Below, piece by piece: positions 1 to 64,000 of a stretch of 64,000 nucleotides of DNA. How positions within the stretch are numbered: the stretch's first letter is position 1; each line of letters opens with the position of its first letter. Made by a program: the position numbers and the translations under genes. Below the pieces are notes generated by a model. It did not search any database, had not been told where the DNA came from, and was given only the letters and a program-made list of their open reading frames with translations. The stretch comes from Bacteroidota bacterium (GTDB taxonomy: Bacteria > Bacteroidota > Bacteroidia > Chitinophagales > Chitinophagaceae): the NCBI GenBank assembly GCA_026391125.1, contig JAPLEO010000001.1, forward strand, positions 1-64,000, given 5' to 3'.

Positions 1-120
1 ATGCTACAAGTTATCAGCATATCTGTCTTTGACAAAGTACCGATAAATGAACTTTTCGCAAACCCAATACAACAAAATTTCAAAGAGCTAAATCGTAACC
101 AATTGAATATCTTCGACTAA
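1..120 (+). mobile_element. C-terminal end of an IS4-family-like transposase (truncated by window edge)
   Basis: Frame 1 reads MLQVISISVFDKVPINELFANPIQQNFKELNRNQLNIFD* with TAA at 118-120. It resembles the C-terminus of Bacteroidota IS4-type transposases (..LQI.SIS.FDKTP.NELL....KE...NQL.LF), recalled from family knowledge. Confidence 0.6.
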
Positions 121-148
121 TATCAAAACGCTAGTGAAAATATATGAC

Positions 149-1171
149 TTATTTACAGGATTTTGCAAGTTGAATTGCAGCTTCAGCAGATCCTAAATTT
201 TTAGCTAGCGTCAAGTCTTCACACGCACCAGTTTTATCAAGCATACTAAGTTTTGCCATTGCTCGCTGATAAACAACTGCGTCATTTTTAGGATTCAATT
301 CAATTGCCTTGGAGAAATCATTAATTGCTGTAGCAAATCTTTTAAATCCCATATTCATCAAACCTCTACTGAAATATGCATCCATATTAGAAGGTTCCAA
401 TTCAATTGTTTTATCCAAATCCTGAAAGGAACCAATTGAATCTTTCATACTTGATTTTGATATTGCTCTATTAAAATAGATATCTACATTTTTAGGATTC
501 TGTTTTAGGGCCTGATCAAAATCCTTAATTGCCCCTACATGGTTATTTAACCGCGCTTTTGCAATTCCTCGATTGAAAAATAAATTAATCGAATTGGAAT
601 CCATTTCAATTGCTTTATTATAGTCTAAAATGGCTCCACTGAAATCTTTCAAATATCCTTTTTCTAACCCTCTGTTGAAATAAATATTAACAGTTCTTGG
701 ACTAAGAGATATTGTTTTAGTGAAGTCTTGTAATGCGCCAAAATGGTCGTTCAAAACAGACCGTGCCAAGCCCCTTTTAAAATAGATATCTGAATTATTT
801 TGATCCAGTACTAAAGCGATTGAAAAATCGTAGATGGCTCCTTTGAAATCGTTTATTGCATACTTTTCAATTCCCCGATTATAATAAGCATTGGGTATGG
901 TAGGAAAAAGAGTTAATGCCTTGCTATAGTCTTCGATAGCTCCAACATGATCGGCATACATACTTCTACAATAACCTCTATTGAAAAATATATCGGCATT
1001 ATTAGGTTCTAACGTAAGTGCTTTTGAATATTCCTGCACTGCATTTTTATAATCTTTTTGTTGAAGCTTTTCATTTCCATTCGCAAAAAAATCTACCGTA
1101 TTCTGGCAATACGCATTTTCTGCAAAAAAGAGAATACCTAAAATAGTTAATGAAATGATAGAATTTTTCAC
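149..1171 (-). CDS. Tetratricopeptide repeat protein, secreted (signal peptide)
   Basis: 340 aa ORF with N-terminal signal and about 8-9 tandem TPR-like units (IYFNRG..K....GAI.DF.KAI.L.P.N). Confidence 0.9.
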   Translation of the reverse strand: MKNSIISLTILGILFFAENAYCQNTVDFFANGNEKLQQKDYKNAVQEYSKALTLEPNNADIFFNRGYCRSMYADHVGAIEDYSKALTLFPTIPNAYYNRGIEKYAINDFKGAIYDFSIALVLDQNNSDIYFKRGLARSVLNDHFGALQDFTKTISLSPRTVNIYFNRGLEKGYLKDFSGAILDYNKAIEMDSNSINLFFNRGIAKARLNNHVGAIKDFDQALKQNPKNVDIYFNRAISKSSMKDSIGSFQDLDKTIELEPSNMDAYFSRGLMNMGFKRFATAINDFSKAIELNPKNDAVVYQRAMAKLSMLDKTGACEDLTLAKNLGSAEAAIQLAKSCK

Positions 1172-1250
1172 GAATACTTTATTTGTATCATTAATCTAAG
1201 TTAATTTCTATATTGATATTTAGACAAACTAAGTGCTGGGTGATTTAACA

Positions 1251-1643
1251 CTATGGAGTAAATATTTTTGCCAATGTTTGAATAGTCAGTGGCTTAGTAA
1301 CATAATCAATTACAGCAGGATAAGTTTTTGCCTTTTCAATGTCGCGAGGATCTATCGAAGAGGTATGCATAATTACTTTGCAATCCTTTATAATGTTTTT
1401 TGGTAATTGATTAAATTCATCCAAAAATTCCCACCCATCCATTACCGGCATATTAATATCAAGTAAAATTAGTTGGGGCAATGGACAACGAGATGTCCTG
1501 ATGTTTTCTTTTATATCCTCTAAAGCCTCAGTTGCACTTTCGAAGCTTCTAACTTTTTTATCGGGATATGCGTCTTTAATAATTTCTTGGTTAAGGAAAT
1601 TAACTAAACTATCATCATCTATTAGAAATATATCTTTTATCAA
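1251..1643 (-). CDS. Single-domain response regulator (CheY-like REC)
   Basis: Acidic triad DDD, phospho-acceptor LLDINMPVMDG, HTSS, KPL. Confidence 0.9.
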   Translation of the reverse strand: MIKDIFLIDDDSLVNFLNQEIIKDAYPDKKVRSFESATEALEDIKENIRTSRCPLPQLILLDINMPVMDGWEFLDEFNQLPKNIIKDCKVIMHTSSIDPRDIEKAKTYPAVIDYVTKPLTIQTLAKIFTP

Positions 1644-1842
1644 ATCTTGTATTTTATCAGAATATTACCTTCCAATTCAATCAGAACCTATAACCTATAA
1701 AAATAATGTATGATTAAGTTTTTACAAAATTAAAACTAGTTTAATTAAACCAACTTAAACAACTTGCTTTTAAAATTGAGGTAGTTTTAAAATATTAATG
1801 AAAAAGAAGCTACATTTATACTAACTTTTAATTCAAAATGGT

Positions 1843-2265
1843 ATGATTCAGGTTGCAATGTGCATAGACGACGACCCGATTGTTTTAATGTTGAATGATT
1901 TGATTCTTAAAGAGCAGTCATTTTGTGGCACTTTGTTAAAATATGATAAAGCTGAATCTGCACTGGAATATTTTGAACTTCAATCCAAATTACCCAAAGA
2001 ATCACAAACCTTACCATCCCTTATATTTCTAGATATCAATATGCCGGTAATGGATGGATGGGAATTTTTGGAAGTATTTACAAATAAGTATAAGATGCTT
2101 CATGATACTACCAAGGTAATCATCCTGTCCTCAAGCGTAAATCCAACCGATTTAGAAATGTCAGAAAATCATCCCTTAGTGATTGGTTTTATGCCAAAAC
2201 CTTTAGGAGAATCAGAACTTGCTGATCTTAAAGCTAACCCTACTATAATTCAATATTTTGCATAA
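1843..2265 (+). CDS. Single-domain response regulator (CheY-like REC)
   Basis: IDDDPIVL, IFLDINMPVMDGWEFL, LSSSV, PKPL motifs. Confidence 0.9.
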   Translation: MIQVAMCIDDDPIVLMLNDLILKEQSFCGTLLKYDKAESALEYFELQSKLPKESQTLPSLIFLDINMPVMDGWEFLEVFTNKYKMLHDTTKVIILSSSVNPTDLEMSENHPLVIGFMPKPLGESELADLKANPTIIQYFA

Positions 2266-2282
2266 ATAGTCGATCTCATATC

Positions 2283-3314
2283 CTAATGAGATATGGTGAG
2301 ATACTTTTCTAAGATTTGCATCTGTGGACGATCCTTCCCTTCCTTTGGTTCAATAGATAAACGATAATTTCCCCACCAAGGACCGGCTGCCCAATAAGCA
2401 CCATTTACTCCATTAATATTGATATAATATAGGAACTTGTCAAGTACTACCAGCCATCTTGGATCATCATCAGGAACCCCATATTCGCCAATAAACCCTT
2501 TTTTATTATTCTTTTTCAACCATTTTACGAATGGCTTTATTGCTTCAACTCCATCGTCTGTACTATTAATATTATAATCATACGTTCGATCTGTACCTCC
2601 TTTTGAATTCAAATAGCGTCCAGTGAAGTCGCGATCAAAATAACAATGCGCTTCATAAACCAGCAAATCACTACTATCTACTAAAGACTTTAATTGGTCA
2701 TTATTAATTTTCCAATCAATTGAATTTGAAAATTCAGACCCAGAAACAAAAATGATATGGGTCTTATCAACTGTTCGAATGCCATTGATTGCTTCCTGAG
2801 CAATTTTTAACCAAGACATTTCAAACATATCATGGGGTTCATTCATTATTTGAAAGCCATAAATATTGTCATACCCTTTCAATGCAAAAGCCAACCTTTT
2901 CCAAACATCTGCCAATGTTTTAGATGGCAATTGCTTTGAGCCTATCACCCAAATTTTGTCGTTCATGGTATATCTCCCAAAATTCTGAAGGGTTAATTTA
3001 ACTTGCAATCCAATAGAATTACAGGTTCTTATCAAAGTATACATCCGACTCATTTCAACCGAATCCAAATCTGCCATCAATTTTGGCTGAACCCTTTCCC
3101 ATCTAAATGGAATATCAATCATTCGAAACCCCTTGTTATGAAAGTATTGCAGTTCCGCAGAGTCGGGGTAAATAAAATCAACCCCATAAACACCGGGGAA
3201 TTTAGTTTGACCAAATTCCGGACCACAAACCTTAATACCAAAGGGTTGCGCAATCCCATTCATGGGGGTTATTAAAAGAAAAATTAAAAAGATATAAAAG
3301 CCGAAGTACTTCAT
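2283..3314 (-). CDS. Glycoside hydrolase family 5 (cellulase-like), secreted
   Basis: Signal peptide; acid/base motif QIMNEPHDM and nucleophile region GFIGEYGVP typical of GH5/clan A. Confidence 0.85.
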   Translation of the reverse strand: MKYFGFYIFLIFLLITPMNGIAQPFGIKVCGPEFGQTKFPGVYGVDFIYPDSAELQYFHNKGFRMIDIPFRWERVQPKLMADLDSVEMSRMYTLIRTCNSIGLQVKLTLQNFGRYTMNDKIWVIGSKQLPSKTLADVWKRLAFALKGYDNIYGFQIMNEPHDMFEMSWLKIAQEAINGIRTVDKTHIIFVSGSEFSNSIDWKINNDQLKSLVDSSDLLVYEAHCYFDRDFTGRYLNSKGGTDRTYDYNINSTDDGVEAIKPFVKWLKKNNKKGFIGEYGVPDDDPRWLVVLDKFLYYININGVNGAYWAAGPWWGNYRLSIEPKEGKDRPQMQILEKYLTISH

Positions 3315-3392
3315 TTGCTGTCATTGAAATATTATTGAAGACGAAATTGTTCAATACTTTAACGAATTTAAAAGGCATTTATTTTAAAAAGA

Positions 3393-3416
3393 AAGGCTAC
3401 TTAATTAAGTAGCCTT
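3393..3416 (-). terminator. Intrinsic terminator of hybrid kinase gene
   Basis: Perfect inverted repeat AAGGCTACTTAATTAAGTAGCCTT followed on the minus strand by a T-rich tract (ctttctttttaaaa). Confidence 0.65.
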
Positions 3417-3453
3417 CTAAATGTACAATCCCCTAAATCATACATTACTATTG

Positions 3454-6054
3454 TTAGCATGCAACTGCCAATTCATTTATTAATGCTTTTATTTCAAGGG
3501 CCAAATGTCTTTTTACCTCATCAGCTAATCGCTTTAAGTTTTCAACATCGCTATGAAGTAGTGCTCGTTTTTCAACCATCGTTGCATTAGTTTCAATTTT
3601 TTGTAAGATCATCAATAAGTCATTTGCCTTGATATATCCAACACTACTTTTGAGTTTATGAGCCATTTTTGCAACAGTGATCCAGTCATTATTTTCTATT
3701 GAGTCTACAATTAAATGTATTTCAGTATTTAAACTTTCGAAAAGTGGTTTCAAAAGTTCCACTAAATCTTTCTTCTTTAATATTTTTTCGAAGTAACTTA
3801 GGTTATAAGGTTTTATCTCATTTATTTTAGTATTGTTATCTGTAACTATAATCTCTGAATCATCGGCAACAGTTTCCACAATCTTAATATTTAGAACAGT
3901 ACAAAGTTTTTTATAGAGATCAACAAATTCAAAAGGTTTTGACATATAATCTGTAAATCCAACCTCTAAACATTTTTCGAATTCTCCTTTCATAGCCGTT
4001 GCTGTCATTGCAACAATTGGAGTATCATTCTTTAATTCTGTTCTGATAAAGTCTGTGGTCTTGTATCCATCCAAAATTGGCATCTGCAAATCCATCAGAA
4101 TTACATCAAAAGATTTTCCTTTTTTTAGTTTTTCAATGGCTTCCTGACCATTGTTAACAATTGTTGGGAAGATGCCTACACTATTTAAAACGTGATCAAT
4201 TAAAAATTGATTTACTGAATTATCTTCAGCAACCAATACTTTCTTTCCGAGTAGTAGTTTTGAAAAATCTAAGTCATTCAAACGACACATTCCTGTTACA
4301 TCATTTTCAGCAGCAAAACGATAAGGTAATTCAAAAATAAATTCAGACCCTTCTCCATACTTGCTGGTTACCCAAATATTACCATTTTGAAGTTCTACTA
4401 ATTGTTTGCTTATAGTTAATCCAAGACCTGTACCACCATATTTTCGAGCTACATCAACACTAGCCTGAGAAAAACTTTCAAAAACCAATTTCAATTTATC
4501 TTCTTCAATTCCAATGCCACTATCCTTTACTGAAAAACGAAGGACTCCAGAATTGCCTGTTTCATTTTTCATAGATACACTCAATACAATTTTACCTTTT
4601 TCAGTAAACTTAATTGCGTTTCCAACAAGATTTACTAATACTTGGTTCAACCGATAAGGATCTCCAATCAAAAAATTGGGAACCTTATTATCCATATTTA
4701 ATTCAAAATCTAAATGCTTTTTCTCCAGACGATGTGCAAAAAGAGGTCTGATGGCGTCTAATGACTCTCGCATATCGAATGCGATTTCTTCAATGCTTAA
4801 TTTACCTGCCTGGATCTTAGAGAAATCTAAAATGTCATTAATGATCACCAAAAGGTTATTAACCGATCTTTTAATGATAGTAGCATATTTTTCTTGCACA
4901 CTATTAAGCGATGATTCTAATAACAGGTTTGTCATACCTTGTATCCCATTCATAGGGGTACGAATTTCATGACTCATATTGGCTAGAAACTGTTCTTGTA
5001 ATAATTTGGCATTTTCAGCCAATTGCCTTGCGCTAATGAGCTCTTTTTGATATTGAGTTCTTTCTGAAATATCTGTTGCGATACCGCTTATGCCAAATAC
5101 ATTATTATTCTGATCAAATAGTGGGAATTTAACAAGAAGCAGATTCACTGGTCCATTCGGGCCCTCAATAATTTGTTCAACTTCGATTGGTTTTCTTTCT
5201 GAAATAACTTTCGCATCAAGAGAAGAAAAATAATCAGCCTGATCTTTTGAAGTAAGATTGTAATCAGTAAATCCTATCACCTGATTTTTTTGTACCTGCA
5301 ATAGATCCATGAATCGTTGGTTTGCTACCGTGTATTTACCTTGTAAGTCCTTAATGAAAATGATGGATGTAGTATTATCTAAAACTGATTGTAATTGAAA
5401 CTGCTGATGTTTCAGATTTTTTTCAGTTTCTTCCAATTCAAACTGAATTTGTTTTTTATCTGATATATCTCTTACGATACAATGAAATCCTATCGGTTTA
5501 CCATTCTCCATAATTAAAACAGCACACTGTTCTACCCATTTTTTATACCCATTTTTATTTACAATTGGAAATTCATAAATGGTTTCACCAATAAGATGCA
5601 AGTATTGACTATAATAATTCTCAAAAACCCGTTCTTTCCATTGTGGGTCTAAAATGCTGGTAAAATGCTTGCCATCTAATTCTTCAGAAGTATATCCTGT
5701 AAGTTGCAGACTACGCTTACTTATAAAAGTAAAATTACCCGGTAAATCAATTGTGAAAACAACAGATGCTACATTATTAATAATGTATTGGTATTTTTCT
5801 TCACTGATCTTTCCTTGTCGTTCTAAACTACTTAGGAGTTTCATCCCTTTCCAGCTCTGAAAAAGGACAAATGAAATAAATCCAATAGAACATATTCCAA
5901 TCGCCATCGAAAGGATTAACATGGATCTACTAGTATTAATGTGTTTTTCTAGTATTAAAACGACAAAAAAACAAATTGTCAGAATGGCCAATATCAGGAT
6001 ATATGGCACTTTTTTCTGTTGCATCAATAACGGGTGATAAGTTATGTTTTTCAT
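3454..6054 (-). CDS. Hybrid sensor histidine kinase (2 TM, PAS-PAS-HisKA-HATPase-REC-Hpt)
   Basis: NMSHEIRTPMNGIQGM H-box, NLVGNAIKFT, GTGLGLTIS, MDLQMPILDG receiver, AHKLKSSVG Hpt motif. Confidence 0.95.
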   Translation of the reverse strand: MKNITYHPLLMQQKKVPYILILAILTICFFVVLILEKHINTSRSMLILSMAIGICSIGFISFVLFQSWKGMKLLSSLERQGKISEEKYQYIINNVASVVFTIDLPGNFTFISKRSLQLTGYTSEELDGKHFTSILDPQWKERVFENYYSQYLHLIGETIYEFPIVNKNGYKKWVEQCAVLIMENGKPIGFHCIVRDISDKKQIQFELEETEKNLKHQQFQLQSVLDNTTSIIFIKDLQGKYTVANQRFMDLLQVQKNQVIGFTDYNLTSKDQADYFSSLDAKVISERKPIEVEQIIEGPNGPVNLLLVKFPLFDQNNNVFGISGIATDISERTQYQKELISARQLAENAKLLQEQFLANMSHEIRTPMNGIQGMTNLLLESSLNSVQEKYATIIKRSVNNLLVIINDILDFSKIQAGKLSIEEIAFDMRESLDAIRPLFAHRLEKKHLDFELNMDNKVPNFLIGDPYRLNQVLVNLVGNAIKFTEKGKIVLSVSMKNETGNSGVLRFSVKDSGIGIEEDKLKLVFESFSQASVDVARKYGGTGLGLTISKQLVELQNGNIWVTSKYGEGSEFIFELPYRFAAENDVTGMCRLNDLDFSKLLLGKKVLVAEDNSVNQFLIDHVLNSVGIFPTIVNNGQEAIEKLKKGKSFDVILMDLQMPILDGYKTTDFIRTELKNDTPIVAMTATAMKGEFEKCLEVGFTDYMSKPFEFVDLYKKLCTVLNIKIVETVADDSEIIVTDNNTKINEIKPYNLSYFEKILKKKDLVELLKPLFESLNTEIHLIVDSIENNDWITVAKMAHKLKSSVGYIKANDLLMILQKIETNATMVEKRALLHSDVENLKRLADEVKRHLALEIKALINELAVAC

Positions 6055-6282
6055 TATTTAGATTTAGGGAAATCTTAAAAATGGCCTGCATAAATGTTTT
6101 CAATTAGCATTTATGAGGATGTAAAGATTGCTCTAATTCGTCAGCCAAAAAATAACATAAATAAGCAAACTTACGTAGTCGATCTACTACAAATAGCTAT
6201 ATAATTGGCAGATTATGTAGAAAATAGTCGCTTTTATTATCTAATTTTAACCGCCTGATTCGATTAAATAATTATAGTCCTG

Positions 6283-6837
6283 ATGAGATGGAAATCTTTT
6301 TTGATATTATTAAATTCATGCTTTATTTCTTTGCTATGTCTATCCCAGACATATATTCCAGTAGAGAAATCATCTTCCGTAAAATTCTTCATTAACAATT
6401 TCGGTATTAGTACCGAGGGAAGCTTGGGTGGTATAAAAGGAGATATCGATTTTAATCCAAATAAATTGAAAGATGCAAGTTTTGACATGAGTGTAGATGC
6501 TGAATCGATTTTTACAAAAAATAGAACAAGGGATAACCATTTAAAATCACGCGATTATTTTTATGTAGAAAAATATCCGACTATTTACATCATATCAAAA
6601 TCAATAACAAAAGCCTCATTAAAAAACCAATATTGGTTTGAAGGGGAATTGATGATTAAAGATGTAACCCGGCAAATTAAATTTGAATTCACAGCCGAAC
6701 AGGATAAAACCGGATATCTTTTCAAAGCTGATTTTAAAATAAACAGGCGAGATTATTTTATAGGGGGCAGTAGCCTGGTTTTATCAAATAATGTAGATGT
6801 AGCACTTTCCATTTCAACAGTTAAAAAAACTTTTTGA
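6283..6837 (+). CDS. YceI family protein (secreted)
   Basis: Signal peptide; YceI-like SFDMSVDAESIFTKNRTRDNHLKSRDYFYVEKYPTI...GELMIKDVTRQI. Confidence 0.85.
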   Translation: MRWKSFLILLNSCFISLLCLSQTYIPVEKSSSVKFFINNFGISTEGSLGGIKGDIDFNPNKLKDASFDMSVDAESIFTKNRTRDNHLKSRDYFYVEKYPTIYIISKSITKASLKNQYWFEGELMIKDVTRQIKFEFTAEQDKTGYLFKADFKINRRDYFIGGSSLVLSNNVDVALSISTVKKTF

Positions 6838-7057
6838 AATTAATTTGATAGCATTCATGTTTTTAGTTAGTCCCGATTTTATTTCTTTTAAAATTCACAT
6901 GACCGATTTTAGCTACGTATTCACCGAGTATTAAGTGGGTATCGCTTTAAAAAAAAAGAAATTTGATAGTATATCTGATACAAAGCAGTATAACAAAATA
7001 TCCATGAGGCACTTTTTGATTCTTCCTTTGATTTTATTAAGTTTAGTTCTATTATTA

Positions 7058-7325
7058 CTATATGCTTGGTGGCCAAGTGAAAAATGGAATAGAGAATAAT
7101 TTCATGCGCAATTCAGAGTTAAATTCCAACTTAATATCACCGGGCTGTTCTGATAATACAACCTTGCTTGTTGAGGCATTACCTGCATAATAAGTACCCG
7201 GACCCAATGATCTTGCCCTAAATGCTCTAATATCATTTGTGCCTCCTGCAAAAAAAGCCTTCATAAATGGAAGCACATCAAAATTGGCATTGAAAAAATA
7301 ATTGTTTGACAGTGCATTGAAGCAT
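7058..7325 (-). pseudogene. Remnant of Omp85/BamA-TamA-like outer-membrane protein (surface antigen D15 domain)
   Basis: Minus-strand frame reads (F)NALSNNYFFNANFDVLPFMKAFFAGGTNDIRAFRARSLGPGTYYAG...EQPGDIKLEFNSELRMKLFS, with stops immediately upstream (TGA, TAG). The FAGG..IRAFR.RSLGPG / GD.KLE.N.E.R.KL signature is the Omp85 C-terminal barrel; the rest of the gene is absent. Confidence 0.75.
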
Positions 7326-7345
7326 CAGGTGGACTAACTCCTTAA

Positions 7346-8410
7346 TTATTTTTTTGCTCGATCATATTGTATCGGCCAATCTATTTTCTCATTGAGTGCA
7401 GATGCTGCATTCAATGGGAAATAAGGGTTGCGTAAAGATTCTCGTGCAAAAAGAATCAAATCAGCATCCTCATTCAGTAAAATAGTTTCTGCTTGTTGAG
7501 CATCCGTAATTAATCCAACTGCAGCAGTAGAAATGCCAGTTGCCTCTTTTATCTTTTTTGAAAAAGGCACATGGTAACCAGGAGACAAGGGGATTCGTAC
7601 ATTACTAATATTGCCGCCAGAAGAGCAGTCAATCAAATCAATACCCATCTCTTTTAAAATGCTGGACAATTCAACGGATTCATCAATATTCCAACCACCG
7701 TCTACCCAATCTGTTGCTGAAATTCGCACGAATAAAGGGAGTTCTGCAGGCCATACTTCCTGAACAGCTGTTACTACCTCACAAAGAAATCGAATTCTGT
7801 TTTGAAAACTTCCTCCGTATGCATCCATCCTTTGATTTGATAATGGAGAAAAGAATTCATGAATAAGGTATCCGTGAGCTGCATGAATTTCTATGATTTT
7901 AAACCCCGCTTCAAAAGCCCTTTTTGCAGCGGCTTTAAAGCTTTCCACCAGTTTATGTATTCCTTCTATATTTAATGAAATGGGCATAGAATACTTTTCA
8001 TTAAAATGAATCGCAGTTGGTGCAACGGTTTGCCAGCCACCTTCTTCTTTGTGTAACATTTCTCCTCCTTTCCAAGGTTGAGCACAACTTGCTTTCCTTC
8101 CTGCATGTGCTAACTGGATCGCCGGAACAGAGCCCTGTGCTTCTATAAATGTGGTAATTCTTTTAAGATTTGGTATGTGCTCATCTTTCCAAAGGCCGAT
8201 ATCGTAAGGAGAAATTCTGCCTTCTGGCGAAACGGCACAAGCTTCAGCAATAATTAAACCCGCACCGCCAACAGCACGGCTTCCTAAATGAACTAAATGC
8301 CAATCGTTTGCAAAACCATCTTCTGCTGAATATTGACACATAGGAGAAATTACAATCCTATTTTTTAATTGAACAGATTTAATTTTGAAAGAAGAGAAAA
8401 GCTTAGCCAT
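7346..8410 (-). CDS. NADH:flavin oxidoreductase / old yellow enzyme (YqjM-like)
   Basis: KNRIVISPMCQYSAEDGF, HLGSRAVGGAGLIIAEA, HAAHGYLIHEFFSPLSNQRMDAYGGSFQNRIRF. Confidence 0.95.
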   Translation of the reverse strand: MAKLFSSFKIKSVQLKNRIVISPMCQYSAEDGFANDWHLVHLGSRAVGGAGLIIAEACAVSPEGRISPYDIGLWKDEHIPNLKRITTFIEAQGSVPAIQLAHAGRKASCAQPWKGGEMLHKEEGGWQTVAPTAIHFNEKYSMPISLNIEGIHKLVESFKAAAKRAFEAGFKIIEIHAAHGYLIHEFFSPLSNQRMDAYGGSFQNRIRFLCEVVTAVQEVWPAELPLFVRISATDWVDGGWNIDESVELSSILKEMGIDLIDCSSGGNISNVRIPLSPGYHVPFSKKIKEATGISTAAVGLITDAQQAETILLNEDADLILFARESLRNPYFPLNAASALNEKIDWPIQYDRAKK

Positions 8411-8458
8411 AATAATTGATTCTATTCAAAACTAATAAGTTCTAGCCATAAAATTAGA

Positions 8459-9775
8459 ATGTTAAATTTTGTAACTTCCCATATGCTAAAAAAGATCCTC
8501 CCATATATTGTATTGTGTTTTACTAGTAGTTCTTATGCTCAGCCTAAAACAGACAGTCTACTACTTCAAATTTTAGGGCGAACATCCTCCAGCATTTCAA
8601 AAATGGTTTTACAAAACCCTACAAATTATCGTCTGCAAATGATTTATACGCAGATAAATAGAGATAAACAAAACATACCTAGTTTTAATAATTTCTATTT
8701 TAACTATGATGCGGAAAGTTATTATAATCCAGCTTCCATGGTTAAAATGCCTTTGGCTTTTCTTTCACTTGAAAAATTAAATCAGCTAAATCAACCTGGG
8801 TTAAACAAATACACCCGCATGCAGTATGATAGCAACTACGTTGGACAAAAACCACTGATCAGAGACAGCACATCCGAAACTGGTTATCCAAGTATTGGCA
8901 ATTTCATTAAACGCGCTTTCTTAATTAGTGAAAATGACCCTTATAATCGTATGTATCAATTTATGGGGCAAGAGGCTATTAATGCAAGCTTACATCAAAA
9001 AGGCTATAAGAGGTTAAGAATTACAAGACAGTTTATGGGATTTACTGAAGAACAGAATAGACATACCAATCCAATTAAATTTTTGACAGATGATGGCAAG
9101 CCATTCTTTGAACAAGCTGCTGCTTATAATACTATCCCTTTTGACTTTAACAGGCAATTTTTATTAGGGAAAGGATATTTAAATAAAAACGATAGTTTAA
9201 TTAACGAGCCCTTTGACTTTACGAAACACAATTATATTCCTTTAGAAGATTTTCAACAGATGCTACAATCGGTTTTGTTTCCATTATCAGTACCCGAGAA
9301 ACAAAGATTTGATTTAGAAAAAAATGATAGAGATTTTCTATTAAAATTTCTCTCCCAATATCCTTCAGAAACAAGTTATCCGAAATACAATGATTCGATA
9401 TTTTATAATAGTTATGTTAAATTCTTTTTCCTGGATAGCACGCATAAGATGCCATCAAATATTCGGGTATTTAATAAAGTAGGATGGGCATACGGATTCC
9501 TAACGGATGTTTCATATGTTATCGATCTAAAAAATAAAATAGAGTACATGCTTGCTGCTACTATTTATGTAAACAAAGATGAAATATTGAATGATGACAA
9601 ATATGAATTTGAAAGCGTTGGACAACCTTTTCTAAATGAAGCAGGCAAAGCATTTTACAATTATGAACTAAAAAGAGAAAGGAAATATCGACCAAACTTA
9701 GAGGCATTTAAAATAAAGTATGATAAGCGAAATCCTGCTGACCATAGAACTGACATTAAAGTAGTAGATAATTGA
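8459..9775 (+). CDS. Serine hydrolase, class A beta-lactamase-like fold, secreted
   Basis: Candidate SxxK motif (PASMVKM), SxN-like (ISENDPY), K-x-G (KVGWAYG). The true start may be the internal ATG at about 8483. Confidence 0.65.
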   Translation: MLNFVTSHMLKKILPYIVLCFTSSSYAQPKTDSLLLQILGRTSSSISKMVLQNPTNYRLQMIYTQINRDKQNIPSFNNFYFNYDAESYYNPASMVKMPLAFLSLEKLNQLNQPGLNKYTRMQYDSNYVGQKPLIRDSTSETGYPSIGNFIKRAFLISENDPYNRMYQFMGQEAINASLHQKGYKRLRITRQFMGFTEEQNRHTNPIKFLTDDGKPFFEQAAAYNTIPFDFNRQFLLGKGYLNKNDSLINEPFDFTKHNYIPLEDFQQMLQSVLFPLSVPEKQRFDLEKNDRDFLLKFLSQYPSETSYPKYNDSIFYNSYVKFFFLDSTHKMPSNIRVFNKVGWAYGFLTDVSYVIDLKNKIEYMLAATIYVNKDEILNDDKYEFESVGQPFLNEAGKAFYNYELKRERKYRPNLEAFKIKYDKRNPADHRTDIKVVDN

Positions 9776-9801
9776 GAATGTTTAAGTAACTTTCAATAGA
9801 T

Positions 9802-10392
9802 ATGTGGTATTACCTTTCTGTTTTTGCAGCAGCATTTCTTGTAGACCTTTTGCCATTTTTCGGTCCGCCCGCATGGACCGTAATGGTATTTTTTCAAATG
9901 AAATTTGATTTAAATATTTGGTACGTTCTAATCTCAGGTGTTCTTGGATCAGCTTTAGGTAGATACACTTTGTTTTTGTACATCCCATATTTATCAGATC
10001 GTTATATTAAATTGGAGAAAAATGAAGACCTCCATTTTATTGGAACAAAGTTGGCTGATAAAGGATGGAAGATTCAAGCCTTCGTTTTTTTATATACTTT
10101 AATGCCCCTTCCAACTACAAGTTTATTTACTGCAGCAGGTATTGCCAAAATAAAAGCCATTTATATTGTGCCAACCTTCCTTGTCGGTAAATTTTTAAGC
10201 GATTTATTAATGGTATTTACAGGAGATTATGTAGCAAATAATACAGCAAGTTTTTTAAAGGGTTTTCTAACATGGAAAAGTCTATCAGGAATTGCATTGG
10301 GCATATTTATTCTGTGTATGCTTTTATTCATTGATTGGAGAAAACTTTTAATTGAAAAGAAGTTTTCTTTAAATTTTCGTATCCTAAAGTAG
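9802..10392 (+). CDS. Small multi-pass membrane protein, VTT/YqaA-like
   Basis: 196 aa with several hydrophobic segments; AFVFLYTLMPLPTTSLFTAAG resembles VTT/SNARE-associated-like proteins. Confidence 0.5.
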   Translation: MWYYLSVFAAAFLVDLLPFFGPPAWTVMVFFQMKFDLNIWYVLISGVLGSALGRYTLFLYIPYLSDRYIKLEKNEDLHFIGTKLADKGWKIQAFVFLYTLMPLPTTSLFTAAGIAKIKAIYIVPTFLVGKFLSDLLMVFTGDYVANNTASFLKGFLTWKSLSGIALGIFILCMLLFIDWRKLLIEKKFSLNFRILK

Positions 10393-10397
10393 CAGGA

Positions 10398-11501
10398 TCA
10401 AATCTTCAAAAAGATTTTCTTTTTGTATAAAAATTGGCACATTTTCCATTCTAAAGCAAATACAGCCAATGCACTAATCATTCCAATAGTATTAGTAGTA
10501 CATCCTAAATAAGGAAGTAATCCCTTCCCAAATGCATGAATATATTCAGAAAACCAACGGTCTGCTACAATTTCAATAAATAGGTAGATAAAAATAGAAT
10601 TCATCCCTACCACTGTGAAAAACTGAAGATAGTTTTTATGAGCTTTCACATCAATCCACCAATAGCTTAATGCCAGAAAAAGCAAACAATAACCACCTGA
10701 AACAAATACAAAGGAACTTGTAGCAATACGTTTAATGACAGGAGTAATAGTCATGTCCATTCCAAATCCAATAATTAGAAATATAGCTCCAACAACTAAA
10801 AGCCATTTTATTTTTACTTTAGATGATAAGTCAGACAGTAATAACTTTCCCGCTAAAACTCCCCAAATGGTATGAGCAGCAGTAGGTATGCAATTAATTG
10901 CAACCCATCCACCCTTGTTGATTTTATTCATTAGTAGTACATCCACGTAGTTACCAAAATTCTGTTGGTCTGTGAATGGTTGATCAAACCCCGAAATATG
11001 CGCAAAACGATACAGAATTTCTGTGAGTAGTAAAAGAAATAAACTGAATATAAATTGCCACTTAAACTCCCAACGAAAAATCAGGAAAGCAATAAGTGTT
11101 GTTACTGATAATTGTGTAAGTACATCCCAGAGTTCAAATGATAGTCCATTTGGTCGCACCGCATAATCAAACACTCCCCAGAAGAAAAGCCAACCTGATC
11201 TTTTCAATACTTTAATAAATGATCGATTCCAAGGAACTCCTTCATTCTGCTGTCTTTGCAAGGAGTAAACCATTGCTGTACCTGCCATGAACATAAATCC
11301 AGGCTGTATTAAATCCCAAAATCGAATTCCATTCCAGGGATGATGAAAGAATTGTTGTGTCAATAATTGTGCAGCATTACCTTCTAATGAATTATTTAAA
11401 GATTCATACAGCCCAGCACTTTCAAGCATTAACAGTATCATAATCAAACCTCGCATAAAATCAAGTGAGAGTACACGATTGGGCATTGAGCTGTGATTCA
11501 T
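10398..11501 (-). CDS. Multi-pass membrane protein, heparan-alpha-glucosaminide N-acetyltransferase-like (DUF5009 type)
   Basis: RVLSLDFMRGLIMILLMLESAG, HHPWNGIRFWDLIQPGFMFMAGTAM. Confidence 0.75.
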   Translation of the reverse strand: MNHSSMPNRVLSLDFMRGLIMILLMLESAGLYESLNNSLEGNAAQLLTQQFFHHPWNGIRFWDLIQPGFMFMAGTAMVYSLQRQQNEGVPWNRSFIKVLKRSGWLFFWGVFDYAVRPNGLSFELWDVLTQLSVTTLIAFLIFRWEFKWQFIFSLFLLLLTEILYRFAHISGFDQPFTDQQNFGNYVDVLLMNKINKGGWVAINCIPTAAHTIWGVLAGKLLLSDLSSKVKIKWLLVVGAIFLIIGFGMDMTITPVIKRIATSSFVFVSGGYCLLFLALSYWWIDVKAHKNYLQFFTVVGMNSIFIYLFIEIVADRWFSEYIHAFGKGLLPYLGCTTNTIGMISALAVFALEWKMCQFLYKKKIFLKI

Positions 11502-11515
11502 AATGTAGATTTTAA

Positions 11516-12451
11516 TTATTTCCCAAGTAAAAATTCGAGTGGCATTTCAAAGCGGCTTCTCCAGGATCCTTCGCTGTGATCTTGTCCGGGAAAATATTTT
11601 GTTATCCATTTTTTTTCATTGTAACCTTTTGTCTTCATTACTTCATCCACCTTTTTTTGTAACGACGGATACATAGCATCCAATGTTTTATCTCCATAAT
11701 CAAAATAAAATTTATGCTGCTTCGGGTTGGGAAGATTGTTTTTTAAATAATCAACAAAGGCATCTGGAATTGGGTTGTCTTTCGTTACAAAAATTCCAGG
11801 CCAATGGGTTGATAAGCAAGCCGCTCCACCAAATACATTTGGATATTCACAGATGGCATACATTGAAATTAAACCACCCATACTACTGCCTGCAATAAAA
11901 GTATGTGCCGCATCTTTTCTGGTACTATATTTTTTATCAATCAATGGTTTTAACTCTTCTACCAAAAATTTGAGATACCCATCAGATTGAATTTGATAAT
12001 TTCCAAAAACAGATACCCCATTATTTCTAGCAGCACTTAATACTAACTCTTTTTTCTTGGCATCTAAATTTTCAAAAGGTTTTTGTGGAAAATAATCCGC
12101 GTGTCTACTTTTATCGCCATTCCAAACTCCCACAACAATAAGATCCTGAAGTTTCCCTTCCTTTAAGAGTCGAGTTATTATTTTATGAACATCCCATGAT
12201 TTTTTATTCCAAGTGGTGGTGGAGTCGAATAGCATTTGTCCGTCATGCATATACAATACTGCATATTTTTTCTTAGGGCTATAGCCATCCGGCAACCAAA
12301 CATCAACATTTCTTGCGTCAACATATTTAGAGCTTAGTTTTTCAATACGTTCAATAGTGCCATTCTCCACTTTGGGAATTGATTGGGCTTGAAGCAAAAA
12401 CATTGAAAAAAAAAGGTTAAAAATTAACTGTACAGATAGCTTTAGTTTCAT
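11516..12451 (-). CDS. Alpha/beta hydrolase, putative esterase (esterase D / enterochelin esterase-like)
   Basis: VLYMHDGQMLFD, FIAGSSMGGLISMYA nucleophile elbow, GQDHSEGSWRSRF catalytic His region. Confidence 0.9.
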   Translation of the reverse strand: MKLKLSVQLIFNLFFSMFLLQAQSIPKVENGTIERIEKLSSKYVDARNVDVWLPDGYSPKKKYAVLYMHDGQMLFDSTTTWNKKSWDVHKIITRLLKEGKLQDLIVVGVWNGDKSRHADYFPQKPFENLDAKKKELVLSAARNNGVSVFGNYQIQSDGYLKFLVEELKPLIDKKYSTRKDAAHTFIAGSSMGGLISMYAICEYPNVFGGAACLSTHWPGIFVTKDNPIPDAFVDYLKNNLPNPKQHKFYFDYGDKTLDAMYPSLQKKVDEVMKTKGYNEKKWITKYFPGQDHSEGSWRSRFEMPLEFLLGK

Positions 12452-12662
12452 TTTACTCTTTTTGAAGTCATGTAACTTAAATGAGTAATTTAAATAAATT
12501 TTTCCTCATTAACTATTGAAATAAAGTAAAGGGTTGATAGGACTTTGAATTTATTCACCAATTTTAGTCGAAAACTTTTGTATAAGAAAAAAATAGGCAT
12601 ACTATTTGCCAATTAATATCCATATCCATTTATTGGAATATTATCATCAAAATAATTAGATC

Positions 12663-13472
12663 ATGATCAAAAAGTATTTATCTGCTGTAATTATAGTTTT
12701 GTTCATTGTTTCCTGTTCTCGGAATACAATTACAGGGCGAAGCCAATTAACGCTGGTTCCCGAAAGCCAGGTTCAATCCTTAGCCGTAAGTCAGTACAAA
12801 GAATTTTTGAATAAAAACAAAGTGATTCCCAATAATTCAAAAGATGCTGAAATGGTGAAGCGGGTTGGCAATAAAATTGCAATTGCAATTGATAAGTATT
12901 ATAAAGAACATGGAATGCCGAATGCGCTAAAAGGCTATCAATGGGAATTTAATTTAGTAGAAAATAAAGAAGTGAACGCCTGGTGTATGCCCGGTGGTAA
13001 AGTGGTTTGTTATACCGGACTTTTACCCATTGCGCAAAATGAAACCGCATTGGCGATAGTATTAGGTCACGAAATTACACATGCTGTGGCAGGACATGGC
13101 AGAGAAAGAATGAGTGAACAATTATTGGCACAAGGATTGGGTATCGTAGGAGATATTGCATTAGGTAATAACCCTCAAACGGTAAGCATATTTAATCAGG
13201 TTTATATGCCATCGGCTCAAGTGGGAGTATTGTTACCTAATTCCAGAAAGCAAGAAAACGAAGCAGATCATTATGGTTTAATATTTGCTGCAATGGCTGG
13301 ATATAATCCGGAAGATGCCATACCATTTTGGAAAAGAATGGCAGCGATGGGAGGAGAGAAGCCCCCCATCTTTTTAAGTGACCATCCGGCTGATGAAGAG
13401 AGAATTAAAAATTTACAAGCTTTAATGCCAGAAGCATTAAAATATTTTCATGCTGTAAAAAGCCCCCTGTAA
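12663..13472 (+). CDS. M48 family metallopeptidase (lipoprotein)
   Basis: Lipobox-like VSCS; HEITHAVAGHG (HExxH), NEADHYG third ligand. Confidence 0.93.
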   Translation: MIKKYLSAVIIVLFIVSCSRNTITGRSQLTLVPESQVQSLAVSQYKEFLNKNKVIPNNSKDAEMVKRVGNKIAIAIDKYYKEHGMPNALKGYQWEFNLVENKEVNAWCMPGGKVVCYTGLLPIAQNETALAIVLGHEITHAVAGHGRERMSEQLLAQGLGIVGDIALGNNPQTVSIFNQVYMPSAQVGVLLPNSRKQENEADHYGLIFAAMAGYNPEDAIPFWKRMAAMGGEKPPIFLSDHPADEERIKNLQALMPEALKYFHAVKSPL

Positions 13473-13493
13473 AATTAATTACAGAGGGCTTTA
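13458..13493. terminator. Bidirectional intrinsic terminator between convergent genes
   Basis: AAAGCCCCCTGTAAaattaaTTACAGAGGGCTTT hairpin (one mismatch) overlapping the M48 stop codon. Confidence 0.65.
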
Positions 13494-13521
13494 GCAAATG
13501 AATCAATATTAGTTCAACACG

Positions 13522-16500
13522 TTAATTTCGTTTCTCAACCATTGGAACCGCAGGTGCTTTGAATTCTTTTGTTTTCAATAAATTTTTTATCTCTACAATT
13601 GCTCTCTCTAATTGTAGATCAATACCCTTAGCCATTGCTCCTAAATCTTCTGGCACTTCAATATCAGGGTCTACACCATGTCCTTCCTTAAACCATGTTC
13701 CATCAGGATTATAAAGCCTGAAAGATGGAGCAGTAATATTGCCACCATCCACAAAATCAGGATAACCACTAATGCCAATGAGTCCTCCCCAGGTACGAGT
13801 ACCGATTAATGGTCCCAGATTTTTCTTACGGAAATAGTCGGGGAATGCATCTCCCCCGCTTCCGCTCCATCCATTGATGAGCATTACTTTAGGACCAAAA
13901 TTGGCGTAGCCAGGGAACTGCCAAGGCTTACCATCTCTTGTGGCAACATAAGATAAAGGAGTACGATTTAGCATTTCAATGAATCGGTCTGGAATTTGAC
14001 CACCATTATTGAAACGTTCATCGATGATCAAAGCTTTTTTATTCCATTGCGCATTAAACTGTCGCATTAATTCACTTTGTCCGTCTAATCCGGTACTTGG
14101 CACATAAATATATCCTACTTCACTATTAGTTGCCTCTTCAACTCGTTTACGCATACCTTCTATCCAATCTAAATTTCGCAGTCGATATTCATCATCCATC
14201 GTTTTAACCACTGCAGTCTTAGCACCAGCTAATGATGCTGATGTATTATAAGTAAGTTCTACCGTTTTATTTGCAAGTCCTTGAAAAGCAACATAGGGTT
14301 CGTTCTCAGTAGTAACTGGAATGCCATTAACAGCAAGAATAAAATCACCTTCTTTAATATCAGTTCCAGTACGCTCTAAAGGAGATCTTGTTTCTGCATC
14401 CCAGATAGCGCCCTTGATTATTTTTTTAATTTTATAATAATTGCCATCTGCCTCCCAGTTAATTCCTAAATAGCCAATTTGTTCTGATTTCACTTTTTCG
14501 AAATCACCACCACCATGATAGGTATGACTAGAATTTAATTCTCCTATCATTTCACCAATTACAAAATCAACTTCTTCCCGGGTAGTTGCACCATTCAAAA
14601 TTTTCAAATATCTTTCTTTGGTTAATGCCCAATCTACCCCATGCATATTTTTATCATAAAAATAATCCCGCTCAATCCGCCATGCATCATTAAAGATTTG
14701 TTTCCATTCCAGCATTGGATCAATCGTCATTTGCATTTCATTCAAACGTAAAGGCTTATCAAACTTTGCCGATTCTTCAGGAGAAATAACAGCCATAGCT
14801 GGCCCTTTTGCAACTAACATTTTTTCATCATTCCCGCTTAATGTATATCCATCTACATCATTTATAATTGTTTTTTCTTCGCGCTTTTCTAGGTCGTAAA
14901 ATTTAATAGAACCTTTTCCTTCAGTCGAACCCGTATTGGGATATCGCATATAAATTAATTTCCCTTTTATTGCCCCAAGAGAATTTAAATTACCCGCAGG
15001 TAATGGCAATAGTTCTAAACGACCTTCCATCCCTTCAAAGTCGATGACAACTGCTGCTACTTCTACTTTCTTTTCGGCTTCAGCTGGCTTGGCTTTATCT
15101 TCTTTCTTTTTACTATCTTTTTTAGGTTCTTCTTTTACAACCGCTTTTTCCAAATCTTTCAATGCAATCGTATCATTTTTTGCATATAAAAGTGAAGCGG
15201 TGTTTTTTTGCAAGCCAATAGCTGCTAGTTGTGTACTGTTAGCATAAATAAATGTATTATCCGCATCACTATAATAAGGCTGGAATGTTTGGTTGGTTGC
15301 CACAAAAAGGTATTTGCCATCAACACTAAATACCGGATTATTACAACTATAATATCCATTGGTAACCTGTGTGGTTTTATTTTCTTTAGTATCGAAAATA
15401 AAAACGGCATTGTGCAGATTTTCTAAATCGCGACTATACGCCAACCATCTACTATCGGCCGACCAACTAAAAGTAAATCCTTCCATATTACCATGTGAAA
15501 AGTAAAGACCCTGATCGATATCGGTGGTATTTCCTGAAGCGATATCAAATAATTTCATTTTACCTGCTTTATCAATAAAAGCGAGTTGTTTGCTATTTGG
15601 TGAAAATGAAATCCCATAGCGGTACCCAGCCCCATAATTAGTAATTTTTCTTGCAGCATTTTCTTTTCCCAGTTCCATAAACCATAGCTCATATTCTCCA
15701 CTTTTATCACTCCAGTAAGCGATGGTTCTTCCATCGGGCGACCATGAAGGATAACGTTCTGCCACACCTTGCGTCATGGTGATATTTTTTATAAACCCAT
15801 TTTCAGCAGGCACATTAAAAATATCGCCTCTTGCTTCCACTAATACTCTTTTCCCATCGTTACTAATTGCATAATGCTGTGCAAATTCTGCAGCAGAAAC
15901 ATTTTTTGATTTTATAAGTGTTTTATCACTTACCAGGTTAACTTTTACTTCCTTGGGTTCCTGTGTAGCAAAAGGGAAAAGAAATAATTTACCACCTGCT
16001 TCAAAAACTATATCATCTGGTCCTTGTGAAGGGTAATGCACATCATAATCAGTAAATTTTGTTAGTTGCTCAAATGTTTTTTTCTGCGTGTCATACTTCC
16101 AGATATTCATTCGCATTTCCGGACCACGATCGCTTAGAAAATAAATAGATTGTTCGTGCCACATAGGAAATTCATCTCCTGCATCACTATTAGCGCTAAT
16201 ATTTACTTCGCTTTGTTTTGCAAAATCATAGATGCGAATATCGCCATTAGTACCACCACGATAACGCTTCCAGTTACGGCCTACCTGACTCATTATTACA
16301 ACCGCCATTTGTTTTCCATCCGGTGAGTAACTTCCATATTCGGCATATGCCAGGGGCAACTTTGTTTCAATACCACCAGTGGCAGGAACTAAATAAAATT
16401 GATTAAACCTTTGTTTACCACTTTCGCGAGGGGCAGCAAATAAAATTTGTTTTCCATCATTGCTCCAATCCACTACCCGATCATTAGAACCATGAGCTGT

Positions 16501-16806
16501 AATTCTTTGAGGTACCCCACCAGTTATAGGCATGGTGTAAACATCTCGATTGCCATCATAAGCAGCATTAAATGCAATAGTATTGCCATCAGGAGAAAAC
16601 TTGGTATTGGATTCAACTCCGGGAGTTGAACTTAATTTAATTGCCAATCCGCCTTCTTTGGGTACTATCCAAAGGTCGTTAGCATATGTAAAAACAATCT
16701 TTGTTTTAGATACATCTGGAAAACGGAAAAGTCCTGCATCAATCTGGGCTGATACAGAAATTCCTATTAATAGGCCAAGGCATGTAATTAGATAATTTTT
16801 TTTCAT
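13522..16806 (-). CDS. Tricorn-like S41 protease (beta-propeller, PDZ, S41 catalytic domain), secreted
   Basis: TolB/WD-like propeller repeats (SPDGKQIAF), C1-like NDAWRIERDYFYDKNMHGVDW, PDZ, NGWSGSGGDAFPDYF catalytic serine. Confidence 0.93.
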   Translation of the reverse strand: MKKNYLITCLGLLIGISVSAQIDAGLFRFPDVSKTKIVFTYANDLWIVPKEGGLAIKLSSTPGVESNTKFSPDGNTIAFNAAYDGNRDVYTMPITGGVPQRITAHGSNDRVVDWSNDGKQILFAAPRESGKQRFNQFYLVPATGGIETKLPLAYAEYGSYSPDGKQMAVVIMSQVGRNWKRYRGGTNGDIRIYDFAKQSEVNISANSDAGDEFPMWHEQSIYFLSDRGPEMRMNIWKYDTQKKTFEQLTKFTDYDVHYPSQGPDDIVFEAGGKLFLFPFATQEPKEVKVNLVSDKTLIKSKNVSAAEFAQHYAISNDGKRVLVEARGDIFNVPAENGFIKNITMTQGVAERYPSWSPDGRTIAYWSDKSGEYELWFMELGKENAARKITNYGAGYRYGISFSPNSKQLAFIDKAGKMKLFDIASGNTTDIDQGLYFSHGNMEGFTFSWSADSRWLAYSRDLENLHNAVFIFDTKENKTTQVTNGYYSCNNPVFSVDGKYLFVATNQTFQPYYSDADNTFIYANSTQLAAIGLQKNTASLLYAKNDTIALKDLEKAVVKEEPKKDSKKKEDKAKPAEAEKKVEVAAVVIDFEGMEGRLELLPLPAGNLNSLGAIKGKLIYMRYPNTGSTEGKGSIKFYDLEKREEKTIINDVDGYTLSGNDEKMLVAKGPAMAVISPEESAKFDKPLRLNEMQMTIDPMLEWKQIFNDAWRIERDYFYDKNMHGVDWALTKERYLKILNGATTREEVDFVIGEMIGELNSSHTYHGGGDFEKVKSEQIGYLGINWEADGNYYKIKKIIKGAIWDAETRSPLERTGTDIKEGDFILAVNGIPVTTENEPYVAFQGLANKTVELTYNTSASLAGAKTAVVKTMDDEYRLRNLDWIEGMRKRVEEATNSEVGYIYVPSTGLDGQSELMRQFNAQWNKKALIIDERFNNGGQIPDRFIEMLNRTPLSYVATRDGKPWQFPGYANFGPKVMLINGWSGSGGDAFPDYFRKKNLGPLIGTRTWGGLIGISGYPDFVDGGNITAPSFRLYNPDGTWFKEGHGVDPDIEVPEDLGAMAKGIDLQLERAIVEIKNLLKTKEFKAPAVPMVEKRN

Positions 16807-16930
16807 TTTAATAAATTATTGGTGATAATGGGAGCCGAATTAAATTCCTATTTAAATTAAGGATATTATTTATATATCCCATGCTATTTACATAAAACCC
16901 AAAAAAATAAGGATAACTGGCAACAAAAAA

Positions 16931-16962
16931 ATCCCATGCTAGTTGAATCACTAACATGGGAT
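16931..16962 (-). terminator. Intrinsic terminator of DUF2911 gene
   Basis: ATCCCATGcTAGTtgaatcACTAaCATGGGAT hairpin followed on the minus strand by TTTTTTTG. Confidence 0.6.
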
Positions 16963-16984
16963 ATACAAAACGAGATAGCTGATA

Positions 16985-17767
16985 TTAATTTCTGGAAATG
17001 AAATCCTTAGCCAATCTTTGATAATCGTTACTACCAGCGGCAACGGCAGCTTCAAAACATTGCTCAGCAGTTTTCTTCGCTGCTTCTGAATTACCTAGTA
17101 ACTTTTCGATATTTGCTTTTACAAAATGCATATAATAAGCACCTGGCACTTCCGCTAAAGCTATATCAATATATTCCAAGGCTTTGGCAAGATCACCAGC
17201 CAACATTAAATTAAAGATAGCAGCCTGAAAATAGGGCTTTTTTTCGCCTTGCATTTGAGCTTCAAAGCTTTCTTTAAGTCTTGCTACAATATGTGTTCCG
17301 ATCTTTATTGAAACAGAAACATTTGCCCAACTCACTTCTAAAACACAAGTTTCGTACCCAAAGCTGTGAAACTGTATAGTGAATGTTTCAGAAAATACAG
17401 AGGTATTTTGAACTGGAACTTCAACTTCCAATATGTTCTTTGCAGCATCATATCCTCTTAGCCCTGCTGCAATATCTGTATTTAAAATAATTTTCCATTT
17501 TGTTTCTTGGGGTATGGCGAATACCAAGTAAGTACCTGCCTGAACTTTTTGTCCCTCAATCTCTACATCATCAGTGAAATTTATCTGTGTGGCTGCATCA
17601 GCACCAAAGCGCCATAATTTACCAAAGGGTGCCAAAATACTGTTTTCGCCAAATACTTTTCTCCCTTTGATTAAAGGACGAGAATAATTGATTGAAATTT
17701 TACCTAAACCAAAGTCTTGTGTGAGATTTTGCCTTGGGCTTGAACTGGGCATGGAAAGTATACTCAT
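16985..17767 (-). CDS. DUF2911 domain-containing protein
   Basis: SPRQNLTQDFGLGKISINYSRPLIKGRKVFG...LAPFGKLWRFGADAATQI. Confidence 0.85.
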   Translation of the reverse strand: MSILSMPSSSPRQNLTQDFGLGKISINYSRPLIKGRKVFGENSILAPFGKLWRFGADAATQINFTDDVEIEGQKVQAGTYLVFAIPQETKWKIILNTDIAAGLRGYDAAKNILEVEVPVQNTSVFSETFTIQFHSFGYETCVLEVSWANVSVSIKIGTHIVARLKESFEAQMQGEKKPYFQAAIFNLMLAGDLAKALEYIDIALAEVPGAYYMHFVKANIEKLLGNSEAAKKTAEQCFEAAVAAGSNDYQRLAKDFISRN

Positions 17768-17848
17768 GATTGTGATTTTGTAATAATTAAACTGTACGCG
17801 AATGTATCATTTAATAAATAAAATAGATTCTAAAAAATGTAGATGTTA

Positions 17849-18451
17849 TTAATTGCTTCTTTGCCAATTAACATTAACAATGATCTCATTTTTTCGATTA
17901 ATAAATTGGTAAGGAGCATTGTAACCTAAAAATCGAAAGTTTCCGAAATACTCAATTTTATTTTCAATCAATAGATTTATAAGTCTTTGAGTATTCTGTT
18001 TAATATCATCATCCGAAGCATAGCCTCCGAACTGGATAGCTGCTACTGTCTCATCGGGAACGGTTTGTATTATTACCTTTGCATCATTAGGTTTTGGTAA
18101 ACTCTGAGCATTGAAAGCAGAAGGCATAACAAAGCTCATAGTAGATGCAGAATCATTGATATCCATATGAACGGGCGAAGTCATTGCAATACTTTTTCCG
18201 CCATCGTTTCCTCCAAAAATATATCCTGCCAATTTTCTAAATCCTGGGCTGGCAAGCTCTTTATAGGTTTTAGCTGAGGATGTAATCGAAGCCATGGTAA
18301 CAGAAGGATAAAAGCGGATTTCAAACTTACCTTTTGAAAAGAGTGTTTTATAAATTTGTGTTTCTGTTTTACCTGTAGACATCACTAAATATATTTGAAT
18401 TACTATAATTAAAGCAACAATTAAGAATGCGATTAGTAAAATTATTTTCAT
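17849..18451 (-). CDS. SOUL family heme-binding protein
   Basis: FEIRFYPSVTMASI...GFRKLAGYIFGGN...IAMTSPVHMD. Start set to the internal MKIILLIAFL rather than the longest-ORF start. Confidence 0.88.
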   Translation of the reverse strand: MKIILLIAFLIVALIIVIQIYLVMSTGKTETQIYKTLFSKGKFEIRFYPSVTMASITSSAKTYKELASPGFRKLAGYIFGGNDGGKSIAMTSPVHMDINDSASTMSFVMPSAFNAQSLPKPNDAKVIIQTVPDETVAAIQFGGYASDDDIKQNTQRLINLLIENKIEYFGNFRFLGYNAPYQFINRKNEIIVNVNWQRSN

Positions 18452-18771
18452 AAAAGTGTAATTGTTTAATAATACAAAATTAAGCAAAAACTAAGCTACT
18501 TATTTATTGAGATTATTCAGAGAATAATTGTACTTAATCCTAAAATAAAATAACTATATAGTACCTACTAGATTTATCAGGTTCGTCTATTCAATTAGTA
18601 AAATATTGGCTGATTAAAAATTTATTAACTTCTGTCTACTAAAAGCATATTGTGGAATTTTTCGAACAAATTGTTCTTCTAAGAATAAACGGTATTCACA
18701 ATTTTTTTGTAAATGCTTTTTTGCAAAAACTTTTTAATGCCTCTAATTGTATTAAATAAAAACAAACAAAT

Positions 18772-19275
18772 ATGAAAATGAAATTTTTATTGATGTTCCT
18801 TATTGGTGGCATCATTTCTGCATCCGCACAAAAAACAGTAGTTGATGTAGCTATTGGTTCAAAAGATCATTCCACTTTAGTTGTTGCGGTTAAAGCAGCT
18901 GATTTAGTTAGTACACTACAAGGTAAAGGGCCTTTTACCGTATTTGCACCAACTAATGAAGCATTTGCCAAATTACCTAAAGGCACTGTTGAAAATCTAT
19001 TGAAACCAGAGAACAAAACAACATTAGCTAAAATTTTGACTTATCACGTTGTGGCTGGTAATTTAGATGCCGCAGCAGTTGTGAAAGCAATAAAAGCTGG
19101 CAATGGAAAAGTTGAGTTAAAAACTGTAAGTGGTGGAGCTTTAACAGCTTCATTAAAAAACGGCAAAGTGATTTTAACGGATGAAAAAGGTGGAATCGCA
19201 ACTGTTACAGCTACTGATCTAAAAGCAGAGAATGGTGTAGTACATGTTATTGACACTGTTTTGATGCCTAAATAA
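18772..19275 (+). CDS. Fasciclin (FAS1) domain protein, secreted
   Basis: [25 protein letters not shown]...LTYHVVAG...[14 protein letters not shown]. Confidence 0.95.
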
Positions 19276-19282
19276 GTTATTC

Positions 19283-19331
19283 AAAAAAAAATATGGGTCA
19301 TACAATAAAATGTATTATCCATATTTTTTTA
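19283..19331 (+). terminator. Intrinsic terminator after fasciclin gene
   Basis: AAAAAAATATGG...TACAataaaaTGTA...CCATATTTTTTT hairpin and T tract. Confidence 0.5.
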
Positions 19332-19364
19332 CTGGTTATTTTAAATGAATCCGTTTATCATTAA

Positions 19365-20984
19365 TTGATGACTATGTTAAAGAACATTTTTCCCCAGGTT
19401 TCTCAAATTCCAAATGAATGGCAGCTGAGTGAATTTATTGAGCAACGTGAATATCTTATAAACGGTGAGCTTAGGATTTGGGAAGGCCCCATGAATGAAG
19501 TGGTGTCGCCAGTATCAATCAATGATGGCGATAGTACTGTGAAAAATATTATTGGCACAACCCCACTTCTAACTCAAAAGGAATCATTAGAAGCCTTGGA
19601 TGCTGCTGTTCTTGCTTATAATAACGGCACTGGGGAATGGCCCACTATGAGTATTACAAAACGAATTACACATATAGAACAGTTTCTTTTTGAAATGAAA
19701 AAACAAAGGGGGCTTGTTGTTAAGTTATTGATGTGGGAGATAGGCAAAAACTTACCAGATAGTGAAAAGGAATTTGACAGAACCTGCATATATATAGAAG
19801 ACACCATCAAGGAATTAAAAAAACTCGATCATGACAATTCTAGCTTTGATATTGAAGAAGGCGTAATTGCTCAGATTAGGCGGGTTCCGATGGGTGTGGC
19901 CTTATGCATGGGGCCTTATAATTATCCATTAAATGAAACATTTACTACTTTAATCCCTGCATTAATTATGGGTAATACTGTGGTGTTTAAGCCTGCTAAA
20001 TATGGCGTACTTTTTATAAAACCATTACTAACAGTTTTTAAAAACTGTTTTCCAAAAGGCGTCGTCAATATCATTTATGGTAAGGGAAGAGAAACGGTGG
20101 GTGCGTTAATGGAGACCGGAAAGATAGATGTATTTGCCTTCATAGGAACCAACAAAGGCGCCAGTGATATTAAGAAATTACATCCCAAGCCAAATCGTTT
20201 AAGGAGTGTCCTTGGGTTGGATGAAAAAAATCCTGCCATTGTTTTACCAGACGCAGATATTGAAAATGCAGTCAGTGAATGTCTTGCCGGATCGCTATCC
20301 TTCAATGGTCAAAGGTGCACCGCATTAAAAATAATTTTCGTTCAAGAGAACATAGTAGAAGATTTTATCAAAAAATTTATTGATGGCGTATCAAAATTAA
20401 AGTGTGGTATGCCTTGGGAAAAAGATGTAAAGATCACCCCCTTGCCGGAGCCTGGAAAAACCGCTTATTTAACTAACCTGCTAAACGACGCTAGGCAGTT
20501 GGGTGCATCCGTATTGAATGAAAATGGAGGCGAAGTAAATGATACTTTCTTTTACCCTGCAGTACTTTACCCCGTAAATGCTCAAATGCGGATTTACTCA
20601 GAAGAACAGTTTGGCCCATTGGTTCCTATAGTTTCTTACAAAAATATGGAAGAAGTAATCGACTATGTTGTTCAATCTAACTTCGGTCAACAGCTTAGCA
20701 TATTTGGAAGAAATTCAAAATTAATTGGTCATTTAATTGATGAACTCGCCAATCAAGTAGGACGCATTAATATTAATGCACAATGTCAGCGTGGGCCTGA
20801 TGCATTTCCATTTAATGGAAGAAAAGATAGTGCAGAGGGAACGCTAAGTGTGCATGATGCATTAAGAGCATTTAGTATTCGCATATTGATTAGCACAAAA
20901 GACAATGCAATTAATAAAGAAATTGTGCAAACAATTGTAAGAGAACATCAAAGCAATTACTTAAGACTAGATTATATTTTTTAA
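19365..20984 (+). CDS. Aldehyde dehydrogenase, likely NADP-dependent non-phosphorylating GAPDH (GapN-like)
   Basis: PMGVALCMGPYNYPLNETFTTLIPALIMGN, SLSFNGQRCTALK catalytic Cys region, EEQFGPLVPI. Confidence 0.85.
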   Translation: MMTMLKNIFPQVSQIPNEWQLSEFIEQREYLINGELRIWEGPMNEVVSPVSINDGDSTVKNIIGTTPLLTQKESLEALDAAVLAYNNGTGEWPTMSITKRITHIEQFLFEMKKQRGLVVKLLMWEIGKNLPDSEKEFDRTCIYIEDTIKELKKLDHDNSSFDIEEGVIAQIRRVPMGVALCMGPYNYPLNETFTTLIPALIMGNTVVFKPAKYGVLFIKPLLTVFKNCFPKGVVNIIYGKGRETVGALMETGKIDVFAFIGTNKGASDIKKLHPKPNRLRSVLGLDEKNPAIVLPDADIENAVSECLAGSLSFNGQRCTALKIIFVQENIVEDFIKKFIDGVSKLKCGMPWEKDVKITPLPEPGKTAYLTNLLNDARQLGASVLNENGGEVNDTFFYPAVLYPVNAQMRIYSEEQFGPLVPIVSYKNMEEVIDYVVQSNFGQQLSIFGRNSKLIGHLIDELANQVGRININAQCQRGPDAFPFNGRKDSAEGTLSVHDALRAFSIRILISTKDNAINKEIVQTIVREHQSNYLRLDYIF

Positions 20985-21037
20985 TAAGTTCATTGTTTTA
21001 CATCTTGTTTTTATGAAAACATATCATAATAAAAGCT

Positions 21038-21964
21038 ATGAATTTGTATGAAAAATTTGAGATTCTGTATCAGAAACTCCTGTCAGATAAAACTAAAAAA
21101 GAAAGTGAAAGGGTTATTTTAATTATAGCCATAGCAAGTTTTCTAATTCACCTAACCATTATATACTTAGTTGACTTTGGCATTATTTCTCTGAATTCGC
21201 ATTCAGATTTACTAAAAAATCCTATTGCTGCAATTTATACGCCATTCTCATTTATATTGGTTTATGAAGTATATCTTTTAGTGTATTATCTCCCAAAATC
21301 TATTACCAATTATATCAGCAAACAATACGAAATTATTACGCTCATTATTATTCGACGATTGTTTAAAGATCTTTCCACCTTATCGCTTTCGTCTGATTGG
21401 TTTAAAATTAAATATGACTTACAGTTTACTTACGATTTGATAGCATCTGTTTTACTTTTTTTTCTTATTTATCTATTTAATGTAAAGAGTAAAAAAAGAT
21501 ACAGAGACGAAAAGTTAAATGAACAACAGATAGAAGCCATTACGAGATTTATAAAAATTAAAAAAGTGCTGGCAACTTCCTTAGTTCCTGTACTTTTTTT
21601 AGTAGCTATTTATTCTTTTATAAATTGGATGATCAGTACCATTTATCCAATTACAAATAATATTGTTTCGTTTAAAAATATAAACAATATTTTCTTTGAA
21701 CAGTTTTTTACAATTTTAATAATTGCAGATGTGATTTTATTACTGTTCTCATTTTTCCATACTGATGAATTTCATAAAGTTATCAGAAATTCAGGTTTTA
21801 TCATTTCCACTATATTATTGAGACTGTCATTTTCTGTAACTGGTTTATTAAATACCATCCTAATTGTAGCAGCTATTATTTTTGGTTTATTAATTCTAAT
21901 AATCCATAATAAATTTGAAGCGTTTATTGGAACTGAAAAAATATCAGCCGATGCAATTAATTGA
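21038..21964 (+). CDS. Hypothetical multi-pass membrane protein
   Basis: 308 aa uninterrupted ORF with multiple hydrophobic segments; no family recognised. Confidence 0.65.
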   Translation: MNLYEKFEILYQKLLSDKTKKESERVILIIAIASFLIHLTIIYLVDFGIISLNSHSDLLKNPIAAIYTPFSFILVYEVYLLVYYLPKSITNYISKQYEIITLIIIRRLFKDLSTLSLSSDWFKIKYDLQFTYDLIASVLLFFLIYLFNVKSKKRYRDEKLNEQQIEAITRFIKIKKVLATSLVPVLFLVAIYSFINWMISTIYPITNNIVSFKNINNIFFEQFFTILIIADVILLLFSFFHTDEFHKVIRNSGFIISTILLRLSFSVTGLLNTILIVAAIIFGLLILIIHNKFEAFIGTEKISADAIN

Positions 21965-22015
21965 ATGTAATTCTTTCTTGAAGGAGCAATCTCTTTGGAC
22001 ATAGGAATTGCGTAT

Positions 22016-22051
22016 AATACAAAAGCCCCTTTTTACAGGGGCTTTTGTATT
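22016..22051. terminator. Bidirectional intrinsic terminator
   Basis: Perfect 14-bp stem AATACAAAAGCCCC-tttttaca-GGGGCTTTTGTATT between convergent genes. Confidence 0.8.
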
Positions 22052-22081
22052 ATTTGTTTCAGTTTTACTAGTTCAATACTT

Positions 22082-22804
22082 TTATTTAGAACTCAAAACA
22101 GCTTGAAAACTTAAAATTTCACTCCAACTACCTTTCACTGCTTTTTTCAAACCATCTTGATAGGCTTGATAACTTCCAGGTTTATTTTTTTCAAAAGCAT
22201 CTTTCATACTTGCTTTGTAACCTGGGTCTCTTTCTTTTAACCCATCTTTATACCTAGTAACAATGATGTAACCAGGTTCACCAGAACTTGCAACTTCATA
22301 AACAGCAGTTGATCGTTGTGTAGATTCCCAATTTGGTTTCAATTGTTTTATCAATTCTTCGGTTTCACCACTATATCCCGGGTTATATGTTAAATGAGTG
22401 ATGGCAATTTTATCAGTATAATTTGCTACAGCGATTGTACTTAAATCTTCCTTATAAACCGCATACAATACTTTAGAATAATCTTGTAATAATGGCCCAA
22501 TATTCAATTCCCAATCTTGCATATGAGCAGGCCCTAAATCACCGCGATGATCGAATTCATCCCAGGTAGTAGGACCTTCATTAATCTGGTAACCACCCTG
22601 ATCAGGGCCAGTTTCAATACTAAACACCCTCCATTTCCATACCGATTGATGATATTTAGCAACATGTGATGCCAGTGCTTTTTCAAAAGCAAGGGCTTTA
22701 CCTGATTTAGGAAAAACTCGATTTGCATTTATAACCTTTGCTGGTTGGATTTGTGCCTTTCCTAATAGGGGTATTAGGAATAAGAGCAGAAGCATTTTTT
22801 TCAT
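22082..22804 (-). CDS. Hypothetical secreted protein
   Basis: 240 aa ORF with signal peptide MKKMLLLLFLIPLLGKAQ; no domain confidently recognised. Confidence 0.7.
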   Translation of the reverse strand: MKKMLLLLFLIPLLGKAQIQPAKVINANRVFPKSGKALAFEKALASHVAKYHQSVWKWRVFSIETGPDQGGYQINEGPTTWDEFDHRGDLGPAHMQDWELNIGPLLQDYSKVLYAVYKEDLSTIAVANYTDKIAITHLTYNPGYSGETEELIKQLKPNWESTQRSTAVYEVASSGEPGYIIVTRYKDGLKERDPGYKASMKDAFEKNKPGSYQAYQDGLKKAVKGSWSEILSFQAVLSSK

Positions 22805-22975
22805 GTGGGGTTTTGTTTTAAATGAATAATACTATCAAAATAGATATTAATATTTTATTATGCAATAGCTGAACAAAAAAAATTGGAAGCTTAACAAATT
22901 AATGCTCATTTAAAAAAGCTTAAAAAGTAAGAAGCATAAGTTGAAAAGGGTATATCAGAGAAATTAATTGTTCAA

Positions 22976-23827
22976 TTAATTCATATTTAATAAAACTAAT
23001 TTAACGTCTTTATACCAGGGTTCCCAGGGAATAAAATGTGGTGCATTTTTTAGTATTGTAATATTTACTGATTTTGCATTGATCAGCATTTTTTTTGAAT
23101 AAACAGCATTACCAACAGGAACAAAAGTATCCTTATCACCATGAATGACCCATACATTACAAGTAATTTTTGAAAACTTTTCCTTTAAAGAAATTAAATC
23201 CTTCTTTAGGTACCAGATCTCAGTATTACTCGGCCTAAAGGCACCTGGAAGTAAATATTGAAAAGGAGTATGAAATAAAAAACCTCTCCATTTTTCTTTT
23301 GGTTCTACATCGGGATCTATAGCTGCAGCTAATAGCACCATACCACTAAATTTATCAGGATGATCAGCAACGATTTGAACAGCTAAGGGTCCGCCCAAAG
23401 AATGGCCAATGATAAAAAGGGGTTTACCATTATATATAAATTCAATCAAAGAGTAAATGATCCTGGATTGATCTTCTAAATTCATAGCATCCCCAAATTT
23501 ACTATACCCAAAACCAGGACGATCAATTGAAATAATCCGAAACTTTTTTAAAAGATCAGAATCTTCTAAATACTGTTTATAAGCATCCCAACTTCCAGGA
23601 GAACCATGTACAAAAAATAGCGTTGGTAAAGTATCATTGCCTGTAATAACATAATGCAGTTTAAAATTATTGCCATCAAAATAATTTGTTTCTAAGGTAA
23701 GCCCCTTATCAGCGAATTCCTTTTTTGCCACAGCATCAGAGATCCTCATTTTGAAACAGCTTTGAGCTAAAATCACCCAACACACTAATGCAAATAAAAT
23801 TATACCGGGAATTTTCATTTGATTCAA
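22976..23827 (-). CDS. Alpha/beta hydrolase
   Basis: LFFVHGSPGSWDAY, IIGHSLGGPLAV nucleophile elbow, VIHGDKDTFVPVGNA. Confidence 0.93.
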   Translation of the reverse strand: MNQMKIPGIILFALVCWVILAQSCFKMRISDAVAKKEFADKGLTLETNYFDGNNFKLHYVITGNDTLPTLFFVHGSPGSWDAYKQYLEDSDLLKKFRIISIDRPGFGYSKFGDAMNLEDQSRIIYSLIEFIYNGKPLFIIGHSLGGPLAVQIVADHPDKFSGMVLLAAAIDPDVEPKEKWRGFLFHTPFQYLLPGAFRPSNTEIWYLKKDLISLKEKFSKITCNVWVIHGDKDTFVPVGNAVYSKKMLINAKSVNITILKNAPHFIPWEPWYKDVKLVLLNMN

Positions 23828-23879
23828 TATCTTAAAGCCAACTAATGAAATGTTATATTATTCCAAATCGATTTTATTA

Positions 23880-25925
23880 TTAAACTGGCAATACAATTAT
23901 AAACTCAGCACCTACCCCTTCTTTGTTATCTACTTTTAATTCACCTCCATGAGCCTTTACAATATCATAACTCAAACTCAGCCCCAATCCTGTTCCTTTT
24001 CCTGTTGGTTTGGTAGTAAAGAAAGGTTGAAAGATTTTATCTACTATTTTTTGTGGAATCCCATTGCCATTATCTTTTACACTGATCAAAATTTCATGAC
24101 CACTCTTTTTTGTACTCACTGAAACTGTTGGTTCGTAGTTTTCAATACCTGATCTATTTTTTTCATCAACCACATAAAATGCATTCGTAATTAAATTTAA
24201 GATCACTCTACCTATATCCTGAGGAACAATATTCATCTGACCAATTGATTGATCAAAATCTGTTTTCATTGTAGCATTAAATGATTTGTCTTTTGCTCTC
24301 AGTCCATGATAGGCGAGTCGCAAATATTCATCTGCTAATGCACTAATATCTGTGAGTTCTTTAACTCCATTGCTACTTCTGCTATGTTGTAACATTCCTT
24401 TTACAATAGCATCAGCTCGCTTTCCATGATAATTGATTTTTTCTAAATTTTGTTTAAGATCACTAGAAATTAATTTTGCTTCATTGAAATCTCCTTTTGC
24501 AATTTCAATATTCATTTCATCAATTAATTCATTACTTACTTCTGAAAAATTATTCACGAAGTTTAATGGGTTCTGAATTTCATGGGCAATACCAGCTGTT
24601 AACTCACCAAGAGAAGCCATTTTTTCTGATTGCAGAAGTTGGGATTGAGTAGATTTTAAATCTGCAATCGTTTTTTCTAATACATTATTGGCTTTTTGTT
24701 TTTGCCTGCTATTGCGGTATAATACAAAAGCCAGTACAGATAATAATCCTAACCCAATGACCAATGAAAAGGTTCTGATTCTATTCTTAGCTGTCTCAAT
24801 TTCCTGTGCTTGCTTTGCCTGGCGCAGGTTTTCGTCTAAATTGATATTTTGATATAAAGAAAGCTTTTCGTTCCTGTCTTTTTGCAAGCTGTCACCCACA
24901 GCTTTCGAAACCTTGAGGTAGAAAAATGCGCTATCGGTATTTCCTACTGCTTTCCATGCATCAGAGACAAGTGCAGCTGCTGGGCTTATGTTCCTCGTCA
25001 ATTTATATTGCACAGCTTGCTGAAATGCAACTGTTGCATAATTTTTTGCAGAATCTGTTTGATGTAAACTTTTGTATAAAACAGCTAATGCTAAATTTGC
25101 ATCACCCTCGTATAAAATACTTTTTTGCGCTCTGCTTGTCCACAGGGATTGCCAATAATAATACTTGGCAGAGTCAATCCTATTTTTATTAAAATAGACT
25201 GACCCAATGAGATTTAATACATGACCATTAAAAACTTTCCACCCGGTAATTATTGAGTATTGCAATGCCCGCTTATCAAAATAAATTGCAGAGTCTAAAT
25301 GATTAGCTCCGGCGTAAAGTGCTCCTAAATTCATGTTGGCTTGAACTAATGCCATTGCCGATTTGCTTTTAAGAGATTCAAAAATGCTAATTTCTTCTTT
25401 GTAGCTCATGATTGCTTTATCAAGATTTCCTGTATTTCTGTATATATTTCCCAATTGATGTATGGTATAACCCAATATGCTTAGTCTAAATTTATGAGGA
25501 TCTGTGAATTCATAATTTTTCGGGATATATACATTTTTCTCACTTTGTTCATCTTGTGAAATTATAAGTGCCTCATTAGCTAATTTAAAACTGAGGGGAA
25601 GGTTTCCTTCATAAAGGGCAATGAATGACTGAAATTCCGTTAACAAATGAGCTTTCCAAAGTGGCTGATGAATTTGTGTTGCAAGTTGTACTCCCTGGTC
25701 TGAAAAATATTTACAACTATCTCTGTTGAAATTTGAATAATAATCTGCCATACCAAAAAGAACGACCAATTTTACTGAATCATCAGGTGCGTTTTTAAAG
25801 GCCGATCGTAGGCTATCTAAATTAGAAGCAGGAGCCTGTGCTAATGCAGAAAGAGGTAAAACCAGCAACAGCATTATATAAAGCAAAATATTTCTAATCA
25901 TGTTAACCCATTGAGATTTAAACAA
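23880..25925 (-). CDS. TPR-containing sensor histidine kinase
   Basis: Periplasmic TPR region, one TM, LGELTAGIAHEIQNPLNFV H-box, NLITNAFYVV, GTGLGLSLSYDIVKAHGG. Confidence 0.95.
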   Translation of the reverse strand: MFKSQWVNMIRNILLYIMLLLVLPLSALAQAPASNLDSLRSAFKNAPDDSVKLVVLFGMADYYSNFNRDSCKYFSDQGVQLATQIHQPLWKAHLLTEFQSFIALYEGNLPLSFKLANEALIISQDEQSEKNVYIPKNYEFTDPHKFRLSILGYTIHQLGNIYRNTGNLDKAIMSYKEEISIFESLKSKSAMALVQANMNLGALYAGANHLDSAIYFDKRALQYSIITGWKVFNGHVLNLIGSVYFNKNRIDSAKYYYWQSLWTSRAQKSILYEGDANLALAVLYKSLHQTDSAKNYATVAFQQAVQYKLTRNISPAAALVSDAWKAVGNTDSAFFYLKVSKAVGDSLQKDRNEKLSLYQNINLDENLRQAKQAQEIETAKNRIRTFSLVIGLGLLSVLAFVLYRNSRQKQKANNVLEKTIADLKSTQSQLLQSEKMASLGELTAGIAHEIQNPLNFVNNFSEVSNELIDEMNIEIAKGDFNEAKLISSDLKQNLEKINYHGKRADAIVKGMLQHSRSSNGVKELTDISALADEYLRLAYHGLRAKDKSFNATMKTDFDQSIGQMNIVPQDIGRVILNLITNAFYVVDEKNRSGIENYEPTVSVSTKKSGHEILISVKDNGNGIPQKIVDKIFQPFFTTKPTGKGTGLGLSLSYDIVKAHGGELKVDNKEGVGAEFIIVLPV

Positions 25926-26363
25926 TAAATATAGCTTCTTGAAAAGGTGTTTAATTTCATAGAAACCAGAATTAATTTTTCATTTTTTTATAAAAGTAGG
26001 CAGCCGCGAAACCTATACCTCCTCCCAGAAAGATTATTGATCATTCAACAGGAATTTTTAAAGTTATTTACCTCTCTTGAACTTCTATTTAAATAATTCT
26101 GATTAAGGGTTAATGGTATTTACGCTTATCCAATAAATATAATAATTAATACTATGATATTTTAAGCCAAAACAAGATTTATCCCAGAACATGAGCTAAC
26201 AATTTGAGTCAATAGTTATTTCACTTTTTAGCGAACTCGTTGATGGTCAATTCGTATGTTTCAAAATGCTAATAAAATCGTGTAGCAATACAGAAAATGA
26301 CTTGGGCAGATTTTGACTGAATAAAATTAGGTGAATTCATAAATGTTTTAACGAAAGGTAATG

Positions 26364-26777
26364 CTATGATATAGTTTTGGACAATGCTATTCCATAAACA
26401 ATGTGTCCACTAATACTGCCAATCATTATCAGAACCATAGAACCTTCCATTTCTGGCATTGGCAATATTGTACCAAGTATACCCATCATTATTTGTGCAA
26501 TAATGAAAACAACAAATCCGAAAATAGTTCCCTTTAAAAATGAATTACCAATTTTTACTTTTGGCGCAAACAAATAAGTGTAACCAAATGCAAAAATTAT
26601 CCCAACAACAAAGTGCATGACCCAACCTACTATTACAGGTACTCTCATCATTCCTGCTAACATATTAGGAGGCGACATCTTCGGCATTCCCATCATAGGA
26701 GCTATGAACATTACCAGACTCATTGCAGTAGTACCGATAAAACCACCCAATAATGATTTATACATTTTGTTATTCAT
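26364..26777 (-). CDS. Small multi-pass membrane protein (DUF6789-like)
   Basis: 137 aa, four hydrophobic segments, GGFIGTTAMSLVMFIAPMMGMPKM. Confidence 0.65.
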   Translation of the reverse strand: MNNKMYKSLLGGFIGTTAMSLVMFIAPMMGMPKMSPPNMLAGMMRVPVIVGWVMHFVVGIIFAFGYTYLFAPKVKIGNSFLKGTIFGFVVFIIAQIMMGILGTILPMPEMEGSMVLIMIGSISGHIVYGIALSKTIS

Positions 26778-26807
26778 GATTTGTAGATTTATGATTTTCG
26801 AAATAGT

Positions 26808-27251
26808 TTATTTAGTAATTGATTTGCCTAGCTTTAATAATTCTTTTGGATTAAGGTACCCCCCTGTTGATTCTACTATTTTCCCAGTTGCATCTATAAA
26901 TAGTAAAGAAGGATAACCAGGTATTCTATACTGACTTGCAAGCATTGCACCCTCCCCTTGTTCCCCATCAAGCGAAACATTAATAAAATTTGAATTATAA
27001 AATTTACCCACTTCGATATTAGAAAAGCTATTCTTTTTTAGCTTTTTGCATGGCCCACACCATGTGGCATAAATATCAAGAAATATGAGTTTGTTTTCCT
27101 TCTTTGCTAATTGCAATGCTTCGTTCCAATTTCCCCTATAAAACAGTATCCCTTCAGTTTTATCAGATTTAAAATCTACATTAGGGTTATTATAAGCATA
27201 CCCCACAACAAATAAGATTATCGCAATACCTGTGAAGATTATATTTTTCAT
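26808..27251 (-). CDS. Thioredoxin-fold protein (DsbD-gamma/thioredoxin_7-like)
   Basis: LIFLDIYATWCGPCKKLKKNSF; CxxC active site, RIPGYPSLLFID cis-Pro loop. Confidence 0.92.
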   Translation of the reverse strand: MKNIIFTGIAIILFVVGYAYNNPNVDFKSDKTEGILFYRGNWNEALQLAKKENKLIFLDIYATWCGPCKKLKKNSFSNIEVGKFYNSNFINVSLDGEQGEGAMLASQYRIPGYPSLLFIDATGKIVESTGGYLNPKELLKLGKSITK

Positions 27252-27253
27252 AG

Positions 27254-27763
27254 TTAGTTTTTAGTGTTTGTTAAATTCTTTCTTTTGAACTTGATAGTTG
27301 AAAATGCTACTCCGAAGTCTTCTTCAATTAAGTATAATTTCTTTAATTCACTTAACCCTACTTTTATTAAAGCTTGATGGTGAATACAATGTTCTAAATT
27401 ATAGGCTAATTCACGAAAAATAGTAGTTTGTAAAAGTGTTGAAATTTCATTTGTTGAAAAGCATGCTTTTAATTTTATCGACTCATCCTGCAATGAATCA
27501 ATATTAGCTTTAATCAAATTAATTTCATTTAGGGAAGTTTGCACTTCGGTCTCAAATAAAATATTTCTGGCTCTGTTGTCGTAACAAATTTCATTGTATT
27601 CAATTCCCTTAAATAATTCCAGAAATAGTTCAATAATATGTCTAGTATGTTGACCAATAGAGGCCCCGAAAAGCGTTTTACAGCTTTTAGAGTATTCCAC
27701 ATTTGATAGTTTAGAAATTAAATCACTTAATTCATCTAAATTCCTCTTACAAGCTTCTTTCAT
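27254..27763 (-). CDS. DinB-superfamily protein
   Basis: GASIGQHTRHIIELF ... RELAYNLEHCIHHQALIKVGL; His-rich DinB four-helix pattern. Confidence 0.75.
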   Translation of the reverse strand: MKEACKRNLDELSDLISKLSNVEYSKSCKTLFGASIGQHTRHIIELFLELFKGIEYNEICYDNRARNILFETEVQTSLNEINLIKANIDSLQDESIKLKACFSTNEISTLLQTTIFRELAYNLEHCIHHQALIKVGLSELKKLYLIEEDFGVAFSTIKFKRKNLTNTKN

Positions 27764-27769
27764 AGTTGT

Positions 27770-28324
27770 TTAATATTCTGCTAATACAGTTATTTGAATA
27801 GTTTTAGCAATATTAGTTGAGGGCTTCCCTTTTTTAAATGCAATACCGTAATCCTCTAGTATAATCTCAAATTTGCTTTCTACCTCAAATGAAGACCCCT
27901 TGATTGTAATGGTTGATTTTGCAGTAAACGGTTTTGATATACCCTTAATCGTCATTTCTCCTGAAACTTCAGCAGAATATATGCCGTCTATTTTGAAATT
28001 TACTTTAGATAGATTAGTAATTTTGCCGACCAGTTTTGCTTTGGGTTCAGTTTTGGTGTCTAAAAAATCTGGGCTGTTGAAATGTTTTTGCATCAACGCT
28101 TTTTCAAAATCAAAACTTTGCATTGGCACAGAAAAAACAACATCTCCGGTTGTTGGATCAAGAACACTCACACTTGCAGTATTACTTGCCTTTATATCCT
28201 CCACTGCTGTATGCGAATAAAAACTTATGTTTGATGTTTTGCTATTTATTTTTTGAGCAAAAGACTTAGTTGAAATGAATACAACTGATAATACTGGAAG
28301 GAGTTTAAAAAGAAATTTTGGCAT
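27770..28324 (-). CDS. YceI family protein (secreted)
   Basis: Signal peptide; SFDFEKALMQKHFNSPDFLDTKTEPKAKLVGKI...GEMTIKGISKPF. Confidence 0.85.
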   Translation of the reverse strand: MPKFLFKLLPVLSVVFISTKSFAQKINSKTSNISFYSHTAVEDIKASNTASVSVLDPTTGDVVFSVPMQSFDFEKALMQKHFNSPDFLDTKTEPKAKLVGKITNLSKVNFKIDGIYSAEVSGEMTIKGISKPFTAKSTITIKGSSFEVESKFEIILEDYGIAFKKGKPSTNIAKTIQITVLAEY

Positions 28325-28336
28325 TGTTTTTATATT

Positions 28337-28819
28337 TTATTGTTTAGTTGAAATTATTTTGCAGTTATCCATGATTACGTTTTCATACATCCCTAAATCC
28401 TTATCATAAGAAGCTCCTGAGCGGATTACGCCTTTCACTATTATATCTTCGCTAAGTTTTATTTGATTAAGTAAAGGATCTTTTACGGATATTATCGTAC
28501 AACTTACTCCTGCACTGTCAGCGGGAAATTTTAATAATAAAACTTTCTGCTTATTATAATTCTCTGAAATATTAGCAACCATCCCGCTAATTTCTAAAAC
28601 CTTGGAGTTCCCATCTTCATTGAGGTATTTAGCATTTGCTTTTTTTGCATCTACTAGATATTCAGTTACTAACTGACTTGCAGTAAATCTGAAATCTGTC
28701 TTTGTTGCCTGAACATCTCTTTTAGGTTGATTAAACAAATAAAAGACAACTGTACCAGCAATAAGCGACGCTATTACGGTTACTATAACTGAAAATTTCA
28801 TTGTTTTCTTTCTGTTCAT
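28337..28819 (-). CDS. OB-fold (tRNA_anti-like) membrane-anchored protein
   Basis: N-terminal TM; VLEISGMVANIS...SVKDPLLNQIKLSEDIIVKGVIRSGASYD...GMYENVIMDNCKII, consistent with an OB_tRNA_anti-like domain. Confidence 0.65.
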   Translation of the reverse strand: MNRKKTMKFSVIVTVIASLIAGTVVFYLFNQPKRDVQATKTDFRFTASQLVTEYLVDAKKANAKYLNEDGNSKVLEISGMVANISENYNKQKVLLLKFPADSAGVSCTIISVKDPLLNQIKLSEDIIVKGVIRSGASYDKDLGMYENVIMDNCKIISTKQ

Positions 28820-28893
28820 TTGCGTTATTTATTAAGTATCGTACCTATTAGTACCAATAGCTTTAATAAATCACCCACAGAATGGAAAATATT

Positions 28894-29457
28894 TTAGATT
28901 TCTTTTTTTAAATCCAGTTCCTTTACTTTCCGGATTTGTTCAACACATTTGTGTTTTTGATTTTGAGCATTGTGAATAGTGGAGTAACCGTAGTCTTTTT
29001 GGATTTGTTCAATTGGCTTGTTTTTGAAAAACATTTCGTGGATTAAGCCTTTGCAATGCTCTGTTATTTGATGGATATAACCTTGAAGTTTATCCCAATA
29101 GTTTTTTTCTTCATCAATGGCAAGGGTAAGTTCTTCGTAAAACTTATTGTTGTGCAAATCTGTAAATTCAGTTTCCCTATGAGCGTTTCTTAATCGCTTG
29201 AACCATAAATTTTTGGCTATTGCCATAATATAGGTCTTTACAGAAGCTTCCAAAACAAAATCGTCTTGTCTAAGTTTGGCTACCAAAACAATCATGGTGT
29301 CCTGAAAAATATCATCTGCATCATCATTTGTGCCACTGTTGTTTGTTATAAAACGACTTACTGCTGGAAAATAATTTTTATATAAATCCCCAAATGCTTG
29401 ATTATTCTCGCCTTTTAGGTCAATTATTATGTCAGTGTTATTTTGCATATGAATCAT
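28894..29457 (-). CDS. ECF-type RNA polymerase sigma factor
   Basis: FGDLYKNYFPAVSRFI...DDADDIFQDTMIVLVAKLR (sigma2) ...AIAKNLWFKRLR ... C-terminal HTH. Confidence 0.85.
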   Translation of the reverse strand: MIHMQNNTDIIIDLKGENNQAFGDLYKNYFPAVSRFITNNSGTNDDADDIFQDTMIVLVAKLRQDDFVLEASVKTYIMAIAKNLWFKRLRNAHRETEFTDLHNNKFYEELTLAIDEEKNYWDKLQGYIHQITEHCKGLIHEMFFKNKPIEQIQKDYGYSTIHNAQNQKHKCVEQIRKVKELDLKKEI

Positions 29458-29499
29458 AAAAATACAGTAATCTATTTTATTTCAAGTTTCAGTATAATA

Positions 29500-30882
29500 T
29501 CACTTTCCGATACAGAACTTTGAAAAAATAAAATCGAGTTGATCTTCATTAGTGATTTCTCCTGTGATAAGGCCTAGGTAATGTAAACACTGACGAATAT
29601 CCAGTGCAATTAAGTCACTAGGAATTTCATTCTCTAATCCCTGCAATACATCCGTTAAGGAATTGTTCAAATGTTTTAGTGCCTCAAAGTGTCTTGCATT
29701 GGTAACTATCGTTGCATCTGCTAAAATATCGCCACTGATGGCTTTTGCAACCAATGATTTTTTGAGTTGATCAATCTGCCTATTTTGTTTAGCAGAGATA
29801 AAAATAATTTCCGGGAAGGAGGCAAACTTTTCAGCCACCATGGATTCTACCCCATCCACTTTATTTCCAATGAGGAGGTATTGAATTTTTTCTTTCTTAA
29901 ATCCATTTACGATTTCCTGTATTCCATTTGCATCCATTTCATTCACATCAAATAAATACATTACAATATCTGCAGCACGCATTTTCTCAAAACTTCTTTC
30001 AATCCCAATGGTTTCAATCAAATCTTTACTATGTTCCCGAATGCCTGCGGTATCAATTAAACGAAAGAGCACCCCTTCAATATTTAATATTTCTTCCACT
30101 GTGTCTCTGGTAGTGCCTGCTATTTCGCTTACAATGGCCCTGTTTTCGTTCAACAAACTATTTAGCAAAGTGCTCTTGCCTGCATTCGGCTTGCCAATGA
30201 TGGCCACCTGAACGCCATTCTTGATCACATTGCCCAATTGAAAGGATTGCAACAAATCATTCGTTGATTTTGAAAGAGTGCCGATGAGCTGATATAATTG
30301 TTTCCGATCTGCGAATGCAACATCTTCCTGAGAGAAGTCTAACTCCAATTCTATCAATGCAGAAAATTTGATTAACTCTTCCCGAAGTAGATGAAGCGCT
30401 GATGAAAAACCTCCGCGCATATTATTCAAAGCAGTTTTTCTACTTGCTTCTGTATTGCTAGCAATTAAGTCAGCCACTGATTCGGCTTGTGCTAAATCCA
30501 TCTTACCATTTAAAAATGCACGCTGTGTAAACTCACCAGGTTTGGCGATGCGCACACCCAAATTACAAATGGCTTTCATGATTTTCTCAACGATAAAATT
30601 TGAACCATGACAACTTATTTCAATCACATCTTCCCCAGTATAGGATGTTGGCCCTTTAAATAATGCAACAACCACTTCATCGAGCAATTCGCCACCCTGC
30701 TTTAAATAACCTACGTGTAATGTATGTGAAGCCTGTTTAGAAAGATCCTTCGAAGGGAATAATTGATTTACAACAGCAATAGTATCTTTCCCGCTCAACC
30801 GAATGACAGAAATAGCACCAATACCCGGTGCTGTTGCCAAAGCCACAATCGTATCATCCCAAAGCTGTTGCTTATTCGCCAT
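29500..30882 (-). CDS. mnmE: tRNA uridine-5-carboxymethylaminomethyl(34) synthesis GTPase MnmE
   Basis: DTIVALATAPGIGAISVIRLSG, GKPNAGKSTLLNSLL, DTAGIRE, GNKVD, C-terminal FSKFCIGK. Confidence 0.98.
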   Translation of the reverse strand: MANKQQLWDDTIVALATAPGIGAISVIRLSGKDTIAVVNQLFPSKDLSKQASHTLHVGYLKQGGELLDEVVVALFKGPTSYTGEDVIEISCHGSNFIVEKIMKAICNLGVRIAKPGEFTQRAFLNGKMDLAQAESVADLIASNTEASRKTALNNMRGGFSSALHLLREELIKFSALIELELDFSQEDVAFADRKQLYQLIGTLSKSTNDLLQSFQLGNVIKNGVQVAIIGKPNAGKSTLLNSLLNENRAIVSEIAGTTRDTVEEILNIEGVLFRLIDTAGIREHSKDLIETIGIERSFEKMRAADIVMYLFDVNEMDANGIQEIVNGFKKEKIQYLLIGNKVDGVESMVAEKFASFPEIIFISAKQNRQIDQLKKSLVAKAISGDILADATIVTNARHFEALKHLNNSLTDVLQGLENEIPSDLIALDIRQCLHYLGLITGEITNEDQLDFIFSKFCIGK

Positions 30883-30976
30883 TCTTCTAATTTCAACAAA
30901 AATAAGGTCTTAGAACTAAAAGATTTGCATTAAGAGATCATTCCCACCCCGTCTGTTCGCTCAGCCGCTCCAGCCA

Positions 30977-31002
30977 CCCCTCCATCGCATGCGATGGAGG
31001 GG
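30977..31002. repeat. GC-rich perfect palindrome, REP-like intergenic element
   Basis: CCCCTCCATCGCATGCGATGGAGGGG is a perfect 26-bp palindrome within a GC-rich stretch in an AT-rich intergenic region. Confidence 0.6.
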
Positions 31003-31013
31003 AAACTTTGTTT

Positions 31014-31043
31014 TATTACCAACTTTGTTATATTACCAACTTT
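31014..31043. repeat. Two-copy 17-bp tandem-type direct repeat
   Basis: TATTACCAACTTT at 31014-31026 and 31031-31043. Confidence 0.6.
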
Positions 31044-31076
31044 TTTTATTCTGTACCCCTATGTTATATCTTAAAC

Positions 31077-31901
31077 TTATTCTTCTGTTACCTGAAATGT
31101 AATACTCTGTTCATGTCGATAGATTACATTTCTCCCATTTTGAACTGCGGGTTTCCAGGATGGCCCTTTTTTGATTACACGTATTGCTTCTAGATCAGTA
31201 CCATAACCGGGATTATTCTCAGCAAGCACATCAGAAATAACTCCATTTTTATCTACTGTAAATGAAACCACAACTGTATATTTTCCAGCTGGTGCACCAT
31301 TATTAATTGGCAAGTCACTGTTTAAATTTCGTTCCAGATATTTCGACCAAGCAGATAATCCACCTGGAAACTCTGCAGGATTTTGAACAACATAAAATAT
31401 TTCTTCTGTTTTGTCTTCTATCATTGGCGCAACAACATTACTTATTCCTGCTTCAACTGGAAGTGCTTCAATTCCATTATCCTTGGATCCTTCTCGATTA
31501 ACGTTACCGATTTTAGTGTTATCCAGATTTTCAACTTCTTTCATTTCATCTTTATCATCAACTAGGGCATCTTTCAAAATTTGGAAAGGAGTAATTTTTG
31601 TTATTTCCACTTTTGGAGGATCCTGATTTGGAGGCGGTGGTGTCGGTTCCACTTTTTTCTCATCCAGCTTGAGGTTATCAAGAATTATATCTTGAACCAT
31701 CATTGGCATTTCCTTCTTCCTGGAAGAATTTGCAACAACAGTACTAATCACTAATAAAAGTGATATGAAAAATGTTCCAGCTAAAGCAAATGTAAGACGT
31801 TTACTATAGGTCTTACGCAAATCATAAGCCCCGTATGATTTGTTTCTTCCTTCAAATAAAATGTCAAGTAAGTCCGCGTTTAAAATTTGAATCTTTTCCA
31901 T
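31077..31901 (-). CDS. Energy transducer TonB
   Basis: FEGRNKSYGAYDLRKTY, single TM, Pro-rich PTPPPPNQDPP, C-terminal TonB domain (GKYTVVVSFTVDKNGVISDV...VIKKGPSWKPAVQNGRNV). Confidence 0.92.
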   Translation of the reverse strand: MEKIQILNADLLDILFEGRNKSYGAYDLRKTYSKRLTFALAGTFFISLLLVISTVVANSSRKKEMPMMVQDIILDNLKLDEKKVEPTPPPPNQDPPKVEITKITPFQILKDALVDDKDEMKEVENLDNTKIGNVNREGSKDNGIEALPVEAGISNVVAPMIEDKTEEIFYVVQNPAEFPGGLSAWSKYLERNLNSDLPINNGAPAGKYTVVVSFTVDKNGVISDVLAENNPGYGTDLEAIRVIKKGPSWKPAVQNGRNVIYRHEQSITFQVTEE

Positions 31902-31981
31902 AATAGTTGTTTTCTATGGGATGGATAGATGCAAAAATTTCCATAAAGAATTTTGTTAAAAGAAGATATGGGTATGATAGC

Positions 31982-32022
31982 ATCAAAAAGCCCGCTACGA
32001 AAATCGTAGCGGGCTTTTTGAT
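31982..32022. terminator. Strong intrinsic terminator between the two tonB genes
   Basis: Perfect 19-bp stem ATCAAAAAGCCCGCTACGA-aaa-TCGTAGCGGGCTTTTTGAT. Confidence 0.8.
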
Positions 32023-32038
32023 ATGTAAGAAGATAAAA

Positions 32039-32869
32039 TTATTCTTCAGAAACCACGAAAGTGATGCTTTGTTTGTGGCGATAGATTACGTTTCTACCGT
32101 TTTGAACTGCAGGCTTCCATGATGGTCCTTTTTTGATTACACGAACAGCTTCTTCTCTTGTACCATAGCCAGGATCATTCTCAGCTTGTACTTCAGAAAT
32201 ACCACCGTTTTTGTCAACTATAAAAGAAACCACAACAGTATATTTTCCTGGAGGTGCACCATTGTTTACAGGTAAATCCCTGTTCAGGTTACGCTCCAAG
32301 TATTTTGTCCATGCGGGCAAACCACCTGGAAACTCAGCTGGGATCTGTACTACGGTAAATACTTTATCGTAATCTTCATCCTGCTTTGGCGCTTCTACCT
32401 TACCAGTACCAGATTCAACAGGAGGAGCAACGATACCTTCGTCCTTTGTTCCTTCCTGATTAACAGTACCAATTTTGGTGTCTTCCAGTTTTTCTACTTC
32501 CTTGATTTCATCTTTTTCTTTCACTTCTTCATCCTTCACAATTTTTGGAGGGGTGAATTTAGTAATCTCCACTTTTGGTGGTTCTTGTTTTGGTGGTGGC
32601 GGTGGTGGCGGTGGTTCAGGTTTTTTCTCATCCTGCTTCATGTTCTCAAGATTAACGTCCTGAGCAATCATTTCCACTGCTTTCTTTTTTGAAGAATTCG
32701 CAACCACTGAACTGATCACCAATAGGCCACAGATGATAAGTGTACCTATCAAAGCGTAAGTGATACGCTTATGATAAGTCACACGCAGATCGTATGCCCC
32801 ATATGATTTATTTCTGCCCTCGAAAATAATATCGAGGATATCGGCAGATAAAATTTTGTTTACGTCCAT
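32039..32869 (-). CDS. Energy transducer TonB (paralogue of adjacent gene)
   Basis: Same architecture; Pro-rich PEPPPPPPPPKQEPPKVEITKFTPP and C-terminal TonB domain. Confidence 0.94.
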   Translation of the reverse strand: MDVNKILSADILDIIFEGRNKSYGAYDLRVTYHKRITYALIGTLIICGLLVISSVVANSSKKKAVEMIAQDVNLENMKQDEKKPEPPPPPPPPKQEPPKVEITKFTPPKIVKDEEVKEKDEIKEVEKLEDTKIGTVNQEGTKDEGIVAPPVESGTGKVEAPKQDEDYDKVFTVVQIPAEFPGGLPAWTKYLERNLNRDLPVNNGAPPGKYTVVVSFIVDKNGGISEVQAENDPGYGTREEAVRVIKKGPSWKPAVQNGRNVIYRHKQSITFVVSEE

Positions 32870-32918
32870 GTTTCAGTGTCTTTAATTTGTGAGTTCCCTT
32901 TCGGAAAATTCCACTTTA

Positions 32919-34097
32919 CTATTTTGCAGGAGCCGCAGCACCAGCTGCTTCAGATGCTTTAACCAATTGAGTTTCCACTGGAGAAATATCTACCAATGCA
33001 TAACGCTTCAATACATTAATCGCCATCTCATCTAGAATATCTACCACATTACGATAAGTACATTCTTCAGATGGTTTTAGTACTACTACTAAATCTTTTT
33101 CTGGAGTACGTGTTTTCTTATCTAATAATACGTTGCGTATTTCTTTAAAAGTTGATGATTTAAAGTTTGATGCGGTATTGTCCAACTGTCCTTCATAGTA
33201 AAAAACGTTGTCGTCTTTTCCTAAAAGAATGGTTATAACACCCGATTCCTTGGCCTTGTTCTGATCCTCTGGCTTATCTGCATCCTTTGGTAAGAATAGC
33301 TTCATAGCCGTTGGCTGACTCATCGTAGTGGTGAAGATGAAGAACGTAATCAACAGAAAACCCAGATCCACCATTGGTGTTAGATCCACACGGGTTGACA
33401 GCTTCTTACTTTTCTTGACCCCAGGTCCTTTCTTATGACCACCTCCACCGGAGGTATCCATTTCTGCCCCCTTCATAGCACTCTTCCAAAGTTCAGATCC
33501 AACAGGTACACTTTCAGGATTGGTGATCATTTGAAACTTTAAAATATCGTTTTTCTTAAACGCGTCGATGACGTTTTTGAATGCAGGATATTTTGCAGCA
33601 TTATCACCTTTCAACTGGATGTTTGCTTTCTGACCCGCATAAGCAGTCAAAACCAAACCCATCCATTCTCTGATTTCGCTATTGGTAGAATCTTTAGCAG
33701 GAATGCCTGGTAAAGCAGCGCCTTTGCGCGCTTCTTCAGGAATTGCAAGAAAAGCAGCTAGCCCGCTAAATGGTGCACCGAAGAAACCTGCTTTCTTAAA
33801 TGCTTGCACATTCAATCCAAGGTTCTTAGTGGAATTCAGCGTGTTTGCGATGACCTCTTTTTTAGATTCATCGTCCATAGAAAGAAATACTTTACCGTCT
33901 TTATCGATTGTGATTAACACGATATCCTTTGTTTCTGCAACTTTAGCTGCAACAGAGTTAGGTGTTGTAACCGCAATGGCTTCAGCAGGCTTAAACTTCG
34001 TTGTCAAGATAAAGAAAGACAACAAAAGGAATGCCACGTCACACATCGCCGTCATGTCGATACTAGTACTCTTCCGTGGTAATTTGGCTCTACCCAT
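32919..34097 (-). CDS. exbD: Fused double ExbD biopolymer transport protein
   Basis: Two ExbD modules in one 392 aa ORF: SIDMTAMCDVAFLLLSFFILTTKF (N) and STRVDLTPMVDLGFLLITFFIFTTTM (C). The junction ..ELWKSAMKGAEMDTSGGGGHKKG looks like the start of a stand-alone ExbD. Confidence 0.9.
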   Translation of the reverse strand: MGRAKLPRKSTSIDMTAMCDVAFLLLSFFILTTKFKPAEAIAVTTPNSVAAKVAETKDIVLITIDKDGKVFLSMDDESKKEVIANTLNSTKNLGLNVQAFKKAGFFGAPFSGLAAFLAIPEEARKGAALPGIPAKDSTNSEIREWMGLVLTAYAGQKANIQLKGDNAAKYPAFKNVIDAFKKNDILKFQMITNPESVPVGSELWKSAMKGAEMDTSGGGGHKKGPGVKKSKKLSTRVDLTPMVDLGFLLITFFIFTTTMSQPTAMKLFLPKDADKPEDQNKAKESGVITILLGKDDNVFYYEGQLDNTASNFKSSTFKEIRNVLLDKKTRTPEKDLVVVLKPSEECTYRNVVDILDEMAINVLKRYALVDISPVETQLVKASEAAGAAAPAK

Positions 34098-34162
34098 TGT
34101 TATTAATTTATAATTTCACTAATTAGATTCAAAACTGTTTGCTTTCCACAAAAATCTTTCGA

Positions 34163-35026
34163 CTATTTGTAATTAGCAGCAAAGCTTTGAGTTAAAGTGA
34201 AACCAGATTCGTCAATACCATAAGTAATACCATCAATACGAGTGGTAAATACGTTGTACATGATAATCGCAACGGCAGAAGTACCAATACCCAAAGCAGT
34301 GTTGTAAAGGGCCTCAGAGATACCTTGTGATAATTCACGAGCAGCTTCTCCACCACCTTCATCACCTAATTTAGAGAAAGAACGAATCATACCCATTACC
34401 GTACCTAACAATCCCATAAGGGTTGCTACTGAAGCGATAGTTGATAAGAATACTAAGTTTTTCTCCAACATTGGTAATTCCAATGCAGTTGCTTCTTCTA
34501 CTTCTTTTTGAATATTCAACACTTTTTGATCAGTAGTCAATTCAGTGTTAGTAATCATTTCTTTGTACTTCTTAAGACCTGATTTCATTACGTTTCCTAC
34601 AGATCCTTTTTGCTTGTCGCAAGCTGCAATAGCTTTGTCAACATCTTTGTTAGCTAAATGGAATTGTACTGAACGTACAAACTCAGCAATATTGCCAGTT
34701 CCACTTGCTTTAGTGATGGTCAAGAATCTTTCAATACAGAAAGCTAAAACGATTAAAAAAGCACCAATCAAAATTGGAACGATAATTCCACCTTCATACA
34801 TTTTAGCTAAAGCTCCTTTTGGTCCTTTGTGACTAGGCCAAAAACCACCGGCAGCATCTGGTGAAGTGAAATTACTGTCGGCACCGATTCCGAAGCGCCA
34901 TAAAACATAACCCAGGATAATACAGGCAATAGGTGCGATAGTTGCAACCAAGTTACTGCTCTTTTTAGGTTGAGCAGATGTTGCGGTTTTAGCAGCCGCT
35001 GGTGCAGTTGGTTTGATGTCAGCCAT
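34163..35026 (-). CDS. exbB: MotA/TolQ/ExbB proton channel family protein
   Basis: LPMLEKNLVFLSTIASVATLMGLLGTVMGMIRSFSKLG...ALYNTALGIGTSAVAI. Confidence 0.95.
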   Translation of the reverse strand: MADIKPTAPAAAKTATSAQPKKSSNLVATIAPIACIILGYVLWRFGIGADSNFTSPDAAGGFWPSHKGPKGALAKMYEGGIIVPILIGAFLIVLAFCIERFLTITKASGTGNIAEFVRSVQFHLANKDVDKAIAACDKQKGSVGNVMKSGLKKYKEMITNTELTTDQKVLNIQKEVEEATALELPMLEKNLVFLSTIASVATLMGLLGTVMGMIRSFSKLGDEGGGEAARELSQGISEALYNTALGIGTSAVAIIMYNVFTTRIDGITYGIDESGFTLTQSFAANYK

Positions 35027-35366
35027 GATTCAATTGATTTTTGGTTTTAAAAATTACAGTTGATAAAAATTTACGTTTCGCAATGCTACATAAAAATGTT
35101 TTGAAAAAACAAAACATCCCTCACTTTTTCTAAAGGGCTTACAAATTAGGTATTTTATTGAAACAGTTATCAAGAACGGCACAATCTTTTTTTCTTTTTT
35201 TATTTTAACAGAATTCATTAAGCTAAATCCCCCGTACACGGGCTTATCAGGCCATTTCACCGATTTGTTTTTGCTTTTTTCTCCCATCCATATAAGTTCT
35301 TTCAAAAAAAAGAATCCGAAATCGTTTGCGGAGTATCTTTAAGAAATAATTAAATTTTTACTACTT

Positions 35367-37931
35367 ATGAGAATTTATTTCGTTTCGTTGGCATTACTGG
35401 CTGTCACGGTTAGTTTTGGACAACAAAGACCCCAAAACCCTACCCCTACTCCGGGTAGCCCTACAGAAACCACTTCCCGTCCAACTATTGGTGCGGCTGG
35501 AATTGGTGGACCGAATGCTCCTAAACCTGGTCCAAAAGCCTATAAAGATGTGATTACCGACAAGGCAATTAGCAGCAAAGGGCTTTTTACAGTCCACAAA
35601 GTGGATGACAAATTCTATTTTGAAATCGCTGATAGCATTATGGGGCGCGAGATCTACGCCATTACTCGTTTTGCGAAAGTACCAGGTGGTGCAGGCGTTT
35701 ATGGTGGTGGTGAGGTAAATAAACAAACCCTCAAGTTTGAAAAAGGCCCAAGTAATAATGTATTCCTCAGAGTGGTAACATTAATTAGTATGGCCGATTC
35801 TACTAACAATATCTCTAAAGCAGTTAGCAATTCTTATTTAGATCCTATTGGGGCTGCGTTCGACGTAAAAGCCTACGGAAAGGATTCTACTAGCACAGTG
35901 ATTGATGTAACAGATTTCTTTAAAGGCGATAACCAAGTGGTTGGACTTGACCAGAACGATAAGCGCCAGTTTAACCTAACTGCAATTGCTGCAGACCGCT
36001 CTTATGTTCAATCTATCCGTACATATCCTATCAATACAGAAATAAAAACTGTTAAGACTTATTCTACTAGTGCTGGCTCCCCAATGGGTTTTGGAGGTTC
36101 TCCATTCCCTGGTGCTTCAGGATTTACTGCTGCTTCTAGAGCTGGTGCAGTTACTATGGAATTGAATACTTCTATGCTTTTACTTCCTAAAACACCAATG
36201 ACTCCTAGATTATTCGATCGTAGGGTTGGTTACTTTGCTGATCGTTATGTGTTATTTAGTGATGATCAACAAAAAGTTGACAGAAAAGAATTCGCTGTTC
36301 GCTGGAAACTGGAACCTAAACCAGAAGACCGTGAAAAATATATGCGTGGAGAATTGGTAGAGCCAATGAAACAAATCGTTTATTATATCGATCCAGCTAC
36401 TCCAAAACAATGGCACAAACCATTGATTGATGGCATTAACGACTGGCAAAAAGCTTTCGAAAAAGCTGGATTCAAAAATGCGATTGTTGGTAAAGAATGG
36501 CCTACCAACGATTCTACCATGAGCCTTGAAGATGCGCGCTATTCAGTGATCCGCTATTTGGCTTCTGATATTGAGAATGCTTCTGGTCCGCAAGTACACG
36601 ACCCTCGCAGTGGTGAAATTTTAGAAAGCCATATCAACTGGTACCATAACGTGATGAAATTGGTTCATGATTGGTACATGATTCAAACTGCTGCAGTTGA
36701 TCCAAAAGCAAGAAAAATGAAATTTGATGATGAACTAATGGGTCAGTTGATTCGTTTTGTTTCATCTCACGAAGTTGGACATACTCTAGGCTTACGCCAT
36801 AATATGGGAAGCAGTAGTAGAACCCCAGTTGAAAAACTAAGAGATAAAGCTTGGGTAGAAGCAAATGGACATTCGGCTTCTATTATGGACTATGCTCGTT
36901 TCAACTACGTTGCTCAACCAGAAGATGGTATCTCTGAATCAGGTTTATTCCCTCGCATTGGAGACTATGATAAATGGGCCATTGAATGGGGTTATAAATA
37001 CAGAGGAATTGCTGATGCTGAACAAGAAGAAAAATCAACCAACAAATGGGTGATCGATAACCTTTCAAAAAATCCAAGACTTTGGTTTGGTGGTGAAGGA
37101 CGTAGTGCTGATCCACGTGCACAAACAGAAGACTTAGGAGACAATAGTATGAAAGCTGGTGAATACGGTATTAAAAATCTGAAAAGGATCATTGTTGCAA
37201 TTCCAGAATGGACAAAAGAAGAAGCAAATCCTTATGAAAACTTAGCAGATATATATTCTCAGCTAATCACACAATATGGCCGCTATGTTGGCCATGTATT
37301 GAGAAATGTAGCTGGTGTTCAAGAAACTTTCAAAACAATTGAAGAGGTTGGTGATGTTTATGAACCAACACCTAAAGCAATTCAAAAAGAAGCTATCGCA
37401 TTTTTGAACAAACAATTATTTGAAACACCAACATGGTTATTGGATAAAAACATTCTAAACAAAATTGCAAACCCAATTTCTTTAGAAAGTATTCAGTCTT
37501 ACCAAACAAGTGCTGTGAATAGTTTGTTAGACGGACAACGTTTGTTCAGATTAGTTGCAGCTGCAAATCGTTACGGTAATACTACTTATAATATTACTGA
37601 AATGATCGCTGACCTTCATAAGGGTATTTTTAGCGAACTAAGTTCTAATAAACCTATCGATGGTTATAGAAGAAATATCCAAAAGGTTTATGTTGAAAAG
37701 CTAATTGATATTGTTGACCCTACTCCTACTATGACTATTAACTTAGGTGGATTTGGTGGACCAGCACCTGTGAATGTAAAATACACTGATGTTGTATCTG
37801 TAGCTAAAGGTGAATTGAAAGCCTTACAAGCTGAGATCAATGCTGCAGCTAATAGCAGTAGCGATAAGATCAGTAAATATCACTTACAAGATCTTGCCGA
37901 TAGAATTAAGAAAGGTTTAGATCCTAAATAA
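35367..37931 (+). CDS. Zinc-dependent metalloprotease (DUF5117/DUF5118 family), secreted
   Basis: SSHEVGHTLGLRHNMGSSS (HExxHxxGxxH metzincin-type motif), IMDYARFNYVAQPEDG. Confidence 0.93.
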   Translation: MRIYFVSLALLAVTVSFGQQRPQNPTPTPGSPTETTSRPTIGAAGIGGPNAPKPGPKAYKDVITDKAISSKGLFTVHKVDDKFYFEIADSIMGREIYAITRFAKVPGGAGVYGGGEVNKQTLKFEKGPSNNVFLRVVTLISMADSTNNISKAVSNSYLDPIGAAFDVKAYGKDSTSTVIDVTDFFKGDNQVVGLDQNDKRQFNLTAIAADRSYVQSIRTYPINTEIKTVKTYSTSAGSPMGFGGSPFPGASGFTAASRAGAVTMELNTSMLLLPKTPMTPRLFDRRVGYFADRYVLFSDDQQKVDRKEFAVRWKLEPKPEDREKYMRGELVEPMKQIVYYIDPATPKQWHKPLIDGINDWQKAFEKAGFKNAIVGKEWPTNDSTMSLEDARYSVIRYLASDIENASGPQVHDPRSGEILESHINWYHNVMKLVHDWYMIQTAAVDPKARKMKFDDELMGQLIRFVSSHEVGHTLGLRHNMGSSSRTPVEKLRDKAWVEANGHSASIMDYARFNYVAQPEDGISESGLFPRIGDYDKWAIEWGYKYRGIADAEQEEKSTNKWVIDNLSKNPRLWFGGEGRSADPRAQTEDLGDNSMKAGEYGIKNLKRIIVAIPEWTKEEANPYENLADIYSQLITQYGRYVGHVLRNVAGVQETFKTIEEVGDVYEPTPKAIQKEAIAFLNKQLFETPTWLLDKNILNKIANPISLESIQSYQTSAVNSLLDGQRLFRLVAAANRYGNTTYNITEMIADLHKGIFSELSSNKPIDGYRRNIQKVYVEKLIDIVDPTPTMTINLGGFGGPAPVNVKYTDVVSVAKGELKALQAEINAAANSSSDKISKYHLQDLADRIKKGLDPK

Positions 37932-37947
37932 TCAAATTTGAATTTTT

Positions 37948-37979
37948 AAAAGCCGTCCCGATCAATCGGGGCGGCTTTT
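37948..37979 (+). terminator. Intrinsic terminator
   Basis: AAAAGCCGtCCCGATcaATCGGGgCGGCTTTTTTT. Confidence 0.8.
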
Positions 37980-38026
37980 TTTATGCCCTACTCTTTTGTT
38001 TCAATACCTTTGTACAAAATCAATTC

Positions 38027-38737
38027 ATGAAGTGGCTATTTGTTTCTGTTAGCATTTTATTTTGTTTACAAATTTCTGCGCAAAAAAACAAAGCAGTAAT
38101 TGGTTATCTGAGAGATAGTGTTACTCATGCTCCGATCGTATTAGGAAGTGTTACAAATAACAATACTCATGAAACGGTGATGAGTGGAAATACTGGTCGC
38201 TTTAAAATCAATATCAAAGAAAATGAAGTGCTATCTTATGCAGCTGTAGGTTATCATTTCGATACCATACAATTCGTTCATAAATTGGCGATTCAAGATT
38301 CTATCGAGATCTATGCATCTCCATTGTCGCACGACTTAGGAAATGTTACTGTAACAACAAAGGGAATGAGCGCTTATCAAATGGATAGCCTCGAAAGAAG
38401 AAATGACCTGCTGCATGATATGGTTTCTTATAAAAAGCCAACCTTTGCATTGTCAAATACGGGTGCTGGTTTAGGTATTAGTATCGATCGTTTTTCTAAG
38501 AACGAAAAAAGTAAACGCAGAGCACTTGATTTTTTTGAAGCACACGAGAAAGAAGAATACATCAACTATCGATACTCTGCACAACTAGTAGAAGAAAGTA
38601 CAGGATTTAAAGATGAAACACTTCGCAGATTCATACAACAAAGTAGGCCCAGCTATGATTGGCTACGCGCCAATACAAGTACTGAAGATATTCGCTACTA
38701 TATCAATGATCAATTAAAGAAATTCTCTGTTAAATAA
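38027..38737 (+). CDS. Carboxypeptidase-like regulatory domain protein, secreted
   Basis: Signal peptide; VIGYLRDSVTHAPIVLGSVTNNNTHETVMSGNTGRFKINIKENEVLSYAAVGY (CarboxypepD_reg-like). Confidence 0.75.
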   Translation: MKWLFVSVSILFCLQISAQKNKAVIGYLRDSVTHAPIVLGSVTNNNTHETVMSGNTGRFKINIKENEVLSYAAVGYHFDTIQFVHKLAIQDSIEIYASPLSHDLGNVTVTTKGMSAYQMDSLERRNDLLHDMVSYKKPTFALSNTGAGLGISIDRFSKNEKSKRRALDFFEAHEKEEYINYRYSAQLVEESTGFKDETLRRFIQQSRPSYDWLRANTSTEDIRYYINDQLKKFSVK

Positions 38738-40021
38738 TTACTCGTAACGTAATGCTACAATTGGATTCAACTTGGCAGCTTTCATAGCCGGATAAATTCC
38801 TGCGGCTAATCCAACAATTGAACAAATCACAATTCCTAAAATCACCCAGAACCAAGGAATCACAAATCCTGTATTTAAGATCATCGAAAATAAATTACCT
38901 ACCAACACACCCAAGATAATTCCAAACAAAGCACCAAGCATGCTGATGATCATACTTTCGAATAAAAACTGCTGACGCACATTTCTACTTTTGCCGCCAA
39001 TTGCTTTGATCAATCCCACTTCTTTTGTTCTCTCGTTTACAGCAACCAACATAATATTCATCAAACCAATAGCTGCACCAATCAGTGTGATCAATCCGAT
39101 CGCACCAGCAGAACCTGTGATACTGCTCAAGAAGCCTATGAACATTTCAGCGAATTTGTCGCTCTTCTCAATCACAAAATTTTCTTCATCAACTGGTTGT
39201 AATTTCCTTACACTTCTAAACACAGAAATTGCTTCGCCATCAGCAACAGTTAACTCATTCACATTCTGTACCATTACACCAATCATATAAGAAGGACTAC
39301 CATTTGTAAATCTTCTTAAATTAGTAAATGAGGTTACTACCACATCGTCCTGACGTAGCATGGCGCTCGAACCCTTTTCTTTCAGTAATCCGATTACGCG
39401 ATAAGGGACACTACCCACACGAATGATCTTCTCGATACATTTTTCTGGTTTATCTCCGAATAATTTATTGGCAACATTAGAGCCTAGCATACATACATTT
39501 CTTCCGCTCTGAACATCTAGACTATTTACATTTCTTCCTAGAATGAGGGTATAACCATTTACATTCAAATAGTTTTCGTCGCCCCCCATGACCACTATAT
39601 TGGGATTGGTTTTCTTTTCTTGATAATGTATTTCTTGACCACCAGGTCCGCGGCGATAAACCGTTGAAACAGCACCCGGAAAACTGAAAGCAGCTTTAAA
39701 AGCAACTGCTTCTTCCATGCGAATTGGCTTGCCTAAATTCGATTTTTTCTCTTTTTTGGCCCCTTTCTTTGCTTTTTGAAAATCAGCATTATTTCCACCG
39801 CCACCCATACGGACATTCGATTCTTTGTATCGGATACTGAACGAATTAGCACCCATGAAAGAAAAACTTTCTTTCAGGCTCTGATTCATTGCCTGAATCG
39901 CTGTAATAATTCCGATCAATGCCATAATTCCAAAGGCAATGATGGCAACAGTAATGCTTGTTCTTAGTATATTACTTCGAACGTTACGCCAGGCTAAACT
40001 TAAAGAATCGAGAGTGGTCAT
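38738..40021 (-). CDS. ABC transporter permease (MacB/FtsX type)
   Basis: SLAWRNVRSNILRTSITVAIIAFGI; periplasmic MacB domain; EVGLIKAIGGKSRNVRQQFLFESMIIS; AAKLNPIVALRYE. Confidence 0.93.
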   Translation of the reverse strand: MTTLDSLSLAWRNVRSNILRTSITVAIIAFGIMALIGIITAIQAMNQSLKESFSFMGANSFSIRYKESNVRMGGGGNNADFQKAKKGAKKEKKSNLGKPIRMEEAVAFKAAFSFPGAVSTVYRRGPGGQEIHYQEKKTNPNIVVMGGDENYLNVNGYTLILGRNVNSLDVQSGRNVCMLGSNVANKLFGDKPEKCIEKIIRVGSVPYRVIGLLKEKGSSAMLRQDDVVVTSFTNLRRFTNGSPSYMIGVMVQNVNELTVADGEAISVFRSVRKLQPVDEENFVIEKSDKFAEMFIGFLSSITGSAGAIGLITLIGAAIGLMNIMLVAVNERTKEVGLIKAIGGKSRNVRQQFLFESMIISMLGALFGIILGVLVGNLFSMILNTGFVIPWFWVILGIVICSIVGLAAGIYPAMKAAKLNPIVALRYE

Positions 40022-40107
40022 GCAGATTTAGATTATTCCTTCAATGGCTTAAAGGTAATCGAGATTCTGATTTTTGAAGAAACTGCGCTTATAAATGTGA
40101 GGAGCGG

Positions 40108-41505
40108 TTAAAAATAGAAATAATTGAGCAATACAGAGGGTAGCACTCCAATTAAAACGATCAAAGCCGCCACAAAAATCAATCCCGCCTTAAATCCAGT
40201 GGTGATTTCTGAGGTTTCTGCAACGCCTTCTTTGAAGTACATCGACTGGATAACCCTGAAGTAATAATACACACTTACTGCAGCAAAAAGTACCGCAACT
40301 ATCACTAGCCAAAGGCCAGTTCCAGTTTTAACTACACTCGCCAACATATAGTATTTCGCAAAGAATCCAGCGGTTAATGGGATACCAGAAAGTGATAAGA
40401 GACAAATGGTAGTAGTTAATGCCAATACTGGTTCGGTTTTAGCGAGTCCGTTAAACCCATCCAGCGTATAATCCTTCATTTTAATCAGTACCGCAAATAT
40501 TCCGATGGTAGCTAAACTATAGGCTGTTGCATATAAAAGGATACCCTCTTTAGCTATATCATTTGCTGAATAAAGCGCAAATAGCATAAAGCCTGCTTGA
40601 GCAATACTTGAATATGCAAGCATACGCTTAACGCTCTGCTGAAATACTGCTGTAATATTTCCGACCAAAAGAGTAGCTATGATCACGAACGATAATAAGA
40701 TCTTCCAAGTTGGACCGAGTATGGTTGACTGCCCTTCCATTAAACGAATGAAAGCAAAGAATCCTGCGGCTTTAACAATGGTTGCCATGAATGAAGTGAA
40801 TACACTTGGTGCTCCATCATATACATCTGGTGTCCAGAAATGAAAAGGAGCAGCTGATACTTTAAAACACATGGAAACAAATAATAAAAGTAAACCGGCG
40901 ACTTCTAAAAAAGATACTTTAGATGCAGAGAGGCTGCCATTCGGTGCTGTAAAAATTGATGGAGATACGATTCCAAAAGATCCAGTTGCGCCATAAATCA
41001 TGGCGATGCCCATCAACATGATCCCAGCAGTGAATGCCCCCATTAAAAAATACTTTAAAGAGGCTTCGTTGCTTTTTAAATTACGCTTATCTGAACCAGT
41101 TAATATGTAAAGCGGGATCGACAAAATTTCAATACCCAAGAACAACATCAATAAACTATTGAAACCACATAGAATACTCACACCGCATAAAACAAAGAAT
41201 ATTAACGCAAAATATTCAGCAGGATAATTTCCGGCTGTTTCAATATCCTTTCCACTAATTAGTACATAGATGAAAGTGGCAGCAATTGCAATGCTATTAA
41301 AGAATAATCCAAATTTTTGAAATCTTAATAGCTCGTGACTATTTACAACAACGGTGTATACACCATAAGTTTGTAATACGTTTGCTATCAACAATAATAG
41401 TAAGCCAGCCATTGCTACATACTTCAGTGTTGATTTGTTTTTGAGTAATATGCCGCTAAACATCATTACTACTCCTAATAAAGCCGAAACTATAATTGCG
41501 TTCAT
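40108..41505 (-). CDS. nuoN: NADH-quinone oxidoreductase subunit N
   Basis: Proton_antipo family; position in nuo operon after nuoM; LGIEILSIPLYIL, PFHFWTPDVYDGAP. Confidence 0.95.
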   Translation of the reverse strand: MNAIIVSALLGVVMMFSGILLKNKSTLKYVAMAGLLLLLIANVLQTYGVYTVVVNSHELLRFQKFGLFFNSIAIAATFIYVLISGKDIETAGNYPAEYFALIFFVLCGVSILCGFNSLLMLFLGIEILSIPLYILTGSDKRNLKSNEASLKYFLMGAFTAGIMLMGIAMIYGATGSFGIVSPSIFTAPNGSLSASKVSFLEVAGLLLLFVSMCFKVSAAPFHFWTPDVYDGAPSVFTSFMATIVKAAGFFAFIRLMEGQSTILGPTWKILLSFVIIATLLVGNITAVFQQSVKRMLAYSSIAQAGFMLFALYSANDIAKEGILLYATAYSLATIGIFAVLIKMKDYTLDGFNGLAKTEPVLALTTTICLLSLSGIPLTAGFFAKYYMLASVVKTGTGLWLVIVAVLFAAVSVYYYFRVIQSMYFKEGVAETSEITTGFKAGLIFVAALIVLIGVLPSVLLNYFYF

Positions 41506-41545
41506 AACTACTTATCTTATAAACCTCTTTCGAGATCGTGTTCAA

Positions 41546-42912
41546 TTAACGGTTAGCGAATATTGCACTTACGGTATCTTTTGTTAGATCAAGCATTGGT
41601 TGAGGATATACTCCCATTACCAATACAATGATCACCAATATACTCAATACCCATTGTACGTTGGTACTTACTTCAACAGCTTGTAGCGTTTTTTCTACTG
41701 TGTTTCCGTAAAATATTTTTTGAATCATATTCAATGTATACACTGCAGCAAGAATAATGCTGATACCGGCTATTGCAGCAATCCAAACATTAAACTGGAA
41801 CAACCCATTAAACATCAAGAACTCACCCACAAATGCATTGGTTAATGGTAATGCTACGTTTGCTAGGGCCATCACCACAAATAAGATCGCCAATACTGGA
41901 GCCTTTTGTGCCAATCCACCCAAGTCACTAAACTTACGAGTACCCAATTGCTGCTCTATCACGTCTGCAACGATCCACAGACCAATGACATTGATACCGT
42001 GGTTAAACATTTGGATCATAACACCTTCTAGTCCAATTTGATTTTGCACAAAAATGGCGGCACACATTAAACCAATATGCGCAATAGAAGAATATGCAAT
42101 CAACCTTTTAATATCATCTTGACGAATAGCAATTAATGATGCATAGATCATACCAAACACAGAAAGTACTACTACTAACATGCTATGCGAATGAACACCC
42201 ATCGGAACCATTGGAACCAACCAACGAATCACTGCAAAAATTCCCATCTTCACCATCACACCACTCAAGATCATAGTTGTAGCAGTTGGTGATTGCTCAT
42301 AAGCATCGGGCTGCCAGGTATGGAAAGGAAATATTGGCATCTTGATCGCAAATGCAATAAAGAACAATGCGAACACCCAATTTTGTTGGTGCGCATCTAA
42401 TTGAGCATGGTAAAAGCTCTGCATTGCAAATGAATGATCAGGAGTTTGTGCATACACATATAATAATCCAACCTTTCTCCACCCCAAATAGAACAAAGAA
42501 AATAAACAGGTATCAACGCTAATTCCCAAAAGAAATAAAACAATAAAGCATCTGATGCCAAGAAAACTCCTAGCAATCCCGCTTGTGTTAATAGCATCAA
42601 TCCATAAAATGCAGCAGAACGCTGATACACATTTTTATATGTTGCAGCAAAAACTACGGGAAAAGAAATGGCAGTTAATAAACAAAGCATTTTGCTCATG
42701 CCATCTTGCAACAAACTAAAACGGCTACCCAAGCCTGGTAACCAAGCAGCATCATAGGTAAGAGCGCCTTTTGTAAAGACCGCCATTAACGACAATACCA
42801 ATGTAGCCAATGAAGATACAAGGGCTAAAGCCTTAATTGAAGACGAATCTTTTAGCAGAAATACTGCTAGTCCGCTCAGCAATGGAATCAATATCAGTAA
42901 AAGAGGAATCAT
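41546..42912 (-). pseudogene. nuoM: NADH-quinone oxidoreductase subunit M, frame-disrupted (ORFs 42397..42912 and 41546..42529)
   Basis: The N-terminal ORF ends homology at ..FFWELALIPVYFLCSIWGGER. The C-terminal ORF resumes at GLLYVYAQTPDHSFAM...FPFHTWQPDAYEQSP in another frame. The break is near 42465-42478. Confidence 0.88.
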
Positions 42913-42928
42913 ATAATTTCTTTAACGC

Positions 42929-44860
42929 CTAGGCCATTTTAAAAAAACGGTTCAAATAATACATGATGGTGATATCATTAAACCAAACCAATACAAATAC
43001 AACAATCGCCAATACCATGATCAATAAGTAGTTCCCAACTTGTCCGCTTTGAATTAAACGCAACTGTCTAGAACCATAACCCACTAATTTTCCAACACCA
43101 TTCACACTCGCATCGATCACATTTTTCTCTACAATATTTTTAAAGAATCCTCCCAACGCATTCAAAGGATTCACAACAACGGCATCATACAACTCATCTA
43201 CATACCATTTGTTTTCTAAAACTTTTGCGATACCCGTATTCTCTTCTATTGTTGGTTGATATTTTTTATAACTACTCACTGCATAAACAATTACAGCAAC
43301 GATCAACAAAGTAGAAACGATCAAATAAGTCCACTCTTGCGAAGCTTCTAAATGATGTTGCCCTGCAATAGCCGTTGAACCTGCAAATATTGGTGCAAGA
43401 AAATGTTCTAAACTATGAGAATCTTTTGCAAATAATTCGGGAATACCTACCCATCCACCAATCACTGATAATATCGCCAACACGATCAATGGGATGGTCA
43501 TTGCAGAAGGACTTTCATGCAAATGATGTTCTTGTTCATGCGTTCCTCTAAAGCCACCTAAGAAGGTTAGCGTGTATAATCGGAACATATAAAATGCAGT
43601 CATTAATGCTCCACCCAATCCTACATAATAATAGATTGGATTTTTTGCAAGTGCTGCCATTAAAATTTCATCTTTTGAAAAGAACCCAGAGAATGGAGGA
43701 ATACCAGCGATTGCCAAACAAGCTAATAGGAAAGTGATATGTGTGATGGGCATGAACTTTTTCAAACCACCCATTTTACGAATGTCTTGCTCGTGGTGCA
43801 TCGCATGAATCACAGAACCCGCTCCTAAGAATAATAAAGCTTTAAAGAATGCATGTGTCATCACATGGAACACCGCTCCAGTATAAGCACCAACACCTAA
43901 GCCTAAAAACATATATCCTAACTGACTCACAGTTGAGTAAGCCAATACTTTTTTAATGTCGTTTTGCTTGATCGCAATTGTAGCAGCAAAAATAGCAGTA
44001 GCCAATCCTACAATAGCAACAACCGTTTGAGTGCTTGGGGCCATTGTATAAAGAATGTTACTACGAGCAATCATGTAGATACCAGCAGTTACCATGGTTG
44101 CAGCATGGATCAATGCAGACACTGGAGTTGGACCCGCCATCGCATCTGGCAACCAAGTGTATAAAGGAATCTGCGCGCTCTTACCCATGGCACCAATAAA
44201 TAACAAAAGGGTGATCGCAGAAATATCGAATGCAGATAAATTTCCTACTTGTGCAAACACATCAGAATATGTTGCAGTACCTAATTTAAAGATCAACCAG
44301 AATACAGCTAATAAAAATCCAAGGTCTCCAATCCTGTTCATCACAAATGCTTTCTTAGCAGCGTAGTTGTAATCATTATTCTTGAACCAGAATCCAATCA
44401 ACAAATATGAACACAAGCCAACACCTTCCCAACCAATGAACATGATCACATAGTTCGCACCTAATACCAACAACAGCATGGAGAATACGAATAAATTGAG
44501 GTAGGCGAAATAACGTCCAAAATGCTGAGGTTCTTCCTCATGCATATATGCCGTTGAATAAAGGTGTATCAAGAAGCCGATACCAGTAATGATCAACAGG
44601 AAAAGTGCAGAAAGTTGGTCAACCTGAAAAGCAAAAGGAATCACCAAACTCTTTACCGATATAAAGTTAAAGAGGGTAATCACCGAAGCTCCGTTAGCTT
44701 TTACATCAAAAAACACCAACACGCTTACAACAAAAGATGCAAGAATTGCGCCACTGCCAATGATGCCGATCAAAGATTTCGACAACGATTTCCTTCCCAA
44801 TCCATTGATCAGAAAACCCAGCAGGGGAAATAGCGGAATTAAATAAACAAGTTTACTCAT
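42929..44860 (-). CDS. nuoL: NADH-quinone oxidoreductase subunit L
   Basis: MFIGWEGVGLCSYLLIGFW, PLYTWLPDAMAGPTPVSALIHAATMVTAG. Confidence 0.97.
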   Translation of the reverse strand: MSKLVYLIPLFPLLGFLINGLGRKSLSKSLIGIIGSGAILASFVVSVLVFFDVKANGASVITLFNFISVKSLVIPFAFQVDQLSALFLLIITGIGFLIHLYSTAYMHEEEPQHFGRYFAYLNLFVFSMLLLVLGANYVIMFIGWEGVGLCSYLLIGFWFKNNDYNYAAKKAFVMNRIGDLGFLLAVFWLIFKLGTATYSDVFAQVGNLSAFDISAITLLLFIGAMGKSAQIPLYTWLPDAMAGPTPVSALIHAATMVTAGIYMIARSNILYTMAPSTQTVVAIVGLATAIFAATIAIKQNDIKKVLAYSTVSQLGYMFLGLGVGAYTGAVFHVMTHAFFKALLFLGAGSVIHAMHHEQDIRKMGGLKKFMPITHITFLLACLAIAGIPPFSGFFSKDEILMAALAKNPIYYYVGLGGALMTAFYMFRLYTLTFLGGFRGTHEQEHHLHESPSAMTIPLIVLAILSVIGGWVGIPELFAKDSHSLEHFLAPIFAGSTAIAGQHHLEASQEWTYLIVSTLLIVAVIVYAVSSYKKYQPTIEENTGIAKVLENKWYVDELYDAVVVNPLNALGGFFKNIVEKNVIDASVNGVGKLVGYGSRQLRLIQSGQVGNYLLIMVLAIVVFVLVWFNDITIMYYLNRFFKMA

Positions 44861-44913
44861 AATACTGAAAGCCTGTACCCTCTAGCATGCAAGCACGCTA
44901 AGGAAACAGTATT

Positions 44914-45249
44914 TTAATTTTTCAATCTGTTCAAAAAGTTAATATCAACCGAATGCGTATTTCTAAACAACATCACAATAATGGCCAATCCCACACTCAC
45001 CTCCGCAGCAGCCACCACCATAATGAAGAATACAAATAATTGTCCGTCTGAACCTACTGTTGACGCTTTATCAGAAACGGATGCTGCAGCCAAGTGCATT
45101 TTTGAAAATGCTACTAGCAACAAATTCACCGCATTGAACATTAACTCAATACACATAAACACAATGATCACATTGCGGCGTGTTAGAGCACCAATGATTC
45201 CGATGCTAAATAAAACTAAACAGAGATAGATATAATATTGTATTGGCAT
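44914..45249 (-). CDS. nuoK: NADH-quinone oxidoreductase subunit K
   Basis: [41 protein letters not shown]. Confidence 0.96.
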
Positions 45250-45267
45250 AACCTAATTTGTTCTTTA

Positions 45268-45771
45268 TTAATCTTTTTTACCCATTACGATTGCACCAAC
45301 CATGGCGCTCAAAAACAAAACACTAGTAATTTCAAATGGCACTACATAATCATTAAATAGTACTCTTCCTAAATTCTTGATCAATCCAATATCGCCCCCA
45401 GTTGTCATAGCAACTTTTGTTCTCAAATCAACTGCTTGTCTGACTAAAGAAACAAACACCATTAAGAAACAACCTCCAGAGACAACACCAGCCACTTTCA
45501 TCCATAATCCTTTTTGTGGTTCGTTCTGTTGATTTAAGTTCATCAACATGACTACAAACAAGAACAATACCATGATGGCTCCTGCATACACGATAATATT
45601 TACGATGGCCAAGAACTGCGCATTCAATAAAATGTAGTGCCCTGAAATGGCAAAGAAGGTAACAACCAACCACAATACACTGTATATGGGATTCTTGCTG
45701 ATCAATACCATGATGGCACTAAAAATGGCCAACGCACTTAAAAAAAAGAATAATATTTCTGTAGTACTCAT
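45268..45771 (-). CDS. nuoJ: NADH-quinone oxidoreductase subunit J
   Basis: NPIYSVLWLVVTFFAISGHYILLNAQFLAIVNIIVYAGAIMVLFLFVVMLMN. Start placed at the internal MSTTEIL, because the longer ORF overlaps nuoI. Confidence 0.94.
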   Translation of the reverse strand: MSTTEILFFFLSALAIFSAIMVLISKNPIYSVLWLVVTFFAISGHYILLNAQFLAIVNIIVYAGAIMVLFLFVVMLMNLNQQNEPQKGLWMKVAGVVSGGCFLMVFVSLVRQAVDLRTKVAMTTGGDIGLIKNLGRVLFNDYVVPFEITSVLFLSAMVGAIVMGKKD

Positions 45772-45823
45772 TGTTGCTTTAATTAGTAGTTGACCTTTTG
45801 TATCAACCAGTAATTGTAATTTA

Positions 45824-46366
45824 TTAATTGCTCCTTGCTGGACCCTTTGCTTTTGCAAATCCTTCTGGATCTGTTAATGGATTTGGAATGACCAATTCAT
45901 TCTTTCCATAAATAAATCCTGTACGATTATAGTTAGCAGGTGCAAATGTTTCACTCAAAAAGATCGCTTCTTTCGGACATGCTTCTTCACAAAGTCCACA
46001 GAAAATACAACGCAGCATATTGATCTCATATTTTGCTGCATATTTTTCTTCACGATACAAATTCTCTTCCCCAGGTAAACGCTCGGCGCCTTCCATAGTA
46101 ATTGCTTCAGCCGGACAAGCTACCGCGCAAAGTCCACACGCTGTGCAACGCTCACGACCTTCTTCATCACGATTCAAAACGTGTACGCCACGGAAAACCG
46201 GACTAAACTCACGCTTCTTTTCTGGATAACGGATCGTAGGTTGCTTCTTGAACATATGACTGAAAGTAATAGCCATACCCTTTAAAATATTGGGTATGTA
46301 CAAGCGTTCGATGAATGTCATCGGCTTGCGACTTACTTCTTGTACTCTATTAGTTAATGCCTCCAT
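45824..46366 (-). CDS. nuoI: NADH-quinone oxidoreductase subunit I (2x[4Fe-4S])
   Basis: CTACGLCAVACPAEAI and CIFCGLCEEACPKEAI. Start placed at MEALTNRV, because the longer ORF overlaps nuoH. Confidence 0.96.
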   Translation of the reverse strand: MEALTNRVQEVSRKPMTFIERLYIPNILKGMAITFSHMFKKQPTIRYPEKKREFSPVFRGVHVLNRDEEGRERCTACGLCAVACPAEAITMEGAERLPGEENLYREEKYAAKYEINMLRCIFCGLCEEACPKEAIFLSETFAPANYNRTGFIYGKNELVIPNPLTDPEGFAKAKGPARSN

Positions 46367-46403
46367 GTAATTAATCTCTTTGCTTGCAAAAATATTTTTT
46401 ATT

Positions 46404-47450
46404 CTACCCGTGATATAAGATCCATGCACCAGTTGCCAGCATATTTGCCAATGCCAATGGGATCAAACTTTTCCATCCTAAATTCATCAACTGATCATAA
46501 CGGAAGCGCGGGATAGTCCAACGAATCCACATGAATATGAAAATGAAAATCACAATTTTAATCAGCAATGCACCAACACCCACTAGTGCTGCCATATTTT
46601 GTGGTAATATTTTTTCATCGAAGAAAGGAATATCAAATCCACCAAAATAAAGCGAAGCCATGATCGCACTACTCATGATCATGTTGATATATTCAGAAAA
46701 TAAATAGAATCCTAATTTCATAGATGAATACTCTTGGTGGTATCCAAAGTTTAATTCGTTCTCTGCTTCTGGCAAATCGAATGGTGTTCTATTACACTCT
46801 GCCATGGCACAAATAAAGAATAACAAGAAACCCAAAGGTTGATACGCGATATTCCACAAATGACCAGGAGCCATTTGTTGATTTACGATCTCTCTTAAGC
46901 TTAACGTATTAGTGGTCATTAATAAAGCGATCAACGCAATGCCCATTGCTAGTTCATAACTGATAGCTTGTGATGCACCGCGCAATGCAGCCATCAAAGA
47001 AAATTTATTATTCGAAGCCCAACCTCCGATCATAATTCCATATACACCCAAACTCACAACTCCAAAAACATATAAGATTCCAATATTGATATCTGCAATT
47101 TGCAAATCAATTTCTCTACCAAATAAATGTACGGTGCTTCCCCAAGGGATCACAGCACAGGTCATTAAAGCAGCGGTCATTGCTAAGCCTGGTCCTAATA
47201 TGAACAATGCTTTATTAGAAGAGCTAGGAATGATCTCTTCTTTCATGATCAATTTTAATCCATCGGCCAAAGGTTGAAATAAACCAAACGGACCAGCTCT
47301 TTCAGGACCTGGACGATCTTGCAAAATAGCAGCCACTTTACGTTCAGCAAAAGTGGTGTAGAGCGCAATACCAAGACTCGCAAAAACGATGATGATGATC
47401 AAGATCAGTTTTTCGAGTACCAACAGCATATCTAAAGAAAGTAGTGTCAT
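46404..47450 (-). CDS. nuoH: NADH-quinone oxidoreductase subunit H
   Basis: ERKVAAILQDRPGPERAGPFGLFQPLADGLKL, AMAECNRTPFDLPEAENELNFGYHQEYSSMK. Confidence 0.97.
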   Translation of the reverse strand: MTLLSLDMLLVLEKLILIIIIVFASLGIALYTTFAERKVAAILQDRPGPERAGPFGLFQPLADGLKLIMKEEIIPSSSNKALFILGPGLAMTAALMTCAVIPWGSTVHLFGREIDLQIADINIGILYVFGVVSLGVYGIMIGGWASNNKFSLMAALRGASQAISYELAMGIALIALLMTTNTLSLREIVNQQMAPGHLWNIAYQPLGFLLFFICAMAECNRTPFDLPEAENELNFGYHQEYSSMKLGFYLFSEYINMIMSSAIMASLYFGGFDIPFFDEKILPQNMAALVGVGALLIKIVIFIFIFMWIRWTIPRFRYDQLMNLGWKSLIPLALANMLATGAWILYHG

Positions 47451-47463
47451 GATCTATTATCAA

Positions 47464-48561
47464 TTAGTCTTTGTTAGAATTAAAATTGTTGGAATGAGCT
47501 GGCCCTTGGATCGAACTCAAATCAATATTGGGCTGATTCACTTCACTCACCGAATGAATGTCCATCAATAGTCTAGGTGATCTTCCATGAAGTACCTTAT
47601 TGATCGTTTCATTTGGTATTGTTTGTCCAACATTTCCTGCATAGTGTCCCTGTGCAATTACAGAATGACGGTCGATCATTCTTGGTCCTTCAATCACCCA
47701 ATCGCTAGCGTGTTTCTTTTCAAACCTGCAGTCGTTACAGATCCACTCTTCAACCTCACCCCACTCATCTTTACGTGCTGTAACTCTGAATACTTCTTCT
47801 CCTCTATTCCATAAAGTTACTTTACCGCTACAAGTTGGACAATCTCTATGAGCATCCATCGGTTTTAAGAACCATACACGATTCTTGAATCGGAATGTTT
47901 TATCGGTGAGTGCGCCAACCGGACAAACATCAATCACGTTTCCAATAAAATCGTTATCTAAATTCTTCTCAATAAATGTGGCGATCTCTGAATGATCTCC
48001 GCGATCTAAAATACCATGAACACGTTTATTAGAGAGTTGATCTGCAGCAAATACACAACGGTAGCATAGTATGCAACGTGTCATGTGTAATTGAATATAT
48101 TTTCCTAGATCGTGCTTTTTAAATGTTCTGCGTTGAAACTCATAGCGCGTACCATCTTTACCATGTTCGTAGCTTAGGTCTTGCAAATGACATTCGCCTG
48201 CTTGATCACAGATCGGACAATCTAAAGGATGATTCAATAATAAAAATTCAACAATACTTGCTCTTGCGTCTACTACTTTCGGACTAGTAATATTTTTTAC
48301 TTCCATTCCATCCATCACAGTTGTTCTGCAACTAGCTACCAACTTTGGCATTGGTCGAGGATCTTTTTCAGAACCCTTGCTCACTTCCACTAAACAAGTA
48401 CGGCATTTACCACCGCTTCCTTCTAATTTGCTATAATAACACATAGCAGGAGGAGCAACATCGCCACCTATTTTACGTGCAGCATTCAGGATGGTAGTCC
48501 CAGCCGGCACTTCGATGGTGATATTATCGATGGTAACTTTAAATAATGGTGTCTCTGACAT
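47464..48561 (-). CDS. nuoG: NADH-quinone oxidoreductase subunit G, short Bacteroidota type
   Basis: 2Fe-2S motif GGKCRTCLVEV, HPLDCPICDQAGECHLQD, CILCYRCV, CPTCSGKVTLWNRG. Confidence 0.92.
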   Translation of the reverse strand: MSETPLFKVTIDNITIEVPAGTTILNAARKIGGDVAPPAMCYYSKLEGSGGKCRTCLVEVSKGSEKDPRPMPKLVASCRTTVMDGMEVKNITSPKVVDARASIVEFLLLNHPLDCPICDQAGECHLQDLSYEHGKDGTRYEFQRRTFKKHDLGKYIQLHMTRCILCYRCVFAADQLSNKRVHGILDRGDHSEIATFIEKNLDNDFIGNVIDVCPVGALTDKTFRFKNRVWFLKPMDAHRDCPTCSGKVTLWNRGEEVFRVTARKDEWGEVEEWICNDCRFEKKHASDWVIEGPRMIDRHSVIAQGHYAGNVGQTIPNETINKVLHGRSPRLLMDIHSVSEVNQPNIDLSSIQGPAHSNNFNSNKD

Positions 48562-48562
48562 A

Positions 48563-48600
48563 ATTCAAAATTCAAAAGTCAAAATTCAAAAGTCAAAACT
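48563..48600. repeat. Short A/T-rich tandem repeat between nuoG and nuoF
   Basis: aattcaaaattcaaaagtcaaaattcaaaagtcaaaac: repeated (a)attcaaaagtcaa units. Confidence 0.6.
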
Positions 48601-48632
48601 AAACTGTTGACTAATTATTTTTTATTTATTTC

Positions 48633-50012
48633 CTATACAGGCACATGAATTGGATCCGCATAATGCGCCAACCCATAATTCCTTGTTTGAGCTTCAGCAG
48701 CATGGGTAACATGCCATTCAAACTCATCTCTAAAATGGCGAATTGCAGCAGCCACTGGCCATGCTGCAGCGTCACCTAACGGACAGATCGTATTTCCTTC
48801 AATCTTGCTTTGGATATCCCATAGCAAATCGATATCACTTATTTTTCCTTCGCCTTTTTCTAAACGCAATAATAATTTTTCCATCCAACCAGTCCCTTCT
48901 CTACAAGGAGAACACTGACCGCAACTTTCGTGGCGATAGAATCTGGCTAATGAATACGTATTTCTTACCACACACTGGTCTTCATCTAACACAATGAATC
49001 CACCAGAACCCATCATCGAACCTGTTGCAAATCCACCATCACTCAAACTTTCATAGTTCATGTAACGGGTTTCGCCTTTTGCAGTTTTCAATAAAAGATT
49101 TGCTGGAAGAATTGGTACAGATGATCCGCCAGGGATACAGGCTTTTAACCTTTTTCCGTTTGCGATACCACCACAATATTCGTCGCTATAAATAAATTCT
49201 TCTACAGAGATGGTCATATCAATTTCGTAAACGCCAGGTTTATTGATATTACCACATGCAGAAATTAATTTTGTTCCAGTTGATTTACCAACTCCAATTT
49301 TCGCATACTCTTCTCCACCCTCATTAATGATGGGAACTACAGCTGCTAAGGTTTCTACGTTGTTTACCACTGTTGGTCTGCCCCAAGCACCTTTGATCGC
49401 AGGGAAGGGAGGTTTGATACGTGGATTACCACGCTTACCTTCTAATGATTCAATGAGTGCAGTTTCTTCACCACAGATATAGGCACCTGCGCCACGTTGT
49501 ACATAGATCTCGCAATCGAATCCAGTACCTAATATATTTTTTCCTAAAAATCCATTTGCTTTTGCTTCGGCAATGGCTTGTTCCAAAATGTCTGGGATCC
49601 AAGCATATTCACCGCGGATATAGATATAAGTAGCATGACTTCCTAAAGCATAAGAAGCAACGATCAATCCTTCAATTAATAAGTGTGGAATAAATTCCAT
49701 CAAGTAACGATCCTTGAAAGTTCCAGGCTCACTTTCATCTGCATTACAAACCAAGTGACGTGGAACGCCTTCTGGTTTTGCAATAAAGCTCCATTTCATA
49801 CCTGCAGGGAATCCAGCGCCACCTCTACCACGAAGACCACTCTTCTTCACTTCTTCCACGATCTCTTCCTGAGTCATGGTTTTCAGGGCCTTCTCAACGC
49901 TGCGATATCCACCTTCACGGCGATACACATCGAAATAACGAATTCCTTCCACGTGTGCTTTTTCTAATAATAATTTTCTTCCCATTGTATTCAATTGCGT
50001 GGCTTTCGCCAT
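48633..50012 (-). CDS. nuoF: NADH-quinone oxidoreductase subunit F
   Basis: SGLRGRGGAGFPAGMKWSF, NADESEPGTFKDR, ESCGQCSPCREGTGW. Start moved to MAKATQ (MGRKLL at 49985 also possible), because the longest ORF overlaps nuoE. Confidence 0.96.
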   Translation of the reverse strand: MAKATQLNTMGRKLLLEKAHVEGIRYFDVYRREGGYRSVEKALKTMTQEEIVEEVKKSGLRGRGGAGFPAGMKWSFIAKPEGVPRHLVCNADESEPGTFKDRYLMEFIPHLLIEGLIVASYALGSHATYIYIRGEYAWIPDILEQAIAEAKANGFLGKNILGTGFDCEIYVQRGAGAYICGEETALIESLEGKRGNPRIKPPFPAIKGAWGRPTVVNNVETLAAVVPIINEGGEEYAKIGVGKSTGTKLISACGNINKPGVYEIDMTISVEEFIYSDEYCGGIANGKRLKACIPGGSSVPILPANLLLKTAKGETRYMNYESLSDGGFATGSMMGSGGFIVLDEDQCVVRNTYSLARFYRHESCGQCSPCREGTGWMEKLLLRLEKGEGKISDIDLLWDIQSKIEGNTICPLGDAAAWPVAAAIRHFRDEFEWHVTHAAEAQTRNYGLAHYADPIHVPV

Positions 50013-50034
50013 TCGTTGATTTAAATATTTTCTA

Positions 50035-50544
50035 CTAATTATTGGCAGCTGCAGCGGCTCTGCATTCTGCAATAATTGCGTCCACTTTTTCTTTTGTTAA
50101 ATGCTCACGATAATGTTTACCCAACTGCATCATCGGTGCATAACCACAAGCACCAAGGCACTCGGCGGTTTTTAAAGTAAACAAACCATCAGCAGTTGTT
50201 TCACCAGCTTTGATCCCTAGTGTTTGACTGATATAGGCGATGATATTATCACTACCATTTAACATACATGGACCAGTCTGACAAACTTCAAACACATATT
50301 TTCCTACTGGCTTAGTATTATACATGCTATAGAAAGTAGCCACTTCATACACTTCGATAGGCTCGATCTGTAAGAGTGATGCCACATAATCCATTGTTTC
50401 AGCGCTTAACCATCCACCAAAATTGTCTTGCGCTAAATGCAATAAAGGCAAGAGTGCACTCTTCTGCTTTCCGTCTGGATAGCGAGCGATGATCTCTTTA
50501 ACCTTTGCTAGTTTTTCTTCTGAAAATTGTACCATATCAATCAA
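50035..50544 (-). CDS. nuoE: NADH-quinone oxidoreductase subunit E
   Basis: VYEVATFYSMYNTKPVGKYVFEVCQTGPCML, AECLGACGYAPMMQ. Confidence 0.96.
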   Translation of the reverse strand: MIDMVQFSEEKLAKVKEIIARYPDGKQKSALLPLLHLAQDNFGGWLSAETMDYVASLLQIEPIEVYEVATFYSMYNTKPVGKYVFEVCQTGPCMLNGSDNIIAYISQTLGIKAGETTADGLFTLKTAECLGACGYAPMMQLGKHYREHLTKEKVDAIIAECRAAAAANN

Positions 50545-50570
50545 TCATTTTCAATAAATCAATTCTGTTT

Positions 50571-51809
50571 CTACGCATCCAACTCACCTGCGATCAAATT
50601 CAAACTACTCATTACTACAATCGCATCGCTCAACATACCACCAACAACTAATTCAGGATATGCTTGATAATAAATAAAGGATGGTCTACGGAAGTGCAAA
50701 CGAAATGGTGTTCTTCCGCCATCGCTTACTAAATAAAATCCTAACTCACCATTACCAGCTTCAATAGAATGATACACTTCGCCTTTAGGCATATCAATCT
50801 CTCCCATTACAATTTTGAAATGCCAGATGAGCGATTCCATTTTTGTATAAACGTCTTCTTTAACAGGCAGGTAATATTCAGGAACATCTGCATGAAACAC
50901 TTCTGCTTCTGCACCTTTGAATTCTTGTACTTTTTTATAGGCTTGGTTAAGAATGCTCAAGCTCTGCCACATTTCTTCGTTACGTACTAAGAAACGATCG
51001 TAACTATCACCAGTTTTTCCAACTGGAACTTTAAAATCAAAATCTTCGTAACTGCTATACGGACTATGAACTCGCACATCATAATCAACACCAGCGGCGC
51101 GTAAATTCGGACCAGTAAAGCCATAATTCAAAGCGCGTTCAGCACTGATCGGACCCGTACCAATAGTACGTTCCATGAAAATTCTGTTACGTGTAAATAG
51201 GTTTTCTAATTCACGCAATGCAGCAGGATATTCTTTTAAGAATTTCTCGAGTTTCGTAAACGCTGTATTTGTGAAATTCCTTTCAAAGCCGCCAATACGC
51301 CCAATATTAGTAGTAAGACGGGACCCACATATTTCTTCATATATTTCATAAATTAATTCGCGGTATTGCATGATGTACATGAACCCAGTATAAGCACCGG
51401 TATCTACACCCATGATAGAATTACAGATCAAGTGATCAGAGATCCTTGATAATTCCATAATGATGATACGCAGATAGTCAACACGTTTAGGCGTTTGAAC
51501 TCCTAATAATTTTTCGCAGGTCAAATGCCAGCCCATATTATTCAAAGGACTACTGCAATAATTCAAGCGATCTGTAATCGTAGTAATTTGATACAGTGGT
51601 CTGCGCTCAGCCAGTTTCTCAAATGCACGGTGGATATAACCCACTGTTTGTTCTGTAGAAACAATTTGCTCACCATCTAATTCCATGATATTTTGAAACA
51701 CACCGTGTGTAGCAGGGTGGGTTGGACCAACGTTCAATGTAGTGGTCTGTTTCTCAATGGAACCTTCAGGTAATTTAATATGGTGTTGATGATGTTCTGT
51801 CATATCCAA
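50571..51809 (-). CDS. nuoD: NADH-quinone oxidoreductase subunit D
   Basis: LNVGPTHPATHGVFQNIMELDGE, GYIHRAFEKLAERR, RPSFIYYQAYPELVVGGMLSDAIVVMSSLNLIAGELD. Confidence 0.97.
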   Translation of the reverse strand: MDMTEHHQHHIKLPEGSIEKQTTTLNVGPTHPATHGVFQNIMELDGEQIVSTEQTVGYIHRAFEKLAERRPLYQITTITDRLNYCSSPLNNMGWHLTCEKLLGVQTPKRVDYLRIIIMELSRISDHLICNSIMGVDTGAYTGFMYIMQYRELIYEIYEEICGSRLTTNIGRIGGFERNFTNTAFTKLEKFLKEYPAALRELENLFTRNRIFMERTIGTGPISAERALNYGFTGPNLRAAGVDYDVRVHSPYSSYEDFDFKVPVGKTGDSYDRFLVRNEEMWQSLSILNQAYKKVQEFKGAEAEVFHADVPEYYLPVKEDVYTKMESLIWHFKIVMGEIDMPKGEVYHSIEAGNGELGFYLVSDGGRTPFRLHFRRPSFIYYQAYPELVVGGMLSDAIVVMSSLNLIAGELDA

Positions 51810-51849
51810 ACCCCTAGGGGCTTATTTATTTTAATTAATCAGCTTTCTA

Positions 51850-52356
51850 TTAACCTCTACCAAACATCTGATCGTCTTTATCGATACGTGTTCTTTCTTC
51901 TAAAGGATATTCTTTTCTTAAAGGGAAATAATCCATTTCGTCTACGTTCAATATACGTTTCAGGTTTTCGTGACCAACAAAGTTCACTCCAAAAAAATCG
52001 TAGGTTTCTCTTTCCATCCAATTGGCTGCAGAGAATAATTTGCTAGCAGTAAATACATCTGGAGTATTGATGTCTGAATACACGGTAAAGCGAATTCTAA
52101 CATTGTCTCTCAAATTGTGTAAGTGATACACCACTGCTAATTCGCGACCAGGTTTATCTGGATAATTCACAGCAGTAAGATCTGTCATAAATTGAAAATT
52201 CAGATCTGCCTCGTCGAATAAAAATTGTAACACTTTCAGGTTCTGATCCTTTGGTGCTTCAAAACTGAGCATGCCATAAGGCGATTCAAAATTGGAAACA
52301 AGGTCTCCAAATTTTTCAGTTAGTCTTTGTTGAATATGTTCTTGTGTTAATACCAT
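51850..52356 (-). CDS. nuoC: NADH-quinone oxidoreductase subunit C
   Basis: FSAANWMERETYDFFGVNFVGHENLKRILNVDEMDYFPLRKEYPLE. Confidence 0.96.
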   Translation of the reverse strand: MVLTQEHIQQRLTEKFGDLVSNFESPYGMLSFEAPKDQNLKVLQFLFDEADLNFQFMTDLTAVNYPDKPGRELAVVYHLHNLRDNVRIRFTVYSDINTPDVFTASKLFSAANWMERETYDFFGVNFVGHENLKRILNVDEMDYFPLRKEYPLEERTRIDKDDQMFGRG

Positions 52357-52366
52357 TTCGTTTTTA

Positions 52367-52957
52367 TTATTCTATTCCGTAACTATTCATCAACGCTTTG
52401 TATTGATCGCTATTTCTTCTTCTGATACTTTCCTGCCCAACTAGTTCTTGCACTTTCATAAAACCGTCGAGGACTGCTTCCGGACGTGGAGGGCAGCCAG
52501 GAATATATACGTCAACTGGAATTACTTGGTCAATGCCTTGTAGTACACTATATGTATCAAAAATACCACCGCTGCTGGCGCAAGCACCCATGGCAATTAC
52601 CCAACGAGGTTCGGCCATTTGAAGGTATACCTGACGAACAACTGGTCCCATTTTCTTAGAAATGGTTCCCATTACCATCAACAGATCGCACTGACGGGGA
52701 GAGAAACCAACCCTTTCAGCACCAAAACGTGCTAGATCGTAGTGCGATGCCATCGTTGCCATAAACTCGATCCCACAACATGAGGTTGCGAATGGCAAAG
52801 GCCATAATGAATTTTTCCTTGCTAATCCAACCACATCGCTCAAGCGAGCAGAGAAAAAGCCTTCTCCAGCATAGCCTTCCGGTGCTTCTGCCATAGAAAC
52901 AGCAGTTGCAATTTTGGTTTCTGTTGGATGAATATTAAATCGTACTGGACGTGACAT
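52367..52957 (-). CDS. nuoB: NADH-quinone oxidoreductase subunit B
   Basis: SLWPLPFATSCCGIEFMA, FSPRQCDLLMVMGTISKKMGPVVRQVYLQM, YIPGCPPRPEAVLDG. Confidence 0.97.
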   Translation of the reverse strand: MSRPVRFNIHPTETKIATAVSMAEAPEGYAGEGFFSARLSDVVGLARKNSLWPLPFATSCCGIEFMATMASHYDLARFGAERVGFSPRQCDLLMVMGTISKKMGPVVRQVYLQMAEPRWVIAMGACASSGGIFDTYSVLQGIDQVIPVDVYIPGCPPRPEAVLDGFMKVQELVGQESIRRRNSDQYKALMNSYGIE

Positions 52958-53001
52958 AAATAATTCAAAATTAAAAATTCAAAAATCAAAAGGGCATCAC
53001 C

Positions 53002-53412
53002 CTAGTCTTCCCACTTTAAAGCTCCTTTCTTGATGATATAGATAAACCCTACTAGAAAAAAGCCAACGAACATGAGCAATGCACTGAATCCAGCCCATCC
53101 CAGTTCTCTAAAGTTTACCGCATATGGATAAAAGAAAATCACTTCAACGTCAAACAGCACAAAAAGGATCGCCACCAGAAAATACTTGATAGCCATTGGT
53201 TGGCGAGCATTTCCGTGGGTTTCGATTCCACTTGTAAAGTTTTCTAATTTGTCTGCAGTTTTGCGCTTAGGTCCAACCCAAGCTGAAAGTCCAATCATGA
53301 AGGCTACAAAGCCAGCTGCGAAGATCAATTGGATCCCGATAGGGAGGTAATTTGCTGCAGAATTTGATTCATTAACATCTAATAAAAAAGAAATCCAACT
53401 CATGAGAAGCAT
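53002..53412 (-). CDS. nuoA: NADH-quinone oxidoreductase subunit A
   Basis: NFTSGIETHGNARQPMAIKYFLVAILFVLFDVEVIFFYPYAV. Confidence 0.95.
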   Translation of the reverse strand: MLLMSWISFLLDVNESNSAANYLPIGIQLIFAAGFVAFMIGLSAWVGPKRKTADKLENFTSGIETHGNARQPMAIKYFLVAILFVLFDVEVIFFYPYAVNFRELGWAGFSALLMFVGFFLVGFIYIIKKGALKWED

Positions 53413-53457
53413 TTAAATTCATGCAAAAATAAGCCTGTATTAGATATAAAAGAAAAA

Positions 53458-53475
53458 CTCCCCAAAATAGGGGAG
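53458..53475 (-). terminator. Intrinsic terminator after TPR gene
   Basis: CTCCCC-tatttt-GGGGAG followed by TTTTTCTTTT on the minus strand. Confidence 0.65.
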
Positions 53476-53537
53476 CATTTCTTTTATAATTCTATTGAAT
53501 AGGACAGAAATATTGCTATTTAAGTCTCTTTTCATTG

Positions 53538-55316
53538 CTATTTACCTTTGGGTTTTGTATAGTAGTCAATATTTTTTTGAAGTTCCGTTTTGACCCCTAC
53601 TGCAAACTTGTTATTGTCGTCTGCGGGGTCTGGATATTTTTGTAACATACTATCAGTAACGGCTAATCCTTTTTGGCATAAGTCTATGAACTGATCAACA
53701 ATTGGAGTTCTAATACCATCGCTTTTCACTTTAAAATCAGGGCTTTTCTTGAGGCTATTCGTTTTGCTGATATAAAAGAGGATAATGTAATATTCATTTA
53801 AGAAAATATCTTTTTTATATTTTTCTTTATTTATAGCTTCATAAACTGAATCTACATATTGTAAATATTCCACTCCTTTACCGGTTGTAGTATCTGGGTC
53901 AGAAGCAATGGCCGCCTTTTTATAAAAGCTATAGGGTTGTGGTTTATCAGGATAAGCAGCCATATATTTTTTTGCCAATTCAATTGTCTGAGGAATATCT
54001 TTTGCATTTAAAGCGGCACTGGTTAAACGATAATAATCGCCTTCGCCCATTACACCACCTTTAAACTCAACCACTTTTTTCATCCAGAACAACTGCTCTT
54101 TGTACATTTTAGCCTTACCATAAATATCAGCAGCCTGATTCATATAGTTCAACTGATTTACTTTAGAAGTATCGTTTCCAATAGCTTGTTCTAAGTAACC
54201 AACAGTTTGTGCTTCATTTCCTGGGAATTTAGATAACAATTTCACTGCCAATTCATAATCAGGTGATTGTATATCCAATTTTGCATTGAAGAATTTCACC
54301 ACATTATCTCTAGCAGCAACAGAGTCGCCCAAACGATCGTAGTTATATGCATATAATAAGCTCAAACGAGGTACAGCAGCCAATCCAGCAGATGCTTCGA
54401 TTTCTTTTGCTTTAGCTAAAGACTCACTATATTTACCAGCTCTGAACAAATATTCTGCATAGAAGAAATCATTCAAAGGATCTTTATCAGCATACTTTAA
54501 GAAGTCATCTAAATATCCTTTTGCTTTAGCCACATCTCTATTTGCATAGTAGTTGAACAATTCCAAATATGGAGGTGGAAATGCAGGCTCAGCTTGAATG
54601 GCACCGTTAAAGAAAAGTTCGAGAGACTCTTTGTTATTCTGACTTTGATAGATCTTACCAGTACGCCATTTTGCTCTACCACTCTTCGTATCGCGAAGAT
54701 CAGCTTCTTGGAAAGCTTTAACAGCTTCACCACCATTCTCACCACCTAATTTCAAATAACAAACACCCATATTGAAATAGATATCTGGGTTATTAAGATC
54801 GATAGTTGCGGCTTGCTTTAATTTTTCAATCGCATATAATGGATCACCAACGGTAGAACCACCAATTGCGTTTGCCATACCAATTGCATTAAGTATTGCT
54901 GCGCTTGGCTTTCCTTTATTTTTCCCTTTAGTTTCTGTAGTAGTAGTGATTGCTTGCTCAAACTTCTGTTTTGCAGCATTCAAATTATTGCCATCAAGGA
55001 TATCCAGTGTACCCTGACCAACCCAAATCAATGGGTCATTCACACCATCCTGCAAAGCCTTTTGAAACAAAGCTCTAGCAGCACTAACACCGTCTTTGGT
55101 TAAAACCTCACGATTCTTTGCAATTAAAGCCATACCAAGCCAATAAATCGCTTGTGGATCTTTAGGATTTGCATCATAAGCCTTCTGTAGCACAGCTTTA
55201 GCACTGTTGTTTTTGTATACGGCCTGTAACAATTTAACACCCTCCTGAACGGATTGTGCCATTGCACACTGAACTATAAACAGTGTTACTAACATCATCG
55301 AAGCGATCTTCTTCAT
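53538..55316 (-). CDS. Tetratricopeptide repeat protein, secreted
   Basis: Signal peptide; repeated TPR units (DPQAIYWLGMALIAKN..., NPDIYFNMGVCYLKLG...). Confidence 0.9.
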   Translation of the reverse strand: MKKIASMMLVTLFIVQCAMAQSVQEGVKLLQAVYKNNSAKAVLQKAYDANPKDPQAIYWLGMALIAKNREVLTKDGVSAARALFQKALQDGVNDPLIWVGQGTLDILDGNNLNAAKQKFEQAITTTTETKGKNKGKPSAAILNAIGMANAIGGSTVGDPLYAIEKLKQAATIDLNNPDIYFNMGVCYLKLGGENGGEAVKAFQEADLRDTKSGRAKWRTGKIYQSQNNKESLELFFNGAIQAEPAFPPPYLELFNYYANRDVAKAKGYLDDFLKYADKDPLNDFFYAEYLFRAGKYSESLAKAKEIEASAGLAAVPRLSLLYAYNYDRLGDSVAARDNVVKFFNAKLDIQSPDYELAVKLLSKFPGNEAQTVGYLEQAIGNDTSKVNQLNYMNQAADIYGKAKMYKEQLFWMKKVVEFKGGVMGEGDYYRLTSAALNAKDIPQTIELAKKYMAAYPDKPQPYSFYKKAAIASDPDTTTGKGVEYLQYVDSVYEAINKEKYKKDIFLNEYYIILFYISKTNSLKKSPDFKVKSDGIRTPIVDQFIDLCQKGLAVTDSMLQKYPDPADDNNKFAVGVKTELQKNIDYYTKPKGK

Positions 55317-55340
55317 TGGTCGAATTTTATAATTGTTGCT

Positions 55341-56273
55341 TTAATCTGACTCTTTAATTTTTCCTGATCTTACTTTAAAATTCATTTTAGCTGGAACTAG
55401 TAATGCCCTTTTAAAAATTAATTGCCCCCTTTCAAGGCTCATAAAATTCATAAAGCCCGTTCCTAATCCGGCTGAATTTTCTTTCAAAATATAATACATT
55501 GGTCTAGGCAAAGGATATTGTGCATAGGATATGGTAGCCTGAGATGGTTTTGCAAACAATCCCTTTTCTACACATCGCACGCATTCAACCAATGCTAGAC
55601 GAATTTTTTTCAAGTTCTCCTGTTGTTTTGGATCATAGCTATCTCCTACCCAACTCAATCCTACAAATCCAACAACATTTTCATTCTTAGATACAATGTC
55701 AACCACATCATCACTATTTTTTGATGCAACTACATTGGCTCCAAAATCACCCCCCTTTAAAATACTGTCTTTCAAAAACCTTACCGTGCTAGTTGCATTT
55801 TTCCCATCCATCACTGCAATTCTTTTGCTTTTACCACTCAAGATCTCTTTGAGATCATTCATCGTAAATACACTGTCGGCTGATTTTTGATTCACAATCA
55901 CTGCCACTGCATCGTATGCTAGAATGGCAAACTGTGGGCGGTAACCTAAACTTGATTCAAAGATCGATGATTCTTTTTTTGATAATCCCCTAGCGATCAA
56001 GATCATTCTGGTACTATCATTTTGTAAGTCTTTCAAACACTCCACTTCGGGTTTGTAACTTACTATTATATGGGTATTCGGAAATGAAGAATGATGCACT
56101 TTGATCTGCTCTTCCATCACCGGCTTAAAACTTTCGTCGACACTGATCCGGATAGTTCCTGAATTAGGAGTATCACGTTCTTCAACTACAGCTTCCCCTT
56201 TGCCTTTACAGGCCGCAAAGAAAAGCAAAACCGCCAGTATCAAAAAACTATGTTTTATCCTTTCCTTCATCAC
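55341..56273 (-). CDS. PstS-like substrate-binding lipoprotein
   Basis: Lipobox LLFFAACKG; GTIRISVDESFKPVMEEQIKVH...NENVVGFVGLSWVGD; PBP-like domain. Confidence 0.8.
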   Translation of the reverse strand: MMKERIKHSFLILAVLLFFAACKGKGEAVVEERDTPNSGTIRISVDESFKPVMEEQIKVHHSSFPNTHIIVSYKPEVECLKDLQNDSTRMILIARGLSKKESSIFESSLGYRPQFAILAYDAVAVIVNQKSADSVFTMNDLKEILSGKSKRIAVMDGKNATSTVRFLKDSILKGGDFGANVVASKNSDDVVDIVSKNENVVGFVGLSWVGDSYDPKQQENLKKIRLALVECVRCVEKGLFAKPSQATISYAQYPLPRPMYYILKENSAGLGTGFMNFMSLERGQLIFKRALLVPAKMNFKVRSGKIKESD

Positions 56274-56506
56274 TAATAGTCCCGCTTTATTCCCCTATAC
56301 AATCTAAACCCTCCATACAAGAGACAAATACCGCCAAATAGATACCTAAATGTGTTATCTACCGCCATAATTTGCTCAATTTTCAACTTTTCTGGAAAAA
56401 GCATCACTACAGCCATCCCCAATATTAATACAGCCATCACTAAATCATAAGACATACGCATTAACGTATAACTTTTCTGCTGTCTATCTCTAAAACTCTC
56501 TTGCAT
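56273..56506 (-). CDS. Small hypothetical membrane protein
   Basis: 77 aa with two hydrophobic segments; stop abuts the start of the PstS-like gene, suggesting translational coupling. Confidence 0.65.
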   Translation of the reverse strand: MQESFRDRQQKSYTLMRMSYDLVMAVLILGMAVVMLFPEKLKIEQIMAVDNTFRYLFGGICLLYGGFRLYRGIKRDY

Positions 56507-56749
56507 GTAACATCCAGTTGAACAGGGTGAGCAATTTAGTTAATAATTCTATTGAATAACCCAAAAAAAGTCATCAAATCCAATTAATCACTACGATTTA
56601 TACTAAGATTCTAAATTTTATTAATTCCATAACTAAAAAACAATAAAAAAGCTAATAATCGTTAGTAAAAGAAGTGAAGAGTGAAGAGATAAAAATGAAA
56701 AATGGACAAGCCATCGGCTGGGCTACAAATTCCTTATAAAATACGTTAC

Positions 56750-56769
56750 CCCCGGCTTTCAAGCCGGGG
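56750..56769. repeat. GC-rich REP-like palindrome upstream of hisS
   Basis: CCCCGGCTT-tc-AAGCCGGGG inverted repeat in an AT-rich intergenic region. Confidence 0.6.
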
Positions 56770-56818
56770 CACTTAGCATCTTTCAGTTTACTTATATTTG
56801 CCGAATTAGAAGTGATAT

Positions 56819-58186
56819 ATGAGCAAACCGAGTTTACCACAGGGTACCAGAGATTTTAATGCAAGCGTAGTTAGAAAAAGAAATTACATTTTTCAAACTA
56901 TCCGTTCTGTGATGGAGAGCTATGGCTTTCAACCATTGGAAACACCTGCCATGGAAAACCTCGATACACTGATGGGTAAGTATGGCGATGAGGGCGACAA
57001 ATTAATTTTTAAGATCTTGAACAACGGTTTAGACAATCCAGCGAAACAGGATTCCGCTAAACTCGAATTTGAAAAAATCCTATCCGGAAAAAACTCAAAG
57101 AGCTTAACTGAACGGGCACTTCGTTATGATTTAACGATTCCATTTGCAAGATATGTTGCCATGAATCATGCGCAACTAACCATGCCCTTTAAAAGATATC
57201 AGATCCAACCTGTTTGGAGAGCCGATCGTCCGCAAAAAGGCCGCTACCGCGAGTTCTATCAGTGCGATGCTGATGTGGTGGGTAGTTACTCCTTATTAAA
57301 TGAAGTAGAGCTTTCCAATTTATATGCCACTGTTTTTAAACAACTGGGCATTGATGTAACCATTAAAATGAATAACCGAAAAATTTTAGCAGCACTTGCT
57401 GAGATCTGTGGCGGCGCTGATAAAATGGTGGATATCACTGTAGCGATTGATAAATTAGATAAGATCGGATTAGATAAAGTGAAAGAAGAATTAAGTGGTA
57501 GAGGTTTGTCTGATTCGCAAATCAATACGATCGAAAACTATTTGTTGATTGATGGATCGAACGATGAAAAAATCGCATCACTCAAAAAATTAATTGGTGA
57601 GAATGCAACGGGCAACAAAGGCATTGAAGAATTGGAATGGGTGTTGAATTATCACCAAAACAGTTTTGTAGCAAATCATTTGCAAGCAGATTTTACATTG
57701 GCACGCGGACTTAATTATTATACCGGAATCATATTTGAAGTAAAAGCAAACAATGCCCAAATGGGTAGCATCGGTGGCGGCGGACGATACGATGATCTTA
57801 CTGGAACTTTTGATGTGCCGAATATTCCTGGTGTAGGAATTTCTTTTGGTGTTGATAGAATTTACGATGTGATGGAAGAGTTACAACTCTTTCCTGCGGA
57901 AGTACAAACTGGCACCAAAGTCTTGTTCTTTAATTTGGGAGATGCAGAAAGTAAGGTCGCTTATTCATTGATGCAATCCTTGCGTGATAAGGGTATTGCG
58001 GCAGAACTATTTCACGAGAATAGTAAGTTTGATAAACAGTTTAAGTATGCCGATAAAAAACAAATTCCTTACGCCGTAATTATTGGCAGTAAGGAATTGT
58101 TAGAAAATTCGGTTGTATTAAAAAACCTGATCAGTGGCGATCAGCAAAGTTTATCGAATAACGAATTGCTTTCTTTCGCTTTTTAA
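56819..58186 (+). CDS. hisS: Histidine--tRNA ligase
   Basis: PSLPQGTRDF, RYDLTIPFARYVA, FKRYQIQPVWRADRPQKGRYREFYQCD, GGGGRYDDL. Confidence 0.98.
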   Translation: MSKPSLPQGTRDFNASVVRKRNYIFQTIRSVMESYGFQPLETPAMENLDTLMGKYGDEGDKLIFKILNNGLDNPAKQDSAKLEFEKILSGKNSKSLTERALRYDLTIPFARYVAMNHAQLTMPFKRYQIQPVWRADRPQKGRYREFYQCDADVVGSYSLLNEVELSNLYATVFKQLGIDVTIKMNNRKILAALAEICGGADKMVDITVAIDKLDKIGLDKVKEELSGRGLSDSQINTIENYLLIDGSNDEKIASLKKLIGENATGNKGIEELEWVLNYHQNSFVANHLQADFTLARGLNYYTGIIFEVKANNAQMGSIGGGGRYDDLTGTFDVPNIPGVGISFGVDRIYDVMEELQLFPAEVQTGTKVLFFNLGDAESKVAYSLMQSLRDKGIAAELFHENSKFDKQFKYADKKQIPYAVIIGSKELLENSVVLKNLISGDQQSLSNNELLSFAF

Positions 58187-58540
58187 ATAATACTTACGCT
58201 CGATCAATGCAATAGCAGGAACTTCTTTTACACCTTCTAAGTGGTATCCCATTACATCAATCACTACACCGGTAACTTTGTTTTCAGCATTGCGTATGTA
58301 TTTACCTGTACCTTGATATTCAGGAATTGCAAATGAATCAGGAGAAACTCTTTCTAATGTACCCGTTCCTTTATCAGAACTAAAACTCAATTTCCCCGCC
58401 TCAGCTGTAACTGTTACATAGGAAACAATACTTCCTTCAGGAAAATTAAATTTACCAGTATACTGAGCTAAACTGTCTTGTGCTTTTGCGGTAAATCCGA
58501 TGGCGATAAACGCGATCAATAAAAAGCTGATTTTTTTCAT
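58151..58540 (-). CDS. DUF3471-like secreted protein
   Basis: Signal peptide; AQYTGKFNFPEGSIVSYVTVTAEAGKLSF. Confidence 0.65.
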   Translation of the reverse strand: MKKISFLLIAFIAIGFTAKAQDSLAQYTGKFNFPEGSIVSYVTVTAEAGKLSFSSDKGTGTLERVSPDSFAIPEYQGTGKYIRNAENKVTGVVIDVMGYHLEGVKEVPAIALIERKYYLKSERKQFVIR

Positions 58541-58706
58541 GTGTCTGTAGTTTGTATTTGGTTACATGTAATTCGCAAACATTCATTTCAGTGTGATTGA
58601 AATGTATTCTAGCTCATTTCATTTGGCAAATCTTTTTTGGTTCTTCGTATTAAAGTGAATTGAAATTAATATTTATTTCATTACTAACCTGATGATTCAT
58701 AAACCT

Positions 58707-59903
58707 TTATAACCCTTCATAAATAATGGCTGCCCCCTGTCCCACGCCTACACACATGGTAGCTAATCCATAATGCTTTCTTGTGCGATACATTTCGTGC
58801 AATAAAGTAGTAGAAATCCTAACCCCACTACAACCAAGTGGATGACCAAGTGCAATAGCACCCCCATTTACATTCACTTTATTGGGGTCTAATTCCAATT
58901 CATCAATACAGGCAATGCTTTGCGATGCGAAGGCTTCATTCAATTCTATCAAATCCAAATCCTGCATTTTAAGATCGGCTCGCAACAGGGCTTTTTCAGT
59001 GGCCAACACCGGACCCATTCCCATAATTGCAGGATCAACTCCAGCCACACCCATACTAACTATGCGAGCCATCGGTTGTAAATTAAACAACTTCACCGCT
59101 TCCTCACTTGCCAACAACATAGCAGCGGCTCCATCATTAATGCCAGATGCATTTCCTGCAGTTACGGTACCCTCTTTACTGAAAGCTGGTTGCAGTTTTG
59201 CTAGTTTTTCTAATGAAGTTTGGCGTGGATGTTCATCCTCATTAAACCAAGTAATCAATCGATCAGCAGTCATTAACTCAACAGCAGCCAATTCATCATC
59301 CCATTTATTGGCCTCTTTTGCCGCGAAATATTTTTCTTGAGAGGCGAGTGCAAATGCATCCTGGTCTTCCCTACTGATCTTCCATTGCTTGGCCACATTT
59401 TCTGCAGTTTCGCCCATAGTATAAGGATGGTATTGATCTGCCAAGGCTTTATTTACAAAACGCCAGCCCATGGTTGTATCGAAAGTTTCGATTTTCCGAT
59501 TCCATGCTGAGGCAGATTTTGCTGTTACAAAAGGAGCCCTAGTCATACTCTCAACCCCCGAAGCGATATACAATAATCCCTCATTACACATGATGGCCCT
59601 AGAAGCATCCATGATCGCTTGCAAGCCTGATGCACACAAACGGTTGACGGTATTCCCAGCCACAGAAACAGGTAAACCCGCTAATAATGCAGCCATCCGA
59701 GCTACATTTCGGTTGTCCTCCCCGGCCTGATTGGCAGCTCCCGCAATCACATCTTCAATAGCAGAAGGATCAATATTGGGGTTTCTACTCAACAAAACCC
59801 GGATCACGTGTGCCAGCAGATCGTCGGGCCGAATATCACTGAGTTTGCCCCCATAACGCCCAATTGGGGTTCTAACTGTATCAATTATATAGCAGGTTTT
59901 CAT
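58707..59903 (-). CDS. Acetyl-CoA C-acyltransferase (thiolase; PcaF/FadA-like)
   Basis: NTVNRLCASGLQAIMDASRAI, ELNEAFASQSIACIDEL, NVNGGAIALGHPLGCSGVRI, ATMCVGVGQGAAIIYE. Confidence 0.95.
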   Translation of the reverse strand: MKTCYIIDTVRTPIGRYGGKLSDIRPDDLLAHVIRVLLSRNPNIDPSAIEDVIAGAANQAGEDNRNVARMAALLAGLPVSVAGNTVNRLCASGLQAIMDASRAIMCNEGLLYIASGVESMTRAPFVTAKSASAWNRKIETFDTTMGWRFVNKALADQYHPYTMGETAENVAKQWKISREDQDAFALASQEKYFAAKEANKWDDELAAVELMTADRLITWFNEDEHPRQTSLEKLAKLQPAFSKEGTVTAGNASGINDGAAAMLLASEEAVKLFNLQPMARIVSMGVAGVDPAIMGMGPVLATEKALLRADLKMQDLDLIELNEAFASQSIACIDELELDPNKVNVNGGAIALGHPLGCSGVRISTTLLHEMYRTRKHYGLATMCVGVGQGAAIIYEGL

Positions 59904-59974
59904 ACGATGTGTCTAAATCTTTAGTTGAAAGTACTGTGTTTTTAAAGGCACAAGTTAAAATTTGTGGATTAAAA

Positions 59975-60004
59975 TTGCCCTTCCTTTCTCAAAAGGTATC
60001 TTTG
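59975..60004 (+). promoter_or_regulatory. Candidate Bacteroidota-type promoter of rlmN
   Basis: TTG (59975-59977), 19 nt spacer, TATCTTTG (59997-60004), matching the TTTG-N17-23-TAnnTTTG consensus; start codon at 60009. Confidence 0.5.
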
Positions 60005-60008
60005 CAGC

Positions 60009-61061
60009 ATGAAGGAATCTTTAAAAAATATACGCCACCTCAGTTTGAGTGAGTTGGAAAGCTATTTTGAAACCATCGGAGAGAAGAAGTTCCGAGTGAA
60101 ACAAGTACACGAATGGCTATGGCAGAAACACGCCCATAGCTTTGATGATATGACCAATTTGAGTAAGGACCTACGTACTAAATTGGCACAAGAATTTTCA
60201 TTGCCTGCGTTGAAAGTGAACCTCACCCAAGTTAGTGAAGATGGCACCATCAAATCTCGCTTCAAGACTTTCGACGGACATATGATCGAAGGTGTTTTGA
60301 TACCTACGGCAGAAAGAAAAACAGCCTGCGTTTCTTCACAAGTGGGTTGCAGTTTGTCGTGCAAATTCTGCGCTACTGGTACCATCGATCGAAAAAGAAA
60401 TTTGACATACGATGAAATCTATGATCAAGTAGTATTGATCAATAGAGAATCAGAAAAAGTGCATCAGCAGAAACTCACCAATATCGTCTTCATGGGAATG
60501 GGTGAGCCATTATTGAATTATAATAATGTATTAAAAGCAATTGATCGGATCTCTGCAGAAGATGGATTGTTTATGAGTCCGAAAAGAATCACTGTTTCAA
60601 CAGCTGGTGTTTCCAAACAAATTAAACAGTTGGGTGATGATAAAGTGCGATTCAAACTGGCAGTATCATTACACGCAGCTACTGATAAGAAGCGTAATGA
60701 GATCATGCCTATCAATGAAACCAATAATATTGAAACATTGATCGAGGCTTTAAATCATTTTTATAAGCAAACACAGAACGAAATTACTTTCGAATACATC
60801 CTCTTCAAAAATTTCAACGACAGTTTGAAAGATGCGGAAGAGTTAGTGAAAATTTATAGAAAAGTTCCGGCTGATCTGATCAATATCATCGAATACAATC
60901 CTACTGATGCTTTTAGATTTACCAAACCTGATGAGCATACCACTACAGAATTCATGAACTATCTCGAAAGAAATAGGGTGAACTCAAGATTGCGTAAGAG
61001 TAGGGGAAAAGATATTGATGCTGCATGCGGGCAGCTTGCCAATAAATCAGCTAACAAATAA
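60009..61061 (+). CDS. rlmN: 23S rRNA (adenine2503-C2)-methyltransferase RlmN
   Basis: Radical SAM CSLSCKFCATG, VFMGMGEPLLNYNNV, LAVSLHAATDKKRNEIMPIN, CGQL. Confidence 0.97.
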   Translation: MKESLKNIRHLSLSELESYFETIGEKKFRVKQVHEWLWQKHAHSFDDMTNLSKDLRTKLAQEFSLPALKVNLTQVSEDGTIKSRFKTFDGHMIEGVLIPTAERKTACVSSQVGCSLSCKFCATGTIDRKRNLTYDEIYDQVVLINRESEKVHQQKLTNIVFMGMGEPLLNYNNVLKAIDRISAEDGLFMSPKRITVSTAGVSKQIKQLGDDKVRFKLAVSLHAATDKKRNEIMPINETNNIETLIEALNHFYKQTQNEITFEYILFKNFNDSLKDAEELVKIYRKVPADLINIIEYNPTDAFRFTKPDEHTTTEFMNYLERNRVNSRLRKSRGKDIDAACGQLANKSANK

Positions 61062-61084
61062 ATTCGGTTAATTCCTGTTTTAGT

Positions 61085-63049
61085 TTATTGATAAGTTAGT
61101 CCATATCCAAAATGATATAATGGATTTTCAGAATCATAAGGAACGTCTTCTTTTTGCTTTTCAACTGCCCCCATAGAGGATGGTAATTCAAAAGGAAGTT
61201 TTCCCGTTGGTTTGAATTTCCCAAAGATCAAATCGAGAATGATATTATCCTGACTACTAAAATCGCCAATCACCGCCTTACTCGCTGCATTGATCTCTGA
61301 GAACACTGCAGGCCTTTCAAGGTTCATAACAGTAATGGTAGGCTTAGTTTCTATCAATTTTAAGATCTCTGCTTTTTTATCAGCATCAAAATCTAAATGA
61401 CCCTGATGAAATACTTTCTGCATTAAGAATTTTTCTTCTCCTGGTTTGAGTCCGTATGGAGTGTTAAGTTTTAAAATGATCACATCAGCATTTTTTGCAT
61501 CGGTCACCAAATTTTTATAAGCTGCTGATTCTTCTTTATTGAACCCCTGCAAATAAATTTTCGTAGTAGGTTTTAATGGCAGGATCGACTGATCGTTCTT
61601 CAATAACACCAATGATTTTCTTTGTGCTTCTAAACCCTTTTCGATAAATTTTGAGCTGTTTACAATTGATGCATTTTCTGCTTTCAAAAAAGGATTGTCG
61701 AATAGTCCCAAACGAAACTTTTCTTTGAGAATTCTTTTTACTGATTGATTGATACGATCTTCAGATAACTTTCCTGACTTCACCAGTTGTACAAGATCTT
61801 CTGTCAAAGATTCACCGCCAAACATATCACAACCAGCATCCAAAATTTTCAGCATGCGTTCTTCTTTCGTTAAATTTTCAACTCCATGTGCAGCAGCGGG
61901 TTTAACCATTAATCCAAATAGTTTGGCATCTGTTACCAAGCCCCAATCTGTACAAATGATTCCTTCAAAATGGTATTTCTCTCTCAACAAACCAGTGATG
62001 ATCTCTTTGTTGTATCCGAAGCCAACGTCCTGTTTTGTTTGTCCGACTGGTACCCCATAATAAGGCATCACTTGCGCCACGTGTGCAGCAAAAGCGCCTT
62101 TCTCAAAAGGAATTAAATGATAGGCAAAATTGTTTCCTGGATATGCTTGTTTGCCTGGAGGAAAATGTGCATCCATGCCGCCTTTCTGCGGACCACCGCC
62201 GGCAAAATGTTTCACCATACATTCTACACTTTGGTTATTAATAGTATCTCCCTGAAAACCTAGAATATAGGCTTTGGTCATTTTAGCTGCCAGTTCCGCA
62301 TCTTCTCCAAACGTGCCATTGATCCTTGCCCAACGAGGTTCAGTTGCCAGATCGGCCATTGGCGATAAGGTTAATCTGATCCCCATGGCCAAATATTCCT
62401 GACGAGCAATATCTCCAAAAGCCCTTGTTAAATCAGTGTCACCAGTTGCAGCTAATCCAAGTGTGGAAGGCCATTTAGAAAAGAAGGGGGTATAAATACT
62501 TGCACCCGGTGCATTGGGCACACCATGTCTAGGATCGGATGCAATAGTCATTGGTATTCCCAATCTCGTTTTTTCTGCAAGCTTTTGAATATTATTATTC
62601 CAAATGATCATCGCTTCTGGTGAAGGAGATTGTAAAATATTGACGTGAGTCATTTTTTTTCTGGCTACTATTTCCACATTTGATTCGAGCAATAGTGAGA
62701 AAGGATTGGAGGGTGACATTACATTACTGAGTTTGCCAGTACTATTCATCGCTGCCATATTAATGAACATGCTGCCTGCTTTTTCTTCTAGGTTCATTTG
62801 TTTCAAAAGGTCATCCACTCTTTTATTGATATCTGCACGGGAATCCTCATAAATATCGAGCTTACCATTTTTGTTCAGATCGCGAAATGCCATTCCATCA
62901 ATGGTTAGAATGGGGGCTTCCTTGCCTAGGAGGTTCATATCCTTCATCGACTGACGAGAAGTTGTAATATAATAATACGTGAAGAACCCTAAAATCAATA
63001 GGAATAGGAACAACAGGGTGAACCCCAAAAATTTGAAGAATTTTTTCAT
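61085..63049 (-). CDS. Glycoside hydrolase family 3 protein (beta-glucosidase-like), membrane-anchored
   Basis: N-terminal TM; MNLEEKAGSMFINMAA, HFAGGGPQKGGMDAHFP, GIICTDWGLVTDAK nucleophile region. Confidence 0.93.
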   Translation of the reverse strand: MKKFFKFLGFTLLFLFLLILGFFTYYYITTSRQSMKDMNLLGKEAPILTIDGMAFRDLNKNGKLDIYEDSRADINKRVDDLLKQMNLEEKAGSMFINMAAMNSTGKLSNVMSPSNPFSLLLESNVEIVARKKMTHVNILQSPSPEAMIIWNNNIQKLAEKTRLGIPMTIASDPRHGVPNAPGASIYTPFFSKWPSTLGLAATGDTDLTRAFGDIARQEYLAMGIRLTLSPMADLATEPRWARINGTFGEDAELAAKMTKAYILGFQGDTINNQSVECMVKHFAGGGPQKGGMDAHFPPGKQAYPGNNFAYHLIPFEKGAFAAHVAQVMPYYGVPVGQTKQDVGFGYNKEIITGLLREKYHFEGIICTDWGLVTDAKLFGLMVKPAAAHGVENLTKEERMLKILDAGCDMFGGESLTEDLVQLVKSGKLSEDRINQSVKRILKEKFRLGLFDNPFLKAENASIVNSSKFIEKGLEAQRKSLVLLKNDQSILPLKPTTKIYLQGFNKEESAAYKNLVTDAKNADVIILKLNTPYGLKPGEEKFLMQKVFHQGHLDFDADKKAEILKLIETKPTITVMNLERPAVFSEINAASKAVIGDFSSQDNIILDLIFGKFKPTGKLPFELPSSMGAVEKQKEDVPYDSENPLYHFGYGLTYQ

Positions 63050-63138
63050 ATCAATCGTTTAAAAAGCCTGTAAATATAGCCTTAAAATATAAAAGCTTAG
63101 CTTTGCAGCTCCTGTTGAAAAACAGCAAACTATAAAAC

Positions 63139-64000
63139 ATGCAAAAAAGAACAGACAATTTCGACAAGTTCGGACAGAAAAGAGGCAGTGCCATTAAGGA
63201 AGAATACCGCCAGGCAAAGAAGAAAATTAAGGCAGAAGCCCGCGCAGCTGGAGAAGCATTGCGATTGAAAAAGAAAAATGCCAAACTCGGCATTATCACC
63301 GAAGAGCCTAAAAAAACAAATACCAAGTTTCCAAAAAGAGCGCCTGGAGCCAATAAGGCTGAGTACCATGAGCGCAAGGAGAATTCCAAGAATATTGGTA
63401 AGCCGGCCCCTCCTGTAAAGCCAGAGCCAAAGGAAGCAGCTCCGAGAGACCCGAATGCACCTCAATCAAAAAGAGCCGGTGCACGCCCTCCAAAATCAAT
63501 GCGAGAAGCAGGGTTTGTTCCTAATAAAGACGGTGGAAAACCTGGATTTAATGGAAGACCTGCTTTAAGAGATAAAGATGCACAAGACAAAGAGCAAGTA
63601 GATAGTAATTCTCCAGATACAGTAATGCCGCTCAATAAATATATCGCGCATTCTGGTGTTTGTGGCAGAAGAGAAGCGGCAGAATTAGTGAAGACCGGAA
63701 AAGTGACGGTGAATGGAGATAAAATTTTTGAACCAGGCTATAAAGTTTCTGGCAGAGATAAAGTAGTTGTAAAAGACAAACAGGTTTTTTTGCAAAAGAA
63801 TTCAGTTTATATTTTGCTCAACAAACCAAAAGACTTCATCACCACAGCTAGTGATCCACAAGGAAGAAAAACGGTGATGGATATTGTTAAGTCAGCCACT
63901 CCAGAAAGAGTATATCCTGTTGGACGTTTAGATAGAAACACAACTGGTGTTTTAATTCTTACCAATGATGGAGAGTTAGCACAAAAGTTAACGCATCCTT
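63139..64000 (+). CDS. RsuA/RluB-family pseudouridine synthase with long basic N-terminal extension (3' truncated by window)
   Basis: Open frame from ATG 63139 to the window end; S4 domain LNKYIAHSGVCGRREAAELVKTGKVTVNG, then YILLNKPKDFITTASDPQGRKTVMDIV, VGRLDRNTTGVLILTNDGELAQKLTHP. Absent from the supplied ORF track because it has no stop. Confidence 0.93.
   Translation, partial: MQKRTDNFDKFGQKRGSAIKEEYRQAKKKIKAEARAAGEALRLKKKNAKLGIITEEPKKTNTKFPKRAPGANKAEYHERKENSKNIGKPAPPVKPEPKEAAPRDPNAPQSKRAGARPPKSMREAGFVPNKDGGKPGFNGRPALRDKDAQDKEQVDSNSPDTVMPLNKYIAHSGVCGRREAAELVKTGKVTVNGDKIFEPGYKVSGRDKVVVKDKQVFLQKNSVYILLNKPKDFITTASDPQGRKTVMDIVKSATPERVYPVGRLDRNTTGVLILTNDGELAQKLTHP

Follow-up and report, generated by a model that had tools for sequence, protein, structure and literature searches.

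A 61-nucleotide gap splits nuoM within an otherwise intact complex I operon of an environmental Chitinophagaceae genome

The nuoM gene of the studied genome (41546-42912, minus strand) lacks 61 nucleotides that are present in every close relative aligned, and is thereby divided between two reading frames inside a complex I operon that is otherwise intact. On balance, this is best read as a real deletion by which the strain or population sequenced lost nuoM function very recently, a reading which includes a deletion carried as a population variant.

Genome and complex I operon

The window, that is, the whole stretch of 64,000 nucleotides analysed, is contig C55 of a genome that spans 3.79 Mb in 152 contigs (some shorter than 2 kb) and was estimated to be 98.6% complete and 1.85% contaminated. 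Its close relatives among the Chitinophagaceae come from freshwater and other environments, and most of their genomes were assembled from metagenomes. The 14 genes of the complex I operon occupy the minus strand between nuoA (53412) and nuoN (40108). It had been proposed from the sequence alone that the 13 nuo genes other than nuoM are intact, and this was supported by near full-length, collinear counterparts in four relatives as well as by family matches (Table 1). The complement and order of nuoA to nuoN are those of a 14-subunit operon, and all gene lengths except that of nuoM are as in the four relatives.

Table 1 Features of the complex I operon in the window
Feature	Coordinates	Strand	Remarks
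nuoN, intact	40108..41505	-	family match and relatives
nuoM 3' part, relative codon 168 to stop	41546..42472	-	shifted frame; 95% aa identity to closest relative
deletion junction	42473..42474	-	61 nt of all readable relatives missing here
nuoM 5' part, codons 1-146 (...WGGE)	42475..42912	-	97.9% aa identity to closest relative; frame continues to stop 42397
nuoL, intact	42929..44860	-	family match and relatives
nuoK, intact	44914..45249	-	family match and relatives
nuoJ, intact	45268..45858	-	family match and relatives; true start probably ~29 codons into ORF
nuoI, intact	45824..46429	-	family match and relatives; true start probably ~21 codons into ORF
nuoH, intact	46404..47450	-	family match and relatives
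nuoG, short form, 365 aa	47464..48561	-	equally short in relatives; family match
nuoF, intact	48633..50072	-	family match and relatives; true start probably ~29 codons into ORF
nuoE, intact	50035..50544	-	family match and relatives
nuoD, intact	50571..51809	-	family match and relatives
nuoC, intact	51850..52356	-	family match and relatives
nuoB, intact	52367..52957	-	family match and relatives
nuoA, intact	53002..53412	-	family match and relatives

Elsewhere in the window, a minus-strand segment at 7082-7294 (about 69 codons between stops) matches the C-terminal part of a relative's 769-aa protein (77% over 64 aa) and has full-length paralogues on contigs C25 (62%) and C137 (39%) of the same genome. 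The segment resembles what is left of an outer-membrane-type gene.

Structure of the nuoM lesion

As the sequence-only reading had noticed, NuoM homology runs in one frame and resumes in another. The first stretch starts at 42912 and covers codons 1-146, up to ...FFWELALIPVYFLCSIWGGE (...IWGGE) at 42475, while its frame continues to the stop to give 171 aa. The homology restarts at 42472 in a different frame, which has at most 327 aa, and extends to 41549. When the gene was aligned with the nuoM of L032-L038, the seven relatives closest to it (77-88% nucleotide identity), as that reading had recommended, the gap between the two stretches was the sole indel and measured exactly 61 nucleotides. 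The loss thus amounts to 20 codons plus one base (20 1/3 codons), which shifts the frame and falls within the 20-25 residues and 60-75 bp that had been predicted.

In the numbering of the relatives, the lost residues are 147-167, KRIAVTFKFFVYTFIGSLLML (19 complete codons and portions of two others). Aligned with E. coli NuoM, they make up the greater part of the helix next after the Glu-bearing one (FFWE), whose conserved glutamate has been cited as Glu144 in E. coli (PMC13073174). This following helix (KRIAVTFKFF-YTF-GSLLM) is absent from the window nuoM and present in the relatives, in agreement with the R-x-x-A/V-T-x-K-F-F-I-Y-T..GS..ML-type helix originally named as missing. No continuous NuoM frame of about 470-510 aa was found in the window nuoM, whereas the relatives have frames of 468-506 aa.

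The profile scores assign both fragments to the NuoM family. The C part alone passes the cut-off of the NuoM model TIGR01972 for the bacterial 14-subunit complex I (316.3 bits against 263.8; Proton_antipo_M, PF00361), and the N part reached 96.7 bits over profile positions 3-155. The intact nuoM product of the relatives matches E. coli NuoM (3rko_M) with E = 6e-75. The window gene differs from this family in the 61 missing nucleotides and the shifted frame, and no single open frame spans the family.

The junction is clean, without N or extra bases. Its microhomology, as read from the aligned sequences, is 0 nt if position 147 was Lys, the residue of the nearest relatives, and does not exceed 1-2 nt if Arg stood there. 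No direct repeat flanks the breakpoints in the sequence of the closest relative, so a repeat collapse by the assembler is not indicated; the one 8-nt repeat there (spacing 62) lies off the breakpoints, and a deletion mediated by direct repeats was not supported. The junction sequence had no match among IMG/VR contigs.

Frame integrity of the assembly and of relatives

Frame splits were counted among about 107 genes that have a relative's counterpart at at least 60% identity, comparing about 660 kb of the source genome with about 500 kb of genome G055 and 76 kb of G098. Only nuoM was frame-split, and the one further flagged case was a spurious overlapping ORF at the window edge. The window taken alone (35-38 orthologues) gave the same outcome. 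The assembly is therefore not generally error-prone.

Of 80 loci taken from genomes of GTDB species, 78 have a single frame across the nuoM site and two end at a contig end (NuoM lengths 439-506 aa; two partly cut, yet with the motif). A genus-wide search matched 134 of 147 genomes, with matches breaking at query position 87/88. For the genomes with both sides listed (G113, G126, G139, G098, G115, G128 and G023), the two pieces were exactly 61 bases apart, and matches extended no further than about 9 bases across the junction in any listed genome apart from the source genome. A relative with the same split ORF, which was said to argue for a fixed change, was thus not found among the loci and genus genomes readable at the site. 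Since the relatives are intact, a fixed or clade-wide change of nuoM was rejected.

Age of the lesion and selection on nuoM

Lineage-specific codon changes were counted against the sister genome G126 (96% amino-acid identity in NuoL), with G098 as the outgroup. In nuoM, 6 amino-acid and 46 synonymous changes have accumulated on the own branch after its divergence from G126, compared with 7 and 43, respectively, on the sister branch (Fisher p = 0.77). Likewise, nuoN, L, K, J and I showed no amino-acid excess on the own branch (31/172 vs 37/157, p = 0.35); the test stops at these genes because the contig of the closest relative ends inside nuoI, leaving out nuoA-H. Conservation of both nuoM halves equals that seen in relatives (dN/dS of about 0.03-0.04), and no decay (further indels, stops or relaxed dN/dS) was seen in comparison with them. 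An old or fixed pseudogene was therefore rejected.

Neutral evolution of nuoM along the entire branch would predict about 346 amino-acid-changing substitutions, compared with the 6 seen. The unconstrained share of the branch is accordingly at most about 3.4% (95% upper limit of the count; approximate, NG86 rates). Therefore, the event either lies at the very tip of the lineage or is not real.

Back-up respiratory enzymes

An intact second complex I cluster (nuoABCDHIJKLMN, 11 subunits, without nuoEFG) is present on contig C119 of the source genome (L001:8991-19001, G000). Its NuoM has orthologues in the same close relatives (96% identity in G126, 92% in G115, 85% in G055 and 84% in G116), so contamination was rejected; the 96% identity to the closest relative indicates that the cluster is native to the lineage. 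The second complex I occurs in some genus members (G126, G098, G115, G116, G055 and G021) and was not found in G010, G011 and G017. Its gene content equals that of the 11-subunit complex I described for Desulfitobacterium, for which ferredoxin has been proposed as the electron donor, although the donor of 11-subunit enzymes is unsettled (PMC11238625). The cluster encodes an enzyme separate from the 14-subunit complex I; given about 30% identity between its NuoM and the broken one, the subunit is unlikely to serve as a direct substitute.

Furthermore, an NDH-2 candidate of 432 aa was found on contig C135 (L134:4962-6260), with an NDH2_C domain over the Pfam cut-off; it reached no specific NCBIfam equivalog. 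Na+-NQR did not emerge as a further back-up, with no NqrF over the curated cut-off in the source genome. These enzymes make it plausible that a loss of the NADH-driven pump could be survived. However, all relatives carrying the same second complex I keep nuoM, and redundancy alone therefore does not predict its loss.

Discussion

In the sequence as assembled, the gap takes out most of the helix after the Glu-bearing helix and shifts the frame, and neither joint reading of the two frames nor a ribosomal frameshift can restore the missing residues. If the deletion is real, intact NuoM would not be made, the distal membrane arm (NuoM and NuoL) would probably not be correctly built, and NADH-driven proton pumping by the 14-subunit enzyme would be lost. 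In a reconstitution test, E. coli Delta-NuoM membranes were among those in which proton pumping by complex I could not be detected (PMC13073174). It has also been reported that laboratory strains lost complex I by transposon or frameshift events (PMC8795404). The present case shares with these mutants a single broken gene in a nuo operon that is otherwise intact, and differs in coming from an environmental genome under no known selection and in being seen in an assembly.

The sequence-only reading had left it between a real lesion of recent date, a variant within a sub-population and an error of assembly. All three still stand, in narrowed form: the change is neither shared by nor fixed in relatives, it is not old, and it is not one of many errors in a poor assembly. 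We somewhat favour the real deletion, in view of the single clean gap between well conserved flanks, the uniqueness of the split among the orthologues, the repeat-free breakpoints, the presence of back-ups and the precedents above. Points against it are that the lesion is known from one 152-contig assembly and nowhere else, that selection on nuoM shows no relaxation, as an artefact would also give, that relatives with the same second complex I retain nuoM, and that the short microhomology leaves slippage between direct repeats as no explanation.

A local assembly or consensus artefact, in which nuoM is intact and the 61 bases were lost through a chimeric read, a strain-mixture bubble or contig joining, is the less probable account and deserves serious weight. 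It would explain why both halves remain conserved and why the lesion appears in no other assembly or relative examined, and it fits a fragmented assembly whose closest named relatives are nearly all metagenome-assembled. Against it stand the lack of a second frame split, of any flanking repeat to mislead the assembler, and of N or extra bases at the junction. As a special case of the real deletion, only part of the population may carry it, the assembler having chosen that allele; this would fit a very recent origin and assembly from a mixed population, and we hold it possible but rather unlikely.

If the deletion is real, the allele most likely sits transiently at the lineage's tip and does not represent an adaptation at the species or clade level. 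It seems quite improbable that the lineage has just begun to abandon the NADH-driven complex I of 14 subunits while retaining NDH-2 and the 11-subunit enzyme, with decay yet to begin. We give almost no credence to a working split NuoM made from both fragments by reinitiation or ribosomal frameshifting: second-frame starts do overlap the end of the first ORF (ATG 42424, GTG 42457), and the conserved Glu of the N part and the lysine-bearing Proton_antipo_M part are kept, but 21 residue positions, most of a helix conserved in nearly all relatives, are gone in any frame, no relative has a split gene, and no Shine-Dalgarno-like stretch precedes either start, a weak argument as Bacteroidota often lack such sequences.

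The case is an ordinary one, a null allele of a known gene by a known kind of lesion and with no new mechanism, in a relative of uncultured-type Chitinophagaceae, and under either reading little changes beyond the source genome. If the gap is an artefact, automatic annotation would wrongly call complex I of this genome defective. If the deletion is real, it would be a further natural example of the loss of a core respiratory subunit beside back-up enzymes, so young that the operon is otherwise unaffected.
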